Part shown: positions 1 to 64,000 of the stretch, one piece after another
Position numbering within the stretch: the first letter of the stretch is position 1
Layout: every line of letters begins with the position of its first letter
Assembly: GCA_026075535.2 (NCBI GenBank)
Contig: AP026542.1
Coordinates: 3,782,001 to 3,846,000, forward strand
Direction: 5' to 3'
Source: Tricholoma matsutake
Taxonomy: Eukaryota > Basidiomycota > Agaricomycetes > Agaricales > Tricholomataceae
DNA length: 64,000 nt
Made by a program: the position numbers and the translations under genes
The notes under the pieces: model-generated
What the model saw: the letters and a program-made list of their open reading frames with translations, nothing else
Databases searched by the model: none
Told to the model about the DNA's origin: nothing

Positions 1-2679
1 CCTGAGAGAGTGGAAGATGTTGACAGTGTTCATGCTATCTGTATACATGATGATTTTGGAGTAGTGTTCCATGGTCACAGCTAAGTTGTTGCAGGCACTT
101 GCCACAGCCAAAGCTTCAAAGTAAAAGATGATGTCACGAGCAGTGTCCAGAGGCACTGGTGCATAAAAACCTGTTGCACACTTGGGATACCAGAAACCCA
201 TGCCTCGCAGAGATGCATCACAAAACACTGTCACATCAGCATCCTCGGGGCTCCAGCAAACAGAAGAGAGAATTTTGATGCCCAGTGACCTTCACATGTG
301 CTCTGCAGCCCAGGTGAGGTCCTCGCATACTGCATTGTTGACCCAGATTTTCATCAGCAGTTGATCTTTCCCAGCCATTTTAGGATAGACTCGGTTTAGT
401 GCCAGTCAGAGCAAGGGAAAAACATTGAAGCCCCAGTTCATCCACCCTGTGAGTCATTGCCAACATCGCAAAGTCCAGGAAGCTCCATGCTTGACTTCTG
501 ACCATGAAGTAAACTCTGTCAGTTCCTGAAGTAAATCTGTCAGTGCTTGCTGAGGAAGGCAGAAAGTGAGACTGTTGGGATCTACTTGAATGCCGATAAT
601 GGTGAGTTGTTTCCCCCACACCTGTTTGTGCCATTCATGTGGTATACCAAGTTCATCCCACAGGGATAGAAGCCTCACTTGGTTTCCTGGGATCCATTGG
701 TTGTATTTGTGATACCACACAACATTTCCATCCTCATCTATACTGAAAGAGTCATCCATGTATGCCCAAAGGTCCTTAATCAGCTTGATGTATCGGGCAA
801 TCCATGTCATGAGGCCGTGAAATAAAATATAAATTCCTGGAGAACCTCTTCCTCCAAAACAGTTGTCTCTATCAATGTCTCATCCTCCATCTATGGTCAC
901 CACCTGTTTGATTTGCCAAAGCGGATGCATGGGCAAAAGTTGAAAAGCCTCAGTGACATCTGATTTGTATAGAACCCACATCTGGTGTGGCTTGGTGCGA
1001 TGCAAGTTCAACAATGCCTCCCCGAGATGAGACATATTGTCCAGTGGAAATCCTCTGATGTCCTCCCTCTTGATCATTGAGTTTGGTGCATACTCACCAG
1101 CACTCTGATTAATTACCATGTGCAATTTTTCTGAGTGAGGTTTCAGCACGGCGTGGACAGGAGATGCATGCATTCCTGGTAAAAGATCCTGGCCAAAAGA
1201 GCCAGAGAATCTCCCCTTGGATTGTTCGTGATCTCGTAAGAAATCCACTTCTTCTTGTGTTTGTGGCATGCTTAGTGACTCATCAACAATGGAAGGACAC
1301 TCACAATGTCATGTGTCTGCCCAAGGCCAGAACCCTTCATGTAGTCCTCGACAGACTGACTCAACAAAAGGTCACTTCGGGTGTGTCTCCAATAACTCCT
1401 CAAAATGGTTGACATTGATTGGGGTGACTATTTTGAACAGATCTGGTTGATCCCTGATTGTCTTCATTGCCTCATGGTTCTCCAACTCCTCAACAGAAAC
1501 TCCAGGCAATGGCTTTGCATGTTCTGTCCAATCTGCCAAACAGCTCTTCTGCAACATTTTGTCATCATTGCTTCCTTCATCTGACCATACATTGTAATGG
1601 AGATACTTGAGCCTCATTCCATAAATTGCATCAAGCTTGCTGGCTGCAGTTTTCTTTGCTGTGCCCAGGTTGTCGGCATTGTGAACAGTTGTGGCGGTAT
1701 TGACAGGTGCCTGTTGAGCTCTTGCAACCTCCAGGGCTGTTGAATTGTTGGCAGACTTCTCTGGACTGGTCTCATTGTCTGGAATCCCCAGTTCCAAACT
1801 GGCTATTGGACCCTCCTTGGATACCATTGGGTAGGAGGAAAGCAGAGTAGAGGTATGAGAATTGGTCACAATTGGTAAGCTGAATTGACTGCCCTCCACC
1901 AACTCTTGTCCTGACAGCTGTGTTGAAAGCAATAAGTTGGTGATGAGATCCTGACTGTCTAGCAGAGAACTTGGAACCCATGTAGTCCCCTCACTGTTGG
2001 AGTTTGTCGTTGCGGTGAGCGAAAGCAAACATTGTTGCTTTGGCGGTTGCATGCCATGCAGCAGTCCAGTCACCACTTGTTTGGACCTTTCTAGCTGGAT
2101 CTGTTTTTCCAAAAGAGATTTCCATTCTTCCGATGCATCCCACATTCTCCTTAGGAGGGGAAATGTGGTGGAGGTTGCTAAAGACAATGTCGAGGTTAAT
2201 GGATTCTCCCTTGAAAATGTGTCTCCATTCTGACTCAGGAAAACCCTGTGGGGCTGATGCTGATTGTCAGATCTCTCGTTCTGCAAAGGCAATATCCTTC
2301 TGGAAGACTCCAAGGATTTCTCTTGTCTTCTTGTGTTTCTCATCGACTTCCTTTCCTTGAGCCTCAACTTCTGCTGCGTACCAGGGGAGCTGTGACTGGT
2401 AAACCCTTTTCTTCTTGTTTGTCTCTCCCTCTCCTCGCTCATCATCTGACCCATCACTTGAGCTGGAGGACCCTGGTGTATTTCATCGTTTCCTTTTTCT
2501 GACAAGTTCCTTTCAAAGTGTCTGTAATAAATCCTCTGCATTCTGTTGTCTAGGCCCTGTGCACCTTTGATCTGTATCTCCATCACCTCTGGTCTCTTGT
2601 CTTTCTCCATTACCTTCGCCTGTCGATGCATGGTCTCCTTGTTGACTAGCAAGCTGGTGTTGTCGATCGATGAGCTCAA
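1..2679 (-). pseudogene. Reverse transcriptase-RNase H polyprotein (decayed)
   Basis: Three open stretches (2679-1372, 1269-880, 810-454) and the sequence below them share one frame, broken by in-frame stops; four are TGA, for example at about 1372, 878 and 453. The order is a low-complexity 400-residue N-terminal part, then the RT N-terminal block (PVHAVLKPHSEKLHMVINQS, LYKSDVTEAFQLLPMHPLWQ), then the active site AYMDDSFSID near 745-720. RNase H follows with its three acids: CDASLRGMGFW (about 225-200), FEALAV (about 120) and YTDSMNTVNIF (about 40-15). The gene copies the element RNA to DNA in the family. The stops make this copy non-functional. The 3' end is cut by the window. Confidence 0.8.
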
Positions 2680-3047
2680 TGTGCTTTGAGTACTGTCTGT
2701 CTGATGGACTCATTGATGCTTCCCAGTTGGATGATCTGGAGGATTTGAAAGAGTGTTTCAACCTTTGATGCTTTCCTCTCCCTGAAGTCTCAGACAAGTC
2801 CATCCATTCTTGTGACAAGATCAGCTCTGAACTTCCTGGTGGGTCTGTCAGATGGAGCAACAGGGGGAGTTTGGTTTTGTCCAGTTGTATCAGATTGTTG
2901 CATGCTTGCTGGGAGAGTCTGGCTGGGTCCATCACTGTCGACGGGTTCATCTGCTCCTCTGCTCATGCTTTGTTGTTGCTCATTGCTCTCAGGGATAACA
3001 TGAGGCAAGGACTGTCCAAAGTAGAAAGTATGGGCATTGTCTGACAT
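2513..3047 (-). pseudogene. N-terminal ORF of the RT element, frameshifted
   Basis: An ATG at 3047 opens a Ser/Gln/Pro-rich polar protein (MSDNAHTFYFGQSLPHVIPE...). The frame stops at 2790, and a related polar, probably coiled-coil segment continues in another frame to 2513, then into the long polyprotein frame. No zinc knuckle or known gag fold is visible. Position suggests a gag-like or RNA-binding ORF1; that is inference only. Confidence 0.45.
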
Positions 3048-3639
3048 ATGAGGAACAATGTTGTAGATGAAGACAAAGAATTACAAAGTACTGTAAAGCT
3101 GGAAGAGAATGAGATAACCGGAGAGAACTAAGCAAATGGCAATCTCACCTGGGAGAGAATGTGGGAAGCAGAGAGAACCATGAAAAGGGGGTTGTCTCAG
3201 ACAGTCCACATCTCTCCCGAGGAATAGGAGATGTCACCAACTCAATGTAAACAGTGAGTGAAGACACTTGTACTGGGTGAAAGCACATGGTGCTGTGTTG
3301 CTGCATGCATGCGGTGCAATGGACATTTTTGTTGCTGTGGTTTGGGCCCTTCCCATTGGACTTGCATAAATGGACTTTAAACTCGAAAAGTCCGGGGCGA
3401 TCTGTATGGCGGCATCTCGGCCACCTGATCTCAATCACTAAATCATTAAATCACTGTGTTTGAACTCCGCTCAGCCACCATACCTCATCAACATGGGCCC
3501 TATTGCAGGAGGTAGAGAATCATCCCATGTATGCATCTCACTCTTGAGATAAACCTGTTCATTTGTCTTGCAGCCCAGCTTAAGAGAGATAATATATACA
3601 GCTGTTACCCCTCCACCAATCCAACCCTGAACACCCATC
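3048..3639. other. No gene recognised; upstream flank of the RT element
   Basis: Only short overlapping ORFs on both strands with no recognisable domain. It probably holds the 5' untranslated region or terminal repeat of the minus-strand retroelement. I could not find a matching terminal repeat inside the window. Confidence 0.4.
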
Positions 3640-5822
3640 TGATATTCTTCCTCCAACCATTGAACAGTTCCTCAGCTGCGCTGTTGGAATCCCTGGTAGC
3701 AGTACAGATGACCTATGGGATATCCTCAAGGATCATGCTTGGGGTGCCTCTCCTGGGCAATTTTTTGAAGATGATCTTGCTTTGTTCAAGGAGCACGGAT
3801 GGGCACTTGGGCTCAGTATGTCAACATTAAGTGGATCCCCCTTCTTTACTTACTGGTGGCCAGCATCCTTGACTCTTTTCTCTCCATCTGACATCTGCAC
3901 AAACCCAGATTGTGCACAACATGCTACACTACTGAAGAAAGAACAACAACGCGCTGTTGTAGTGTATACTGCTGGACATGGTGTCCAGCCAGCATGGTCT
4001 GTTCATCTTTCTTGTCATGGTATGTATGTCCTATCCAATTTCATGCTCTCTTGACTGATATATCAAAGGTTGTGACACAAACTATCATAACAACTTCAGT
4101 GTGCACAACAGCATTCACACATATTCCCTTATGAAGCCCAAATACATCTAAGTTGGAGAGCATCAGTTTGTCAAGGATAAGTTGACCTGTGGATGGGGCA
4201 GATGCTTCTTGGCTGGTGTGTGGTTCCTCATCTAGTATTTTCTTTGCTAACAGAACATACTAGGTTTTCTGCATCAAATGCTGCCAAGTTATATGAGCTG
4301 GCTATGAAACAGGACTACCTCACAGGGAGTGCATGGGCATTTGGTACTAAGCTGATGGCAAATCATGTCTGGGATGGTTTCATCATCATGGCTCTCCTTG
4401 ATGATCACAAACAACAAGGAACATACCTCCAGGTACCACATATAGGTGAACAAAAGGATCAACCCAAGGCTGCCATGGTAGCACACAACAATTGGATTGT
4501 TTTTAATGGCCAACCAGATGCAGTGCAGCATGTCTGTGCCAAATGCATGTGGATCTATGAGATCAGTGGCAAGTTTAGTAAGATCACACCTCTCGACCTG
4601 AGATAATGCAAGAGCTTACTGCCATGATTCAGGAAAATGTCAAGTCATTGTTGGAGATGGCATCAACATGGGTCATCCATGCTGTGGAGTCTTTCACTGC
4701 ATTGTCGCTCTCCAGAACAACCACCACCAATTCTGTGCAACCCACTATTCCCATCATTCCATCTGCGACATTACAGGATGTGAGCTGCCCATTATGAAGT
4801 ATAAGAAGACCTGCTTCCAGCTAGAAGCCCACCAGAAGATTGAGGAACTGAACATTGCCTGAGGCAAGGCTGGATTTACATTAAGGGACTGGCTTCAACA
4901 TGCCCAGATCTCACATCCAACACAAGCCATCACCACATCAGGTACACTGGAGGAAGGGATGAGGAAGCTGTGGTCAAAGATGTGGAGGAGCATAACAGGT
5001 GGTATGACTCTGAGGTGGCTGGTGTGAATGTGCGAATGTTGGAGGCACCTATTCCTGCCTCAATTGGTGTTGTGGACCATGTTGATGATGTTTAAGGCAT
5101 GACAGGGGTATGAAAAGGGTTTAGAAAGAGTTTGGCCATATCTTCAAATTGTTATCACAACTACCTAGCAAGAATTTTATTTCAGGTGGGCAATATATCT
5201 ATGAGAAACCTCAACTTTTTACACCATAAAAGGAAATTTGAAATGTATGGAAAAATCCATGAAAATCCGACATTTCAGATTTTCATGGATTTTTCCATAC
5301 CCTTACATTTTTGTTAAATGCAAATTTCCTCTTATGGCTTAAAAACTTGAGGTTTCTCATAGCCCTATATATTGCCCACCTGGGATAAAATTCTTGCCAG
5401 GTAGTTGTGATAACAATTTGAAGATATGGCCAAACCCTTTCTAAACCCTTTTCATACCCCTGTCATGCCTTAATGATGTTGAGGCCCCATGCCCTTCTAA
5501 GAAATCTGACCAGGGTAACAAAAAGATCAAGGTACAGTTCGGGAGGCAGAGGACACACAATGAGCAGACATTGGTGTGTCCTTGTGGCATAATTTTTGCC
5601 AGAGCCACGATGTATGGTGCAGAGGCAGTGTTGAACTTCCTGGTAAAAGATGCAGCATCTCAGTCATTATGCTCCTGGTGACACCCTTTTCAGGTCATGG
5701 TGAAGAATGCTTTCTCTGTTCCTGGAGTGCAAAAACCTGAACACCTTTTATATGACAACAACTGTGATGCCAAGCAACAGGCAATGGCCTTGAGGGATCT
5801 GTACTTTGAGGATATGGGCATG
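3640..5822 (+). pseudogene. KDZ-associated CxC5/CxC6-like cysteine-cluster protein relic
   Basis: Reading across frames gives the order typical of the CxC5-like proteins associated with KDZ transposons in basidiomycetes. There is a segment CTNPDCAQHATLLKKEQQRA, then VQPAWSVHLSCHG joined by a 49-bp intron (4020-4068) to CDTNYHNNFSVHN. A second short intron (4216-4253) precedes TRFSASNAAKLYELAMKQDY. A cysteine cluster (YCHDSGKC, GHPCCGVFHC, QFCATHY, ICDITGC) lies at about 4615-4795. After the foldback insertion come CPCGIIFARATMYGAEAV and KPEHLLYDNNCDAKQQ. It is broken by TGA stops (for example 4861, CGA expected), a 1-nt frameshift near 4603 and the 5093-5472 insertion. Homology stops abruptly after FEDMGMC at about 5822, so the C-terminus is lost. 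Confidence 0.72.
5093..5472. mobile_element. 380-bp foldback MITE with 8-bp target duplication
   Basis: Almost the whole element is one inverted repeat. The left arm from TAAGGCATGACAGGGGTATG is matched by its reverse complement ending at 5472, giving arms of roughly 180 bp. It is flanked by ATGATGTT at 5085-5092 and 5473-5480. The 8-bp duplication and the TAAGG terminus suit hAT-type mobilisation (terminal YARNG). It encodes nothing, and it splits the CxC5-like gene. Confidence 0.85.
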
Positions 5823-5915
5823 TGTAGTGTTGCTGCAGCTCCAGCTAAGAGCTGTAGCCACCTTTGGCTAAAGCTGGTTGGAGCTGAGCTGTGTGAAGCC
5901 ACAAGCCACAGCCTT

Positions 5916-6345
5916 TGTAAGGGGACTAGGGGGGTGCCCTGTGTGCTTCTCCTATTTTTTATGTTTGTCCTATATTTTTTCTCACTTCATTTCCTTCTAT
6001 TCTTCATTTTCTATGTTTTTTCCTTATTTTATTACTAATTTTCCCTTTCTATCACATTTGTGCATGTTGACAGTTTTATATTTAGAGGCAGAGCACCCCT
6101 TCTGACATCTACCCCTTGGTATGATGTCATTCAGTGGCCTTGATCTGCCTATCTCTGCCTTTTCTATTTTTAGACTATTATTTGATTTTTGCAGTCTTCA
6201 CATATACTGGGCATTGGCAAAGGGGTCCTTAGAGTTTTCTCTTTGGATTTCCCTTTGCTACATGCATCTCCAATCCCTGTACTATGTAGTATAATTTTAA
6301 CTTTGGATTTCCCTTTGCTAGAGGCTGAGTGAGGTTGCCCTTATG
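5916..6345 (+). repeat. 5' LTR of old family A copy
   Basis: Begins TGTAAGGGGACTAGG and ends near GGTTGCCCTTATG. It contains two copies of a 20-bp direct repeat around TTGGATTTCCCTTTGCTA (about 6243 and 6303), as in the full-length LTR of the young copy. Confidence 0.85.
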
Positions 6346-7617
6346 GTAGAAAACTCTCTCCTAAGGCCCAAAATTGTGAATGTGCTGCCCAAGATAGGCA
6401 GGTACAGAGTGGACAACACTTCCCAAAGCTCCACAGACTCCCTACACACCATTCCCAACAGTCCTGCTGTTAGTGTGCTACCATTTTTGCCAAACATGCC
6501 CCCTAGTGACATGGACACATCAGAGCACCTTGATGCGCTTGAAAGCAATGTTACCGGAATATGTGCACAAATTGATTTGCTTAAATTTATGATCGAAAAC
6601 TTTGTCAGAACCCTTCAGACTAGCTCCATGACCAATATTCCCCCCATTGTGCCACCAAGCATGCCCAACAACAACGTGCCCACTAGGGAGTGTGCCCAGA
6701 TCAAACCATCTCCCTGTACTGAATTTAATAGTGCACGTGTGCAGGGGTGTGCATTCCTTAATTCCTGTGAGTTGTACATCAGTCTCCAGTCACATCAATT
6801 CATTGATGAGGCTGCAAAAATGTATTGGGCCTTCACATACATGAAATCTGAACGCACCTATCTCTATGTGGACCATATTCTGCGCCAAACTAAAGAGCTC
6901 GGTTCTCTACCCTTCTCCACTTGGGGTGACTTTTGAGCAGAGTTTGTATGCCACTTTTGTCCCCTCAATGAGTGCCACCAAGCAGTGACACAGCTTGAGT
7001 CATCCTTTTACCATCAGGCATGTCGATCCATGGATGACTATATCGATGAGTTTAAGGATTTGGTGGACATGGCAGGATATGGGAGTGGGCTACCAGTTGT
7101 GGTGAAGTTCCGATGGGGCCTCAATTGAGAAATTCAGGACCAGATTGCACAGATGTTGGAAGGGTGCCTGGTGGATGATGATATCTATGCTTGGTATGAA
7201 GCTGCTTCACTCTGTGATGAGAACTGACTCACGAATGCGGCATTTAATGCTGCATTCCATGCTCCAACTACCACTCATGCACCCTACACCTTCAATTGAA
7301 CCCTTCCCCACCATAACCCCATTCCTGTCCATCAGACTCCCACACCTGCTGTCAATGTCCCAGTACCAATGGATGTTGATGTGGCCTGCAGCCGTCCACA
7401 TAGGTTGGATCTCTGCTACTGCTGTGGGGAAACTGGGCACAGGGCCGGAGTGTGTCCCCTTCATCAGGATATCTGCATGGTCACCCCTGAGGGGTGAGAT
7501 GAACTCCTCCAAGACCTGTTGGCACTTGTAGATGTTGAGGAAGCGAAGGGTCAGGTTGCAGAGAAGATCAAGTCAGAAGTTGTAGAGGAGCAGGATTTTT
7601 CTATTTGCAGCGAGTGA
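6343..7617 (+). pseudogene. gag: gag of old family A copy
   Basis: The capsid region (FLNSCELYISLQSHQFIDEA, WAFTYMKSERTYLYVDHILR, DDYIDEFKDLVDMAGYGSG) is followed by a zinc knuckle LCYCCGETGHRAGVC at about 7410-7455. A likely start is the ATG at 6511, matching the young copy. Stops include TGA at 6934-6936, where the young copy has CGA, and several more at 7127-7500. Many Arg codons have become Cys, His or Gln, which points to CpG transitions. The ORF ends at the same overlap with pol as in the young copy. Confidence 0.85.
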
Positions 7618-10600
7618 ATCATATGCCCTTACTGCCTGTCCATAACCACTTTGAAGTTTTGTCAGTTGAATCCCCAGAGAATGAATCTATTTCCATGACT
7701 GTTCCCCTCTCTGACCATTTGAAGTTGGCTGAAGATGTACCTGCTCTCCCTCTGCTCCATCCCAAAATTAAATCATGGGAGTGCAAACTACCATGCAAAT
7801 ATATTGTTGCATCCACCCCCTCAACATATTCCATGAACATAGCAATCGAACTACAGACTACTGACACTGGACAGACACTCAGTGTCTCCATGCTCCTGGT
7901 GTTAGGAAACCACCCCATTACCTAATAAACTTTCATTTTTATTTTATTATGTCAAATTACACTACATGACGCCAAATGACGCTACATTTTGATAGTGTGA
8001 GAATTTTATTTTGCATGCATCAAAATGTACACGCATGTACAAGTGCATCGGTAACAACAATGTACAATATATGTAACATAGTATATAAACCCTAAATATA
8101 TGCCTAGGGGACCCTAGTTGTGTTCTCTTAGGTATTCCACCTATGTTTTCGGTGTGAAAGGCCTATCTCAACAAACTCACCTATTAATAACCCCTCGCAT
8201 CAAAATGATCAATTCCCCCATCACGCACATGGATCCTGCCCCCTTCTTGTAGAGAGAACCCGCATGGTCTTAGCTAGCAGATAGTGGGTGTCACCCTAAC
8301 ACCTGGACTCTGGTGCAACCAGTCTCTTCATTGATGCCCATCTTGCACAACAACACTGCCTGAATACTTGTTCACTCTTGCATCCAATACCTGTTTATAA
8401 TGTGTATGGGTCCCCAAATGAAGCTGGTGCCATCTGAGAGGTTGTAGACCTGGTCCTCCATTACAAAGATCATAGTGAGCATGCCATTTTTGCTGTCACT
8501 CAATTAGGAAAGCAGAAGGTGATTTTGTGCTATCCGTGGCTTTGAGACCATAACCCAGAGGTTAACTGGTGTACTGGGGAGGTTACCATGAGCTGGGGTC
8601 CATCCCACTGTTGCACTTGTTTCATGGAAGCCAGGCAAGAACATCGTGGACAAAGGGCCTCAATATGACATACTCAGAAGTGTTGTGCCAGACCCCTGCC
8701 GGTACCTGAAGTGGAGTTGGAAGGGGTTCCTTATCTGATGCCAGACTCAAATGATGATGATGAGGAGCCACAGGAAGTGGAGGAAGGTGATCAGATCTTC
8801 TACACTGCAATTCGTCTGTCACACAAGGTGTGTGCTACATCAAACATATTCCAACGCCTTGCTGAGGCCTTCCACAAAAACAATGCTGCTAAATCCTCTA
8901 CTGATTCCTTGCGTCCTCATCTCCATGAGTTCGGGGATGTGTTCTCCAAAGAATCATTTGACTCTCTCTCCACACGCAAGCCATGGGATCACATGATCAA
9001 ACTCACCCCTGGTGCAACCCCTTCATCCTGCAAGGTCTATCCTTTTTCTCCTGAAGAACAGCAACAGCTTGACCAGTTCATTGACAAGCACCTGGCCTCT
9101 GGACGTATCTGACCATCAAAGTCACACATGGCCTCTCCCTTTTTCTGTGTCAAGAAGAAGGATGGCTCACTTCAACCAGTTCAAGACTACAGAAGGCTCA
9201 ACGACATCACAGTCAAAAATTGTTATCCAATACCTCTCATCTCTGAACTTGTGAACCAGCTCCATGGAGCCTGATACTTCACCAAGCTTGACGTCCATTG
9301 GGGTTACAATAATGTGAGGATAAAGGAGGGAGATGAGTGGAAGGCAGCCTTCTGTACCAACCATGGTCTTTTTGAACCACTCATCATGTTCTTTGGCCTT
9401 ACTAATAGTCCTGCCACCTTTCAGACCATGAAGAATGACATCTTCCATGACCTCATCCTCGAAGGTGTTGTCTGTATCCATCTCGACAACATCCTCATCT
9501 TCACTTGCACTGTTGAAGAGCACTGTCACATCATGCACCTCATCCTAGAACAACTTTGACAGTACAAACTTTACCTTCATCAGGACAAGTGTGAGTTTGA
9601 GAAGACCAAGATTGAGTACCTCGGCCTGATTATCTCAGAGGGTCAGGTGGAGATGGATCCTATCAAGGTGAACGGGGTTATGGCTTGGCTGACGCCCACA
9701 AACAAGAAAGAGGTGCAGTCATTCCTGGGCTTCATCAATTTCTATCGGTGTTTTATCAAGGATTTCTCACATCACGCATGACCACTGTTCGACTTGACAG
9801 GAAAGGAAGCATGGAGGTGGGATAATGCACAACAGGAGGCATTCGAAAGGCTTAAGGAGATGGTCACTTCTGCTCCCATTCTTACCTTTGCTGATGATTT
9901 GCACCCTTTTCATGTAGAAGCCAACAGTTCTGACTTTGCAATGGGCACCATGTTGTCTCAGCAGTCTCTGGAGGACCAGAAGTGGCATCCTGTTGCATTC
10001 TACTCCAAAAGCCTTAGTGCTGTAGAGTGAAACTACAAGATCCATGACAAGGAGATGTTGGCAATAATGCGTGCACTTGAGGAGTGGCAATACTTCCTCA
10101 AGGGTGCCCAACACAAGGTGGAAATTTGGATGGATCACAAGAATCTTGAGTACTTTATGATGACCAAGAAATTGAACCATCGTCAAGCTCATTGGTCCCT
10201 GTATCTATCTAGATTTGACTTCTCCTTGCACCACTGTCCAGGTTGCAGCATGGGGAAGACCGATGCCCTCTTCTGATGTGCAGACCATGGGGATGGCAGC
10301 GATGACAATCAAAATGTTGTGTTGTTGCAGCTAGACCTGTTTACCACTCGGGCACTGGAAGGCATCACACCCCAGGGCAAGGAGTGGGACATCCTGTGCG
10401 ACATTCATTGCACAAACCATAACAGTTTACATGAGGATGTTGTTGCCCAAGCTGTTAAAGAACTGAGGAAGGGATCCACCCTTTCCTTGCATGCAGCAGA
10501 GTGGGCTGAAAAGGAGGACTTGTTGCATTTCATGGATTGCATCTACGTTCCCAATGACCCAGACCTTCGCCAATGCATCATATCCCAACACCATGACTCA

Positions 10601-11474
10601 CAGATTGCAAGTCATCCTGGACACTGGAAGACCTTGGAGCTCACCTCGCAGAATTATTGGTGGCCACAAATGTCATGACTCATTGGTCAGTATTGTCATA
10701 CTTGTGACCTTTGCTTATGCACCAAGATTCCTTGTTGCAAACCTGTTGGTGAGCTACACCCTCTTTCTGTTCCAGAGAGTCGTTGGGATGTTGTCAGTGT
10801 TGACTTTGTGGTGGAGTTGCCAGAGTTGAATGGGTTTGATGTGGTGATGTGCACAGTTGATTCAGTGGGGAAACACACTCACTTTATCCCCACTCACACC
10901 ACTGTCAGTGCCCTGGGTGCCACCCAGCTCTATCTCCACCATATGTGGAAATTACATGGACTTCCTGGGGCCCAACCAATGCCATTCTCTGACCCCTCAG
11001 TACAAGATTGATGATCAAGTTTATCTTGACTCCAGTGACATTTCCACCACACATTCATCCAAGAAACTCACCCATCGCTTCCTGGGACCTTTCCCCATTG
11101 TCAAGTGTGTTGGAATGCATGCCTATTGTCTATGCCTCCCAGCCTCCATGTCCAGACTTCACCCAGTCTTCCATGTCATCAAACTCCTTCCAGCTCCCCC
11201 AGATCCATTCCCAGGATGCCATGCACATCCACCACCACCACCTACAGTGATCAAGGGAGAACTCCAGTACGAAGTCGAGTTGATCTTGGACAGCTGGTTG
11301 CATTGAGGAAAACTCCAGTATTTGGTGCACTGGAAGGGTTATGGGTATGAGGAGAACTCATAGGTCGAGGAGTCCAATGTGAATTCCCCTTGGTTAGTCA
11401 AGGAATTCCACCAATGGCACACTGCTGCACCGCGTTGCATTCAAGTCACTGACTTTGGTCATATGCAATTTTGA
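7615..11474 (+). pseudogene. pol: pol of old family A copy, interrupted and deleted
   Basis: Aspartic protease, RT, RNase H, integrase and chromodomain can be read in pieces. The protease is split at LLDSGA by the solo LTR. RT reads [20 protein letters not shown], with the active-site YLDD degenerated to HLDN near 9480. RNase H begins at about 9900. The integrase zinc finger lies at about 10590-10715. Downstream of HHMWKLHGLPGA (about 10970) roughly 160 residues are missing, including the second Asp and the Glu of the integrase triad. A GPF-type segment and chromodomain remnants run to the stop at 11474. Stops are largely TGA for expected CGA. Confidence 0.85.
7900..8301. mobile_element. Solo LTR (family F) with 5-bp target duplication
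   Basis: A 402-bp sequence with ends TGTTAGG and CCTAACA, flanked by CCTGG at 7895-7899 and 8302-8306. It sits in the protease codons of the old A copy, so the empty site can be reconstructed from the young copy. The same 402-bp LTR occurs at 59016-59417. The solo copy shows TG/CA where the other has CG at many sites, so it is older. Confidence 0.93.
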
Positions 11475-11509
11475 ATGCATTGGGGCAATGCATCTTAGAG
11501 AAGGGGTAA

Positions 11510-11945
11510 TGTAAGGGGACTAGGGGGGACTCAGGGGGGTGCCCTGTGTGTTTCTCCTATTTCTTACATTTGTCCTATATTTTTCCTCACTTCATTTCCT
11601 TCTATTCTTCATTTTCTATGATTTTTCCTTATTTTATTACTAATTTCCCTTTCTATCACATTTGTGCATGTTGACAGTTTTATATTTAGAGGTGGAGCAC
11701 CCCTTCTGACATCTACCCCTTGGTATGATGTCATTTGGTGGCCTTGATCTGCCTATCTCTGCCTTTTCTATTTTTAGATTATTATTTGATTTTTTCAGTC
11801 TTCACATATACTGGGCATTGGTAAAGGGGTCCTTAGAGTTTTCTCTTGGGATTTCCCTTTGCTAGGTGCATCTCCAATCCCTGTACTATGTAGTATAATT
11901 TTAACTTTGGATTTCCCTTTGCTAAAGGCTGAGGTTGCCCTTGTA
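11510..11945 (+). repeat. 3' LTR of old family A copy
   Basis: Begins TGTAAGGGGACTAGG and ends GGTTGCCCTTGTA. A small duplication of the GGGGGACT segment near 11520-11545 makes it slightly longer than the 5' LTR. A purine-rich stretch (AGAGAAGGGG) lies just upstream as the polypurine tract. Confidence 0.85.
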
Positions 11946-12356
11946 CACATACCCAAAACACCATGGAAAAGGGTATGGTGTTGCATGGGAATGGCAATCC
12001 CATCCCTGTACCCATGACTGGAAACACATGGTGTTACTTGTACCCATGCTGTGCCCTAGGGATTGCACATCATATAGGCCTGAGGTCCTTTATTTTTAGA
12101 TATTACATTTGGCATGTGCCCATATCATCCATGTTTTCTCGATGTCTCTCACTGTCACTCAATATAAATTTTCATGGTCAGAAATGTTTATTGAGGTAAA
12201 TCTAGAAAAAGTGCTAGAACTTGCATCATCTTGTTCTGTCTAGCTTGTAAATTGAGCCAATGTGTCAAAAATATTATTTTTCATAGGTTGATTGATAAAA
12301 TACATTACCAATAATCATTCTTGGTCACATCTGATCTAATTTTGACTGACTTGATA
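11946..12356. other. No gene; possible truncated hAT end then unassigned sequence
   Basis: 11946-12058 is rich in CCATGG/ACCCATG motifs and ends ACCCATGCTGTGCCCTA. This resembles the right subterminal part of the hAT-like element ending at 28924 (ACCCATGCTACACCCTA), so it may be a truncated relative. 12059-12356 is AT-rich with no recognisable feature. Confidence 0.4.
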
Positions 12357-12445
12357 TGGTGCAGGTCACCTAGTCACCACTACTTTTGTACAGCCAAAAC
12401 TCCACCTTCAAAAATCCTTATTTTTCTTATCCCTTTAGCCAAAAT

Positions 12446-13147
12446 TGTCAAGAACTGTTCCTCATCCAATTGGAACCCGCATCCATCCAACACTTTTCTG
12501 CAGCTCGAATCCAACATTCACCAACTCCTCCCATTTTCACTCCCGGCCGCCTTGCACTGCCCACACTGCTGTGCACCAGGCCGCCTTCCCAAGGCTGCCA
12601 TCTCTTTTGCAAATTCAACTATGGACTCCTGTGCAGCCCCCGCTAAGTAATTTATTTATGCAGTCAAGACACTGCTGCAGTTACTGAGACATTCTGCTCT
12701 GATTCCAGACTCTAGTATTTAAATTTTAAGCTTACTTAGTTTTGACTTGTATTCCTCAGTTCATATATCGACATAGACTTGACAAAGCCCCAACTTTAAC
12801 CTGCCAATCTAAATCTCATTCTACTCCTACCTCTGTCCTCTAAGAGTCTGAACTTCATTCGACTCAACCTCTAGTTCTCCCTCCAAAGCTTTGGTCTCAT
12901 CCAAACTTAACCCAAGTCCCTCCATACTCCTTCCCTGCATTACCCACACTTTCCCGCTCCTACCTCCAAACCTTTGTGTCAAAATTAGGACACCAGATGA
13001 GGTGAAGGGCACAGCTTCTTATAAGCTGAAGCTGAGTCCTTTCTGTTCCCCTTTCACAGGATCTGCTACGACCTGACAACTTTCCATTATTGATATCTGC
13101 AGGGTCCAACCAGATTCTGACATGCACTTCTGGATCAGTTCTTAACA
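12446..13147 (+). repeat. 5' LTR of gypsy B
   Basis: A 702-bp LTR related along its whole length to 29050-29766. The terminal inverted nucleotides are TGT...ACA. The copies differ by many transitions and some indels, so the insertion is not recent. Confidence 0.9.
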
Positions 13148-13474
13148 GCATATACAAACTCACACTTCACTTGTCTCATTCCTCTCTATGACTCCTACTG
13201 AGACCTGCCAGCACACAACCAGAAATTCCCAACATGCCAGCACTATTCCTGGGATCTCTACAATTCAGCAATCCACTCTTCCTGACCCTTGACCCATCAC
13301 TACTTTTGGAGTATCTTCCAGACCCTCAAACATCTTCCAACAAATTGGCTCAGGAGCCCCCTCAATCAGTGCTAATCTCATGTCTCCCCGCACCCTTCCA
13401 CCAACCTGGAAGGTTTTCAACCAACAACTCCCCTTGAGTACATAGGGGGCACCAACCAGCCTGAACACTTCAGG

Positions 13475-14557
13475 TTGGAAGATCCTGGTCTAGAGGACAG
13501 ACCTCCCAGCAGACCTAATGACCCTAGTAGTCCTGACAGCCCTGGGGGTGACCCCAATCCCAATGATCCAGATAATCAACCTCCCAAGGTGGAAAACCCT
13601 GATCCAGGGGATAGGTTCATAGATGTCCTTTACAACCTCTCAGAGAGTATCTGCACCCTTCATCAGAATAATGCACCCAAGACCAGAAATCAAAGTTTGC
13701 AACCCCGACACTTTCAATGGCACCAATCCAAAGAAACTTAGAGACTTCCTAGTCTCCTGCAATCTTCATTTCTGCAAGCATCCACACATATTTTCCTCTG
13801 ATGAGAAAAAGATCATATTTATCTGTTCTTATCTTAAGGGATCAGCTCTCAGTTGGTTTGAGCCTGGTCTTAATGATCCAACAGATTACACACACTGGAT
13901 GCCTTCCTTGCCAAGCTCAAAAGCAACTTTTGCCCGCATGACCCAGTCAGAGATGCGGAAAAAGCTCTCTCTGACTTAGCAGTAAAGAAAGGTGGTTGAA
14001 TCACAAAGTATAATGTTGATTTCTGGGAATTAGCTTCTAGAGTCAACTGGAATGAAGCTGCCCTTTGTGTCTGATATTTCCATGGTCTTCCACTCTGACT
14101 TCACATAGAAGTTCTTCAGGGTGGTAAACCTGATACTCTTGCAGAACTGCGCTTGAAAGTGCAGGACAGCGACGACATCTACTGGATGCAAGCAGATGAA
14201 TCCCACCTTAAAATGAAGAATTCCAGTAACTTTACTAACCCTGGTCAGAAGGACACTTCCAAAAGCCCTTCTCCGTCTACCAACCAATCCTCTTCAAACT
14301 CCATCCATGGCAACACCTCCAACCAGCAGTCTGCTGCAACAAAGAACACTCCCTGGGACAAGCCCAAGTCATACATCTCCAATAAGTTGGGGAAGAATGG
14401 CAAGCTTACTGGGGAAGAACAAGAATGTCGCATGAGAGAATGACTTTGTCTCTACTGCAGGGAGGAAGGGCATGTAGCAGGAAACTGCCCAAAATCCAAA
14501 GGTGCAAAAGCCTGTGCTTCCGCTGTCCTTTCTGACACTGCAGACTCAGAAAAATAG
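13475..14557 (+). pseudogene. gag: gag of gypsy B
   Basis: A Pro/Asp/Asn-rich N-terminus (MEDPGLEDRPPSRPND...) shifts frame near 13690 into a capsid-type region (VCNPDTFNGTNPKKLRDFLV, YLKGSALSWFEPGLND). After further frameshifts comes a zinc knuckle LCLYCREEGHVAGNC at about 14449-14490. The family protein packages element RNA. Frameshifts and stops (for example near 13999 and 14443) make it non-functional. The region from the LTR end at 13148 to 13474 is leader without a recognised primer-binding site. Confidence 0.82.
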
Positions 14558-14607
14558 TCTGCAACCCTCAGGAAATAGCCATTGGGGCTGGGGGTTGTGT
14601 TGACCTT

Positions 14608-17078
14608 ACCCATTTGGCTGCCTATGTTCATCTCAACATGTCTGCTCTTTCCAACCCTGACTTCCTCACCATCTTTTTAACCATTCCCAACTATTCTGCT
14701 CCTGTGCGAACCATTATTGACTCTGGCTCCTCCCATTGTTTCCTTGACTCCTCTTTCATGTTGGATAACCAACTTATCACGGAATCCATTAACCCAATCA
14801 GATTACGACTCTTTGATGGATCTTGCAACTCCACCATAACTCAAGTCATCAAACTCCCAGTCACCTTCCCTACTGGTGAAGTGTTCAATCTGTCATTCTA
14901 TGTAACCTCACTCAACTCTTCCTGTTCCGCCATACTTGGTCATAACTGGCTGAAGCAATACAATCCATTGATTGACTGGTCTTCAAGCCAAATTGCTTTC
15001 TGCTCTGCAGTTCATAGAGGTCCAGCACCTTTGATGTCACCCATGTCCCTGAACCTTCCAGTAGAAACCCCTGATGTACCCACACCTTCAGAACCCCCCA
15101 TTCCACCTAAGTTTACCCCTCCTGACATTTCATTCATCAATGCTGCTGCTTATGCATGTGCTAGCAAACTTCTGGGGGCAGTAGCCTTCCAGATGACCTT
15201 TGCACCAGAAGGATTATCTGCCCGCTCTGCTCAATCCTCAAACCTGGCAGATCTTTCTGACATTCCCGCTAAGTATCATGAATTTGCTGATGTCTTTAAT
15301 AAGACTAAAGTAGATACCCTCCACATTGCCCTTACGACCTCAAGATAGAGACAGAAGATAACACTCCCCCTCCTCCAGGTTGCATGTACACACACTCTCC
15401 CTCTGAGTTAGAAGCCTTACAAGTTTTCATTGACAAGAACATCCGCTCAGGTTTCATCCGCCCCTCCAAATCACTGCACGGCGCTCCAATTCTCTTCATT
15501 AAGAAAAAGGATGGAAGCCTTCAACTGTGTGTCGACTACCAAGTGCTCAACCATCTCACGAAGAAGGACCGCTACCTGCTTCCACTCATTTCTGACCTGC
15601 TTGACTCTCCCAGAAAAGCCCACTTGTTTACCAAGATAGATTTGCAGCATGCCTATCACTTAGTCTGCATCGTGGATGGTGACAAATGGAAAACTACTTT
15701 CCGCACCCGCTATGGATCCTTTGAGTGGTTGGTGGTTCCATTTGGCCTCACTAATGCACCCGCAGCCTTCCAGCAGTTTATGAATGACATCTTCAGCGAC
15801 ATGCTGGATGTCTGTGTCATTGTCTACCTCAACAACATCCTGATCTACTCCAATGACAAATTGCAGCATGGAGCTCACATCAAGGAAGTTCTTCAGAGAC
15901 TCCAGAAGAATGGACTTTATGCTTGACCTCAGAAATGTGAGTTCCACAAAGACACCATTGAATATCTAGGTTTCATCGTTTCACCGGATGGACTGCAGAT
16001 GTCCAAGGATAAAGTCAAAACTGTGCTCGACTGGCCTGAGCCTAGGAAAGTCAAGGATATACAATCCTTCTTAGGCTTTTACAACTTTTACCACCATTTC
16101 ATCAACAGCTACTCAGACATTGTCATTCCACTCACCCGCTTGACATGGAAATCCACACCCTGGGACTTCAACAAGAAGTGCTGTGACACTTTTGAAAAGC
16201 TCAAATAAGAATTCACCCATGCTCCCATCTTAACTCAATGGGTACCTGACTCCCAAATGGTACTCGAAACTGATGCTTCCAATTATGCCCTGGCAGCTAT
16301 CCTCTCGGTCTACACAGCGGATGGTGAAATTTATCCTGTCACTTTCCATTCCTGCTCCTTCAACCCTGCTGAATTAAATTATGATACACATGATAAGGAA
16401 CTTCTGGCCATTTTCGAAGCTTTCAAGCATTGGCAGCAATACTTTGAGGGTTCGGCAAACCCAATCAATGTAGTCATGGACCACAAAAACCTTGAGTACT
16501 TCAGCACCACTAAATTACTCACCTGCCACCAAGCCAGATGGTCTGAGTATCTTTCACATTTCAATCTGGTTATCTGCTTCCGCCCCAGAGAATTAGGGGC
16601 CAAGCCAGACACGCTCACAAGATGTTGGGATGTCTACTGCAAAGGGGGAAATAGCAACTTCGCCTCCATAAACCTGGCCAATTTCCGACCTGTATTCACA
16701 CAGGAACAACTTACCTCTTCTCTTCATGCCACCTACCTTGCAACGCCTGTCATCCAACAAGCAGTAATCATGGATGTCAAGAAACTTCACAACAACATCT
16801 GCACCTCCCTACCCCTCGACCCACTATCATCTGCACACCTTCCAACACCTACTGACCCAAATTGGACTATAGACAAAGCAGGATTACTCCGCCATTTTGA
16901 CTGGATCTACATTCCGGATGTTGTGGATCTTTGTCTCAAGGTCCTGCAATACAAACACAATCACATTCTCTCTGGCCACTTCGGACAAAACAAAACCCAG
17001 CAGCTCATCCACTGAGAATATGTCTGGCCAAACCTCCACACATTTGTCCAGGAATTCTGCAAGTCCTGTACCACTTGC
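14608..17078 (+). pseudogene. pol: pol of gypsy B, first part (protease, RT, RNase H, integrase zinc finger)
   Basis: The protease shows TIIDSGSSHCFLDSSF (about 14713-14760). A frameshift near 15340 leads to [22 protein letters not shown], then [20 protein letters not shown]. The active site is YLNN instead of YLDD at about 15824-15835. A TGA at about 15925 (ARPQ expected) precedes the thumb region; RNase H follows (LETDASNYALAAIL, VMDHKNLEYFSTTK). The integrase zinc finger begins with HILSGHFG and is cut at CKSCTTC by the family A insertion; its last codons resume at 23057. Confidence 0.88.
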
Positions 17079-17444
17079 TATAAGGGCAACCTAAGCCTCT
17101 AGCAAAGGGAAATCCGAAGAGAAAACTCTAAGGATCCCCTTGCTGATGCCCAGTATATGTGAAGACGACAAAAATCAAATATAACCTAAAAATAGAAAAA
17201 GGCAGAGATAGGCAGATCAAGGCCGCCGAATGACATCATACCAAGGGGTATGTGTCGGAAGGGGTACTCCGCCTCTAAATATAAAAGTGTCAACATATAC
17301 AAACATGATAGCAAGGGAAAATTAGTAATAAAATCCGGAAAAATCATAGAAAATGAAGAATAGAAGGAAATGAGGTGGGGAAAAATATGGGAGGAACATA
17401 AAAAATAGGAAAAACACACAGGGCACCCCCCTAGTCCCCTTACA
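17079..17444 (-). repeat. 3' LTR of young family A copy (60-bp shorter)
   Basis: 366 bp, against 426 bp for the 5' LTR. It lacks one of two direct repeats containing GCAAAGGGAAATCCGAAG together with the segment between them. The polypurine tract abuts it (complement of 17445-17458, AGAGAGGGGGTGA). Confidence 0.93.
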
Positions 17445-17479
17445 TCACCCCCTCTCTAAGATGCATCGCCCCGATGCAT

Positions 17480-19297
17480 TCAAAATCGTATACGACCAAA
17501 GTCCGTGACTTGAATGCGACGCGGTGCAGCAGTGTGCTGTTGGTGGAATTCCTTGATTAACCGAGGGGCATTTACGTCAGACTCTTTGACCCATGAGTTC
17601 TCCTCATACCCATAACCCTTCCAATGTACCAAATACTGGAGTTTTCCTCGACGCAAACGGCTGTCCAAGATTGACTCGACTTCATATTGGGGTTCTCCCT
17701 CGATCACTGTAGGTGGTGGTGGTGGGTGTGAATGGCGTCCCGGGAATGGATCTGGGGGAGCTGGAAGTAATTTGACGACATGGAAGACGGGATGGAGTCT
17801 GGACATGGAGGCTGGGAGGCATAGACGATAGGCATGTGTTCCAACGCACTTGACAATGGGGAAAGGTCCCAAGAAGCAGTGAGCGAGTTTCTTGGATGGA
17901 CGTGTAGTGGAGATGTCACTGGAGTCAAGATAAACTCGATCACCAACCTTGTACTGAGGGGTTGGGGAGTGGTGTTGGTTGTAAAATCGCGCCATGTCAT
18001 CCTTCGCCTTTGCTAAGGCTGCCCTTGCCTCCTCCAAGCTATCCCTCATGCATTCTGTGAACTCATTCACTGTCTTGATGTGTGAGGGAGTTTGGCGAGG
18101 TTCAAATCCCATGCATGGATGTTGTCCAGTGTCTAAGAGGAAAGGGGTCTGTTGAGTGGAAGCATGGACATGGTTGTTGTACCTGAACTCAGCCAAAGGA
18201 AGGAGATCATCCCAATCATCCTGGCGTTCATTGACAAAGAGGCGGATGTACTGCTCCAGTTCCTGGTTGACTCGCTCCGTCTGGCCATCAGTTTGTGGGT
18301 GATAAGCAGTTGAAGCGAGGAGTTTGATCCCCAGGAGTCGGTACAGCTCACGAGTGAACTCTGCCATGAACTGAGGGCCACGATCCGAGAGGAAGGCACC
18401 AGGAAGTCCATGTAATTTCCACACGTGGTGGAGGTAGAGTCGAGCGGCACCTAGGGCACTGACAGTGGTGTGAGTGGGAATGAAGTGAGCACATTTTCCC
18501 ACTGAGTCAACTGTGCACATCACCGCATCAAACCCATTTGACTCTGGCAATTCCACCACAAAGTCGACGCTGACGACATCCCAACGACTCTCTGGAACAG
18601 GAAGAGGGTGTAGCTCACCAATAGGCTTGCGACGAGGGACCTTGGTGCGTAAGCAAAGGTCACAAGTGCGACAATACTGACCAATGAGCCATGACATTTG
18701 TGGCCACCAATAGTTCCGTGAGGTGAGCTCCAAGGTCTTCCAGCATCCGGGGTGGCCAGCAATCTGTGAGTCATGGTGTTGGGATATGATGCGCTGGCGA
18801 AGGTCTGGGTCATTGGGAACATAGATGCGATCCCTGAAATACAACAAGTCCTCCTTTTCAGCCCACTCTGCCGCACGTAAGGAAAGGGTCGATCCCTTCC
18901 TCAGTTTTTTAACAGCTCGGGCAACAACATCCTCATGTAAACCGCTCTGGTTTGCGCAACAAATGTCACGTAGGATGTCCTGCTCCTCACCCTGGGGTAC
19001 GATGCCTTTGAACAGGTCTGGCTGCAACAGCACAATGTTTTGGTTGTCACCACTGCCATCCCCATGGTCTGCACGTCGGGATAGGGCATCGGTCTTCCCC
19101 ATGCTGCGACCCGGACGGTGGTGCAAGGAGAAGTTGAATCTAGATAGATACAGGGACCAATGAGCTTGACAACGGTTCAATTTCTTGGCTGTCATGAAGT
19201 ACTCGAGGTTCTTGTGATCCGTCCAAATTTCCACCTTGTGTTGGGCACCCTCGAGGAAATGTCGCCACTCCTCAAGCGCACGCATTATCGCCAACAT
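17480..19297 (-). CDS. pol: Pol C-terminal part: RNase H end, integrase, chromodomain
   Basis: A 605-codon open frame in the same frame as the protease-RT ORF. It starts inside RNase H (EEWRHFLEG, EIWTDHKNLEYF). The integrase HHCC zinc finger lies at residues about 174-215 (HHDSQIAGHPG...YCRTCDLC). Catalytic Asp is at residue 245 (VVSVDFVVELP), the second Asp is in FLSDRGPQF, and the Glu is in [22 protein letters not shown]-type module (FLGPFPIVKCVGTHAYRLCL) and a chromodomain (EVESILDSRLRRGKLQYLVH, WKGYGYEENSWV) follow. The chromodomain is thought to guide integration to marked chromatin. The ORF is complete at its 3' end; only upstream TGA stops prevent a full Pol. Confidence 0.93.
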   Translation of the reverse strand: MLAIMRALEEWRHFLEGAQHKVEIWTDHKNLEYFMTAKKLNRCQAHWSLYLSRFNFSLHHRPGRSMGKTDALSRRADHGDGSGDNQNIVLLQPDLFKGIVPQGEEQDILRDICCANQSGLHEDVVARAVKKLRKGSTLSLRAAEWAEKEDLLYFRDRIYVPNDPDLRQRIISQHHDSQIAGHPGCWKTLELTSRNYWWPQMSWLIGQYCRTCDLCLRTKVPRRKPIGELHPLPVPESRWDVVSVDFVVELPESNGFDAVMCTVDSVGKCAHFIPTHTTVSALGAARLYLHHVWKLHGLPGAFLSDRGPQFMAEFTRELYRLLGIKLLASTAYHPQTDGQTERVNQELEQYIRLFVNERQDDWDDLLPLAEFRYNNHVHASTQQTPFLLDTGQHPCMGFEPRQTPSHIKTVNEFTECMRDSLEEARAALAKAKDDMARFYNQHHSPTPQYKVGDRVYLDSSDISTTRPSKKLAHCFLGPFPIVKCVGTHAYRLCLPASMSRLHPVFHVVKLLPAPPDPFPGRHSHPPPPPTVIEGEPQYEVESILDSRLRRGKLQYLVHWKGYGYEENSWVKESDVNAPRLIKEFHQQHTAAPRRIQVTDFGRIRF

Positions 19298-19321
19298 CTT
19301 CTTGTCATGGATCTTGTAGTT

Positions 19322-19558
19322 TCACTCTACAGCACTAAGGCTTTTGGAGTAGAATGCAACAGGATGCCACTTCTGGTCCTCCGGAGACTGCTGAGACAAC
19401 ACAGCACCCGTCGCAAAGTCAGAACTGTCGGCTTCTACACGAAAAGGATGCAAATCGTCAGCAAAGGTAAGGATCGGAGCAGAAGTGACCATGTCCTTAA
19501 GCTTTTCGAACGCCTCCTGTTGTGCATTATCCCACCTCCATACCTCCTTTCCTGTCAA
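19322..19558 (-). pseudogene. Pol middle fragment between two TGA stops (RNase H start)
   Basis: A 78-codon in-frame segment linking the two large pol ORFs: WRWDNAQQEAFEKLKDMVTS, then the first RNase H Asp in VEADSSDFATGAVL. It is bounded by TGA at about 19567 (SHHA-stop-PLFDL) and about 19320 (AVE-stop-NYKIHD). Both read CGA-like Arg positions in relatives, so two point changes separate this copy from an open pol. Confidence 0.88.
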
Positions 19559-19570
19559 GTCAAACAGTGG

Positions 19571-21343
19571 TCATGCATGATGTGAGAAATCCTTGATAAA
19601 ACGCCAATAAAAATTGATGAAGCCCAGGAAAGACTGCACCTCCTTCTTGTTCGTGGGTGTCGGCCAAGCTGTGACCCCGTTTACCTTGATAGGATCCATC
19701 TCCACTTGACCCTCCGAGATAATCAGGCCGAGGTACTCGATCTTGGTCCTTTCAAACTCGCATTTGTCCTGATGAAGGTAGAGTTTGTACCATCGAAGTC
19801 GCTCTAGGACGAGGCGCATGATGCGACGGTGCTCTTCAACCGTGCGAGTGAAGATGAGGATGTCATCGAGATAGATGCAGACAACGCCTTCGAGGATGAG
19901 GTCATGGAAGATGTCGTTCATCATGGTCTGAAAGGTGGCAGGGCTATTAGTAAGGCCAAAGAACATGACAAGCGGTTCAAAAAGACCACGGTTGGTACGA
20001 AAGGCTGCCTTCCACTCATCTCCCTCCTTTATCCTCACATTATTATAGCCCCAATGGACATCGAGCTTGGTGAAGTATCGGGCTCCATGGAGCTGGTTTA
20101 CGAGTTCGGAGATGAGGGGTAGTGGGTAGCGATTTTTGACCGTGATGTTGTTGAGTCTTCTGTAGTCTTGAACCGGTCGAAGTGAGCCATCCTTCTTCTT
20201 GACAAAGAAAAAGGGAGAGGCCATGGGTGACTTCGATGGTCGAATACGTCCAGAGGCCAGGTGCTCGTCGATGAACTGGTCAAGCTGCCGTTGTTCTTCC
20301 AGAGAGAGAGGATAGACCTTGCAGGATGAAGGGGTTGCGCTGGGGGTGAGTTCGATCGCGTGATCCCATGGCTTACGTGCAGGAAGAGAGTCGAATGACT
20401 CCTTGGAGAACACGTCTTCAAACTCATGGAGATGAGGGAGTAAGGAGTTAGTAGAGGATTTAGCAGCGTTGTTTTTGTGGAAGGCCTCGGCGAGGCATTG
20501 GGATATGTTCGATGTGGCACACACCTCATGCGATGAGCAAATTGCAGTGTAGAAGATCCGATCACCCTCCTCCACTTCCTCTGGGTCCTCATCATCATCA
20601 TCCGAGTCCGGCATTAGATCAGGAACCCCTTCCAATTCCACTTCAGGTATAGGCAGGGGTCCAGCATGACACTTCTGAGTTCGTCGTATTGCCGCCTTCT
20701 GTCCACGATGTTCTTGCCTGGCTTCTGTGAAACACGTCCGACAGCGGGATGGACATCGGCTCATGGTAACCTCCCCGGTGCGCCAGTCAACCTCTGGGTT
20801 ATGGTCTCGAAGCCATGGATATCCCAAAATTGCCTTTTGCTTTCCTAATTGAGTGACAGCAAAAAGGGCACGCTCACTATGATCTTTGTAACGGAGAGCC
20901 AGGTCTGCAACCTCTCGGATGGCACCAGCTTCATTTGGGGATCCATCCACGTTATATACAGGTATCAGACGTGAGAGTGAGCGAGTATTTAGACGATGTT
21001 GTTGTACCAGATGGGAATCGATGAAGAGACCAGTTGCACCAGAGTCCAGGAGCGCAGAGACACCGAGTATCTGTCCAGTGTCGGTCGTCTGCAGTTCGAT
21101 GGCTAGGTTTAAGGAATGTGCAGAGGGAGTGGATGCCACAATATACTTGCGTGGTAGTTTATGCTCCCATGATTTAATTTTGGGACGTGGAGTAGAAGGA
21201 GAGATGGGGAGAGCAGGTACGTCTTTAGCCAACTTCAAAGGGTCAGAGAGGGGAGCAGTCACAGAAATGGATTCATTCTCCGGGGATTCAACTGACAAGA
21301 CTTCAAAGCGGTTATGGACAGGCAGTGAGGGCGTACAATTCAC
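19571..21343 (-). CDS. pol: Pol N-terminal part: aspartic protease and reverse transcriptase
   Basis: A 590-codon frame. A gag-proximal linker precedes the protease active site SALLDSGATGLFIDSHLV and the flap-side region QKAILGYPWLRDHNPEVDW. RT follows: [40 protein letters not shown], then VVCIYLDDILIFTRTVEEH with an intact YLDD, and SFLGFINFYWRFIKDFSHHA at the end. The frame overlaps the end of gag at 21340 in the -1 register (gag TGA shares bases with a GTG codon), so -1 frameshifting is a likely mode of expression. No ATG is present; the ORF start at 21343 is only the first non-stop alternative codon. Confidence 0.93.
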   Translation of the reverse strand: MNCTPSLPVHNRFEVLSVESPENESISVTAPLSDPLKLAKDVPALPISPSTPRPKIKSWEHKLPRKYIVASTPSAHSLNLAIELQTTDTGQILGVSALLDSGATGLFIDSHLVQQHRLNTRSLSRLIPVYNVDGSPNEAGAIREVADLALRYKDHSERALFAVTQLGKQKAILGYPWLRDHNPEVDWRTGEVTMSRCPSRCRTCFTEARQEHRGQKAAIRRTQKCHAGPLPIPEVELEGVPDLMPDSDDDDEDPEEVEEGDRIFYTAICSSHEVCATSNISQCLAEAFHKNNAAKSSTNSLLPHLHEFEDVFSKESFDSLPARKPWDHAIELTPSATPSSCKVYPLSLEEQRQLDQFIDEHLASGRIRPSKSPMASPFFFVKKKDGSLRPVQDYRRLNNITVKNRYPLPLISELVNQLHGARYFTKLDVHWGYNNVRIKEGDEWKAAFRTNRGLFEPLVMFFGLTNSPATFQTMMNDIFHDLILEGVVCIYLDDILIFTRTVEEHRRIMRLVLERLRWYKLYLHQDKCEFERTKIEYLGLIISEGQVEMDPIKVNGVTAWPTPTNKKEVQSFLGFINFYWRFIKDFSHHA

Positions 21344-22459
21344 TCGCTGCGAATAGGAAAATCCTGCTCCTCTACAACTTCCAGCTTAACCTCCTCTGCA
21401 ACTTGATCCTTCGCTTCCTCAACATCTACAAGCGCCAACAAATCTTGCAGGAGTTCATCTCGTCCCTCGGGGGTGAGCATGCGGATATCCTGACGATGGG
21501 GACACGCTCCAGCCCTGTGTCCAGGTTCCCCACAACGGTAGCAGAGATCCAACTTACGTGCATGGCTGCGGGCTGCATCAACATCCATTGGTACCGGGAC
21601 ATTGACGGCTGGTGTGGGAGTTTGACGAACAGGAATGGGGTTAGGGCGGGGAAGGCTTCGATTGAAGGTGTAGGGTGTATGAGTGGTAGTTGGAGCACAG
21701 AATGCAGCATTAAAGCTGCATTTGTGAGTCGATTCTCGTCACAGAGTGAAGCAGCTTCATACCAAGCAAGGATATCATCGTCCACTGGGCGCCCTTCCAA
21801 CATCTGTGCAATCTGGTCCTGAATTTCTTGGTTGAGCCCCCATCAGAACTTCACCACCACTGGTAACCCACTCCCATATCCTGCCATGTCCACCAAATCC
21901 TTGAACTCATCGATATAGTCGTCCACGGATCGATGTTCCTGGTGGTAAGCGGATGACTCAAGTCGTGTCACTGCTCGGTGGTGTTCATTGAGGGGGCAGA
22001 AGTGGCGTATGAACTCAGCTCGAAAGTCACCCCAAGTGGAGAAAGGTAGAGAACCGAGTTCCTTAGTTTGACGTAGGATACGGTCCACATAGAGATAGGC
22101 GCGTTCAGATTTCATGTATGTGAAGGCCCAATAAATTTTTGCAGCCTCATCGACGACTTGATGCGACTGGAGACTAATGTATAACTCACAGGAATTAAGG
22201 AATGCACGTCCCTGCACACGTGCACCATTAAATTTGGCGGGGGGGGGGACGGTTTGATCTGGGCACGTTCCTTAGTGGACGTGTTTGGCGAAACGTCGTT
22301 GTTGGGTGCGCTTGGAGTCGTAAAGGGGGAACTATTGGTCGTAGGGTTAGCCTGGAGGGTCCTAACGAAGTTTTCAATCGTAGATTTAAGCGAGTCAATT
22401 TGCACGCACATTCCGGAAATGTCGCTTTCAAGCGCATTGAAGCGTTCTGATGCGTCCAT
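21340..22459 (-). pseudogene. gag: gag of young family A copy
   Basis: The ATG at 22459 opens MDASERFNALESDISGMCVQ, a likely coiled coil. The frame is lost in a G/C homopolymer run at 22239-22248 and continues as GRAFLNSCELYISLQSHQVV and DDYIDEFKDLVDMAGYGSG (retrotransposon gag domain). A TGA at about 21846 (KF-stop-WG) and a 1-nt deletion near 21717 relative to the old copy follow. The last ORF has the zinc knuckle LCYRCGEPGHRAGACPHRQ. Three lesions mean this copy would need helper Gag. Confidence 0.88.
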
Positions 22460-22625
22460 GTCGCTAGGGAGCGTGTTTGGCGAAAATGGCGGCGTAATAA
22501 AGGCGAGAGTATCTGGAACAGTGTGTAGGGACTCTGTGGAGCTTTGGGAAGCATCGTCCAGTCCGTACCTGCCTATCTTGGGCAGCGCGTTCGCGATTTT
22601 CGGGCCTTAGGGGAGAGTTTTCTAC

Positions 22626-23051
22626 TATAAGGGCAACCTAAGCCTCTAGCAAAGGGAAATCCGAAGTTAAAATTATGCTACATAATACAGGGATTGGGGG
22701 CGCACCTAGCAAAGGGAAATCCGAAGAGAAAACTCTAAGGATCCCCTTGCTGATGCCCAGTATATGTGAAGACGACAAAAATCAAATATAACCTAAAAAT
22801 AGAAAAAGGCAGAGATAGGCAGATCAAGGCCGCCGAATGACATCATACCAAGGGGTATGTGTCGGAAGGGGTACTCCGCCTCTAAATATAAAAGTGTCAA
22901 CATATACAAACATGATAGCAAGGGAAAATTAGTAATAAAATCCGGAAAAATCATAGAAAATGAAGAATAGAAGGAAATGAGGTGGGGAAAAATATGGGAC
23001 AAACATAAAAAATAGGAAAAACACACAGGGCACCCCCCTAGTCCCCTTACA
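22626..23051 (-). repeat. 5' LTR of young family A copy (426 bp)
   Basis: Full-length LTR with both internal direct repeats. From memory, 426 bp equals the LTR length reported for marY1 of Tricholoma matsutake; I have not verified this. Confidence 0.93.
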
Positions 23052-23056
23052 CTTGC

Positions 23057-23983
23057 AAGCAATCCAAGTCACCTCAACACAAACCCTACAGGTTCTTGAA
23101 GCAACTTCCAATCCCGGAACGGCCCTGGAACTCAATCTCCATGGATTTCATTGAACAATTACCCGACTCCGATGACCACAACGCTATCCTGGTCATTGTT
23201 GACCAACTCACCAAACAAGGCATCTTCATCCTGACTGTCAACAAAATCACAGCCCAAGCCAACCTGTTCATCCTCCACGTCTTCTCCAAGCATGGCATAC
23301 CATCTCACGTCACTTGCGACTGAGGATCCGAATTCATCTCCCATTTTTTCTGCTCCCTTGGAAAAGCTCTCAACATGTGAATCCATTTCACTTCTGGTTA
23401 TCACCCACAAGGTGATGGTCAGATGGAATGACTTAATCAGACCCTTGAGCAGTATCTCCAGATCTTCTGTAACTATCAGCAGGACGACTGGTCTCACCTC
23501 TTACCCTTGGGTGAATTTGCCTACAACAATGCTCCCTCTGCCTCTACCAGCATATCCCCTTTCTTCACCAACAAAGGCTACCACCCAAACATTTCCATCT
23601 TTCCCGAACACAACTTGGCCTCACAATGTGCCCACAAGTTCATTGTCGACTTAGACAACCTTCATCAGGAACTTCAGAAACAGCTTGCGGCCACTCAAAA
23701 ACATTATAAAGGTCCTGCGGACAAACATCGGGTGCCTGCACCTGACTTCAACATTGGTGATTTTGCCTACATCACTGTGGAAAATATCCGCACCACCTGT
23801 CCCTCCAGGAAACTTTCTGAAAAGAACCATGGTCATTGCACGCCTGGGAACTCACTCAGTCACCCTGCAGCTTCTGGACCACATGCAGGCCATCCACCCC
23901 ATTTTCCATGTGTCCCAACTAGAAGAACACTCCCCAAACACAATTCCAAATCGAGTACAACCTCCACCTCCTCCAGTAATTTA
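23057..23983 (+). pseudogene. pol of gypsy B, second part (integrase core)
   Basis: Continues the zinc-finger region after the family A insertion. The catalytic core shows SISMDFIEQLPDSDDHNAIL, the second Asp in VTCD-stop-GSEF, and Glu in HPQGDGQME-stop-LNQ. The stops near 23321, 23378 and 23429 are TGA where Arg is normal. A frameshift near 23820 leads to the GPF-type segment (VIARLGTHSVTLQLLDHMQA, IHPIFHVSQLEEHSPN) and a proline-rich linker, which is cut at 23983 by a TA-flanked insertion. Confidence 0.87.
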
Positions 23984-24069
23984 CACTCCTCCACCTATTC
24001 CGATCGGACTCACCAGAGTCCAGTGGATTCCAGTTATTCTGACTGGATTCCATTGGATTCCAGTGGATT

Positions 24070-24266
24070 CCAGTTATTCCAACTGGATTCCATTGGATTC
24101 CAGTTATTCCAACTGGATTCCATTGGATTCCAGTTATTCCAACTGGATTCCATTGGATTCCAGTTATTCCAACTGGATTCCATTGGATTCCAGTTATTCC
24201 AACTGGATTCCATTGGATTCCAGTTATTCCAACTGGATTCCATTGGATTCCAGTTATTCCAACTGG
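24070..24266. repeat. 30-bp minisatellite, about 6.5 units
   Basis: Seven copies of CCAGTTATTCCAACTGG, at 24070, 24100, 24130, 24160, 24190, 24220 and 24250, separated by ATTCCATTGGATT. Each core is self-complementary (CCAGTT/AACTGG). The 30-bp period is a multiple of three, so three frames stay open without implying coding. Confidence 0.95.
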
Positions 24267-24397
24267 ATTCCAGTTATTCTGACCAGATTCTGGTTACTCC
24301 AGATGCTCAACTTAGAGTATATACCCTAATGGATAGTCAAATTTCAAGTCTTAAGTTGTCAAAGTGCCTACAAAATATATTTGTGCAGAGTAAGAAT

Positions 24398-24480
24398 TGA
24401 ACTCAAGACATCTTGATTAGAGCGATCACATGACAAACCAAACATGTGTGCTTAACCAGTTGAGCCACAGGAGAATTATT
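24398..24480 (-). other. tRNA-like (SINE-type) sequence
   Basis: On the minus strand, GTGGCTCAACTGGTTAAGCAC resembles a pol III A box and D arm, and GAGTTCAATTC, about 50 bases downstream, resembles a B box. Stems do not pair well enough for a functional tRNA. A pseudo-tRNA or SINE head is the best reading. Confidence 0.5.
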
Positions 24481-24554
24481 AGTTAGTAATATAATGTTTA
24501 TTCATGACACTCTAATTTTCTTCGAAGTAGTTAAGATCAAATTTTTTTAATTAA

Positions 24555-24812
24555 CCACATCCCTCACATTGAATGCGAGGGAGTGGGCATGATTGTGATT
24601 GTATACATAAACAAAAAATCCTCCCTCTCACAAGATGCGAGAGGGAGATACATAAAAAGCTAACCCCTCATGCCGAACGCGAGGGGGGAGGTAAAAACAT
24701 GATAAAAAAATCCCTCCCCCAGGCAAAATGAGGGAGGGGGGGTACAATAATAATAAATAATTAAAAGTACAAAAAAATCCCTGCCCACATGAAGTGCAGG
24801 GGAGGGGGAGGG
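24555..24812 (-). repeat. Tandem array of five short hairpins
   Basis: Five units at about 24559, 24622, 24664, 24711 and 24779. Each is a C-rich arm, a short loop around GCAT, and a G-rich arm (minus strand example CCCTCGCATTCAATGTGAGG). AT-rich spacers of about 20-40 bp separate them. The stems vary in sequence while remaining complementary. Confidence 0.65.
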
Positions 24813-24819
24813 GACACGA

Positions 24820-25369
24820 CCCCGCTGTTGTCTGTCCTTCCACCAATGATCCACCCCACGAGCAGTTGCTCATGAGGCTGGGGGTGGGTGGTGCATTGTT
24901 GTCTCCTATCCCTGCACCTGGGCATCGTTCCACCCATGTTCCACCCCACAAGCAGTTGCTCGTGAGGCTGGAGGTGGGTGGCTTGTCATTGTTTGTCGCC
25001 ATCGTCCCCCATTTGGATTTCTGTCTTTTTTTTTTGGGGGGGGGGGGAGGGGTTTGGGCACGTTAGTGCAACGTGGCGCATGTATGGGGGTTGGTGGGTG
25101 CTTACTAGGCAGGTATCCCCCTTCTGGGGTCTCCTGGCATCCCTCTGCACCCACCTAGCCCGTGTTGACAGTCTCACATCCCATTTGAATGGGGAGGAGG
25201 GGATTGGGTGGGCATGGGCATGGGTTGCGCATTTTCCATTGCAGCAGGTTGTCCCCAGTAGTATATAGCCTAAAAAGCAATAAATTAAAATTAGTTGATT
25301 GATAAAAAGAAAAAGAAAAAAGAAAAAAACTTATCTATGGCCCAAACAACAATTGCTGTCGTTTGGGCC
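24820..25369 (-). other. Hairpin-intron-exon module, copy 1
   Basis: Minus strand: a hairpin with GGCCCAAAC...GTTTGGGCC arms (25369-25339) abuts ATAG, then ATAAGTTTTTT (a GTAAGT donor with the first G changed) and a pyrimidine-rich stretch ending TTTTTAG near 25270. Further on are two copies of the GAGC-N4-5-GCTC/TTG-GGGTGG motif (about 24968-24941 and 24883-24856). The interior also has (GTG)-rich and poly-G tracts. No convincing protein is encoded. Confidence 0.45.
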
Positions 25370-25627
25370 CTCGTTCCGTCCAGTTGGCTCGTTTGAAGGT
25401 GGTGGTGATGGTGGCAGTGGGCATGGGAATGGTGGTGGTGGGTGCGCATGCAGTGGTGGTGGTAGAGTGGAGAAGAGGAGGAGGCGGTGTTGACAACGGT
25501 GGTGGTGGTTGTGAGCTGGCAGTCACGTGTCACGTGTCATGCAATATGCATGTGTGTGTATTCTGTTAATGGCTGTAACTACACACCTTGGTTGGGTAAT
25601 ACAAGTATTAGATGTATGTAGATGAAT

Positions 25628-25706
25628 AATGACCTGGTAGCTCAGTGGTTAAGTGTGCTGTTATGTGTGCAGACCCAAGGTTGAGTGTTCAATTCTTGGT
25701 GCACAT
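25628..25706 (+). other. tRNA-like (SINE-type) sequence
   Basis: GGTAGCTCAGTGGTTAAGTG matches a pol III A box/D arm, followed about 40 bases later by GAGTGTTCAATTCTTGGTGC as B box/T arm. The arrangement is tRNA-like but too degenerate to name an isoacceptor. It points away from the minus-strand copy at 24398-24480. Confidence 0.55.
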
Positions 25707-25967
25707 CAAAATTTTATTTGGGAAAGCACATGCATTCTGGTTATTCTGGTTATGCTAGTGCCATGCATCCAGTTGATCCAACTGTTCCAGGTAAAAATGA
25801 GTCTGGGTAGATTCCAGGGATTCCAGAGGTAAAATTGACCCCCCAGTCTGACCAGAATTATGAATTGTGAGAAAAATATATGTAAATGGAATTCCCCAGA
25901 ATTCTGGAAATTCCGATTGGAATGGGCATTCCGACTGGAATCTGACTGGAATAGGTGGAGGAGTGTA

Positions 25968-26232
25968 ATGTACTCACCTCCTCCTATCACTATTGATGAC
26001 GAGCTCAAGTATGAGATTGCCAAAGTCCTTGACTCCAAGGTCAACAATTGACGTTGCTGCAAGATTTTCTACCTTGTCCAATGGGAAGGTTACCAGGGAA
26101 CTGATGAAGAAACCTCCTGGCTACCTGTTACAGAACTTGCCCATGCCCAAGAACTCCTTGAGGATTTTCACACCCACTACCCACAGAAACCTGGTCCATT
26201 ACCTGCTTAAACCTATTCACCTTACTCCTTAA
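25968..26232 (+). pseudogene. pol of gypsy B, third part (chromodomain)
   Basis: YSPPPITIDDELKYEIAKVL and DSK, then a stop in place of Arg and a shifted continuation IFYLVQWEGYQGTDEETSWL, PVTELAHAQELLEDFHTHY. This is the chromodomain with its conserved aromatic residues (Y, Y, W), ending the polyprotein at the TAA near 26230. Confidence 0.85.
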
Positions 26233-26308
26233 CTCAGTCAAGACTCAGAAATAAATCTTATTACAAACAGAAACAAAATAAAAGGAATTTTTTTGATCCA
26301 CCTGGATC

Positions 26309-27302
26309 CTACACTTCTGCTTCCCACTCACCTTCTTTGTCACCCTCACCCTCTCCCCCACCCTCACCCTCTCCCCCACCCTCACTCTCTTCCCCACCCT
26401 TGCCCTGTTCTCCACCCTTGCTCTCCTCCTCCTCATCCACCTGCCTCTTTTCCAGATACTTCTGGAATGCTGCCCAGTCATCTCCTGACTGGTGGATTCC
26501 ACATCTTTCCCGCCTGGACTCCCTCACCACCCCCTTGACTTTGTCTTCATTGCTTTCCTCCCCAGTGCTTTCATCCTCCTCCCATGCCAGGTCCAAGGCA
26601 TCCCAAACCTCCTCCATTGTACAGGAGAGCTCCCTGAACCCTTTCCTCACTGTCTTCACCAGCTGCCTCAGCAGCTCCATGATCTCCCCGCTACCCCCCG
26701 CCATTTTTGCTGCAGGGGCCTCCTGCCCCTCCCACACTACTTCCTTGCATTTGTGCTTGATGCATGTGCAATTATTGCACACACATCCCCGCGTGCCCAT
26801 CTTGAAACATGAGATTTTTTGATATTCACATTTAGGTCACTTATCAGTAAAGGAAGACCGATAAGTAAAACAAGAAACACACCTTTTGCAGGGCAGGGCC
26901 GCCTGCACCCGCACCGGACCCTCGGACTCCTCTGACCCCACTCATGCCTTCAACTTGGCAACTTTCTTATTCTTTGGGGACTTGCTCCCCTCGGCCTCGT
27001 CCCCCAAACCTGCAGCCACAGCCACCCGCTTCTTCTCCACTCTGCTTGCGGCCGCTGCTTCCTTCTTCCATGCCTCTGCCTCCTGGCGCGCCTCCTCAGC
27101 CTTCGCGTGCCTCCTCAGCCTTCGCAGCCTCCTCTGCTGCTTTTTGTGCCTCCTGCGCCCTCTGCTCCTCCTCTCTTGTCGCTTCCTCCTCCAGCTCCTT
27201 CATCTCCCATTCCATCTGCTCCTTCATTGCCCACTCCATATGTTTGTGTTGGGCCTTCATCACAGCCAACTTGATGTTCACGGAGATTTTTGGGGGGGAC
27301 AT
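26309..27302 (-). pseudogene. Antisense accessory gene of gypsy B (coiled coil plus Cys-rich)
   Basis: Lies between pol and the 3' LTR, opposite to gag-pol. The ATG at 27302 opens MSPPKISVNIKLAVMKAQHK, then a Glu/Lys/Ala coiled coil (EEEQRAQEAQKAAEEAAKAE). A 19-bp tandem duplication at about 27085-27125 shifts the frame; a basic segment (SPKNKKVAKLKA) and one TGA follow. A probable intron of about 90 bp (GTGTGT...TTTCAAG, 26888-26800) leads to a Cys cluster (CVCNNCTCIKHKC), an amphipathic helix (EIMELLRQLVKTVRKGFREL) and an acidic Glu/Gly tail to the stop at 26309. The layout resembles uncharacterised basidiomycete proteins with a Zn-binding CxxC region; function unknown. Confidence 0.6.
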
Positions 27303-27321
27303 ATTGAATAGGTGGTGGGAG

Positions 27322-28924
27322 TAGGGTGTAGCACGGGTATGGGTAAACCCGCAGTAAACAGCCCACAGGTTGGACAGGTATGGGTACGGTTGCCAAAATG
27401 CCAGACCTGTGACATACCATACCCGTTTTGGTGGTGTGATGGGTATTGACAGGTTGCTTGAGTTGCCGGATCCAGCAGTTGCCAAACTACCAATTGACTG
27501 GTTCCTCTTCACCCATGGGCATTGCCCATTGTAATAGTAAGTTTTTTGTTTCTTTCAACTAACTAAATGTGCTCTTTTCTAGGGTACAGTGTCAGCTCAA
27601 CAACAGTAAGTTGTTTATTTCTTTCAATTAACTAACTGTTTCTTTTTTCTAAAGGTTCTATCTATGTTGTAACAATGAGACGGTGCCAAGACGCCTAGGA
27701 TGACGACCCAGGATGGGACTGGGAGAACCCACTGCTGCGAGCCCCTGCTTGCAGGGTGGATGAGTTATGAAGGAAGCAATGACAAACAGCCCAGCACCTG
27801 CCCTAGCCCTGTGAGCCACTGCTTGTGGGGTGGGTCACAGGTGCTAGCAGCCGGCGACAAGGGACAATGGGAAGGGGAACAACGAACGACGAATGGGAGA
27901 TGGGGATGCAAGGGACGAAGGGAGGAGAACAACGAAGACAATGACGAACCATGTGGGGCAGAGGATGATGATGAGGATGATGAGCGACGACCGACAAACC
28001 ACTACCACCACCACCACAGCACCCCCATCCACCGCCAAGAACAACTGTTCGCGGGGTGGAAATGGGGAGCAATGAGATGGGACAACAATGCCAGGGGACA
28101 GGGACAGAGAGGGGGATGAACGACCATGACATGGGCAGCAATGATGACGATGGCAATGAGGAAGAGGATGGTGATGGGGTGAAACAAAAAAAAAGGCCCA
28201 AGAGACGCTGCCATCTCTTGGGCCATAGGTAAGTTGGTTTTTCCTTCCTCATTTCATTTTCTTGTTACTAACAACAAAGGTTTTAGGTAGTGATTTTACT
28301 ATTGATGATGATGAGGGGGGAGGGGATGAGAATGGTCAAGAACAACAGGGAGAACAAGAATGAAGGGGGGGACAAGGGGGGGACAAGAACAGGGAGGACG
28401 AGAATGATGGGAGATGAGAATGACGACAACAAACCGCCGACGAGTGGGAAGGGCACCACCATGATGACCTCTTGCCCCTTGCCATCTTGCTGCAAGCAAG
28501 ACGGCGGTTTTTTCTTTTTGTAGGATTGTATAGAATTATTAAGTAAATAAATCCCTCCATCACTCGAGATGAGGGACAAGGTGTATTTTTTTGCATGTGG
28601 ATAATAAGCATGATTAAATAAATTTCCATTGCTCATGTTATTCAAATTTAAAAAAGTATCTATAGCTTAGGTATTATGTACAGGGTGTAGTTAAGTTAGT
28701 TAAGGGCTTATACCATACAAACACAGGATGTTTAATAGCATAGAACATCAAATTTGAGGCAAACATCCATGGTGTATATATGTGGTGTCACACCTGCAGT
28801 GTTTCATGACAGACCATGGTAAAAACCTGTCACCATGGTTGCGGTGTTAAAACAGGTGCAGTGTTGGCAGGTGCGGGTGCAGTGTGTGAAATCTTACCCA
28901 TGGTGTGACCCATGCTACACCCTA
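27322..28924. mobile_element. hAT-like TIR element with 8-bp target duplication
   Basis: TIRs TAGGGTGTAGCACGGGT (27322) and ACCCATGCTACACCCTA (ends 28924), flanked by GGTGGGAG at 27314-27321 and 28925-28932. TAGGG fits the hAT terminal consensus. No transposase is visible; the interior is the spliced module described below. It inserted about 20 bp upstream of the ATG of the antisense gene in gypsy B. Confidence 0.88.
27537..28500 (+). other. Hairpin-intron-exon module, copy 2
   Basis: Two closely spaced introns, 27537-27582 and 27606-27654, each with GTAAGT, a CTAAC branch site and a C/AAG or CTAG acceptor. An exon with CCTAGGATGACGACCCAGGA follows, and the ATG at 27700 opens a 139-codon low-complexity frame with three GAGC...GCTTGC-type motifs (about 27731, 27810, 28033). 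A perfect hairpin GGCCCAAGAGA/TCTCTTGGGCC (28195-28224) ends four bases before a third intron, 28229-28286 (GTAAGT, TTACTAAC, TTTTAG). It looks transcribed and spliced; whether it is coding is doubtful. Confidence 0.5.
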
Positions 28925-29049
28925 GGTGGGAGTAGGAAACAATGTGAAAAATTTTTCAACCAACTGCCACATTCGTAAATTCAACCAACTTCCTTATTTG
29001 GACTCAAACACCCACATGCCTCGTAGGCTCAGCACTAAGGGGGAAATAC

Positions 29050-29766
29050 TGTCAAGAACTGTTCCTCACCCGATCGGAACCCGCATCCGTCCAACACTTT
29101 TCTGCAGCTTGAATCTGACATTCACCAACTCCTCCAATTTTTGTTCCTGGCCACCTTGCACTGCCCACACTGCTGTGCACCAGGCCGCCTTGTACAGCAC
29201 CCATGGCCACCTTCCCAAGGCTGCCATCTCTTTTGCAAATTCAACTACAGACTCCTGTGCAGCCCCCGCTAAGTAATTTATTTACGCAGTTGAGACACTG
29301 CTGCAGTTACTGGGATGTTCCACTCCGATTCCAGACTCTAGTATTTAAGCTTAGTTAGTTTTGACTTGTATTCCTCAGTTCGTATATTGATATAGACTTG
29401 ACAAAGCCCCAACTTTAACCTGCCAATCTAAATCTTGTTCTACTCCTACCTCTGTCCTCTAAGAGTCTGAACTTCATTTGACTCAACCTCTAGTTCTCCT
29501 TCCCAAGCTTTGGTCTCATCTGAACTTAACCCAAGTCCCTCCATACTCCTTCCCTGCATTTCCCACACTTTCCTGCTCCTACCTCCAAACCTTCATCTTG
29601 AAATTAGGACACCAGACAAGGTGAAGGGTGCAGCTTCTTATAACCTGAAGCCGAGTCCTTTCTGTTCCCCTTTTGCAGGATCCGCTATGACCTGACAACT
29701 TTCCATTATCAACATCTGCAGGGTCTGACCAGATTCCGATGTGCACTTCTGGATCAGTTCTTAACA
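29050..29766 (+). repeat. 3' LTR of gypsy B
   Basis: A 717-bp LTR paired with 12446-13147. It is preceded by a polypurine tract AAGGGGGAAA at about 29037-29046. Confidence 0.9.
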
Positions 29767-30287
29767 AAAATGCTCCTTTTGATGAGACCTGTCAATTGGC
29801 TAGAGCAATAAATTCTGAAAACTGATGGAGTTATTATTTTTGGTCCCAGCCAATTTGGCGCCTCCTTCCATATATGGAGAGAATTACCATATTCAGTGAT
29901 GACAAAGCAGTCCCTGAGCATGTCAGAAAGCGATCGAAATTTAAATGAGTTGTAAAGCAAGGAAACCACATGATTACTGTTTTTTCTTCCTCCATTTCAC
30001 TTTGGAATTGCTTTTAAATGACCCAGATCATGCACCATTGGAGGGGGTAGAATTTTTTTTTTGCTTGGCCAATTTGGCACCTGTACAAAAGTAGTGGTGA
30101 CTAGGTGACCTGCACCATAGCCTCGTCGACATGCCAATTTGAAGGAAAATGAGTTGTGTAGTAGCCTCGTCGGTTTACGCATTTCCCCTGGGCAACGCCC
30201 CCTTGAATTTGAATTTTACTCTCAGATATACCCCCAAAGCTTCAAGCTTCAAGTTTGACATTCATTCTAATAGCATCACCTTTAACC
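29767..30287. other. No gene; MITE right part and upstream region of the nucleoporin-like gene
   Basis: 29767-30117 is the right part of the split TA-flanked MITE, non-coding. 30120-30287 is the presumed promoter and leader of the following gene, with GC content rising towards it. I see no clear TATA or CAAT motif. Confidence 0.5.
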
Positions 30288-31288
30288 ATGGCTTCAGTGT
30301 TGTTCATGAGTATCCCGGCCATCCAAGATCAGCCAGGCAAAAGCTTTGAAGTCAGTTATACACTCGTTTCTCTGTACACGCGTCTTCACCAGTACATGCC
30401 ACGACAGGAGGTTCGCATCGAGGACTATCTCCATGCCTATAGCACGGCCGGTCGGCCACCCGCGCCCGTTCCCCAAGAGCCCACAAGCGAACAAAAACGG
30501 ACGCTGCTCAACTTACCACCACTCTTCAAGCCGTATTCCGCGCGTGATACCGCTCTACCTTCCTTCTCAAATCCGTCGGTGAATGGGGCACTGACACCGC
30601 CTGCGCCACCCGCAATAACAAAGCAGGATGATCTTCCAGAGTCGCAGGAGTTTTTGACGACGTCGTCAGAGGGGGAGGTGTTTCAGAATATTTCGGTTAT
30701 GCCAATGTTTAGATGGTTCAGTCTTGAAGTGAGTGTCGTGGTTGCTCGATGTCTTCCTTCGTAATTTCTTTCCTCTTTTCTATATTCTCTGTTGTTTCTT
30801 ATTCGCGTTCAACGGTGTCTGGCTGGAATGTAATTGTAGGAGCTTCGCTGCTACGCTTACCTCAAAGGTCACAAACTCCCTCCATCATCCGTCCGAATGG
30901 CTTCCTTCTTCCATGTGCCCCCACTCAATCTGAATTCCCTCCCCACCGAGATGATATCCAGCCGCTTTATGCCGAACGCTCTATCTTCGTCTGTATCATC
31001 AGAGACCCTGCTGAGTATATCTGCACAACCCGGTTTCACTGACCACAGCTTCGAAGTATTGTTCTCTCCATTCTCACATATTGAAGAATTACTGACGTTC
31101 CTGTTGTTGCGTTACTTCTTTTCTAGGAACTCCGCGTCGCGCATCTGCAAGCAGGGAGAGAGCTCAACTCGCAAGAGATACTCAGTGCCAACGCCGCGTC
31201 CGGTATTGCTCCGTTATCTCGTTCGTCTCTGTTTATAAGTGGTGGTGGCGGCGCTTTTGCGTATGCGCCACCTGTGCGGCCGTTCTAA
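30288..31288 (+). CDS. Nucleoporin-like protein with three S-F/L-E-E-L/V-R repeats
   Basis: Four exons: 30288-30350, 30408-30728, 30840-31055 and 31127-31288, giving 253 residues with all introns in phase 0. The start is chosen at ATG in AACCATGG. The protein carries the motif three times: KSFEEVRIEDYLHAYSTAGR, SLEELRCYAYLKGHK and SFEELRVAHLQAGREL. Nucleoporins of the Nup98/Nup100 group carry SLEELRLEDY-type motifs, so a nuclear pore or pore-associated role is plausible. No FG repeats or autoproteolytic domain are present, so this is not a full Nup98; it may be a small motif-only paralogue. The frame is intact and CpG content is normal, unlike the flanking transposons. Confidence 0.65.
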
Positions 31289-31531
31289 TTTCCAGCGTTG
31301 GTCATTGGCCTGCGATTTCTCATTGGATTTGAAAATTATAGGCGTATAAACCTGGGATACGCAAACCCGAGGAACAACATAGATCTTGTATCACTACAAA
31401 GCTTTTTGATAGACCAATTTACATTGGTAGTGTCAAATATGAACATGGTATGCAAAAGCGAATGATATGGGATATGGGGTATCTACGATATATATGGAAA
31501 TTCAAGAAAGCGCGCACAACATGCGACAATT

Positions 31532-32902
31532 CTAGTCATCCTGGAGTTCGTCGACCTCATCCATATCAATAAAGTATCTCTTCCCTGACTCAACCCCACA
31601 CCTCGCCATCGTCTGGTCCAAAGGACAGTCGAAGTAATCCACATTGCCGTTGACCATTTTTGGGACAATCAGATGAGCTCTGCATCGCGAAAAGTCAGAC
31701 GCATATCCCCACATATGCGATTTTATTATTTGGAGGGACATACTTAGCAAAGTCCAATTGAAAAGTCTTACACGCCCCCGCGAGGACCTTCTTGACAAGA
31801 TGCTTTCCACGCGTCTTGAACTCGGCCTCCTGGTCTGGTCCAGGCCCCCTGATGATCACGTTGAATCGCGCTTCAGGGTCGGGCTTTACCTCTACAGATG
31901 GTGAGGATATAGAATGCAGACCTATGAAGGGAAGAAAAGAATGCGGGTTAGAACGATAGGCAATGCTTTTATGAGAACATGTACTGCTGTTCGACGGGCC
32001 GGGCGTGGGCAGCTTTGAAGACACAGTGACAGAAATAGATTTGCGGGAGGTGTTCTTGGCTGCGGTAATTTCTGAGTTTCTTTGTTTACAATCGAGGGGC
32101 AGAATAAACTGTATACGCACGCCCATCCAGTGTCTTCTTTAGGCTGGAATGTGAAATGTCCTCAAGCTCCTCGGGAGGGGTCTTTTCGTTACTGCCGGAG
32201 CCAAGCGCATTCTCTTGCCACTCGTCGTTTAATTCCTCCTCTTCTCGAGCTTCTACTTCCGGTTCTTCTTTCTCAGGCTCCTCCTCAAAGACCACCTCAT
32301 TGTCAAACAAGGTTAGAGCCTTATTCAGAGGTGACTCTCTATCTCTTGGGTATATTTCCGAAGTCTTCTCTCCTTCACGAGCAGTCCCATTGCGTATTGC
32401 ATCTTTTCCTTTGGGATGTTCTTCGCGTTGCGAGGAAGGAGGTGTTGGTGGAGCTTGTGTCTTTGCTTTCTGGGTTTCTATAAGTAAACCAATTTTTCAA
32501 CGACGATTCGTTTCCATTGAGCAATATAACGCACGTAGACTTTTGGTTCCTTCCTCGTGTTTTACCACGTCAGCAACAACTGCCAGCTCGTCCAAAGCCG
32601 TGGACATAACCTCATACACGCTTTCATCGACTTCTATGCTGTGTCCTCTACATATATCCAGGGTTTTTATCTGAAAAATGGGAACCGTGCCTGGACTGAG
32701 AGTGAGTTTCTCAGATGTTACGCGAACGAGGTCCTGTTAAATATCGAATCAGTGAGAGATGGAGAATAGAAACATACCAATCTCGTACCGTGTAATTTTT
32801 TGGCCGAGCAATGAACCGTCGCGTCTGATTGTAGCACAGAACGAGTACTGGTAGGTCCTCCAAGGATTTTGTGAGAGGGTTAATAGTTGACGCGATATAC
32901 AT
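31532..32902 (-). CDS. Uncharacterised basidiomycete protein, five exons
   Basis: Predicted exons are 32789-32902, 32535-32733, 32121-32477, 31744-32059 and 31532-31679, giving 377 codons with consistent phases and GT-AG junctions. The N-terminal 90 residues (MYIASTINPLTKSLEDLPVL, RRFIARPKNY, VPIFQIKTLDICRG) look like a compact alpha/beta domain. The centre is acidic and Ser/Glu-rich (FEEEPEKEEPEVEAREEEEL), and the C-terminus is compact (FNVIIRGPGPDQEAEF, HLVKKVLAGACKTFQLDFAK, YFDCPLDQTMARCG, FIDMDEVDELQDD). I do not recognise a named family. There is no signal peptide or membrane segment. It converges towards the nucleoporin-like gene, with about 240 bp between stops. Confidence 0.65.
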
Positions 32903-33421
32903 GGTGGATGGTTCAAATTATAGGATTGAAAACGTTGGTAGATAGACGTCAACAACTAGTGTTCGGGGAATTTCACACGAGACCTAATTGACCCAGTAAA
33001 TTAGCTCTTATTTTAGTGCTAAGTAATTAGCGTAAATTTCGTTTTGGCTAATTTTGTATGAAACTCTGGAGGATGCCCACGCGCACTGGCAAGTGCAACA
33101 ACATTAGGTCCACTGGCATGCTCTGGAAGGAGCTCGTGAACCCACCGCAATCTCGGGCTCTCAGTTGATAACAGCTTCTTTGAACCCATTCCACATCTGG
33201 ATTAAAGCTGTTGAAATTGTATGAGATCATTGAGATGTTTCCGATGCGATTGGTATAACAGATCACATGACACCCACATCACATGTACTCCAACTTAAGC
33301 AAGAAGTTTCGAAGTTTAAGCATTCAGTAGGGTGAATCAAGACAGTATGACATCAAACAATGCAGTAAACTAGTGGAAATGAATTTGTCCTAAGGTTCTA
33401 GGGAGAAAACATGTGTATTGG
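32903..33421. other. Intergenic, no gene recognised
   Basis: Upstream region of the minus-strand gene and flank of gypsy C. Short ORFs (for example 33048-33266 minus) have no recognisable similarity. Confidence 0.45.
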
Positions 33422-33631
33422 TGTAACGATGTTACTTATTTACACTTATTTACTGCTCGGATTGCATCCTCGGACAGATACGGACGACATCTATCTTTCT
33501 TTTCTTTCTTACCATCATCACCTTCATCATCATCGATAGAGATCTCTTGCTTATAAAACCACCTCTTTTGCCTGCTTAGTCTCAGTTTGACTCTAGTGAA
33601 GTGCATGCCCCTAACACAGCACACACTTACA
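33422..33631 (+). repeat. 5' LTR of gypsy C
   Basis: 210 bp, begins TGTAACGATGTTACTTATTT and ends ACACACTTACA. An internal palindrome-like GTTAC/GTAAC occurs near the start. Confidence 0.92.
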
Positions 33632-33763
33632 CTTTTTTTTAAGCACTGCTCAACAAGGTTTGCTGGTCTAACAACCTTCATTTCACCTCTTGCTGTCTCA
33701 CCAAAGCCAAGCTTAGGCTCACTGTTTGAAGGTCGAAAGACCTAGTTGTTCAAGCTGCCGATC

Positions 33764-34857
33764 ATGTGCAAGCAAGTGCTCGCCGCTCCCGACGCCCATC
33801 AGGGCCCATTGTCCCCGTTGTTACCACCACTAACACCAAGTGAGGTGGATGCACAGTCCCCACCACCTGCTGACGTCGACGATCATACACATAGATCTTC
33901 TGAAACACCTGGGGTGTCTGCAAACGTGCATACACCTACCTTGCTGACAGCAGATTCTGACTCTGACGATTCACTTTCTTCCTGCGACTACTCTCCACTT
34001 GTACCAACGATAAAAATGGCTGCGACAGGTTCTGCTGAGTGTCTTCATGCAGAACCAAAGTGCATCCCGCTGCTCACTGCTGGCATAGTGACACCTATGG
34101 TCATGCGTCAATGGGAAATGGCTTGCGTTGATTTCTTCAGAGCTAACAAGAAAATCTTGGAAGACAAGCATGTGGCAGCTGTTTTGCCTGGACTGAAAGA
34201 TATGCAGGCTCAAGACTGGGTTGCTACACATGGAGATCATCTTTCTGAACTGGTGTTCATGGATTTCATCAAAGAGCTGCAGAAGGAGTTCCTGGTGGAT
34301 GGCTGGGAGGATGAGCTCCATGCGAGAATCTGCAACTCGCGGCTCAAGTCATCTGATTCCTTTCCCAACTGGGTGAACGACATTTGACATCTGAACATTG
34401 TCCTCCGTAATACCAAGTACTACTTCTTGGATGTTGCTCTCTGCCTACAACTAGATAGTCTCTTAGATGCTGACTTACAAAATTGCTGCAAAAATCGAAA
34501 TATCAAGGAGGCCATCGATAAGATTGCAAAGGACACTCCTGAAAAGACAGATGAAGCTTGACTTACTTGCTGGATTGCTGAAGTGTGGAAGCTGGCCAAA
34601 GAATGAGCAAATGACACAAAATGCTACCTGGAGGCTGCAGAAGATCTTCAACAGATGCCGAAAAGACAAGCCCTCGCGAATTATTCACAAAACACTAACG
34701 CTGTAGGAAGTTACAAGCTGTGAGGTGGCTCCATGTCATCTGCGCCAGGCGCATCTGCTTCTGCTTCCCGTAAGCCTCCCCACCTGACTGAAAATGAGCA
34801 CTTGTTGCTGTTCAAACATCAGGGCTGCTTGAAACGTGTTACCAGAACCATCGCACG
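33764..34857 (+). pseudogene. gag: gag of gypsy C
   Basis: The ATG at 33764 opens MCKQVLAAPDAHQGPLSPLL, a Pro/Ser/Asp-rich leader. The capsid-like part follows (GIVTPMVMRQWEMACVDFFR, HLSELVFMDFIKELQKEFLV). The first stop is TGA at 34385-34387 (RHLN expected), with further frameshifts to about 34724. A segment HLTENEHLLLFKHQGCLK then leads into the Cys/His region at the start of the pol frame (DCPNEFPDGCNYKEI), a gag feature of this basidiomycete gypsy type. Confidence 0.8.
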
Positions 34858-37800
34858 ATGGATTGCCCTAACGAGTTCCCAGATGGATGCAACTATAAAG
34901 AGATAATGGAAGATATGCTGCTTGGCCAGAAGTGTCAGGGAAACATACCATCAGGAAGTAGACTGGTGGGAATGGTGGCTGGGAGCTCTGGTCGTATTGA
35001 GGAGTTGGTGGAGAATGAGAACTCGTTTGTGGCAGGAGCAGTAATGCCTTCAGCAGTGTTGGGATCTGGGTCTGAGACAGAGGACGAGGAGGTAAGCCCT
35101 CTTACCGTCCCCCATCTGCGCTGGCCATGCACATTGTTGGGACCTGCTGCTGACAAACCAGTTACAGTAAACAGTATGCTGGACTGTGGTGCACACGTCG
35201 TGCTCATCAACGATGCACTGGTCGAAAACCTGGGTTTATGTCGCTTCCACCTACAGAAGCCGCTGCCTATCTCTGTAGCACTAGGTAACACAACACTGTC
35301 TGAAAACCACCTGTATTAACATGTGAAAATTGCGCCTTATGCTCCAGACTCTGCATGGACATCTCGCACTGTAAAAGCTGTTGTTACACTGAACTTATGT
35401 GTTCCTCTGTTACTTGGACTACCTTTCCTTTCTGTAAACTGTATTGTAACCAATTTTAGAGAGTGTACTGCTATTGACAAAACTTGTGGCTATGATTTGT
35501 TAAACCCACCTATGCCTAAGCCTCAAAAGAAACTGATCAATGTTAAGCTTGCCAAAGTGGACACTAAGAGAAACAAAAATTTGATGCTGGCAGAGCTGGT
35601 CAAGGTCTGCAAGCAGTGGCTGGCAGACGGGAAGATGATGCTGGAAGTGGTAAAACCACTCGACATGGCAGGGATGATCAGAGAGCATGTAGAAGCCCTG
35701 ACTTTTCAGCAAAAAGTGGGGAGCATTGAGAAGGAAATGCTCACCGAGTTCACTGATGTATTCCAACCACTGCCACACATTGAGAAACTACCCCGTAATG
35801 TAACAGCAAAGATCAAGCTCAGGGATGCAGAACAAACAATTGAAACATGCACATATGCTTGCCCCCAGAAATTTCGCGATGCATGGAAGACTTTGATCCA
35901 GGAACATCTTGATGTGGGTTGGATCAGGCCATCTTCATCACCCCATGCTTTGCCAGTGTTCATCATCCCAAAGTCAGATCCCTCAGTGTCACCAAGGTGG
36001 GTCAATGACTACCAACAGCTAAACAAAAATACTATTGCAGATTTGCACCTGCTGCCACGGATTGATGATATTCTGAATGACTGCACCAAAGGTAAGATCT
36101 GGGGAACAATTGACATGACAAACAGTTTTTTTCAAACACCAATGGAGCCCACAGATATCCCCTTGATGGTGGTCTCCACCCCATTTGGCCTGTTCAAGTG
36201 GATGGTTATGCCTATGGGCTTGAAGAATGTGCCAGTGATCCATCAACACCATGTTACAGCCACGCTACATGAGTGGATTGGAAAAATATGTCACATTTAT
36301 TTGGTTGACATTGTGATCTGGTCAAACACACTTGAGGAACATTGCGAAAACGTACGCATCATCTTGGCAGCGTTGAGAGAGGCTGGGCTATACTGCAACC
36401 CACAGAAGACTTGCCTTTTCCAACTGGAGATTGATTTCTTGGGCCATCATGTGTCAGCATGAGGAATTGAAGCAGACTCGAAGAAGATGGACTGCATCTC
36501 AAAGTGGCCACAACCTTGCTCTGCAAAGGAAGTGTGCCAGTTTCTAGGTCTTGCCTGATATGTGTCATCTTTCCTACTGCAGATCACTGAACACACACAT
36601 AGTTTGACAGAGTTGACCTTAAAGGAGTGCAACAAATCTTTTCTGGGCTGGGAGGACAGACATGAAACTGCATTCGAGGCAATCAAAAAGGTGGTTGTTA
36701 GCAGGGAGTGCTTGACTACCATTGACTTCACGCTGATGCCAGAACATGAAATTTTTGTGATGACAGACACCAGTGATTACCAGTCTGGGGCAGTTCTCTC
36801 CTTTGGGGAATCATGGGAGACAGCACACCTGGTCGCTTTTGATTCTATGACATTCAAAGGAGCAGAACTGAACTACCCAGTGCACAAAAAGGAAATGCTT
36901 GCTATAATTCATGTGTTGCAAAGATGGTGCTCAGATCTCATTGGAGTGCCCTTCATGGTGTATACTGACCATAAAACTCTGGAGAATTTTGATTGCCAGC
37001 ATGACTTGAGCCGACAACAAGCTCGATGGATGGAATTCATGTCGCAATATGACTGCAAGATTGTTTATGTGAAAGGAGAAGAAAATTGTGTGGCTGATGC
37101 ATTATTGCAGACATCTTTTGAGGTGGAGGAATGGGCATCCATTCCATACCTGCCTGACAACTGCGATTTGGTGGCCGCAATTCTAGAAATGAAGCATGAT
37201 TCTTTCATGTGCGCCCATGTAATGGCAAAGCCAGAAACTTTGGCTCCACCTGCGCAGGCGATCACAATGACACTAACAATATCTGCAGATGGAGAACTAC
37301 TGGACAATATCTGGTCAGGGTATGCAGAGGACAGCTGGTGTACCCGTCTACTTGAAGCAGTGTTCTTGTCACATGGAGTACAAAAAGTTGATGGACTTCT
37401 GTATGTGGGGGACCGGCTAATTATCCCAAGGAAGTCAACAGTACATGAGTCATTGTTCCACCTGGCTCATGATGTCCTAGGCCATTTTGGATTCATGAAG
37501 TCATATGGGTCTCTTTGTGACTTATTCTACTGGCCAAATATGTGCTGTGACTTGGAATTAGCTTATGTACCAAGCTGTGCCGATTGTCAACAAAACAAGC
37601 CAACAACAAAGAAACCCATGGGCCCCTTGCATCCACTCCCGATACCAGATCAACGTGGTGACTCTATGGAAATAGACTTTATTGGACCCTTGCCGGAGGA
37701 CGAAGGGTACAATTGCATCATGACATTTACTGACAGGTTGAACAGTGACATTCAGATTGTGGCTACTCAGACTGACATCATGGCTGAAGATCTGGCAGTC

Positions 37801-38760
37801 CTGTTTTTCAATGAGTGGTACTGTGAGAATGGACTTCCTCTCAAGATAGTCTTGGACCGCGATAAGCTGTTCATGTCAAAATTCTGGGGAGCACTGCACA
37901 AAATCATGGGCATAAAGCTGAAAATGTTGTTGGCGTACCATACTCAGTCAGATGGCACAAGTGAATGATTCAACAAGACGATAAACCAATGTCTTTGATA
38001 CCATGTAGAATGGAATCACCTAGGATGGAAGAGAGTGTTGTGCTGGGTGTGTTTCGACATCATGAACACAATCAATGGGTTGATGGGTTTCTCCCCATTT
38101 CAACTTCGAATGGGACAAAGCCCATGGGTAATTTCACCCCTGATAAAGTCACTAGAAGGCAAAGTTGATGATATATGAGCAGTGGATGTAATTGAGAGGC
38201 TGCATCAGGATGTAAAGGAGGTGCAGGATAATATGCTCTGTACTAAGATTTCTCAGGCACTCTCTGTGGATCAACATTGCTCTAGTGATTTTCCTTTCAG
38301 TAAAGGGGGCCGAGTTGTGCTATCTACCCTGCACAGGCGACGAGACTACCAAGCTAAGGGAGAAAACCGAGTGGCGAAATTTATGCCTCAGTACAACGGA
38401 CCATATTTGGTCATGGACACAGCACCAGAAGTGTCAACAATCACAGTGGACATGCCTAACAACCCTAACACGTTCCCAACGTTCCACACCTCGCAGGCGC
38501 TACCTTTCATTGAAAACAACAGGGAACTTTTCCCTGCTTGAGAACTGGAATACCCAGAGCCTGTAGTCATCAAAGGTGAGGACGAGTACTTTGTGGACCA
38601 AATCCTGGAGGAAAGAAGACAAGGAAGGGGAGCACAATATCTGGTAAGATGGTGGGGATACAGGCCTGAGGAAGATCACTGGCTGCCCAGACGTGAACTG
38701 CAAGACTGTGAGGCTCTGGACATCTGGTTGGCATGGAAGGAAGCTAGTTGCAGTACATAG
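34858..38760 (+). pseudogene. pol: pol of gypsy C
   Basis: The protease has MLDCGAHVVLINDALVENLG, with Cys where Ser or Thr is usual (DCG for DSG). RT spans about 35900-36460 (PVFIIPKSDPSVSPRWVNDY, TPFGLFKWMVMPMGLKNVPV); the active site reads YLVD instead of YLDD near 36300. RNase H: FVMTDTSDYQSGAVLSFG, MVYTDHKTLENFD. Integrase: zinc finger GHFGFMKSYG...CADCQQNK, catalytic SMEIDFIGPLPEDEGYN, VLDRDKLFMSKFWG and TQSDGTSE. The chromodomain reads YFVDQILEERRQGRGAQYLV, RWWGYRPEEDHWLP. Stops at about 36460, 36556, 37966 and 38539 are TGA at Arg positions. The copy is inactive. Confidence 0.9.
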
Positions 38761-38884
38761 CCTTCTTTTCATTTGCCAACTGGTAGCTTTCCCTGCTGGG
38801 GTTTTTAATGCACCATGCCTTTTTTTTTTACTTAATCTTCTTGGAGTGTGGAGATATTTTTTTATTTTTCAGGGGGGGGGAGGG

Positions 38885-39094
38885 TGTAATGATGTTACTT
38901 ATTTACACTTATTTACTGCTCAGATTGCATCCTTGGACAGATACAGATGACATCTATCTTTCTTTTCTTTCTTACCATCATCACCTTCATCATCATTGAT
39001 AGAGATCTCTCAATTATAAAACCACCTCTTTTGCCTGCTTAGTCTTAGTTTGACTCTAGTGAAGTGCATGCCCCTAACACAGCACATGCTTACA
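38885..39094 (+). repeat. 3' LTR of gypsy C
   Basis: 210 bp, pair of 33422-33631, directly preceded by the G-rich polypurine tract. Confidence 0.92.
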
Positions 39095-39448
39095 ATTGGC
39101 CAATAATATAGGATTTACATGGGAATGTAACAAAAAATCTGGGCAACGTGTTGTGACAACTCTCGACGCGCCTCGTGGAAGATAGATACTGCCAGTAGAG
39201 ACCCCCCATTGACACCATGTGTTTCCACCATACTAGTACAGTGCCCTGCTAATCCAAAATCCCACCAGCTCTAAACACCTAGACAGGTACATCCATGCTG
39301 AGTATACATCATAGGTTTGACAAAGCAGTGTTATAGTGACAGAGGTGGCATCTGCAGCTGTGATCTGGATTTCATGCAGCCTCAACCACTGAGGACCGAG
39401 TTGTTGAGGGGATGGCTAAGTGTGCGACCATGTGTCTCATCAGGTTGA
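39095..39448. other. Spacer with a tRNA-like segment hit by element D
   Basis: No gene. 39395-39448 (GGGGATGGCTAAGTGTGCGA ... AGGTTGAGTG) resembles the tRNA-like sequence at 25628-25706, which shares AGGTTGAGTG before its B box. Element D inserted at that point; the likely continuation GTGATCCTTGAGG lies at 50317. Confidence 0.4.
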
Positions 39449-39452
39449 GTGA

Positions 39453-39577
39453 TGGAGTAGTAGGATTAGGTAGTCACATGACCATGTAGTCAGTAGACAG
39501 TCACACATGTTGTAGTCATGCAGGCTATCACTAGAGCATCCACCACTCTGCTATAGGAGATGGATCCGCTGTCTCCA
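39453..39577 (+). repeat. Left 125-bp LTR of element D
   Basis: Starts TGGAGTAGTAGGATTAGG and ends GATCCGCTGTCTCCA. Five transition differences separate it from 50192-50316. Confidence 0.85.
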
Positions 39578-39593
39578 TCTTGGTGATGAGAGC
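39578..39593 (+). promoter_or_regulatory. Putative primer-binding site of element D
   Basis: TCTTGGTGATGAGAGC starts right after the left LTR. TGG is complementary to a tRNA 3' CCA, and the rest is loosely similar to sites that use initiator tRNA. No comparable site follows the gypsy LTRs in this window. Confidence 0.45.
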
Positions 39594-39923
39594 GTGATTT
39601 GACACACTCACTCTGCTTAGTTCTATTCTTGGCCCTACTGCTTTTGTTCTTTTTTTCGTCACTTCTGCTTTCTGTTCTCGTGAGGCATGCCATCACACGT
39701 GAAGTCTGCACCCTGCTTTGCTTCCCAGTTACAGCTCTCGAGTCTTCAGTTTTAGCACTCAGTTATAGTCTCAGAACCTCAGTCTTGCAGCTATGGCAGT
39801 TTATTTGTACAAATATTATTTTCCGCATGTGACGGAGTTTTCCGTGCGTGCTTAGATCAGACACCTCATGAGATACTGCACAACATTATTCACTTGTAGT
39901 TGGTATGTATTACTCTGCATAAT

Positions 39924-40933
39924 TTACAAGGCACCCATCCACCATACAAGCTCAGTGATTCCCTGTGTCAACAGCCATTCCTCCTCCTCAAACACCTCGT
40001 TGTTGTATGCCCCTTCAACAGAGTTGCCATGGCAATGGCTGCACATTCTAGGAATGGCAGCCTTCGTGAACTCAACCATTGCTCCTTGGCAGGACTTGGG
40101 ACCATCAGGGTAGAGAAGATGCTTAGCATAGTAATGCCACCAAGCCTTCTCCCATTCAGCCTCGCAGACCTTGGTCTGGTCACATTGCCAGGCGAAGACC
40201 ATAGGTGGAGCATAAAATGCTATGCTGATACAGTGGACCTCAACTTGCTTTTGAGTTTGTGAGAGAATGTAGTATGGGTAGCTACCCATTTCCTCAGCTT
40301 CGCCAGGAGTGATACTATTCAACTCCTGAGCCATCAGATTATGAAAGGAAGGACCAACCCACTGGGTAATGTCAAACTGTCAAGCTAAGCAAAGTTGAAG
40401 AGCTGAGTGAAAATCTGGATGAGTGGGGAGTGCATTGATTGCATAGGCACAACCTGGCACAATGCGAAAGAAGTTTGAAAGTTTGAGCACAGCGAGAAGA
40501 TAGTCGAGTGTCAGATTGATCTGCTCATGGCTGTACATCATCATATTGGCCAAATTCAGCTATACTCGACAGGATTCAGAGACTTACAGATCATACAGAT
40601 ACTGCAGAAGAAAATTGAACTCTTCACTTTGCACTTCAAAGTGAACAGGATTGCTGTCAACAGTGCCTTCCATTCCATCCACTGGTTGTGGTACTTGAAA
40701 CATGTCACCCCAAAGGCCAGATTTCCAGATCATCATAGACCTATGTAGATTGTACAATGTAAGGCCACACTTTGTAAACACAAAAGTTTGCCATCAGCCA
40801 CAGCATAGATCTGAAAAAGTCAAGTATGTGTACTTACACAAATAATAATTGAGCCATCTGTGAAGTAGTATTTATCATGGTGAAATGGTGCTTCTTCTGA
40901 GCCTCCAGGAGGGCAAGGTGAACAGATGGACAT
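39924..40933 (-). pseudogene. BTB/POZ domain protein carried by transposon E
   Basis: The ATG at 40933 opens MSICSPCPPGGSEEAPFHHD, then the BTB core KYYFTDGSIIIC. An intron (GTAAGT...CAG) is followed by HRSMMIWKSGLWGDMFQVPQ and EEFNFLLQYLYDL. The C-terminal part typical of basidiomycete BTB proteins follows: LDYLLAVLKLSNFFRIVPGC, ALPTHPDFHSALQLCLA, QFDITQWVGPSFHNLMAQEL, then a Cys/Trp-rich segment (WQCDQTKVCEAEWEKAWW, IPRMCSHCHG) to the stop at 39924. BTB proteins act as dimerising adaptors, often for cullin-3 ligases or chromatin. A junction near 40575 and a TAG at 40381 (LA-stop-QFD) break the frame, so this copy is probably inactive. It starts 123 bp from the transposase ATG. Confidence 0.75.
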
Positions 40934-41056
40934 GGTGGTTGAGTTGTGACAAACAGACAAGTGACCTTTAGGCATCCCCAAAAAACTGACCTATCAGGTA
41001 GCCCCATAGTACCACCTTGGAGCAATTTTCCACACAATTTTTACCCTCTACTTACC
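40934..41056. promoter_or_regulatory. 123-bp bidirectional promoter region of transposon E
   Basis: The only DNA between the BTB ATG (minus) and the transposase ATG (plus). It must hold both promoters and both leaders. It has C/A-rich tracts and CCACACAATTTTTACC but no clear TATA box. Confidence 0.5.
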
Positions 41057-43027
41057 ATGTCCTCCCCTGCTGCTCAATTCCCTCTCCTGCCAGACCTTTT
41101 TGATGGTGGTGACTGGTCACCAAATGTTCTCCAGGCCCACTCAATCCTGAGTTATGCTTATCTTCATGCATCTGAAGCCTTCCATGCCAGCGAGAGTGAT
41201 GCACACCGCCTATGACTCCACTCTGATAGGCTTATAAACAGAATGATCCCAATCCTTGAGGCAATGGAACCAGAGGTGCTAAACCATGAGTGGCTGAAAT
41301 CCGCAGCAGAGTCCATTGCTGGTTTGTATCTTGAGCTTGAAGGGGCAGCACTTGCTGTCGACAATGTGTAGGTCATCATATCTGCTAGTCAATTTACTTA
41401 AAAATGTCATGACGAGCAAACTTCAGTGAAACTGTGACCCTCAAGAAGCCAACCATAGTTCATGTAGGGTGGATTGGTCGAGTAGGTCGGCCAAGAAAGG
41501 AGATCTCTCCGGACTGGCTGCAAGAGTCAATGGCATCTGGGAGGAGAATCACATTCAAGAAACTAGCAGAGCTGGCAGGAGTCCATCGGCACACACTACA
41601 GTTTTACCTTAAGTGGCACAGTGTATATGAAAGATTTTGTTCCATTTCGGATGCTGATCTAGATATACTGGTCAAGACATTCAAATCCAAGAAGCCTGCA
41701 TCTGGTCTTACCAACATGATTGGCTTTTTGCGATCACATGGCCTGCGAGTTCAGAAGAGAAGAGTTCAGCTCACATTATGGCATATAGATGGTCTTGGTC
41801 AAGTACTTCATAACCATGCAGCAATTGATCATCAAAAGTACACCGTCCCATGATCCAACTATCTGTGGCACTTGGATGGCCACCACAAGCTGATAAAGTG
41901 GGGCATTGTGATACACGGAATTGTTGACAGTTATTGCCATACAGTATGTTGAGGATCTTTATCAGCGGCTGTTCATTGATGTAGTGATGATTGACTCAGA
42001 TAACAGGGCTAAAAGCAAGTAGTAATAACAAAGCAAGTACAGTTCTGAAACTATTCCTGCATGCAGTTGAGACCTATGGCGTTCCATCACGAATGTGTGG
42101 TGACCGAGGTGGAGAAAATATTGAGGTTTCCATTTGGATGGTAAAACATTGAGGTGCATGGCAGGCCTCATTTATGTGGGGCTCGTATGTGAAATCTATT
42201 TATATTTCCACATCACAATTAACAGAATCAAAATAAAAGGTCGACACATAATACTCGCATTGAGCGGCTTTGGGTTGAGGTGGGCACTCAGTTTGCATGG
42301 TGATGGCGAGGGTTTTTTTTGTGGCTTGAATGGCTTCATGGATTGGATAGTGGAAAACCTGAGCACCTTTGGCTTTTGCATACACTCTTTCTCAAGGATA
42401 TCAATGATGACTGCACTGAATTCCAAAATGAGTGGAACCATAAGCCACTTTCAGGGACAGGCAATCACTCACCGATGGTATGTGGATCTTCTCAGCTGTG
42501 TTCTCAAGCTGAATTATTATACTTTTTCTGTATAGGACCGACAATTTATGAGTGATAATGAACATGGTGTTGAAGAGGATCAGCCAGGCATTCACCCCAA
42601 TGTCCTGAATGAGTATTATGGTGCAGATCAGCCTGATTGGGCAACATTGATGGCCTTTACAGATGCCAGCAACCCACAGGAAGAAATTGAAGTCAACGCA
42701 AGGATTGCAGAAGATCAAGCCAATGACATCCGACATCCTGGTGCCAATGTTCCACCAGAATCAAGCCCATTTACAACAGTGCAGGAATCCATATTTTTTG
42801 ATGCACTGAATGAAACTGTGAGACTCAATATCATGCCAAATGGATATGGTGTAGCTCAGCAAGAATGGCCAAGGGGCGAGTATCCAACATGGGAATCAGT
42901 TTGTGTCAGATCCAGCTGGAAGACAATCAATGTAGAACTACCCTTTGACATATGTTGGCCCCAGGCAGTAAAATGGGTTCAAGGGCTGGATTGCATGACA
43001 CAATTAATGGTTGAATTAGACTTGTGA
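41057..43027 (+). pseudogene. Integrase-core (rve-like) DDE transposase of element E
   Basis: The ATG at 41057 starts MSSPAAQFPLLPDLFDGGDW; stops at about 41212 and 41369 break the N-terminus. A helix-turn-helix type region follows (VGRPRKEISPDWLQESMASG, LAELAGVHRHTLQFYLKWHS, FLRSHGLRVQKRRVQLTLWH). The catalytic core has the first Asp in LWHLDGHHKLIKWGIVIHG. An intron lies at about 41945-42008, then ASSNNKASTVLKLFLHAVET and the second Asp in CGDRGGENIEVSIWMV. The Glu candidate is in NTRIERLWVEV at about 42255, followed by LWLLHTLFLKDINDDCTEFQ. A second intron (about 42479-42536) leads to an acidic C-terminus ending at 43027. It would catalyse excision and insertion of E. Stops (for example after WMVKH, 42151) show it is decayed. 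Confidence 0.78.
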
Positions 43028-43659
43028 ATACACATAGTCCACACATCCTGAAAGAAACCAATTGATACACTAAAAGACCTGAAAATAACACAGGAGTATG
43101 AGTCAACACAGTAGATCACACCATCAAAAAAAAAGGTTGACACATCTTGTTCCCAGTTTATTACACCTTCACCCTATCTACCCTATCCACAATGCCAACC
43201 TGCAATGGGAAGATCAAAAGTGAAGATGGGGTTCTCGATGGTTGCCCTTGCACACGGTACATTCCTGATTCTAACCAGATGACAAGTGGACCACAAAACT
43301 GTCGAGACTGTCGCCACTTTGAGAGTGCACATCCAACAACTGGTGGTGCTCCAAACAGTGTCTTGGGTGTTCTTGAGTCACTGAAGACTTGAATTGACAC
43401 TGTCCGGAATTCCAGTGGACCAAAGGTTTCCCAGGCTGCTTCAGAGGAGGAGGCTTGACAAGAAACCAATGCTGGATTTTGTAAAATGAATAGCAGCAGC
43501 TCTGATACACATGTGGGGTCTACAGGAACTGTGCATTGTGGGGGAGCAACAAAGTACCAAGTTTGTGTTTTTTGTGTCATAGTAAACTCACCGAAACCAA
43601 CTTAATGTTGTTGCCAATTGAAGAAAAGCCCTCAGAAGGTCAAGAAGAAGTCCAGATCT

Positions 43660-45155
43660 TAGTGTTTAAAGGTCCGGTCATAGGACCGGGAAAAGACTGA
43701 AGACCGAACTGAACTGACACATGTCCGGTCCATTTTTTGGTTGCGGTTGCTTACTTTCGAGCTCAGTCCGGTTGCCAGTTGCCTTGTTTTGAAAATATTT
43801 AAAAACCGTTACAAAACTGGTTGCAATCGGTTGCAACTGGTTTTCTCGCAGTATATACGATGTACTATGTACCTGCTTAGAAGTAAGAAATTATAACTAA
43901 CATAAGTACTAATCATAACTATTTATCATATGGTTACACTACATTACACTACAATTACACGCAGTGGGACAAGTCGGGGTAGTTATTTGGCGGGTTCTTA
44001 TATACCCTGTGGCTGTGCACAGACCATGTGGTCATGTGCTCCTGAAAAAAAGAAAAGTGGCACCATTGCCAGATGACTCCCATGACAACAAACAACTCCC
44101 ACAACTCCCATCCCATCCATCCACCACCACCATCAACACATGCACACCACCTGCCCCAAAACCACCGCCAATGAACGAATGCAAAGCAGACAGCCCAAAC
44201 GATGACCAGTGTCGTTTGGGCCATCGGGTATCTTTTTTTGTTTAATCTTATTTCAATTACTAATAATTCTTTTTGTAGTGTCTCTTTTGCAAACGACGTC
44301 GCCTAGACATGACGCAACGCACCTGGGACCTCACTGTACCCATGCCCTATGTCACTGCTGCAAGCCTCTGCTCACAGGGTGGCAACGGGTCCCATTTCTG
44401 GACAACGACAACGACACAACAACATGGCACCAACATGCCGCCGCACTGCCATGTCACAGCACCACAATGCCACCGTGCTGCCACGTCACAGCACCACCAG
44501 CCCACCTGCAAGCCACTGCTCGCAGGGGTAGATGGAGGTGCTGACGACCATGGGGGGACAACAAACAAGAATGTGAACAGGGAGGATGACAGGGAGAAGA
44601 CAACAACGACAGCAAAAATGGGAGGGTGGCGACAGGGAGGAGATGATGAATGCCAGCACGGGGATGACAACATGGGGATGACGGATGACAACATGAGGAT
44701 GACAAATGACAATGCAGGGACAATGAACGATGGGGCTGACCATAACAAATACCCGGGACAACATACGACACCCTGCTCTCACTGCAAACGCGAGTCTGTG
44801 GGTTCTTTTTTCTTTTTCTTTTCTTTCTTTCATTGTGATGGATGCACCTTACAGGTGTTGTTTGGTCTTTTTTTTTTTTCTTTCTATTAGCAACACCCCA
44901 CCGCTGCGAGCACCTGCTCGCAGGGTGTGTTGTAATTAGTTGTATTTAATATATAGTAAAATTAAAATATGTATTGAAAATTGCTGGAAAAACTGGTGGC
45001 AACCAGTTTTTCGAGGGCAACCAAACCGACTAGGACTGGTCCTAGTCAGTTCGGTTGCAGTTTCCCTAAGTTGGGCACCAGTTGCAACCGGTTGCGGTTG
45101 CCGGTTGCCCATCTTGGGGTCAAAAAACCAGACCGAACCAGACCTTAAAACACTA
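43660..45155. mobile_element. hAT-like element, copy 1 (1.5 kb) with 8-bp target duplication
   Basis: Ends TAGTGTTTAAAGGTCCGGTC and its imperfect complement ending CTTAAAACACTA, flanked by CCAGATCT at 43652-43659 and 45156-45163. The TAGTG terminus and 8-bp duplication fit hAT. Subterminal regions carry many GGTTGCAACCGG/CCGGTT motifs. The interior carries module copy 3 and no transposase. Confidence 0.9.
44193..44935 (+). other. Hairpin-intron-exon module, copy 3
   Basis: The hairpin GCCCAAACGA...TCGTTTGGGC (44193-44221) is followed six bases later by an intron 44228-44278 (GTATCT, TTACTAAT, TTGTAG). The exon contains GTCGCCTAGACATGACGCAA, related to CCTAGGATGACGACCC in copy 2. Three GAGC/AAGC-loop-GCTC-CAGGG motifs lie at about 44351, 44503 and 44888. 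The ATG at 44309 opens a 193-codon Thr/His/Asp-rich frame, probably not a real protein. Confidence 0.5.
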
Positions 45156-47037
45156 CCAGATCTGAAGAGAAATGGTCTAGAGTCGGAAGTATTGTTATAA
45201 TTCCTGATTACTATGCCAAGGTATGTTATCCACCTATTGAACATTGGGCTGAATCTGAACTGGGATCAGCATAGGCAAGCACTAGAACAGCAAGATGTGA
45301 ATACAGAAGCAGGCATATTCTCCATCCCGATGCCCACAACCAACCAAATCCAAAGCTACAGAGATAATAATCTTGCCGCTGTGTCCAATGGTGAGAAGGT
45401 TGGTGGGGAGGCAGATCACCTGGCATTCAAGGGGTCATGGTCAAGGTTCTGGATCGATATGTGGCTGGGTTGGGCACTCCCAAAAGTGATGATGTGGTTG
45501 TGGGAGAATGACCCAAAGAAGAATGGGGCTGTACATGGTAATGCAGATGATGATGGCAGCGATGACTCAGATTCCAAATATCCTTGGGTACTCCTTGTCC
45601 ATGAGCGAACCAAACTCATCAAGTTCAAGAAAAAGGGTTTGATAACAGGGGATGACCTTTACACAGTCAAGCATCCAAGGGGCAAACACTGGGTCAATCA
45701 GACTGTGTATCTTGGTGAGTAGCACTTGATTGTGATAGTTGATTCCTTGCACAACTAATTGTCGCATGTCGTTAGCCTCAAAATATGTTATCCCTGAGTC
45801 TGTCTGGCAAGATGGAAATTGGCAAACCAACGAGCCTCTGAACACTGCTAACGATGGAGCCCACTCTGAAGACTTGTCTGGTTTCTCCCCGCCTCCCATG
45901 TCAATGATTTTGGATATGGAACCTGCTTCTGCATCTACCACTGGAAAGGAAACATGGCAAGTGTTAACGCCAAGAGTATTGGATGAAGGTGGGGCCGACT
46001 TTTTACTGGCTGATCAAATTGAAAGTGAGTTATGTTGTATCTATCTCCTGAAAGTGCTGATTGTTGATCCTTGCAGTTGCAGCTGGAGAAGGCCCTGGGA
46101 TTTCTTCAGCAGGGGCAATTGAAGAAGATATCACTGCGACAAAAGGTATGATCAAATGAACATTGGCAAGGTCCCTGCTTATTGCAAAAGCTGCAGATAT
46201 TCTATTGTTCAGTAGTTACCCTCCCAACTTAGTCACTAAGGAGACCCCTGAAGTTACCAACCCCATCTCATATGTTTCAACTGGTTCAACTTCAACCCTC
46301 TCTGCCATGACTCCCTCCAGTTCCACGGCTGTGTCTGATTTTGCATTATCGGGTGCTGCAACACCATCAGTCTATATACCACCCCTCCCCATGTTGTTGC
46401 ACTACCCTGATGAACTTTGTGTCAAGCTCCTATGGGAAAAAACATCTTCAAGCTGAATCATCAGTTGATTCAGGTTTCATAGACCCCAGCCACCCAAAGA
46501 ACAATCCTTGGAAGAAGAGAAAGGTAGAATAAACTAGTTATCTCATTGATGAGTCATTGTGTGGCATCGACTATTGATTTGAAGTCTTTTTTTCCATTCA
46601 CCCCTTTGACCATCTATTGTTTGCATACTTTTTTTGATGACTTGTTTGATCAGTCACTAATTTTTGCTTGTTACTAACACTCATTTTCAAACCTCATATG
46701 CATCTTCTGTCGTTACAAAGTTAGCTTAGTAAAATTGTGCCATTCTGGCTAATGTCATTTACTTGTTCATCACGTTTGAGGGAGTGGAGGGGTCAGGCAA
46801 GATGCTGGAGAAGGGATTACACAACATAGGCCTCACGTTAAGTTGTGTGCAAGGCATCTGATCCAGTGCATGTGGAAAACTCCATTGCATGCGGAAAATA
46901 ATATTTGTACAAATGAACCGCCATATGCAGCTACCTAGTACACCAGCCACACAGAATTAAGTAGTACCAGTACCAGCACCAGTCCTCTCCAGCAACAGTT
47001 ATAGTTACCAGCACACCAGTCCCATATCTCTATCACC

Positions 47038-50000
47038 ATGCCTGGTCCAGGACAAGGCAAACAAAACCACAAGAAAAAATGGCATGAGACCATGCACCTG
47101 AATGCAAATATAGCAGCGGTAAGCGCCGTAATGAATGCAGACACTCTAACTGTGAGCACGGAACTCAAAACTATGGCAACAACAACTGAACTACCTACTA
47201 CAAGCATTGTCACAACAACTACAGCAAAGCCAGACACAAACAAAGCAATGGACAATGCAAATGACGAGATGTGTGTCGACACAGCCATGGCCGTGTCATC
47301 AACAAACCACATCGACTTACCACTACAACTGTTCACTTACACATATGAAGAGGTACAACAACTACTAGACGACGCACAGCTCGAAGGATGGCAAAAAGGG
47401 TTTGAAAACTGGAAAGAAAAGAGGCCAAGAAGAGGGAAAAGAAGACGGCTACGATGAGGGATATGAAGAAGGAAGCAGGATGTTGACAGAAGGCTACAAG
47501 GAGGGGTATGAAGCAAGGGAGAAACTAGGTCAGGAGAAAGAAGAGAAATCACTGAGGGAGGGACACCTGGAAGGCTACAAGCTCAGGATGCAAGACAGAG
47601 AAAGAGACAAATGACGAAAGTGGCTAGCAGAAGGACATGGCCATGGGCTCTGCCTCTCTATGGCAGCCCATGCACATGAACTCCTTCGGGGCACCATTAT
47701 CTTGGAGGAGGCTGAAGTACAGACCAAAACGATGACCTGGACCAATGTTAACACCCAGGCAACCCCCACCACCAATGAAACGGCATCCCAGACCAATGAT
47801 AACCCTGAACATCAGTGTGCAGCCCTACAAATGGAGCCACCCGATGACAATGACACCACTGCGCTGAAAAGTGTATGCGTCGACTTCAGCACCCAAGCTA
47901 CACCCCAAACCACTGAAACGGCCATGCAAACTGTTGTAGAACACCCCAGCACTCCCCTCGATGTTGCCACATCACTGCCGACGACGCCATCAACCACATC
48001 AGCACTGCCATCATTGTCAACACTGTCAACAACAACCACAATGATGATTTCCTCTGCCCCAAACCTACCCTCAGCACCTTGAAAACAATGCTATATGCTG
48101 CCGACTAGACCTACAAACCCCCAGCAAGCTCTGCAGCCCCCCTGTTCAGACCTGGAGCCACCCACTGCCAGCACCACATCATCACCAACAATGGTGGTGA
48201 CTCCTGCTGCAACCACCTCTGTGACGACTACTAGGGTGATGACTAGCTGCCAGACAACCGCTACCACCTCATATACTAAGTGCCAGGCCCCAAACAATGT
48301 ACATAAATGGTCTATAGCCCAACAAACAACGTTACAAGAGGACGAGCAAATGTGCTCGTCAAAACATGTTGTTTACTCAACAGAACAACCCTGCTCACCC
48401 CAGGACTCTAAACAAAAGCCCAGAACACCTCCCAGCATCCCCCATCTCATCCCACAGACCCCCGTCAAAATCATTGAACCACCTGGTGAAACTACCATGT
48501 CATTATCAACGACCCCTGCTCCCCCACTCCTGCCACTAGTGTTTAAAGGTCCGGTCTGTAGGACTAAAAAAAAGACTGAAACTGAACTGAACTGGACCGA
48601 TCAGGACCGGACTAGTGGTCTATTTATGGACCGGTCTTTTTCAGTCCAGTTGCTGGTCTTTCATTTTGAGAAATATAGTAGGACCAATGAAAAACCGGTT
48701 GCGACTGGTCTTGGGTTCCAATGTATGTTGGACCTTACTCCCACACATATTTACTTCATTTTCGGTCCCTGGATCATCAAAAACGGTCAAGAATTGGTTG
48801 AGATATGACCAAAAACATTTTTGTACGAGTATTTTGTTGTATCAGAACAATTTTGATTGCATTGCTTATTACCTGAGCTATAATTTTTTTTGTACAGCTA
48901 TATGACATCATAAAAGTAACAACAACACACCTAATCATCTGTACCATGGGATTTTATTCATATAACAGCCCAAATGAGTGCAACTACAAACTATAAATTA
49001 CAAACTACAAACTATAAATTACAAACTACAAACTGCAACTTGAATGCATGTCCTTTTGGTTTTGGCCATATCTCAGTCAAATCTTGACTGAATTGCTTAA
49101 ATGTTGGATCAGTCTATGGAGCATTACAATCTCTATCCATGAATATAATATATATGAGGTGATGGTCATATTTGTTGAGATACATATGGGTTATTTGGCA
49201 CAATAAATTTTACAACAAAAGACCAGTCCGAACCAGTCTTTTTTTGGTCCATGGACCGATTAGGACTGGTCCTAAAGGGTCCGGTTGTGGTCCTCCAATA
49301 TCTGGGTTGGTCCTAGACTGGTTGTGGTTGCCGGTTGCCCCATTTGGAAGTCAAAAACTGGACCGGACTGGACCTTTAAACACTACCTGCCACTCTCAGA
49401 ATGAAACCTGGCACCCAAAAATCAACAGCACACGCTCCCTGGATCATCGGTGCTCCCCCAGCTCATTCCCATAACCCCTGTTCAACACCCTGAGCCCCCC
49501 ACTGCCCCTACTATGTCACAGACGATGATGCCAATATCCCCCTGCATTTCCATGTCATCTATGACCCACCTACATTGTCTACACACAGGGAAGCTCCCCA
49601 TTTGCTGCCTGCATCCCCATATGGGCCCATATACCCCAGCACACCCCAGCTTGACCCTAAACAAGCCATTTCGCCACTTCCCAAATGTTTCAACTGGGCC
49701 AACAACACCGTATCATTACCTACTGCCCCCAGCACCCTGCTGCGAGATATCTCTGGTCTGAAGACAGGCCATCTACAGCCATTTGGAACACTACGATGAT
49801 GGACAAGACAACGATGAGCACCCCTGCAATATCTACCATCCTGAATTTTTTTAAATTCAGCTCTGCCTTCTCTCGTTCCACCTCAACCTTTTATTACCCA
49901 ACATCATCCCTCTGGTATTGGACCAGGACAACCCGTTGTTATTATGCCATTTGGAGTAGCACCTGCTCCTGCTTCTCCTGTTCTGAAGCTAGACTGGGAT

Positions 50001-50066
50001 AGAGACCCCCATCTCTTGGACTTAAGCCATGCTCTTCGAGCATTGGGATGGACACCACCATGTTGA
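47038..50066 (+). pseudogene. Single ORF of element D: Gly/Glu-repeat protein with conserved C-terminus
   Basis: The ATG at 47038 opens MPGPGQGKQNHKKKWHETMH, then YTYEEVQQLLDDAQLEGWQK. A frameshift near 47400 leads to a repeat region with an E/G-x-G-Y-E-E-G pattern (GKEDGYDEGYEEGSRMLTEG), then WLAEGHGHGLCLSMAAHAHE with LLRGTIILEEAEVQTKT. A long Thr/Pro-rich part is split at 48537 by a hAT-like copy. The C-terminus is LDWDRDPHLLDLSHALRALG plus WTPPC, stop at 50066. I have seen this layout in uncharacterised agaric proteins; there is no RT, protease or zinc knuckle. A Gag-like structural role is inference. Frameshifts and stops make this copy non-functional. Confidence 0.6.
48537..49385. mobile_element. 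hAT-like element, copy 2 (849 bp)
   Basis: Ends TAGTGTTTAAAGGTCCGGTC and GGACCTTTAAACACTA, flanked by CCTGCCAC at 48529-48536 and 49386-49393. Same family as 43660-45155 but with a different, shorter interior. It interrupts the ORF of element D. A CTATAAATTACAAACTACAA-type short repeat occurs at 48980-49030. Confidence 0.92.
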
Positions 50067-50191
50067 GTCTTTTTTTGGTCATATTTTGTTTATCAACTAT
50101 AGAATTTTTGTTTACATTATTTCTTATACCTACCATTCTTGTGTTCTTGTTTTTCTCTTTTTCTGTGGTCACCATTTGGGAGATGGGCAGA

Positions 50192-50316
50192 TGAAGTAGT
50201 AGGATTAGGTAGTCACGTGACCATGTAGTCAGTAGACAGTCACACATGTTGTAGTCATGCAGGCTATCACTAAAGCATCCACCACTCTGCTATAGGAGAT
50301 GGATCTGCCGTCTCCA
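50192..50316 (+). repeat. Right 125-bp LTR of element D
   Basis: Pair of 39453-39577; starts TGAAGTAGTAGGATTAGG and ends GTCTCCA. A purine-rich tract lies directly upstream. Confidence 0.85.
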
Positions 50317-50320
50317 GTGA

Positions 50321-51114
50321 TCCTTGAGGAGAAGAGGGGGCTGAGAGTCCAGAGGCAGTGGAAAAGATACGACATGTCCTCAGGAGAGGCCATGGCAAGT
50401 GCACAAGTCTTAGTCGGCTATCCGGTTAGGTGACGTGAGGAGCAAGAGAAATTTAAATTTAAAAGTCATGAAGTGAGTAAACAAACTCGGCACGCACTCA
50501 CGTGCTCAGGCTTTACTCATGTGATCTGTTTTTTAAAGGGTCGTATTGCTTGAGACCCGGACGAGACTGTACAAATACACTATGTACGAAAACAAGCTAA
50601 ACTACAATTGGCAGAACAAAAGAACAAGCTCTCGAAGAGAGCAGCAAGAAATAGGATAAGTACATATGTACTGGTAGTACAAGCGCAATTTAAGGTACAT
50701 ACTTGTGGCGTAGGGTCGCGAGCAGGGATGACGCGTAATTTGGCGTAATGCCATGATGACATCCTTGTGAGCGGCGAACTTATAGTAACTCAGCTGCCCC
50801 AAAAATTCGCTCAACTTATTCACAGGCATGCGGGACTCCTCGGTCGTATCGGTGGTACAGCTCAGAGCTGGTCAGTGCTAGTAGTGACTTAACATGGTTC
50901 GGTATCTCAATACTTCTGGAACCTTCTTTTGCATTGATCAACTTCACTCCATCGTTCAGCGGTGTCACTCTCATCGACTGCTCAAGAGCAAAGTTTAGTG
51001 CGATACGGTACATTCAAAATCGGGAATCAGCATAGGTGGTTAGGCATAGTACACATCGATCACCGGAAGTTCAAACGATTATATTCCCATCGTCATCGTC
51101 ATCATCATCCATCA
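50321..51114. other. No gene recognised; downstream flank of the DyP gene
   Basis: CpG-containing, host-like sequence. A short minus ORF (51013-50816, MYRIALNFALEQSMRV...) and an overlapping one (50829-50602) show no recognisable domain. They may be exons of an unknown gene or chance. Confidence 0.4.
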
Positions 51115-52920
51115 TCACGCGGCACTGCCTATAGTCTGCTTGAGAGCTTTCAAGGACGGCGAGAAGAAATATTCGCCTCCGCGAGGAGTAACAAACACTG
51201 GGATGTTGGAAAGCACTGTCGCTGGATTATTAGGGTCAGCACCACTCATCTGCCTGTTCCCCTGGCCGATAATCGGATCTAATCTAGTTTGAGAGTTAGG
51301 AGCTAGTATCTCAGGAATGGACACAGAATATCAACAGACCCAGGGACCTGAGGCGTTGTCTGAAAGGGTTGGAATTTGGCATTGTTCGCCCAGCCTAATC
51401 ACTTGTAGTCAGTCCAGTTACATGTGGGTGAATGAGGTTACGTGCTCTGCTGAAGAAATGCAAACCCAGCGGTAATACTGGTCTGATAGCACGCAAAGAG
51501 AAGGCCACGGCGGTTCGCAGTCTTGCCACTGTCTCTTTCGGCTTGGGTTACTTCAGGACCAAATTGAACGCCGCGTCGCACAATTCTGTTATGCTCGATA
51601 GACGTAGCATGGGGCGCCGGTGCATCTTCAAGATCGGCGCGTGGGTTGGTCTTTCGGATATGGGAAGCAAAAGGACAGAATTTCTGGGAATTGAGCTCCC
51701 CTGAGTAATGGAAGTTATTGATCCTGTATTGCATTTGTCAAGTGCTGCACCATTGCGGATTGAAAAAAAATGTTACTACTTCTGAGGATCAGCTGCAATC
51801 GACGGAATATCGGTGAAAGGGCTCAGATCGATGGGAGTTCCTGTTCACAAAGTGTTAGACATAAGCTTAGGACGGAAGACTAGACACACCGCTCTTCCAT
51901 CGTCCAATAAACCTTGCTCCCAACAGCTCCTTTACTTCGTCCGTACTGAAACCGGGCACAGGCACTTTAGTTGCGGTGTCTTTCAGGTATTTATCGAATT
52001 CAGGAACGCCTTGCAACAGATAGCGAAAAGCAAGGAAACTGCCATCCGCTGCCCACTTTCTGTCTGCTACAGTATCACCGGGGTGGCCCATGACGAGGAC
52101 ACCTGCTGGTACTGGCTTGGGTCCAGGGTTCGGATTTTTGTCGAACCCTATCACGGCAGGGTTAGAGATACTATCCAAGAAACCGAAGCTAGGAAGGCGA
52201 TCATTAAGATAGTGTCATAAGGAAGCACCACAAACTCTCAACTGTTCATGTCCAGATTCCTTGCCAGGTCGGACATCGCCTATGATGCTGATGACCTCCT
52301 GGATGGACGATTCTGATGAAGAGAGACCAAATGCTTGCTTGGCCTTCTTGAGTGCATCTTCGACAGCTTCACGAGTGCCCCCAGACACGAGGATCACTCC
52401 ATGAATGTCTTTCAAAAAAGCTGCGTCCCAGTCAGGAGCAAAATTTGCTCCAGAACCAGTTCCTTTGTCGCCAAGCGATTCCGCATCTTTTTTCTGTCCA
52501 CGTAAGTAGTTGGCATCTCCAGTCAAAACCGAGTCGTCGATCCCCAGCTGGAAACAAAGTTTTAGGTGTAGAATGCAATGAGGGGGAAGCCAAGAGCGTT
52601 TCAGACCTTAACGAAAGCCTTGTGAGAGAAGGCGATGTTGACTCCGACCTTCGAGAGAAAATCTTTGTTTCCTTTTCTCTTGTGGTCATCAATGTCCTTG
52701 CGATCATCGAGCACTTGTTTGACGGTCCTGATGTTATCCGCAAATTTCGCAAGTTGTTGTCTGAAACGTTTTACATCGGTGATCTCGAAGAAGAAATAGG
52801 TTTGGGTCTTCTTTGGAAGGCCGCTCCTAGAGATGTGTTTTAGCTGCGTTCCTAGGTATTAAAAACAAGAATAATCTCTTACAAGATGTCGCCCTGAATA
52901 TTGTTAAGATCCAAAGACAT
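51115..52920 (-). CDS. DyP-type (dye-decolourising) heme peroxidase
   Basis: The ATG at 52920 opens MSLDLNNIQGDIL. The first intron joins it to SGLPKKTQTYFFFEITDVKR. Later exons give LGDKGTGSGANFAPDWDAAF with LKDIHGVILVSGG, then VRPGKESGHEH joined by a small intron to FGFLDSISNPAVIGFD, then WAADGSFLAFRYLLQGVPEF, ELLGARFIGRWKSG, then CPFASHIRKTNPRADLED, RIVRRGVQFGPEV and RGLLFACYQTSITAGFAFLQ. The end is FDPIIGQGNRQ-type sequence to the stop at 51115. In this family the His of HIRKTNPR is the proximal heme ligand, the Asp of GFLDG is catalytic, and the Arg of RRGxxFGPE is distal. Here GFLDG is GFLDS, Asp kept. Splicing around 51380-51440 does not restore the expected WANN frame cleanly, so a frameshift or a non-standard site is possible. 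No signal peptide is evident. Confidence 0.85.
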
Positions 52921-55900
52921 TTCCGAAATCTAGACTAACAATGAACTTCAAGCCACTTGATCTTGGAAGAAGACCTACAAGTTGCAGGGTATGGAGGGGA
53001 ACGACGCCTTGCCGCCTCTCCATTTATACGCCATTCTGATGCAATTTCCGAGTCACAAACATATTGCGATGAAATGTTGGAAATTACGTTTTGGGCGATA
53101 GACGAGCAATCCGGAGCTTGAAAACATAGTACCCACTTCGGCGCCTCTTAGGGTTTCACGCTTGTCATCGACCGAAGTCAATCGAAGAGTTAATGATCGA
53201 ACTGCCGCAGACCACGACCCGCGATTGTACTAAGGGAGTTTGGCAGGGCTTCAGGTTGCTAAACCTAAAGGAGGAACAAAATCCACGAGTTCGTGACCGG
53301 AGTCTGGATGTGCATGGTCATCTGCAGCTCATTGTCAGGCTTCGCACTGCCTTGGCCTATAGAGAAGGTTCCGAAAAAAACGCAGATCGAACACCACAAA
53401 CGAACACAAGACCTCAGGTTGCAAACCCATAGATAAAATCATAGGGCGAGACGCACGACGCAATAGAGCATGTTTTTCGCTCGTTCCTGAGCGTATTTCG
53501 GTCGAAATGGTCCAACCGAATTGAGTAAGGCAGAAACTAGTACAGCTCATAATAACCTTAAAAACGCGAAAGACAAAACGAAATGACCTACGCGGCGTGG
53601 TCACGTGTGCTGCATGTGCTGTGCGGGGCCCCAAGTATTAGTAATCCTTGGCATTTTTCGGTCGCTCGGTTCCACTTTGACCGGGATGGCTGATTCTAAT
53701 TACATAATTCTTTATGTAAACTGACCGCCACTAGACATACACACTGCATCATGCGAACTTCTCGTCTTGACTCTTGAGTAGACGCTGCTGTATCATAAGA
53801 CATACTAGTAAGTGACGAAACTGCTTTACACCCAGAATTTCACCTACTAATCATTGTCCCAATAGACTTCCTAGCGAAGCGATCCCACGTAATTCGCAGT
53901 TGATCAATTGCCGGCTACACAGAGCTGTCACAATAGACAGGTTCAATGGAATGCCACTGAGTGGCAAGCACAGCCAAGGTTCTAAACCAAGCTAAGTAGC
54001 GAATGCGCTTCTTAGAGGTAGAAGATAATAACCAAACAACCGACTTAACCGCGCTCTCCTCGCCAGGGTTGTCATGGAGTAGGGCCTTTCGATCGGTAAG
54101 GAATCTTGTCCAGCCGTTTTCCGATCTGACAGAAGTTCGCCACCCTTCTACCGTCTTTGCGCGTATGATCTGTTGTGTGCATGTGATCTTACAACAGCAA
54201 ATTCCACTGTTCATTTTGACGCTGAGGGGTGGAAGGTGGAACATGGAGTAAAGAGATGCCGAAGGGCAGATGATATGATCAAATGCCGTTGGAGAAGCAG
54301 TGGGAAGAAGCCGTACGTTGCATCTTCCGTCCTTTGCATTGAAGGCTTTGTGTCCTCACCGACCGTTTTCTCTCTATATCGAGCAGTCAAGAACGACCTA
54401 GAACTGTACGATGATATGGGTCCCTCGCTAGTATGCTTCTACTATACTCCTATGCATACTCAGACCACGCACAGGCAATCGGCTCACTGACACGCCAGTT
54501 GACGACGTTTGTAAGTCAGCGCAGCTTCTACCCACGACCAAGGTGATTTGCGTGAAGTCTTCTCTACTGCAGATCCATGCATTTACATCCATCCTCTACG
54601 ATTGCCTTGACGGATTATTCAAAGGTTTCGATCCGTTGAAATCGTGAGACGACCGACAAAAGAGTCCTCTTATTGAGGTGTAATAGCGAGCTTACCGATC
54701 TGGACAAATTATTTCAAATCTGAGGCTGGCGGTGTGGTTGGAAACGCTCTGACGATTCTGGGTCAGAATGTCAGACAAACCAATACTAGCTCTGTGCTAT
54801 CTTAGCGACTGTAATCTCTGAGAACATATTTCTAGATTTGTTGCTTCGATCTTAGACGTTGGAGGGACCTCAACTGATGTATCTTAGTCTAGGTTAGATG
54901 AAAGGTACGAGACCGTGACTACTACTGCCGGTATCACCATGAAATCGCCGCCGCTCGATATCAACTGTGGGTGGTGAGCGCCTGTTACTGTGCAGTGTTC
55001 GTTTTTCTTCGCTGGGGCTGAAAGGGTGGGTGTAGAACCTGTTCAGGCATGTTACCAGTAACTATTTTATTCTCCTTTCCTCTTCTCAAATTCTCGGTGT
55101 TCGTCTCTGGATTCTGAATCCTAGGACAGGGGTTCCACTCGCAAGCCTGCTCGGTCTGGTCAGTTCCATGAAATGTTTTGATAACTACCTATGAGGATTT
55201 AGGCACCGGAGAAAGTATATCTCCTCGACAATAATCCTCATGAGATTGCCAATAAGTTGAAGTGCCGATATATGCCCGCTATAATTGAAGCCCAGAGACG
55301 TACATCGAAGCGTATGTGTTGAGTCTCGTGTAATACCCGGGGCACTGACTAATTTCTGTCGCCATTAACAAGCACCAACGCAGCCTGGTTAGTTCCGTGA
55401 AAATATTTTGACAACTTGATAACTCTTGATAACTAGATCTCAGAAATAACTCTCACGAGATTGTCAACAAGATGAAGTGCCGATATATGCCCGCTGTAAT
55501 TGAAGCTCAGAGACGTGTAAAATCGAAGCATATGTGTAATAGTACCCTGGGCACTTACTCATTTTCCGGCGGAAATAAGTAAGTCTGAGTTTCGCTTTCC
55601 ATTTCTCGACACAACCTAACGCTGCCGCACGGGTTCCAATTGGGAATTGCTCCCCCTCTCGCGTTCCAACACGTTTCCTGAGGCCTGACACCGTTCTCTT
55701 TGCCTACCACCATGTAAAATAAAGAGAACTCGGACGAGGTTTCTTCGCAATCACACCCAAGAAAGCAGTTTCGCGCAAAGGATTTTAAAGGTATTAGGAA
55801 ACACAGATTTTATTACTGTAGACACCTGTAGAATGCCCTCAGCTTTGCAGTAAGTTTCTACCAAGCTCCTAAACTTTCAAAAAAAGAGCTTGTTCAACAA

Positions 55901-56108
55901 CGGTTTTCAACCAAATTTCTGACAAGTCCCACAAATTTCTCATTTCATTGTGATTCAATCATCATCAAACAATGAATGATGTTAGATAAGCCTCAACCCG
56001 TCATATCGATAATTGATAATGCGTGTCTATCAATTGCTTCGTGCACCCCTAATATGAAATGGCCAAATAAAATGTTGTCATCTCACCACCACCACCCTGC
56101 CTATCTAC
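52921..56108. other. 3.2-kb host-like intergenic stretch, no gene recognised
   Basis: CpG-normal sequence upstream of the DyP gene. ORFs such as 54173-54490 (+) and 53915-54244 (-) have no recognisable domain, and coding on either strand is unproven. It contains a diverged tandem duplication at 55157-55580. The approach to 56108 has CACCACCACCACC just before the Myb/SANT ATG. Confidence 0.45.
55157..55580 (+). repeat. Diverged tandem duplication of about 210 bp
   Basis: Unit 1 (about 55157-55370) and unit 2 (about 55384-55580) share GTGCCGATATATGCCCGCT, ATTGAAGC(C/T)CAGAGACGT and TGGT(C/T)AGTTCC(A/G)TGAAA in the same order, with indels. No coding frame is conserved. Confidence 0.7.
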
Positions 56109-57438
56109 ATGAGTATGCATAGCAAACAGAAGACTCCCAAAGCTTCCGATACATCCTATTGGACTCCAGTGGACGAGGCAAACCTTCTTGAGTTCCTGAT
56201 GACACAAGGAGCCATTCCAGGTGCCAATTACAAGCCACAGGTTTGGAGTGAAGCTGCTAGTAGGATGAAGAATCCACTGGAGAGAGGTGCACTAAAGACA
56301 GCCAATTTTTGCAAAACAAAATGTGGGGCAGGTAAGTCAGTATGATAGATATCCCTGCTATGCAACTTAATCTATTTCAGATGAAGAAACACTACCTTAA
56401 TGCCATTGAGCCACTCTCAAGGCTATCAGGAATACCATGGAACCCTCATACAGGGGTTGGCTTCACCCAGGATACACCTGCCTTGGTGTGAGGTGTATGG
56501 CAAACCTATGTTGTGGTATGTACTGTCAAAATATCTCATTTATTACATGCATTTACATTGAAACAGAATCACAAATCTGCACAGCTATATGAGAATGGCT
56601 ATTCACTTTTCAACAGCTTACAAATCCTTGTTCCTTCCAATGTCAAGGGACAGAAGGTGTATCATGGCTGCCTTGGCCCACACCCACAGAGTGCTGCAAT
56701 GGAAACCAATGATGCAAATACTTTGGATGATGGGGAGGATGATGGAGATCTGGAGAATCTGGATGATGAGCAGGGAGTCAATGATGAAGGAGCCAATACT
56801 TCAAATGGCATTGGAGCAGTCAGTAGTGGGATAGCAGGTCTCACTCTCTCATAGTGGGACCTCAGGCTGCGGCTGGTGCTGAATGTGTAGTGGGTGATGG
56901 ATCAGGTGGTGATAGTAGTAATAGAGGGTTGTCAGATGGTGACAGACATCCAATGCCTCCCCCATCATCTCTGTCAGTCACGTCAAAGTGCTCATTCTCT
57001 GCAGTAGATGGTGCTACCGATTCATCCACTCTTCCTCCCTCAGCATCACAGGTCCCATTGACATCAACAGTATCATGTGACACATCATCAAGCTCTTCTA
57101 AATGAGGATGCATGACTGGTGCAATCACTTTAACTCATATCAGAAACAACTTTGCAGATTTCAATGCCACATTTCAGTTTGGTATTAATGAGGAGCAGGA
57201 GCGACATCAAGCACAAATGGCAGAATGACAGACACATGGGCAGGAGTGTGTACAGGCTGTGTTGCAGGCCCAGGAGATGGAAACATACCTCAACAACAAT
57301 GAACTTGCTGTGCTTATTGAAGTTTATGGGGAGCATAATGCTGCAAAAGCTTACCTCAGGATCAAGACATCTGAGCTTTGCAAAGCCTGGATAAAGCATA
57401 AGTTAAATGTGTTAGATATGACACCATCATTTGCATAG
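56109..57438 (+). pseudogene. Myb/SANT-like protein of a Harbinger-type transposon
   Basis: The ATG at 56109 opens a Myb/SANT-like domain: SYWTPVDEANLLEFLMTQGA, NYKPQVWSEAASRM, ALKTANFCKTKCGA. An intron near 56332-56379 leads to MKKHYLNAIEPLSRLSGIPW with a TGA (CGA expected) before GVWQTYVV. A second intron (about 56515-56566, GTATGT...AACAG) is followed by NHKSAQLYENGYSLFNSLQI. An acidic/Ser-rich linker leads to a C-terminal helical region (RHQAQMAE-stop-QTHGQECV, YLNNNELAVLIEVYGEHNAA, KAYLRIKTSELCKAWIKHKL) with its stop at 57438. In Harbinger elements the Myb-like partner binds the transposon ends and imports the transposase. The first exon junction is out of phase, so this copy is decayed. 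Confidence 0.72.
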
Positions 57439-57528
57439 ATTTTTTTGTAATATTCAGTTTTATGTAAACTTGAATGTATGTCAATTTGACTTGGATGTTT
57501 TCATACTCTCTAAAAGTAACACTACAGT

Positions 57529-58286
57529 TAGTGCTTTAAGGTCCAGTTTGGTTCAGTTTTTAGCCCAAAATCTGAAGAACCAAAACTGCAACCAGTCCAT
57601 AGTTTCTCCAAATCTTGCCAAAACCAAACTGAACTGCATATAATGGTTCATGTAGCCAGTGGGGCATGAACCAGACTGGTTATAACCAGTCAATAACTGG
57701 ACTATAGAGTAATTAGTACACAAGGTGTGAATTTCTCATTTATGTAATAATTCATTGAAAACTGACTACCTGATCACAGGAAAAACCCATGAGTCAGGTC
57801 ACCATGAGATGTGGGTTCCTTTCCCACAATGATATACCCCACACTTCAGGGCACCATGAGGTGCAGGTTTCTCAGTTCTGTAATAATTTGTTGAAAAGAT
57901 ATGAAATTATTACAGAAATAAGAAACCTGCACCTCATGGTGCCCTGAGGTGTGGAATATATCATTGTGGGAAAGGAACCCACACTTCATGGTGACCTGAC
58001 TCACAGGTTTTTTTCCTGTGATCAGGTAGCCTGGATATGTACATAGTTATACTGTTGTATATAATTATATATTTGTTACATTCTAACTTAGGGACCATAA
58101 GTCTAGTTGAGAACTGGTCTAAACCAGTCCTCGACAGTCCTAGTAAGTGTTGACAAGAATGAAAACTGAGGACCAGACCGCTTCAAGAAGTGGTCAAACC
58201 AGGACCAAAAGTCTGGTTACATTGGTTAAGGTCTGGTTTGGTTCCTGGTCTTTTTTCAGTCTGTTGGACTGGACTTTTAAGCACTA
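57529..58286. mobile_element. hAT-like element, copy 3 (758 bp)
   Basis: Ends TAGTGCTTTAAGGTCCAGTT and GGACTTTTAAGCACTA, flanked by ACTACAGT at 57521-57528 and 58287-58294. Same TIR family as the copies at 43660 and 48537, but with CpG lost in the TIR (GGTCCAG for GGTCCGG). It lies between the two convergent Harbinger genes. Confidence 0.9.
57766..58029. repeat. 264-bp near-perfect palindrome inside hAT-like copy 3
   Basis: The left arm from CTACCTGATCACAGGAAAAA is matched by TTTTTCCTGTGATCAGGTAG ending at 58029. Arms of about 125 bp meet near 57897. Only a few mismatches are visible by eye. Confidence 0.88.
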
Positions 58287-58368
58287 ACTACAGTCAAACT
58301 CTCAAGGACACTGTGGCTACTTGTACATATGAAAAATACCAATGCAGCATAGTAATGAACCAGAATTC

Positions 58369-59015
58369 ATTATCCATTGTCAGGTAGATCTTCCAGTTGC
58401 TCACCTCCCTCACAAACAATGCATTGATAATCATTCCACATAGCTTGTGCAATTTGCTCTCACTTTTCATCAGCATGATCACGATCTGCAGCTGTCAGCA
58501 CATGCATCACAAGATTTCCAATCCCTGGATCATCCACCCAAATATGTGAGTAGTCAAGTTCAGTCATATTAGTATAATCTTTGATATCAGAAGGATCATG
58601 TCAATGAATGAAATTGTGTGGAGCACAAAGTGCTGGGGGAATCCTTGCCTGGATATCCATGTTATACTCCAGAGCAAGGAGAAGAATGCAAAACTGCTGC
58701 TTGAGAATGCCAAAAATGCATTCAATTACATTTTGAGCTGATGCGTGATGTAAATTGAAGAGCTCCTGCACATTTGATAGCCTAGTAAATACTGATCAGA
58801 AATAGATAAATAAAATTATGGCTGAAGGTATTGACACCGGACTCATGCTCAACCCCACTCAGCCAGATGGTATCTGACACCTTGGTAAGGAACCAAAAGT
58901 TTGGGACAAAGGGGAAAGCCAGCATCAGCAAGGTAGTACTTTCCACTTGGAATAGGAAAGTCAGTCTGGCGAGCATTGTGAAAAATGAGTGCATCTGTTG
59001 CAGACCCCTCCCATC
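58369..59015 (-). pseudogene. Harbinger DDE transposase, C-terminal part
   Basis: Minus strand from 59015: WEGSATDALIFHNARQTDFP, GKYYLADAGFPLCPKLLVPY, QGVRYHLAEW. After a gap that could be an intron (about 58840-58775) come LFNLHHASAQNVIECIFGIL and QARIPPALCAPHNFIH. Asp of SATDA, Asp of LADAG and Glu of NVIECIFG match the catalytic triad of the family. An acidic tail ends at the TAA at 58369. Two in-frame TGA codons (FIH-stop-HDPSD, DEK-stop-EQIAQ) sit at expected Arg positions. The N-terminal half was displaced by the insertion of gypsy F at 59016 and lies beyond the window. Confidence 0.82.
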
Positions 59016-59417
59016 TGTTAGGAAACCACCCCATTACCTAATAAACTTTCATTTTTATTTTATTATGTCAAATTATGCTACATGACGCCAAATGACGCTA
59101 CATTTTGATAGCGTGAGAATTTTATTTCGCACGCATCAAAATGTACGTGCATGTACGAGTGCGTCGGTAACAACAATGTACAATATATGTAACATAGTAT
59201 ATAAACCCTAAATATATGCCTAGGGGACCCCAGTTGTGTTCTCTTAGGTATTCCACCTACATTTTTGGTGTGAAAGGCCTATCTCAACAAACTCACCTAT
59301 TAATAACCCCTCGCATCAAAACCATCAATTCCCCCATCACGAGCGCGGATCCCGCCCCCTTCTTGTAGAGAGAACCCGCACGGTCTTAGCTAGCAGATAG
59401 TGGGTGTCGCCCTAACA
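59016..59417 (+). repeat. 5' LTR of gypsy F
   Basis: 402 bp, ends TGTTAGG...CCTAACA, the same family as the solo LTR at 7900-8301. It keeps CpGs that are TG or CA in the solo copy, so it is younger. Confidence 0.88.
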
Positions 59418-59903
59418 GAAGAACACAACTACCCATATCAGTGCACCTTCTCTTACTTGCGCATACGTCATTGTTTCACCGCGCCACATCCAATTACTCA
59501 TCCTTTTGGCATGAGCCGGAAGTACTTGTATATATGTAATCTACCTTTTCTTTCGTAAGCTGATGCCAGGCCTCACCTTACATTGCGACTGCCAGTGATC
59601 AAGAGGCAGCGCTCATCATTAGGACAGCTGCAACCAGACAACCGATCGGATCTGGTTTAGTTATGATTTACATCACTCTATTCAGATGACTATTTTAGTT
59701 ACAAGCTGAATTCAGTGATATCTCCGAGATCAGGCACTGTTGGAAGGGTTATTGATCTGAAGTGTCAAAATAGGCGCCTGATGAATGATGAACCATTGAC
59801 GAACCTCGACGAACCTTATCATGTGACCCGTAAACATTTGGAGAGGTCTCGAAGAAAAATTTTGAATTTGTTGAAGAAGTGATTCATCACAGATTCTACA
59901 ATT

Positions 59904-61001
59904 ATGTCCAAACCTTCAACTTCTAATCCCGGTCCTAATCCTGTTCCCATACCAGCACTAGAGGCGAAAATTGATGTGCTCACAGCGCAAATGTTGCAAT
60001 TAGTGTCAGTATTGGCAGCATCACAGCCCAGACAAGCGGAAGTACAGCCAGAGACGACAGGAGAAAGAGATGATGAGATGGAGGAGATGGTGGAGTGGAT
60101 ATCGCAGGAGGATGAGACAGTGGAGAAATCTGGAAATGGAAAAGTGCACTTACCAAAGTATGCGCCCCTGCAAATCTTTGATGGTACCATGGAGAATACA
60201 AAATCCTTCATCAGCTCTATAGTATTGTACATCCATGGGAGGAAGCCAGAGTTTCATACAGCCGAGTCTAGGATTATGTTTGCTCTCTCATACATTCAGG
60301 GGGGGAAAGCACAGTTCTGGAGAAACGAGGCTATTAATCAAATTGCCGTGGGAAATAAACCATTTGCAACCTTCAAGGAATTTCTGGAGAGATTGGAGGC
60401 ACAGTTTGGAGACCCTAATCCAAAGGCGACAGCCAATGCTAAATTAAAGACCATGGGCCAAGGTTCCTTAACGGCGGATGAATTTATTTTGCAGTTCAAA
60501 GCAGAAGCTTCGCAAATGGACATGGGAGAAGCCACATTGGTAGAGTTTTTGAAAGCAGGATTAAATCCCTCTTTATTCAAGTCTATCTACTGACTACCTT
60601 CTATGCCAGAGAAGTTGGATGAGTGGTATAATTGGGCAATGCACCTTGACTGGCAATATCGGCAGGAACAGGCGGAGTCAAAGTTGATGTATGGAAGTAG
60701 TAAATTTGGAAAGTCATCAGGAGGAAAGTCCGAGAAAGGAAAGGCGCCTCAGGCGCAAGCTCCGAGGGCACAGCCACTGGCCATGGCAGTGACACCTATA
60801 GTTACGGAGTCAGCAGCACCAGCAGAGGCAATGGAGGTTGATCAAGTGGGGAGACGAGCCCCACTTAAATGTTTTAACTGTGGGCAATTAGGACACATTT
60901 CTAAGAATTGTAAGCAGAAGAGAAAGATCAGGGGAGCTACAATTGAGGAAGTGAAGCCAGAGGAAGGCAGGCAGGAGAATTTTGTGGAAGAGTCCCAGTG
61001 A
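59904..61001 (+). pseudogene. gag: gag of gypsy F
   Basis: The ATG at 59904 opens MSKPSTSNPGPNPVPIPALE, then a helical region and the capsid domain: LQIFDGTMENTKSFISSIVL, ALSYIQGGKAQFWRNEAINQ, FKEFLERLEAQFGDPNPKAT, KAEASQMDMGEATLVEFLKA. A single TGA at 60591-60593 (SIY-stop-LPSM, Arg expected) splits it. The second part ends with the zinc knuckle LKCFNCGQLGHISKNCKQKR at about 60867-60925. The gag stop at 61001 overlaps pol in another register, as in family A. Apart from the one stop it is intact. Confidence 0.9.
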
Positions 61002-64000
61002 AGGTTTCCCCATTGGTGACCCAGAATCGTTACAATGTATTAGTATCTGAGGAAACCCAGAGTAAATCAGAAAAGGAAATCGAGGAGGAGTACAACTGTT
61101 GCAAATCACGTGACAAAGAAAATTGTCACATGTCATTTCTGAAAACCCCTAAATTCTTTATTTGCTCTGCACGAATAGAACCCGAAATCACCTTGACTGT
61201 GGGACTGAAGACAGTGGACACACATGCAGCTATTGATGTGGAAGCGTTGCTTGACAGTGGTGCTACAGGATTATTTATTAATCGATCCTTAATTACCGGA
61301 AACGGTATTAACACACGCAAGCTGGCGCAACCTATAATGGTGTACAATATTGACGGAACAGTCAATCGTGGAGGAACTATCAAGGCGGAGGTGACTATGG
61401 TACTAAAGTATCAGGAGCATCAGGAGCGAGCCATATTCGAAGTGTGCGATCTTGGGAAAACCAATCTAATAATAGGATGTCCATGGTTATGGAAGCATAA
61501 TCCCGAAATTGATTGGAAAACTGGGAAAGTACAAATGACTCGTTGTCCTAAGGAATGTAATGTGTATGGGAGGAAGATGAAGAAGGAAAAAAGGAAAAAG
61601 AAAGAGAAAGAACATCCAAGAAAGTATTCTGTTACGATGGAGGAAGTGGAGGATGAGGAAATGCCAAATGGGGAAGTTCCGATCATGATCGAGAAAGAAG
61701 AGCAGAAGCAAACCTTTAAAGCAGTTCATGGAGGACAGTCATGGGACAAGAATATCGTGAAGGTGGAGAAGCCAGTGGAGGAATGGGTGCCAAAAGTGTA
61801 TCATGAACATTTGTCAGTGTTCCAAAAGAAGGAGTCTGAGCGAATGCCGGTGTGGAAGCCATGGGATCATGTGATTGAGATGAAGCCAGGGTTTGTGCTG
61901 AAGAAGTCGAAGGTATATCCATTATCTCCAATGGAACAAGAAGAAGTGGATGCATTCCTGAAGGAGCAATTGTGCAAAGGATACATACAACCTTCGAAAT
62001 CACTGCAGACATCACCAATATTCTTCGTGCCCAAAAAAGACCAAAGGAAGAGGATGTGTACTGATTATAGGTATCTGAACGAGTGGACAGTGAAGAACGC
62101 GTACCCCCTGCCGTTGATCTCAGAAATAATTGATAAGGTGGGAAAAGCCAAGGTCTTTACAAAATTGGATTTACGATGGGGATACAACAATGTATGAATA
62201 AAGAAAGGAGATGAGTGGAAGGCTGCATTTGCCATGCGTCGAGGATCCTTCGAGCCGCTTGTCATGTTTTTTGGGATGACTAATAGTCCCCCAACCTTTC
62301 AAAATATGATGAACAACATTTTCAAGGACGTAATAGACAAAGGCGTGGTAATAATATTTATTGACGACATTCTGATATTCACGGAGGATGAAGAGAATCA
62401 TGAGGCAATAGTGCAGGAGGTGTTATGGAGGTTGGCAGAGAATGATCTATTTTTGAAACCAGAGAAGTGTGTGTTTGGGGCAAGCGAGATCGAGTTCCTA
62501 GGATTATTGATCGGCCCTGACGGGATCAAAATGGATCTGATCAAGGTACAGGCAATCACAGATTGGCCTGCGCCCACCCGTGTCAAGGAGGTTCAAGCCT
62601 TCTTGGGACTCGCAAATTATTATCGTCGCTTTGTGCACAATTTTTTTAAAATTGCTGCACCATTACATAACCTTACGTGAAAGGGAGTAGTATGGAGGTG
62701 GGGAGAGCAGCAGCAGACAGCGTTTGAGGAGTTGAAGAGGAAGTTTGTGGAGGGACCAATATTAGCCCCAGTAGATTTCACATGCCCTTTGCGAGTGGAA
62801 TCCGATGCATCCGATTTTGCTACTGGAGCAGTGTTATCAATACTGTGCGAAGATGACAAATGGCATCCTTGTGCATACTTGTCAAAAGGGTTGAATGATG
62901 TGGAGAGGAATTATGATGTGCATGACAAAGAGATGTTGGGGATAATACGAGCATTGGAGGCATGGAGGCATTATTTGGAGGGATGTACACATCAGATTGA
63001 GATCTGGACGGATCATCAAAATCTGCAATACTTCATGTCCACTAAAAAGCTTAATCACCGGCAAGCACGTTGGGCACTATTCCTATCGCGTTTCAATTTT
63101 CACTTGGTCCACAAAGCGGGAAGCTTAATGAGGAAAGTAGATGCATTATCCAGACGTATTGATCATAAAAGGGGGGTGGAGGAGGACAATAAAAATGTTA
63201 CCTTACTCAAACCCGAATACTTTCGCATTTGCGCTATGCGTCAAGGGCATCTATTAATAGATAGCTCGGAAACGGAAATGTTGTCTAAAATTAGACAATG
63301 CTTGGAAATGGACGATGAGGTAGTGGAAGCCATGAAAGCTCTGAAGGGAGAGAAGAAAGGTAATATCAAAGGAGATGAATGGGCTGAGGAACAAGGGTTG
63401 GTGTTGTTTCGAGGAAAAGTGTATGTACCAAAGGATCAGGATTTGCGAAGGGAGATCGTCCGGTTACATCACAATATGCCAATTGCCGGACACCCAGGAA
63501 GATGGAAGACATTGGAATTAGTAATGAGAAATTATTGGTGGCCTGGAATTTCGAAGTATGTGTTGGGGCATGTGGATGAATGTGATACGTGCATGAGGGG
63601 GAAGAAATTTCCAGAGAAACCTGCAGGAAAATTAATGCCGAACCCTATACCTAAAGCGCTGTGGCGAGATATATCTGTGGATTTTATTACCGGATTACCT
63701 GAGGCTCAAGGGTACAATGCAATATTCGTAGTATGTGACCGCTTTACAAAGGAGGTCCATATTATTCCTACTACTACAGAAACCTCATCATTGGGCTTGG
63801 CACGCCTCTATCTAAATCAGGTATGGCGGTTACATGGGTTACCTGATACCATTATCTCCGATCGCGGACCACAATTTGCTTCTGCATTTATGTGAGAACT
63901 AAACAACATATTGGGAATTCAAACTAAATTATCTATGGCATATCATCCGCAGACTGATGGGCAGACAGAGAGAATGAATCAGGAGTTGGAGCAGTACCTA
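60998..64000 (+). pseudogene. pol: pol of gypsy F (3' end beyond window)
   Basis: Protease: VEALLDSGATGLFINRSLI, NLIIGCPWLWKHNPEIDW. RT: GYIQPSKSLQTSPIFFVPKK, CTDYRYLNEWTVKNAYPLPL, then VVIIFIDDILIFTEDEENHE with FIDD at about 62358. RNase H: VESDASDFATGAVLSI, EIWTDHQNLQYFMSTKKLNH. Integrase: zinc finger MPIAGHPGRWKTLEL...DECDTCMRGK, catalytic [53 protein letters not shown]. The only breaks are TGA at 62195-62197, about 62678 and 63893, all at positions that are Arg in family A. The chromodomain would follow the window. Confidence 0.92.

Follow-up and report, generated by a model that had tools for sequence, protein, structure and literature searches.

Structure of the element

The window, a stretch of 64,000 nucleotides of the Tricholoma matsutake contig AP026542.1, contains a 7,134-bp element (39792-46925) that encloses a transposase gene, a companion gene and, on the opposite strand, a BTB/POZ gene. 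Its two TIR arms measure 52 nt each and pair at 90% (left, TATGG..., 39792-39843, plus strand; right, ...CCATA, 46874-46925, minus strand). The TSD TGCAGC was read from the sequence on both flanks (39786-39791 and 46926-46931). The joined flanks align unbroken across the junction with C1:10124107-10124416 (L066) at 95%, with one mismatch inside the TSD, and a second empty site, C5:581215-581538 (L069), matches at 87% and has TGCAGC in single copy. Both empty sites are paralogous repeats elsewhere in the same genome, and since the site is uninterrupted in these two repeats, the whole unit, including the BTB gene, inserted as one piece. The original prediction had placed TIRs starting with TATGGC and a TGCAGC duplication around three genes, and the 52-nt TIRs, the TSD and the empty sites confirm this.

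The transposase gene (41057-43027, plus strand) contains introns and starts with an ATG at 41057-41059. It matches the Pfam family rva_4 (PF24764, E=1.1e-49) and is decayed by in-frame stops. Candidate catalytic D codons at 41875-41877 and 42102-42104 and a candidate E codon at 42262-42264 were read by eye. IS3EU elements in general have TA..TA ends and a TSD of usually 6 bp, according to the available text of PMC10045372, and for fungal members the available text of PMC12730594 gives TAYGG..CCRTA ends, TIRs >30 bp and a 6-bp TSD. The termini of the window element, TATGG..CCATA, match both the general rule and the fungal form, its TIRs of 52 nt are longer than 30 bp and TGCAGC on both flanks is a 6-bp TSD. 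Judged from the sequence, these ends and the rva_4 transposase fit the IS3EU/GingerRoot superfamily.

The companion gene (43192-46532, plus strand) encodes an N-terminal Cys/His motif and a C-terminal NPWKKRKVE; it is decayed and split. The expected KKRKV-type signal at its end was found, with the KKRKV codons running from 46512 and a stop TAA at 46530-46532. The start was corrected to the ATG at 43192, because the N-terminal piece (z 9.4, 0/500 shuffles as high) and the piece after 45201 (z 10.6, 0/300 shuffles as high) match one Coprinellus protein, P0031, in the same order; in the P0031 gene model, too, the companion follows the transposase. In tblastn, neither the companion part of P0024 nor that of P0031 matched the window at E<=0.01. 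P0024 was dropped as proof of the companion, as pairwise alignment showed little or no similarity (z 2.2 and -0.4); its companion part matches L018 weakly (19% identity), which was not used either. Pairwise alignment of P0054 to the window companion pieces gave no similarity. One further locus in the genome, L017, resembles the N-terminal piece (z 5.8) and another, L019, does so less (z 3.5). P0006 (65%), from a different data set, is a close relative of the companion. The predicted structure of the companion was poor (mean pLDDT 38).

The companion gene is split by an insertion of 1,496 bp (43660-45155) flanked by the 8-bp TSD CCAGATCT (43652-43659 and 45156-45163). Its TIR, TAGTGTTTWAAGGTC, which we take to be of the hAT type, matches at 14/16 bases, and among 58 identical 8-bp pairs spaced 1.3-1.7 kb apart only the CCAGATCT pair has matching TIRs. 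No recognised transposase was found within 43660-45155, and the insertion is presumed to be a non-autonomous hAT-like element.

The BTB/POZ gene (39924-40933, minus strand) has its ATG at 40933-40931 and its stop TAA at 39926-39924. The distance from this stop to the left TIR end is 132 bp, close to the roughly 130 bp that had been predicted. A spacer of 123 bp (40934-41056), again as predicted, separates its start codon from that of the transposase; it is presumed to be a shared promoter region, and the spacing in L017-L019 is comparable. Pfam BTB PF00651 gave no match to the window protein, and two relatives scored below its cut-off of 20.5 bits (L018 13.3, L019 20.0). The profile of the element BTBs matched host BTB proteins in hhalign (probability 98.2, E 6e-14, 113 columns), and an HMM of the element BTBs retrieved the host BTB L060, which is itself a PF00651 match, at 1.8e-9. 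We call the window gene a BTB gene because of its relatives, with L019 near the cut-off, and this profile match to host BTBs. Searching PDB profiles with the alignment of the BTBs gave 0 matches at E<=1, and AlphaFold modelled the relative P0002 poorly (mean pLDDT 47). A protein-database search with the BTB gave 4 matches among 3032 candidates; P0004 (68% over 46% of the query), from a different data set, is closely related. The element BTB copies have a C-terminal C...W..WW motif in common. The window gene carries an in-frame TGA and a frame break, and since all three genes contain in-frame stops in addition to this break, the window copy is dead.

Recurrence of the BTB-transposase pair

With the window transposase as query, three further loci were found in the genome (L017, L018 and L019), and transposase identity among the four is 48-66%. 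The BTB gene stands head-to-head with the transposase at all four. Searched against the genome, two BTB segments from the elements matched the BTB-transposase loci only: the window segment matches C3 and C12, and the L019 segment C13 and C12. With L017 left out of its construction, a BTB HMM still retrieves the C13 copy (L017), at E=8e-22 and on the strand opposite to the transposase. The start codons are 83 bp apart in L019 and at most about 160-165 bp apart in L018 and L017, where they are uncertain. Such recurrence beside the transposase had been proposed as a check on the original prediction; run within the T. matsutake genome, it returned 4/4 loci. Together with the empty site, this supports the view of the BTB gene as a standing part of the element and rules out a chance neighbour.

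A host BTB gene that merely neighbours the transposase, or that was captured a single time as neutral cargo, would agree with the membership of the gene in a host-type BTB family and with the decay of all four copies in this genome. This explanation is very improbable, however, since the empty site shows that the BTB gene moved with the unit, the head-to-head BTB is common to all four loci and the BTB coding sequences are still alignable at 28-62% protein identity, which is hard to explain without past selection.

TIRs with a TSD were found for one of the four loci, and TIR scans of L017, L018 and L019 gave no convincing pair, these copies being interrupted or old. TIR pairs without a BTB gene also occur; they bound short units, about 0.8 kb in size, and a few that are longer. 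By coordinates none of them has an rva_4 match, so they are non-autonomous and not informative on whether the BTB gene belongs to the element. On C1 and C2, TIR pairs of greater length (about 15 kb) were set aside because their right-hand stretches contain ORFs that we take to be retrotransposon-like. Overall, the locus is quite likely explained as a whole by a dead copy of a cut-and-paste mushroom DNA transposon of the IS3EU/GingerRoot type, with an rva_4 transposase, a Cys/His-motif companion that ends in a basic signal, and a head-to-head, mushroom-type BTB gene recurring at four loci.

Origin and possible role of the BTB gene

The transposase tree separates the window lineage from the other three loci (support 100/99), and the groupings of L018 (88/98) and of L017 with L019 (94/99) both fall below the tool's star. 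The four BTB-bearing loci occupy three places in this tree, and its starred branches require at least two changes of the BTB label among the sampled rows. Transposases of Mycena, Favolaschia, Marasmius and Collybiopsis (P0007, P0008, P0010, P0025, P0026, P0029) group with those of the window and L018. By their sequences, the transposases of the four loci belong to two or more separate lineages, probably three, and the pairing is therefore either old or has arisen repeatedly at one slot. The latter would mean that the slot upstream of IS3EU transposases repeatedly takes up host genes, a BTB gene more than once. We consider such independent captures rather unlikely, although the label changes are in line with them. 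L017 and L019 are the closest pair for both genes (66% transposase, 62% BTB). The BTB tree cannot decide between an old pairing and repeated ones. Element and host BTBs separate in 28% of 200 bootstraps, and the host proteins L060 and L061 fall within one unresolved group with the element copies. The score of the partial L017 BTB is 111 with host L060 and 38 with the window BTB, so that one shared origin of the element BTBs is unproven. Against repeated capture, every locus shows one and the same gene family in one orientation and at tight spacing, and the three longer element BTBs score 169-199 with each other versus 42-144 with two host BTBs. A count of gains and losses would depend on which genes accompany the neighbouring transposases in the tree.

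Host-type BTBs stand apart from the transposases, as none of L060 and six relatives (0/7) lies at an rva_4 locus. The same holds for the 15 matches of a Pfam BTB search of the genome (0/15), which is a weak control because it missed all four element BTBs. The search for rva_4 loci scored 150 of its 188 first-look candidates. Of the 28 loci of another rva_4 clade, 24 were inspected, mostly with short flanks, and no BTB gene was seen at these 24. A different head-to-head gene stands at 8 of the 21 short-flank loci of this clade, and two of these 8 were also viewed at greater length (L055 and L056); this would suit a slot that takes up various genes.

The divergent BTB and transposase genes may share one promoter region, in which case the BTB protein would be made together with the transposase. 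The original prediction had suggested that a BTB adaptor could influence transposase stability or silencing; we infer that the BTB gene would have either an anti-silencing function or one as a transposase adaptor. With slightly less than even confidence, we favour a dimerising adaptor that would act against host silencing or protein turnover by bringing in host factors, a Cul3-type ubiquitin ligase perhaps among them. Somewhat less probably, the adaptor would assemble or tether the transposase complex, and it is improbable that the BTB gene is of no benefit to the element. In a structural form of the adaptor role, in place of anti-silencing, BTB dimers would join two transposase-bound ends or anchor these to chromatin, and the Cys/His companion would be a DNA-binding partner. 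Pointing in this direction are the set of three genes and the Coprinellus gene model, in which the companion likewise lies behind the transposase; the close divergent start codons suggest joint expression. Such a structural part in transposition is nevertheless rather unlikely, given the other rva_4 clade and given that rust IS3EU are reported in the available text of PMC12730594 with TET/JBP and alpha-kinase genes instead. Since the cargo differs there and no BTB was seen at those 24 loci, the superfamily in general seems able to do without the gene. More speculative, and unlikely at present, is an ancestral origin of the head-to-head BTB gene as a core gene under selection throughout a broad mushroom IS3EU clade (Mycena, Favolaschia, Marasmius and others), where it would act as a ubiquitin-ligase or chromatin adaptor against silencing; part of the mushroom BTB family would then be transposon-borne.

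Comparison with known systems

In the available text of PMC10045372 and PMC12730594, IS3EU/GingerRoot elements share with the window element the TA..TA or TAYGG..CCRTA ends, TIRs >30 bp, the 6-bp TSD and an integrase-type DDE transposase; the window element differs by its extra BTB gene, placed head-to-head to the transposase. In neither source does the main text contain the word BTB (0 occurrences). TET+ IS3EU of rust fungi carry a TET/JBP dioxygenase and an alpha-kinase as accessory genes and resemble the window element in having these genes within the TIRs, one of them opposite to the transposase (available text of PMC12730594). This subgroup is defined by a TET/JBP gene inside the TIRs and the window element falls outside it; among the window proteins scanned, Pfam matched neither TET/JBP nor alpha-kinase. 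The TET/JBP genes of fungal IS3EU point to a contest over silencing. If separate lineages have retained a BTB gene next to their transposase, this would add a new accessory function, either a protein adaptor or ubiquitin-ligase recruitment.

Mushroom host BTB proteins resemble the element BTBs in having a BTB domain followed by a region that can be aligned, but the host L060 model lacks the C-terminal C/W/WW columns that the element copies have in common. The element BTBs could bear on the origin of part of the mushroom BTB family. Lastly, vertebrate ZBTB11-type proteins, like the window element, bring a BTB together with an integrase-derived domain, according to the available text of PMC12062965; there it is a host fusion protein, whereas the window BTB is a separate gene in a mobile element.

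Structure, insertion and decay of the element

The element at 39792-46925 is bounded by inverted repeats of 52 nt, of which the left (39792-39843) is 90% complementary to the right (46874-46925), and both ends are flanked by TGCAGC. Joined to each other, the flanks match C1:10124107-10124416 (95% identity) and C5:581215-581538 (87% identity). Both matches run continuously across the junction and therefore the whole 7.1-kb unit was inserted at once, in agreement with the original prediction of terminal repeats and a TGCAGC duplication enclosing three genes. With 40 of 205 candidates scored, the joined flank gave 51 genome matches, two of which are the flanks in the window itself; the element is thus located within a repeat. 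The right flank (47005-47457) contains an ORF with a Lys/Arg-rich end. The genome searched comprises 161,040,721 bases in 13 contigs, and the window occupies C5:3782001-3846000.

The read-through model of the transposase matches rva_4 (PF24764, E=1.1e-49). It has 176 database relatives at E<=1e-5, and among the best 120 of these the first four are from Mycena and Favolaschia (46-52% identity). Passages on fungal IS3EU elements give TAYGG..CCRTA ends, TIRs >30 bp and 6-bp TSDs (PMC12730594), and a passage on IS3EU generally gives TA..TA ends and usually 6-bp TSDs (PMC10045372). The window element fits the IS3EU type and carries a BTB gene as a new accessory gene.

The companion gene runs from the ATG at 43192 to the stop at 46530-46532; it encodes an N-terminal Cys/His motif and ends in NPWKKRKVE, as expected from the KKRKV-type end noticed earlier. 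An insertion of 1,496 bp (43660-45155), with an 8-bp duplication (CCAGATCT), splits the gene; we take the ends of this insertion to be of the hAT type, and no recognised transposase was found in it. The companion pieces on either side, the N-terminal one (z 9.4, none of 500 shuffles as high) and that after 45201 (z 10.6, none of 300 shuffles as high), both match P0031, a Coprinellus gene model, in a region behind the transposase and in the same order, which supports a single gene and the same arrangement in another species. A Lanmaoa gene model (P0024) also has a Cys-rich part behind the transposase, with a weak alignment to the window, and tblastn with the companion parts of P0024 or P0031 gave no window match.

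All three genes of the window element contain in-frame stops, and this copy is dead. Its CpG observed/expected ratio is 0.25; since 4-kb blocks of the window span 0.14 to 0.93, this depletion is common to much of the window, and it is expected because CpG-biased C-to-T hypermutation is reported for T. matsutake in a passage of PMC6980582. The nested element has a ratio of 0.63 versus 0.25 for its host element, which is consistent with a later insertion. The original observation and its main inference hold once the gene limits are corrected and the decay and the nested hAT-like element are added.

Recurrence of the BTB gene beside the transposase

The BTB gene lies on the minus strand (40933-39924), its start codon 123 bp from that of the transposase, exactly as predicted. 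The window copy alone gave no BTB match against Pfam, and the copies at two other loci, L018 and L019, scored 13.3 and 20.0 bits (cut-off 20.5). When profiles of three element BTBs and of two host BTBs were compared, the match had a probability of 98.2 over 113 columns. P0002, a protein labelled T. matsutake, agrees at 97% with the L019 segment and is nearly the BTB protein of that locus. Among themselves, the three longer element BTBs reach scores of 169-199, versus 42-144 with two host BTBs; the partial BTB of L017 scores 38 (z 1.5) with the window BTB and 111 with L060, a host-type BTB.

At E<=0.001, the window transposase segment matches four genome loci: the window itself, C13 (L017), C12 (L018) and C3 (L019). 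The window BTB segment recovers, besides itself, the copies on C3 and C12, which adjoin the transposases head-to-head; with the L019 BTB segment, the copies on C3, C13 and C12 are recovered, and an element-BTB HMM built without the C13 copy recovers that copy on the opposite strand (8e-22). Therefore, the BTB-transposase pair is present at all four loci. Start codons are 83 bp apart in L019 and at most about 160-165 bp in L018 and L017, where they are uncertain. None of the seven genome matches of L060, itself included, lies at an rva_4 locus. The same holds for the 15 matches of a Pfam BTB search of the genome, which says little because it missed the four element BTBs too. Thus, the BTB gene moved together with the transposase and recurs beside it; this head-to-head recurrence, together with the empty site seen in the joined-flank matches, supports the proposal that it is a standing part of the element. 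Fragments of gag and pol, presumably Copia-like and all on the same strand, flank the L018 unit on either side (200-1500 and 6289-6762), which looks like an insertion of the unit into a retrotransposon.

Lineages and other accessory genes

The genome contains at least 32 rva_4 loci (58 matches; 150 of 188 candidates scored), one under the cut-off: four with BTB and 28 others. Among 24 of these 28, 21 viewed with about 1.5 kb either side of the match and L070-L072 as 4.5-5 kb stretches, no BTB match was better than E 0.8, although short flanks could miss a more distant gene. Two of the 21, L055 and L056, were also viewed as 7.5-kb stretches, and each carries, head-to-head with a transposase of another clade, a gene other than BTB (minus strand, 1855-2685 and 887-2257), the two being related to each other. 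This gene, without a Pfam match above the cut-off, makes up another type of divergent accessory gene, and matches to it occur in eight of the 21 short-flank loci, L055 and L056 among them. With both kinds lying upstream, a divergent upstream accessory gene seems to be a common plan among these elements, with BTB one version.

The window TIR pattern (<=1 mismatch) occurs at 58 sites in the genome, 56 of them besides the two window TIRs. Ten facing pairs are 771-817 bp apart (e.g. C8:6831990-6832765 and C12:4504584-4505396), presumably a MITE family once moved by the transposase of the window element, and longer pairs of 4.6-6.9 kb occur on C8, C9 and C10.

The transposase tree had 24 rows, four from this genome being partial and 20 chosen from the best 120 database relatives; other-species rows were scored as BTB-unknown, never as without BTB. 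It places the window with Favolaschia and Mycena (100/99), apart from the other three loci, L017 with L019 (94/99), and L018 with Arthromyces, Collybiopsis and Marasmius (88/98). For the BTB label, the starred branches force at least two changes and the tree itself three. Judged from these sequences, the four BTB-carrying transposases probably represent three lineages, and at least two. The loci share 48-66% identity in the transposase and 28-62% in BTB, and both identities put L017 and L019 closest. The nine-row BTB tree, with 28% of 200 bootstrap trees for one origin of the element BTBs, does not settle whether they share one.

Possible role and published parallels

BTB domains are dimerising adaptors. 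Through a shared promoter region, the BTB protein would be made together with the transposase and may act as such an adaptor. By analogy with the rust IS3EU described below, we tentatively favour a role against silencing or in protein turnover rather than in the structure of the transposition machinery.

The original prediction knew of no description of this gene combination, and we likewise found no account of a BTB gene inside a fungal transposon in the open papers searched (Repbase entries aside), including the BTB passages of PMC3212892 and PMC12062965; it may be described elsewhere. The published parallel is the rust IS3EU, in which, according to section 4.1 of PMC12730594, a TET/JBP gene lies between the transposase and an alpha-kinase gene in opposite orientation; a passage of the same paper proposes that TET/JBP aids in escaping silencing. 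The accessory genes differ, being TET/JBP and alpha-kinase in the rust element and BTB in the window element.
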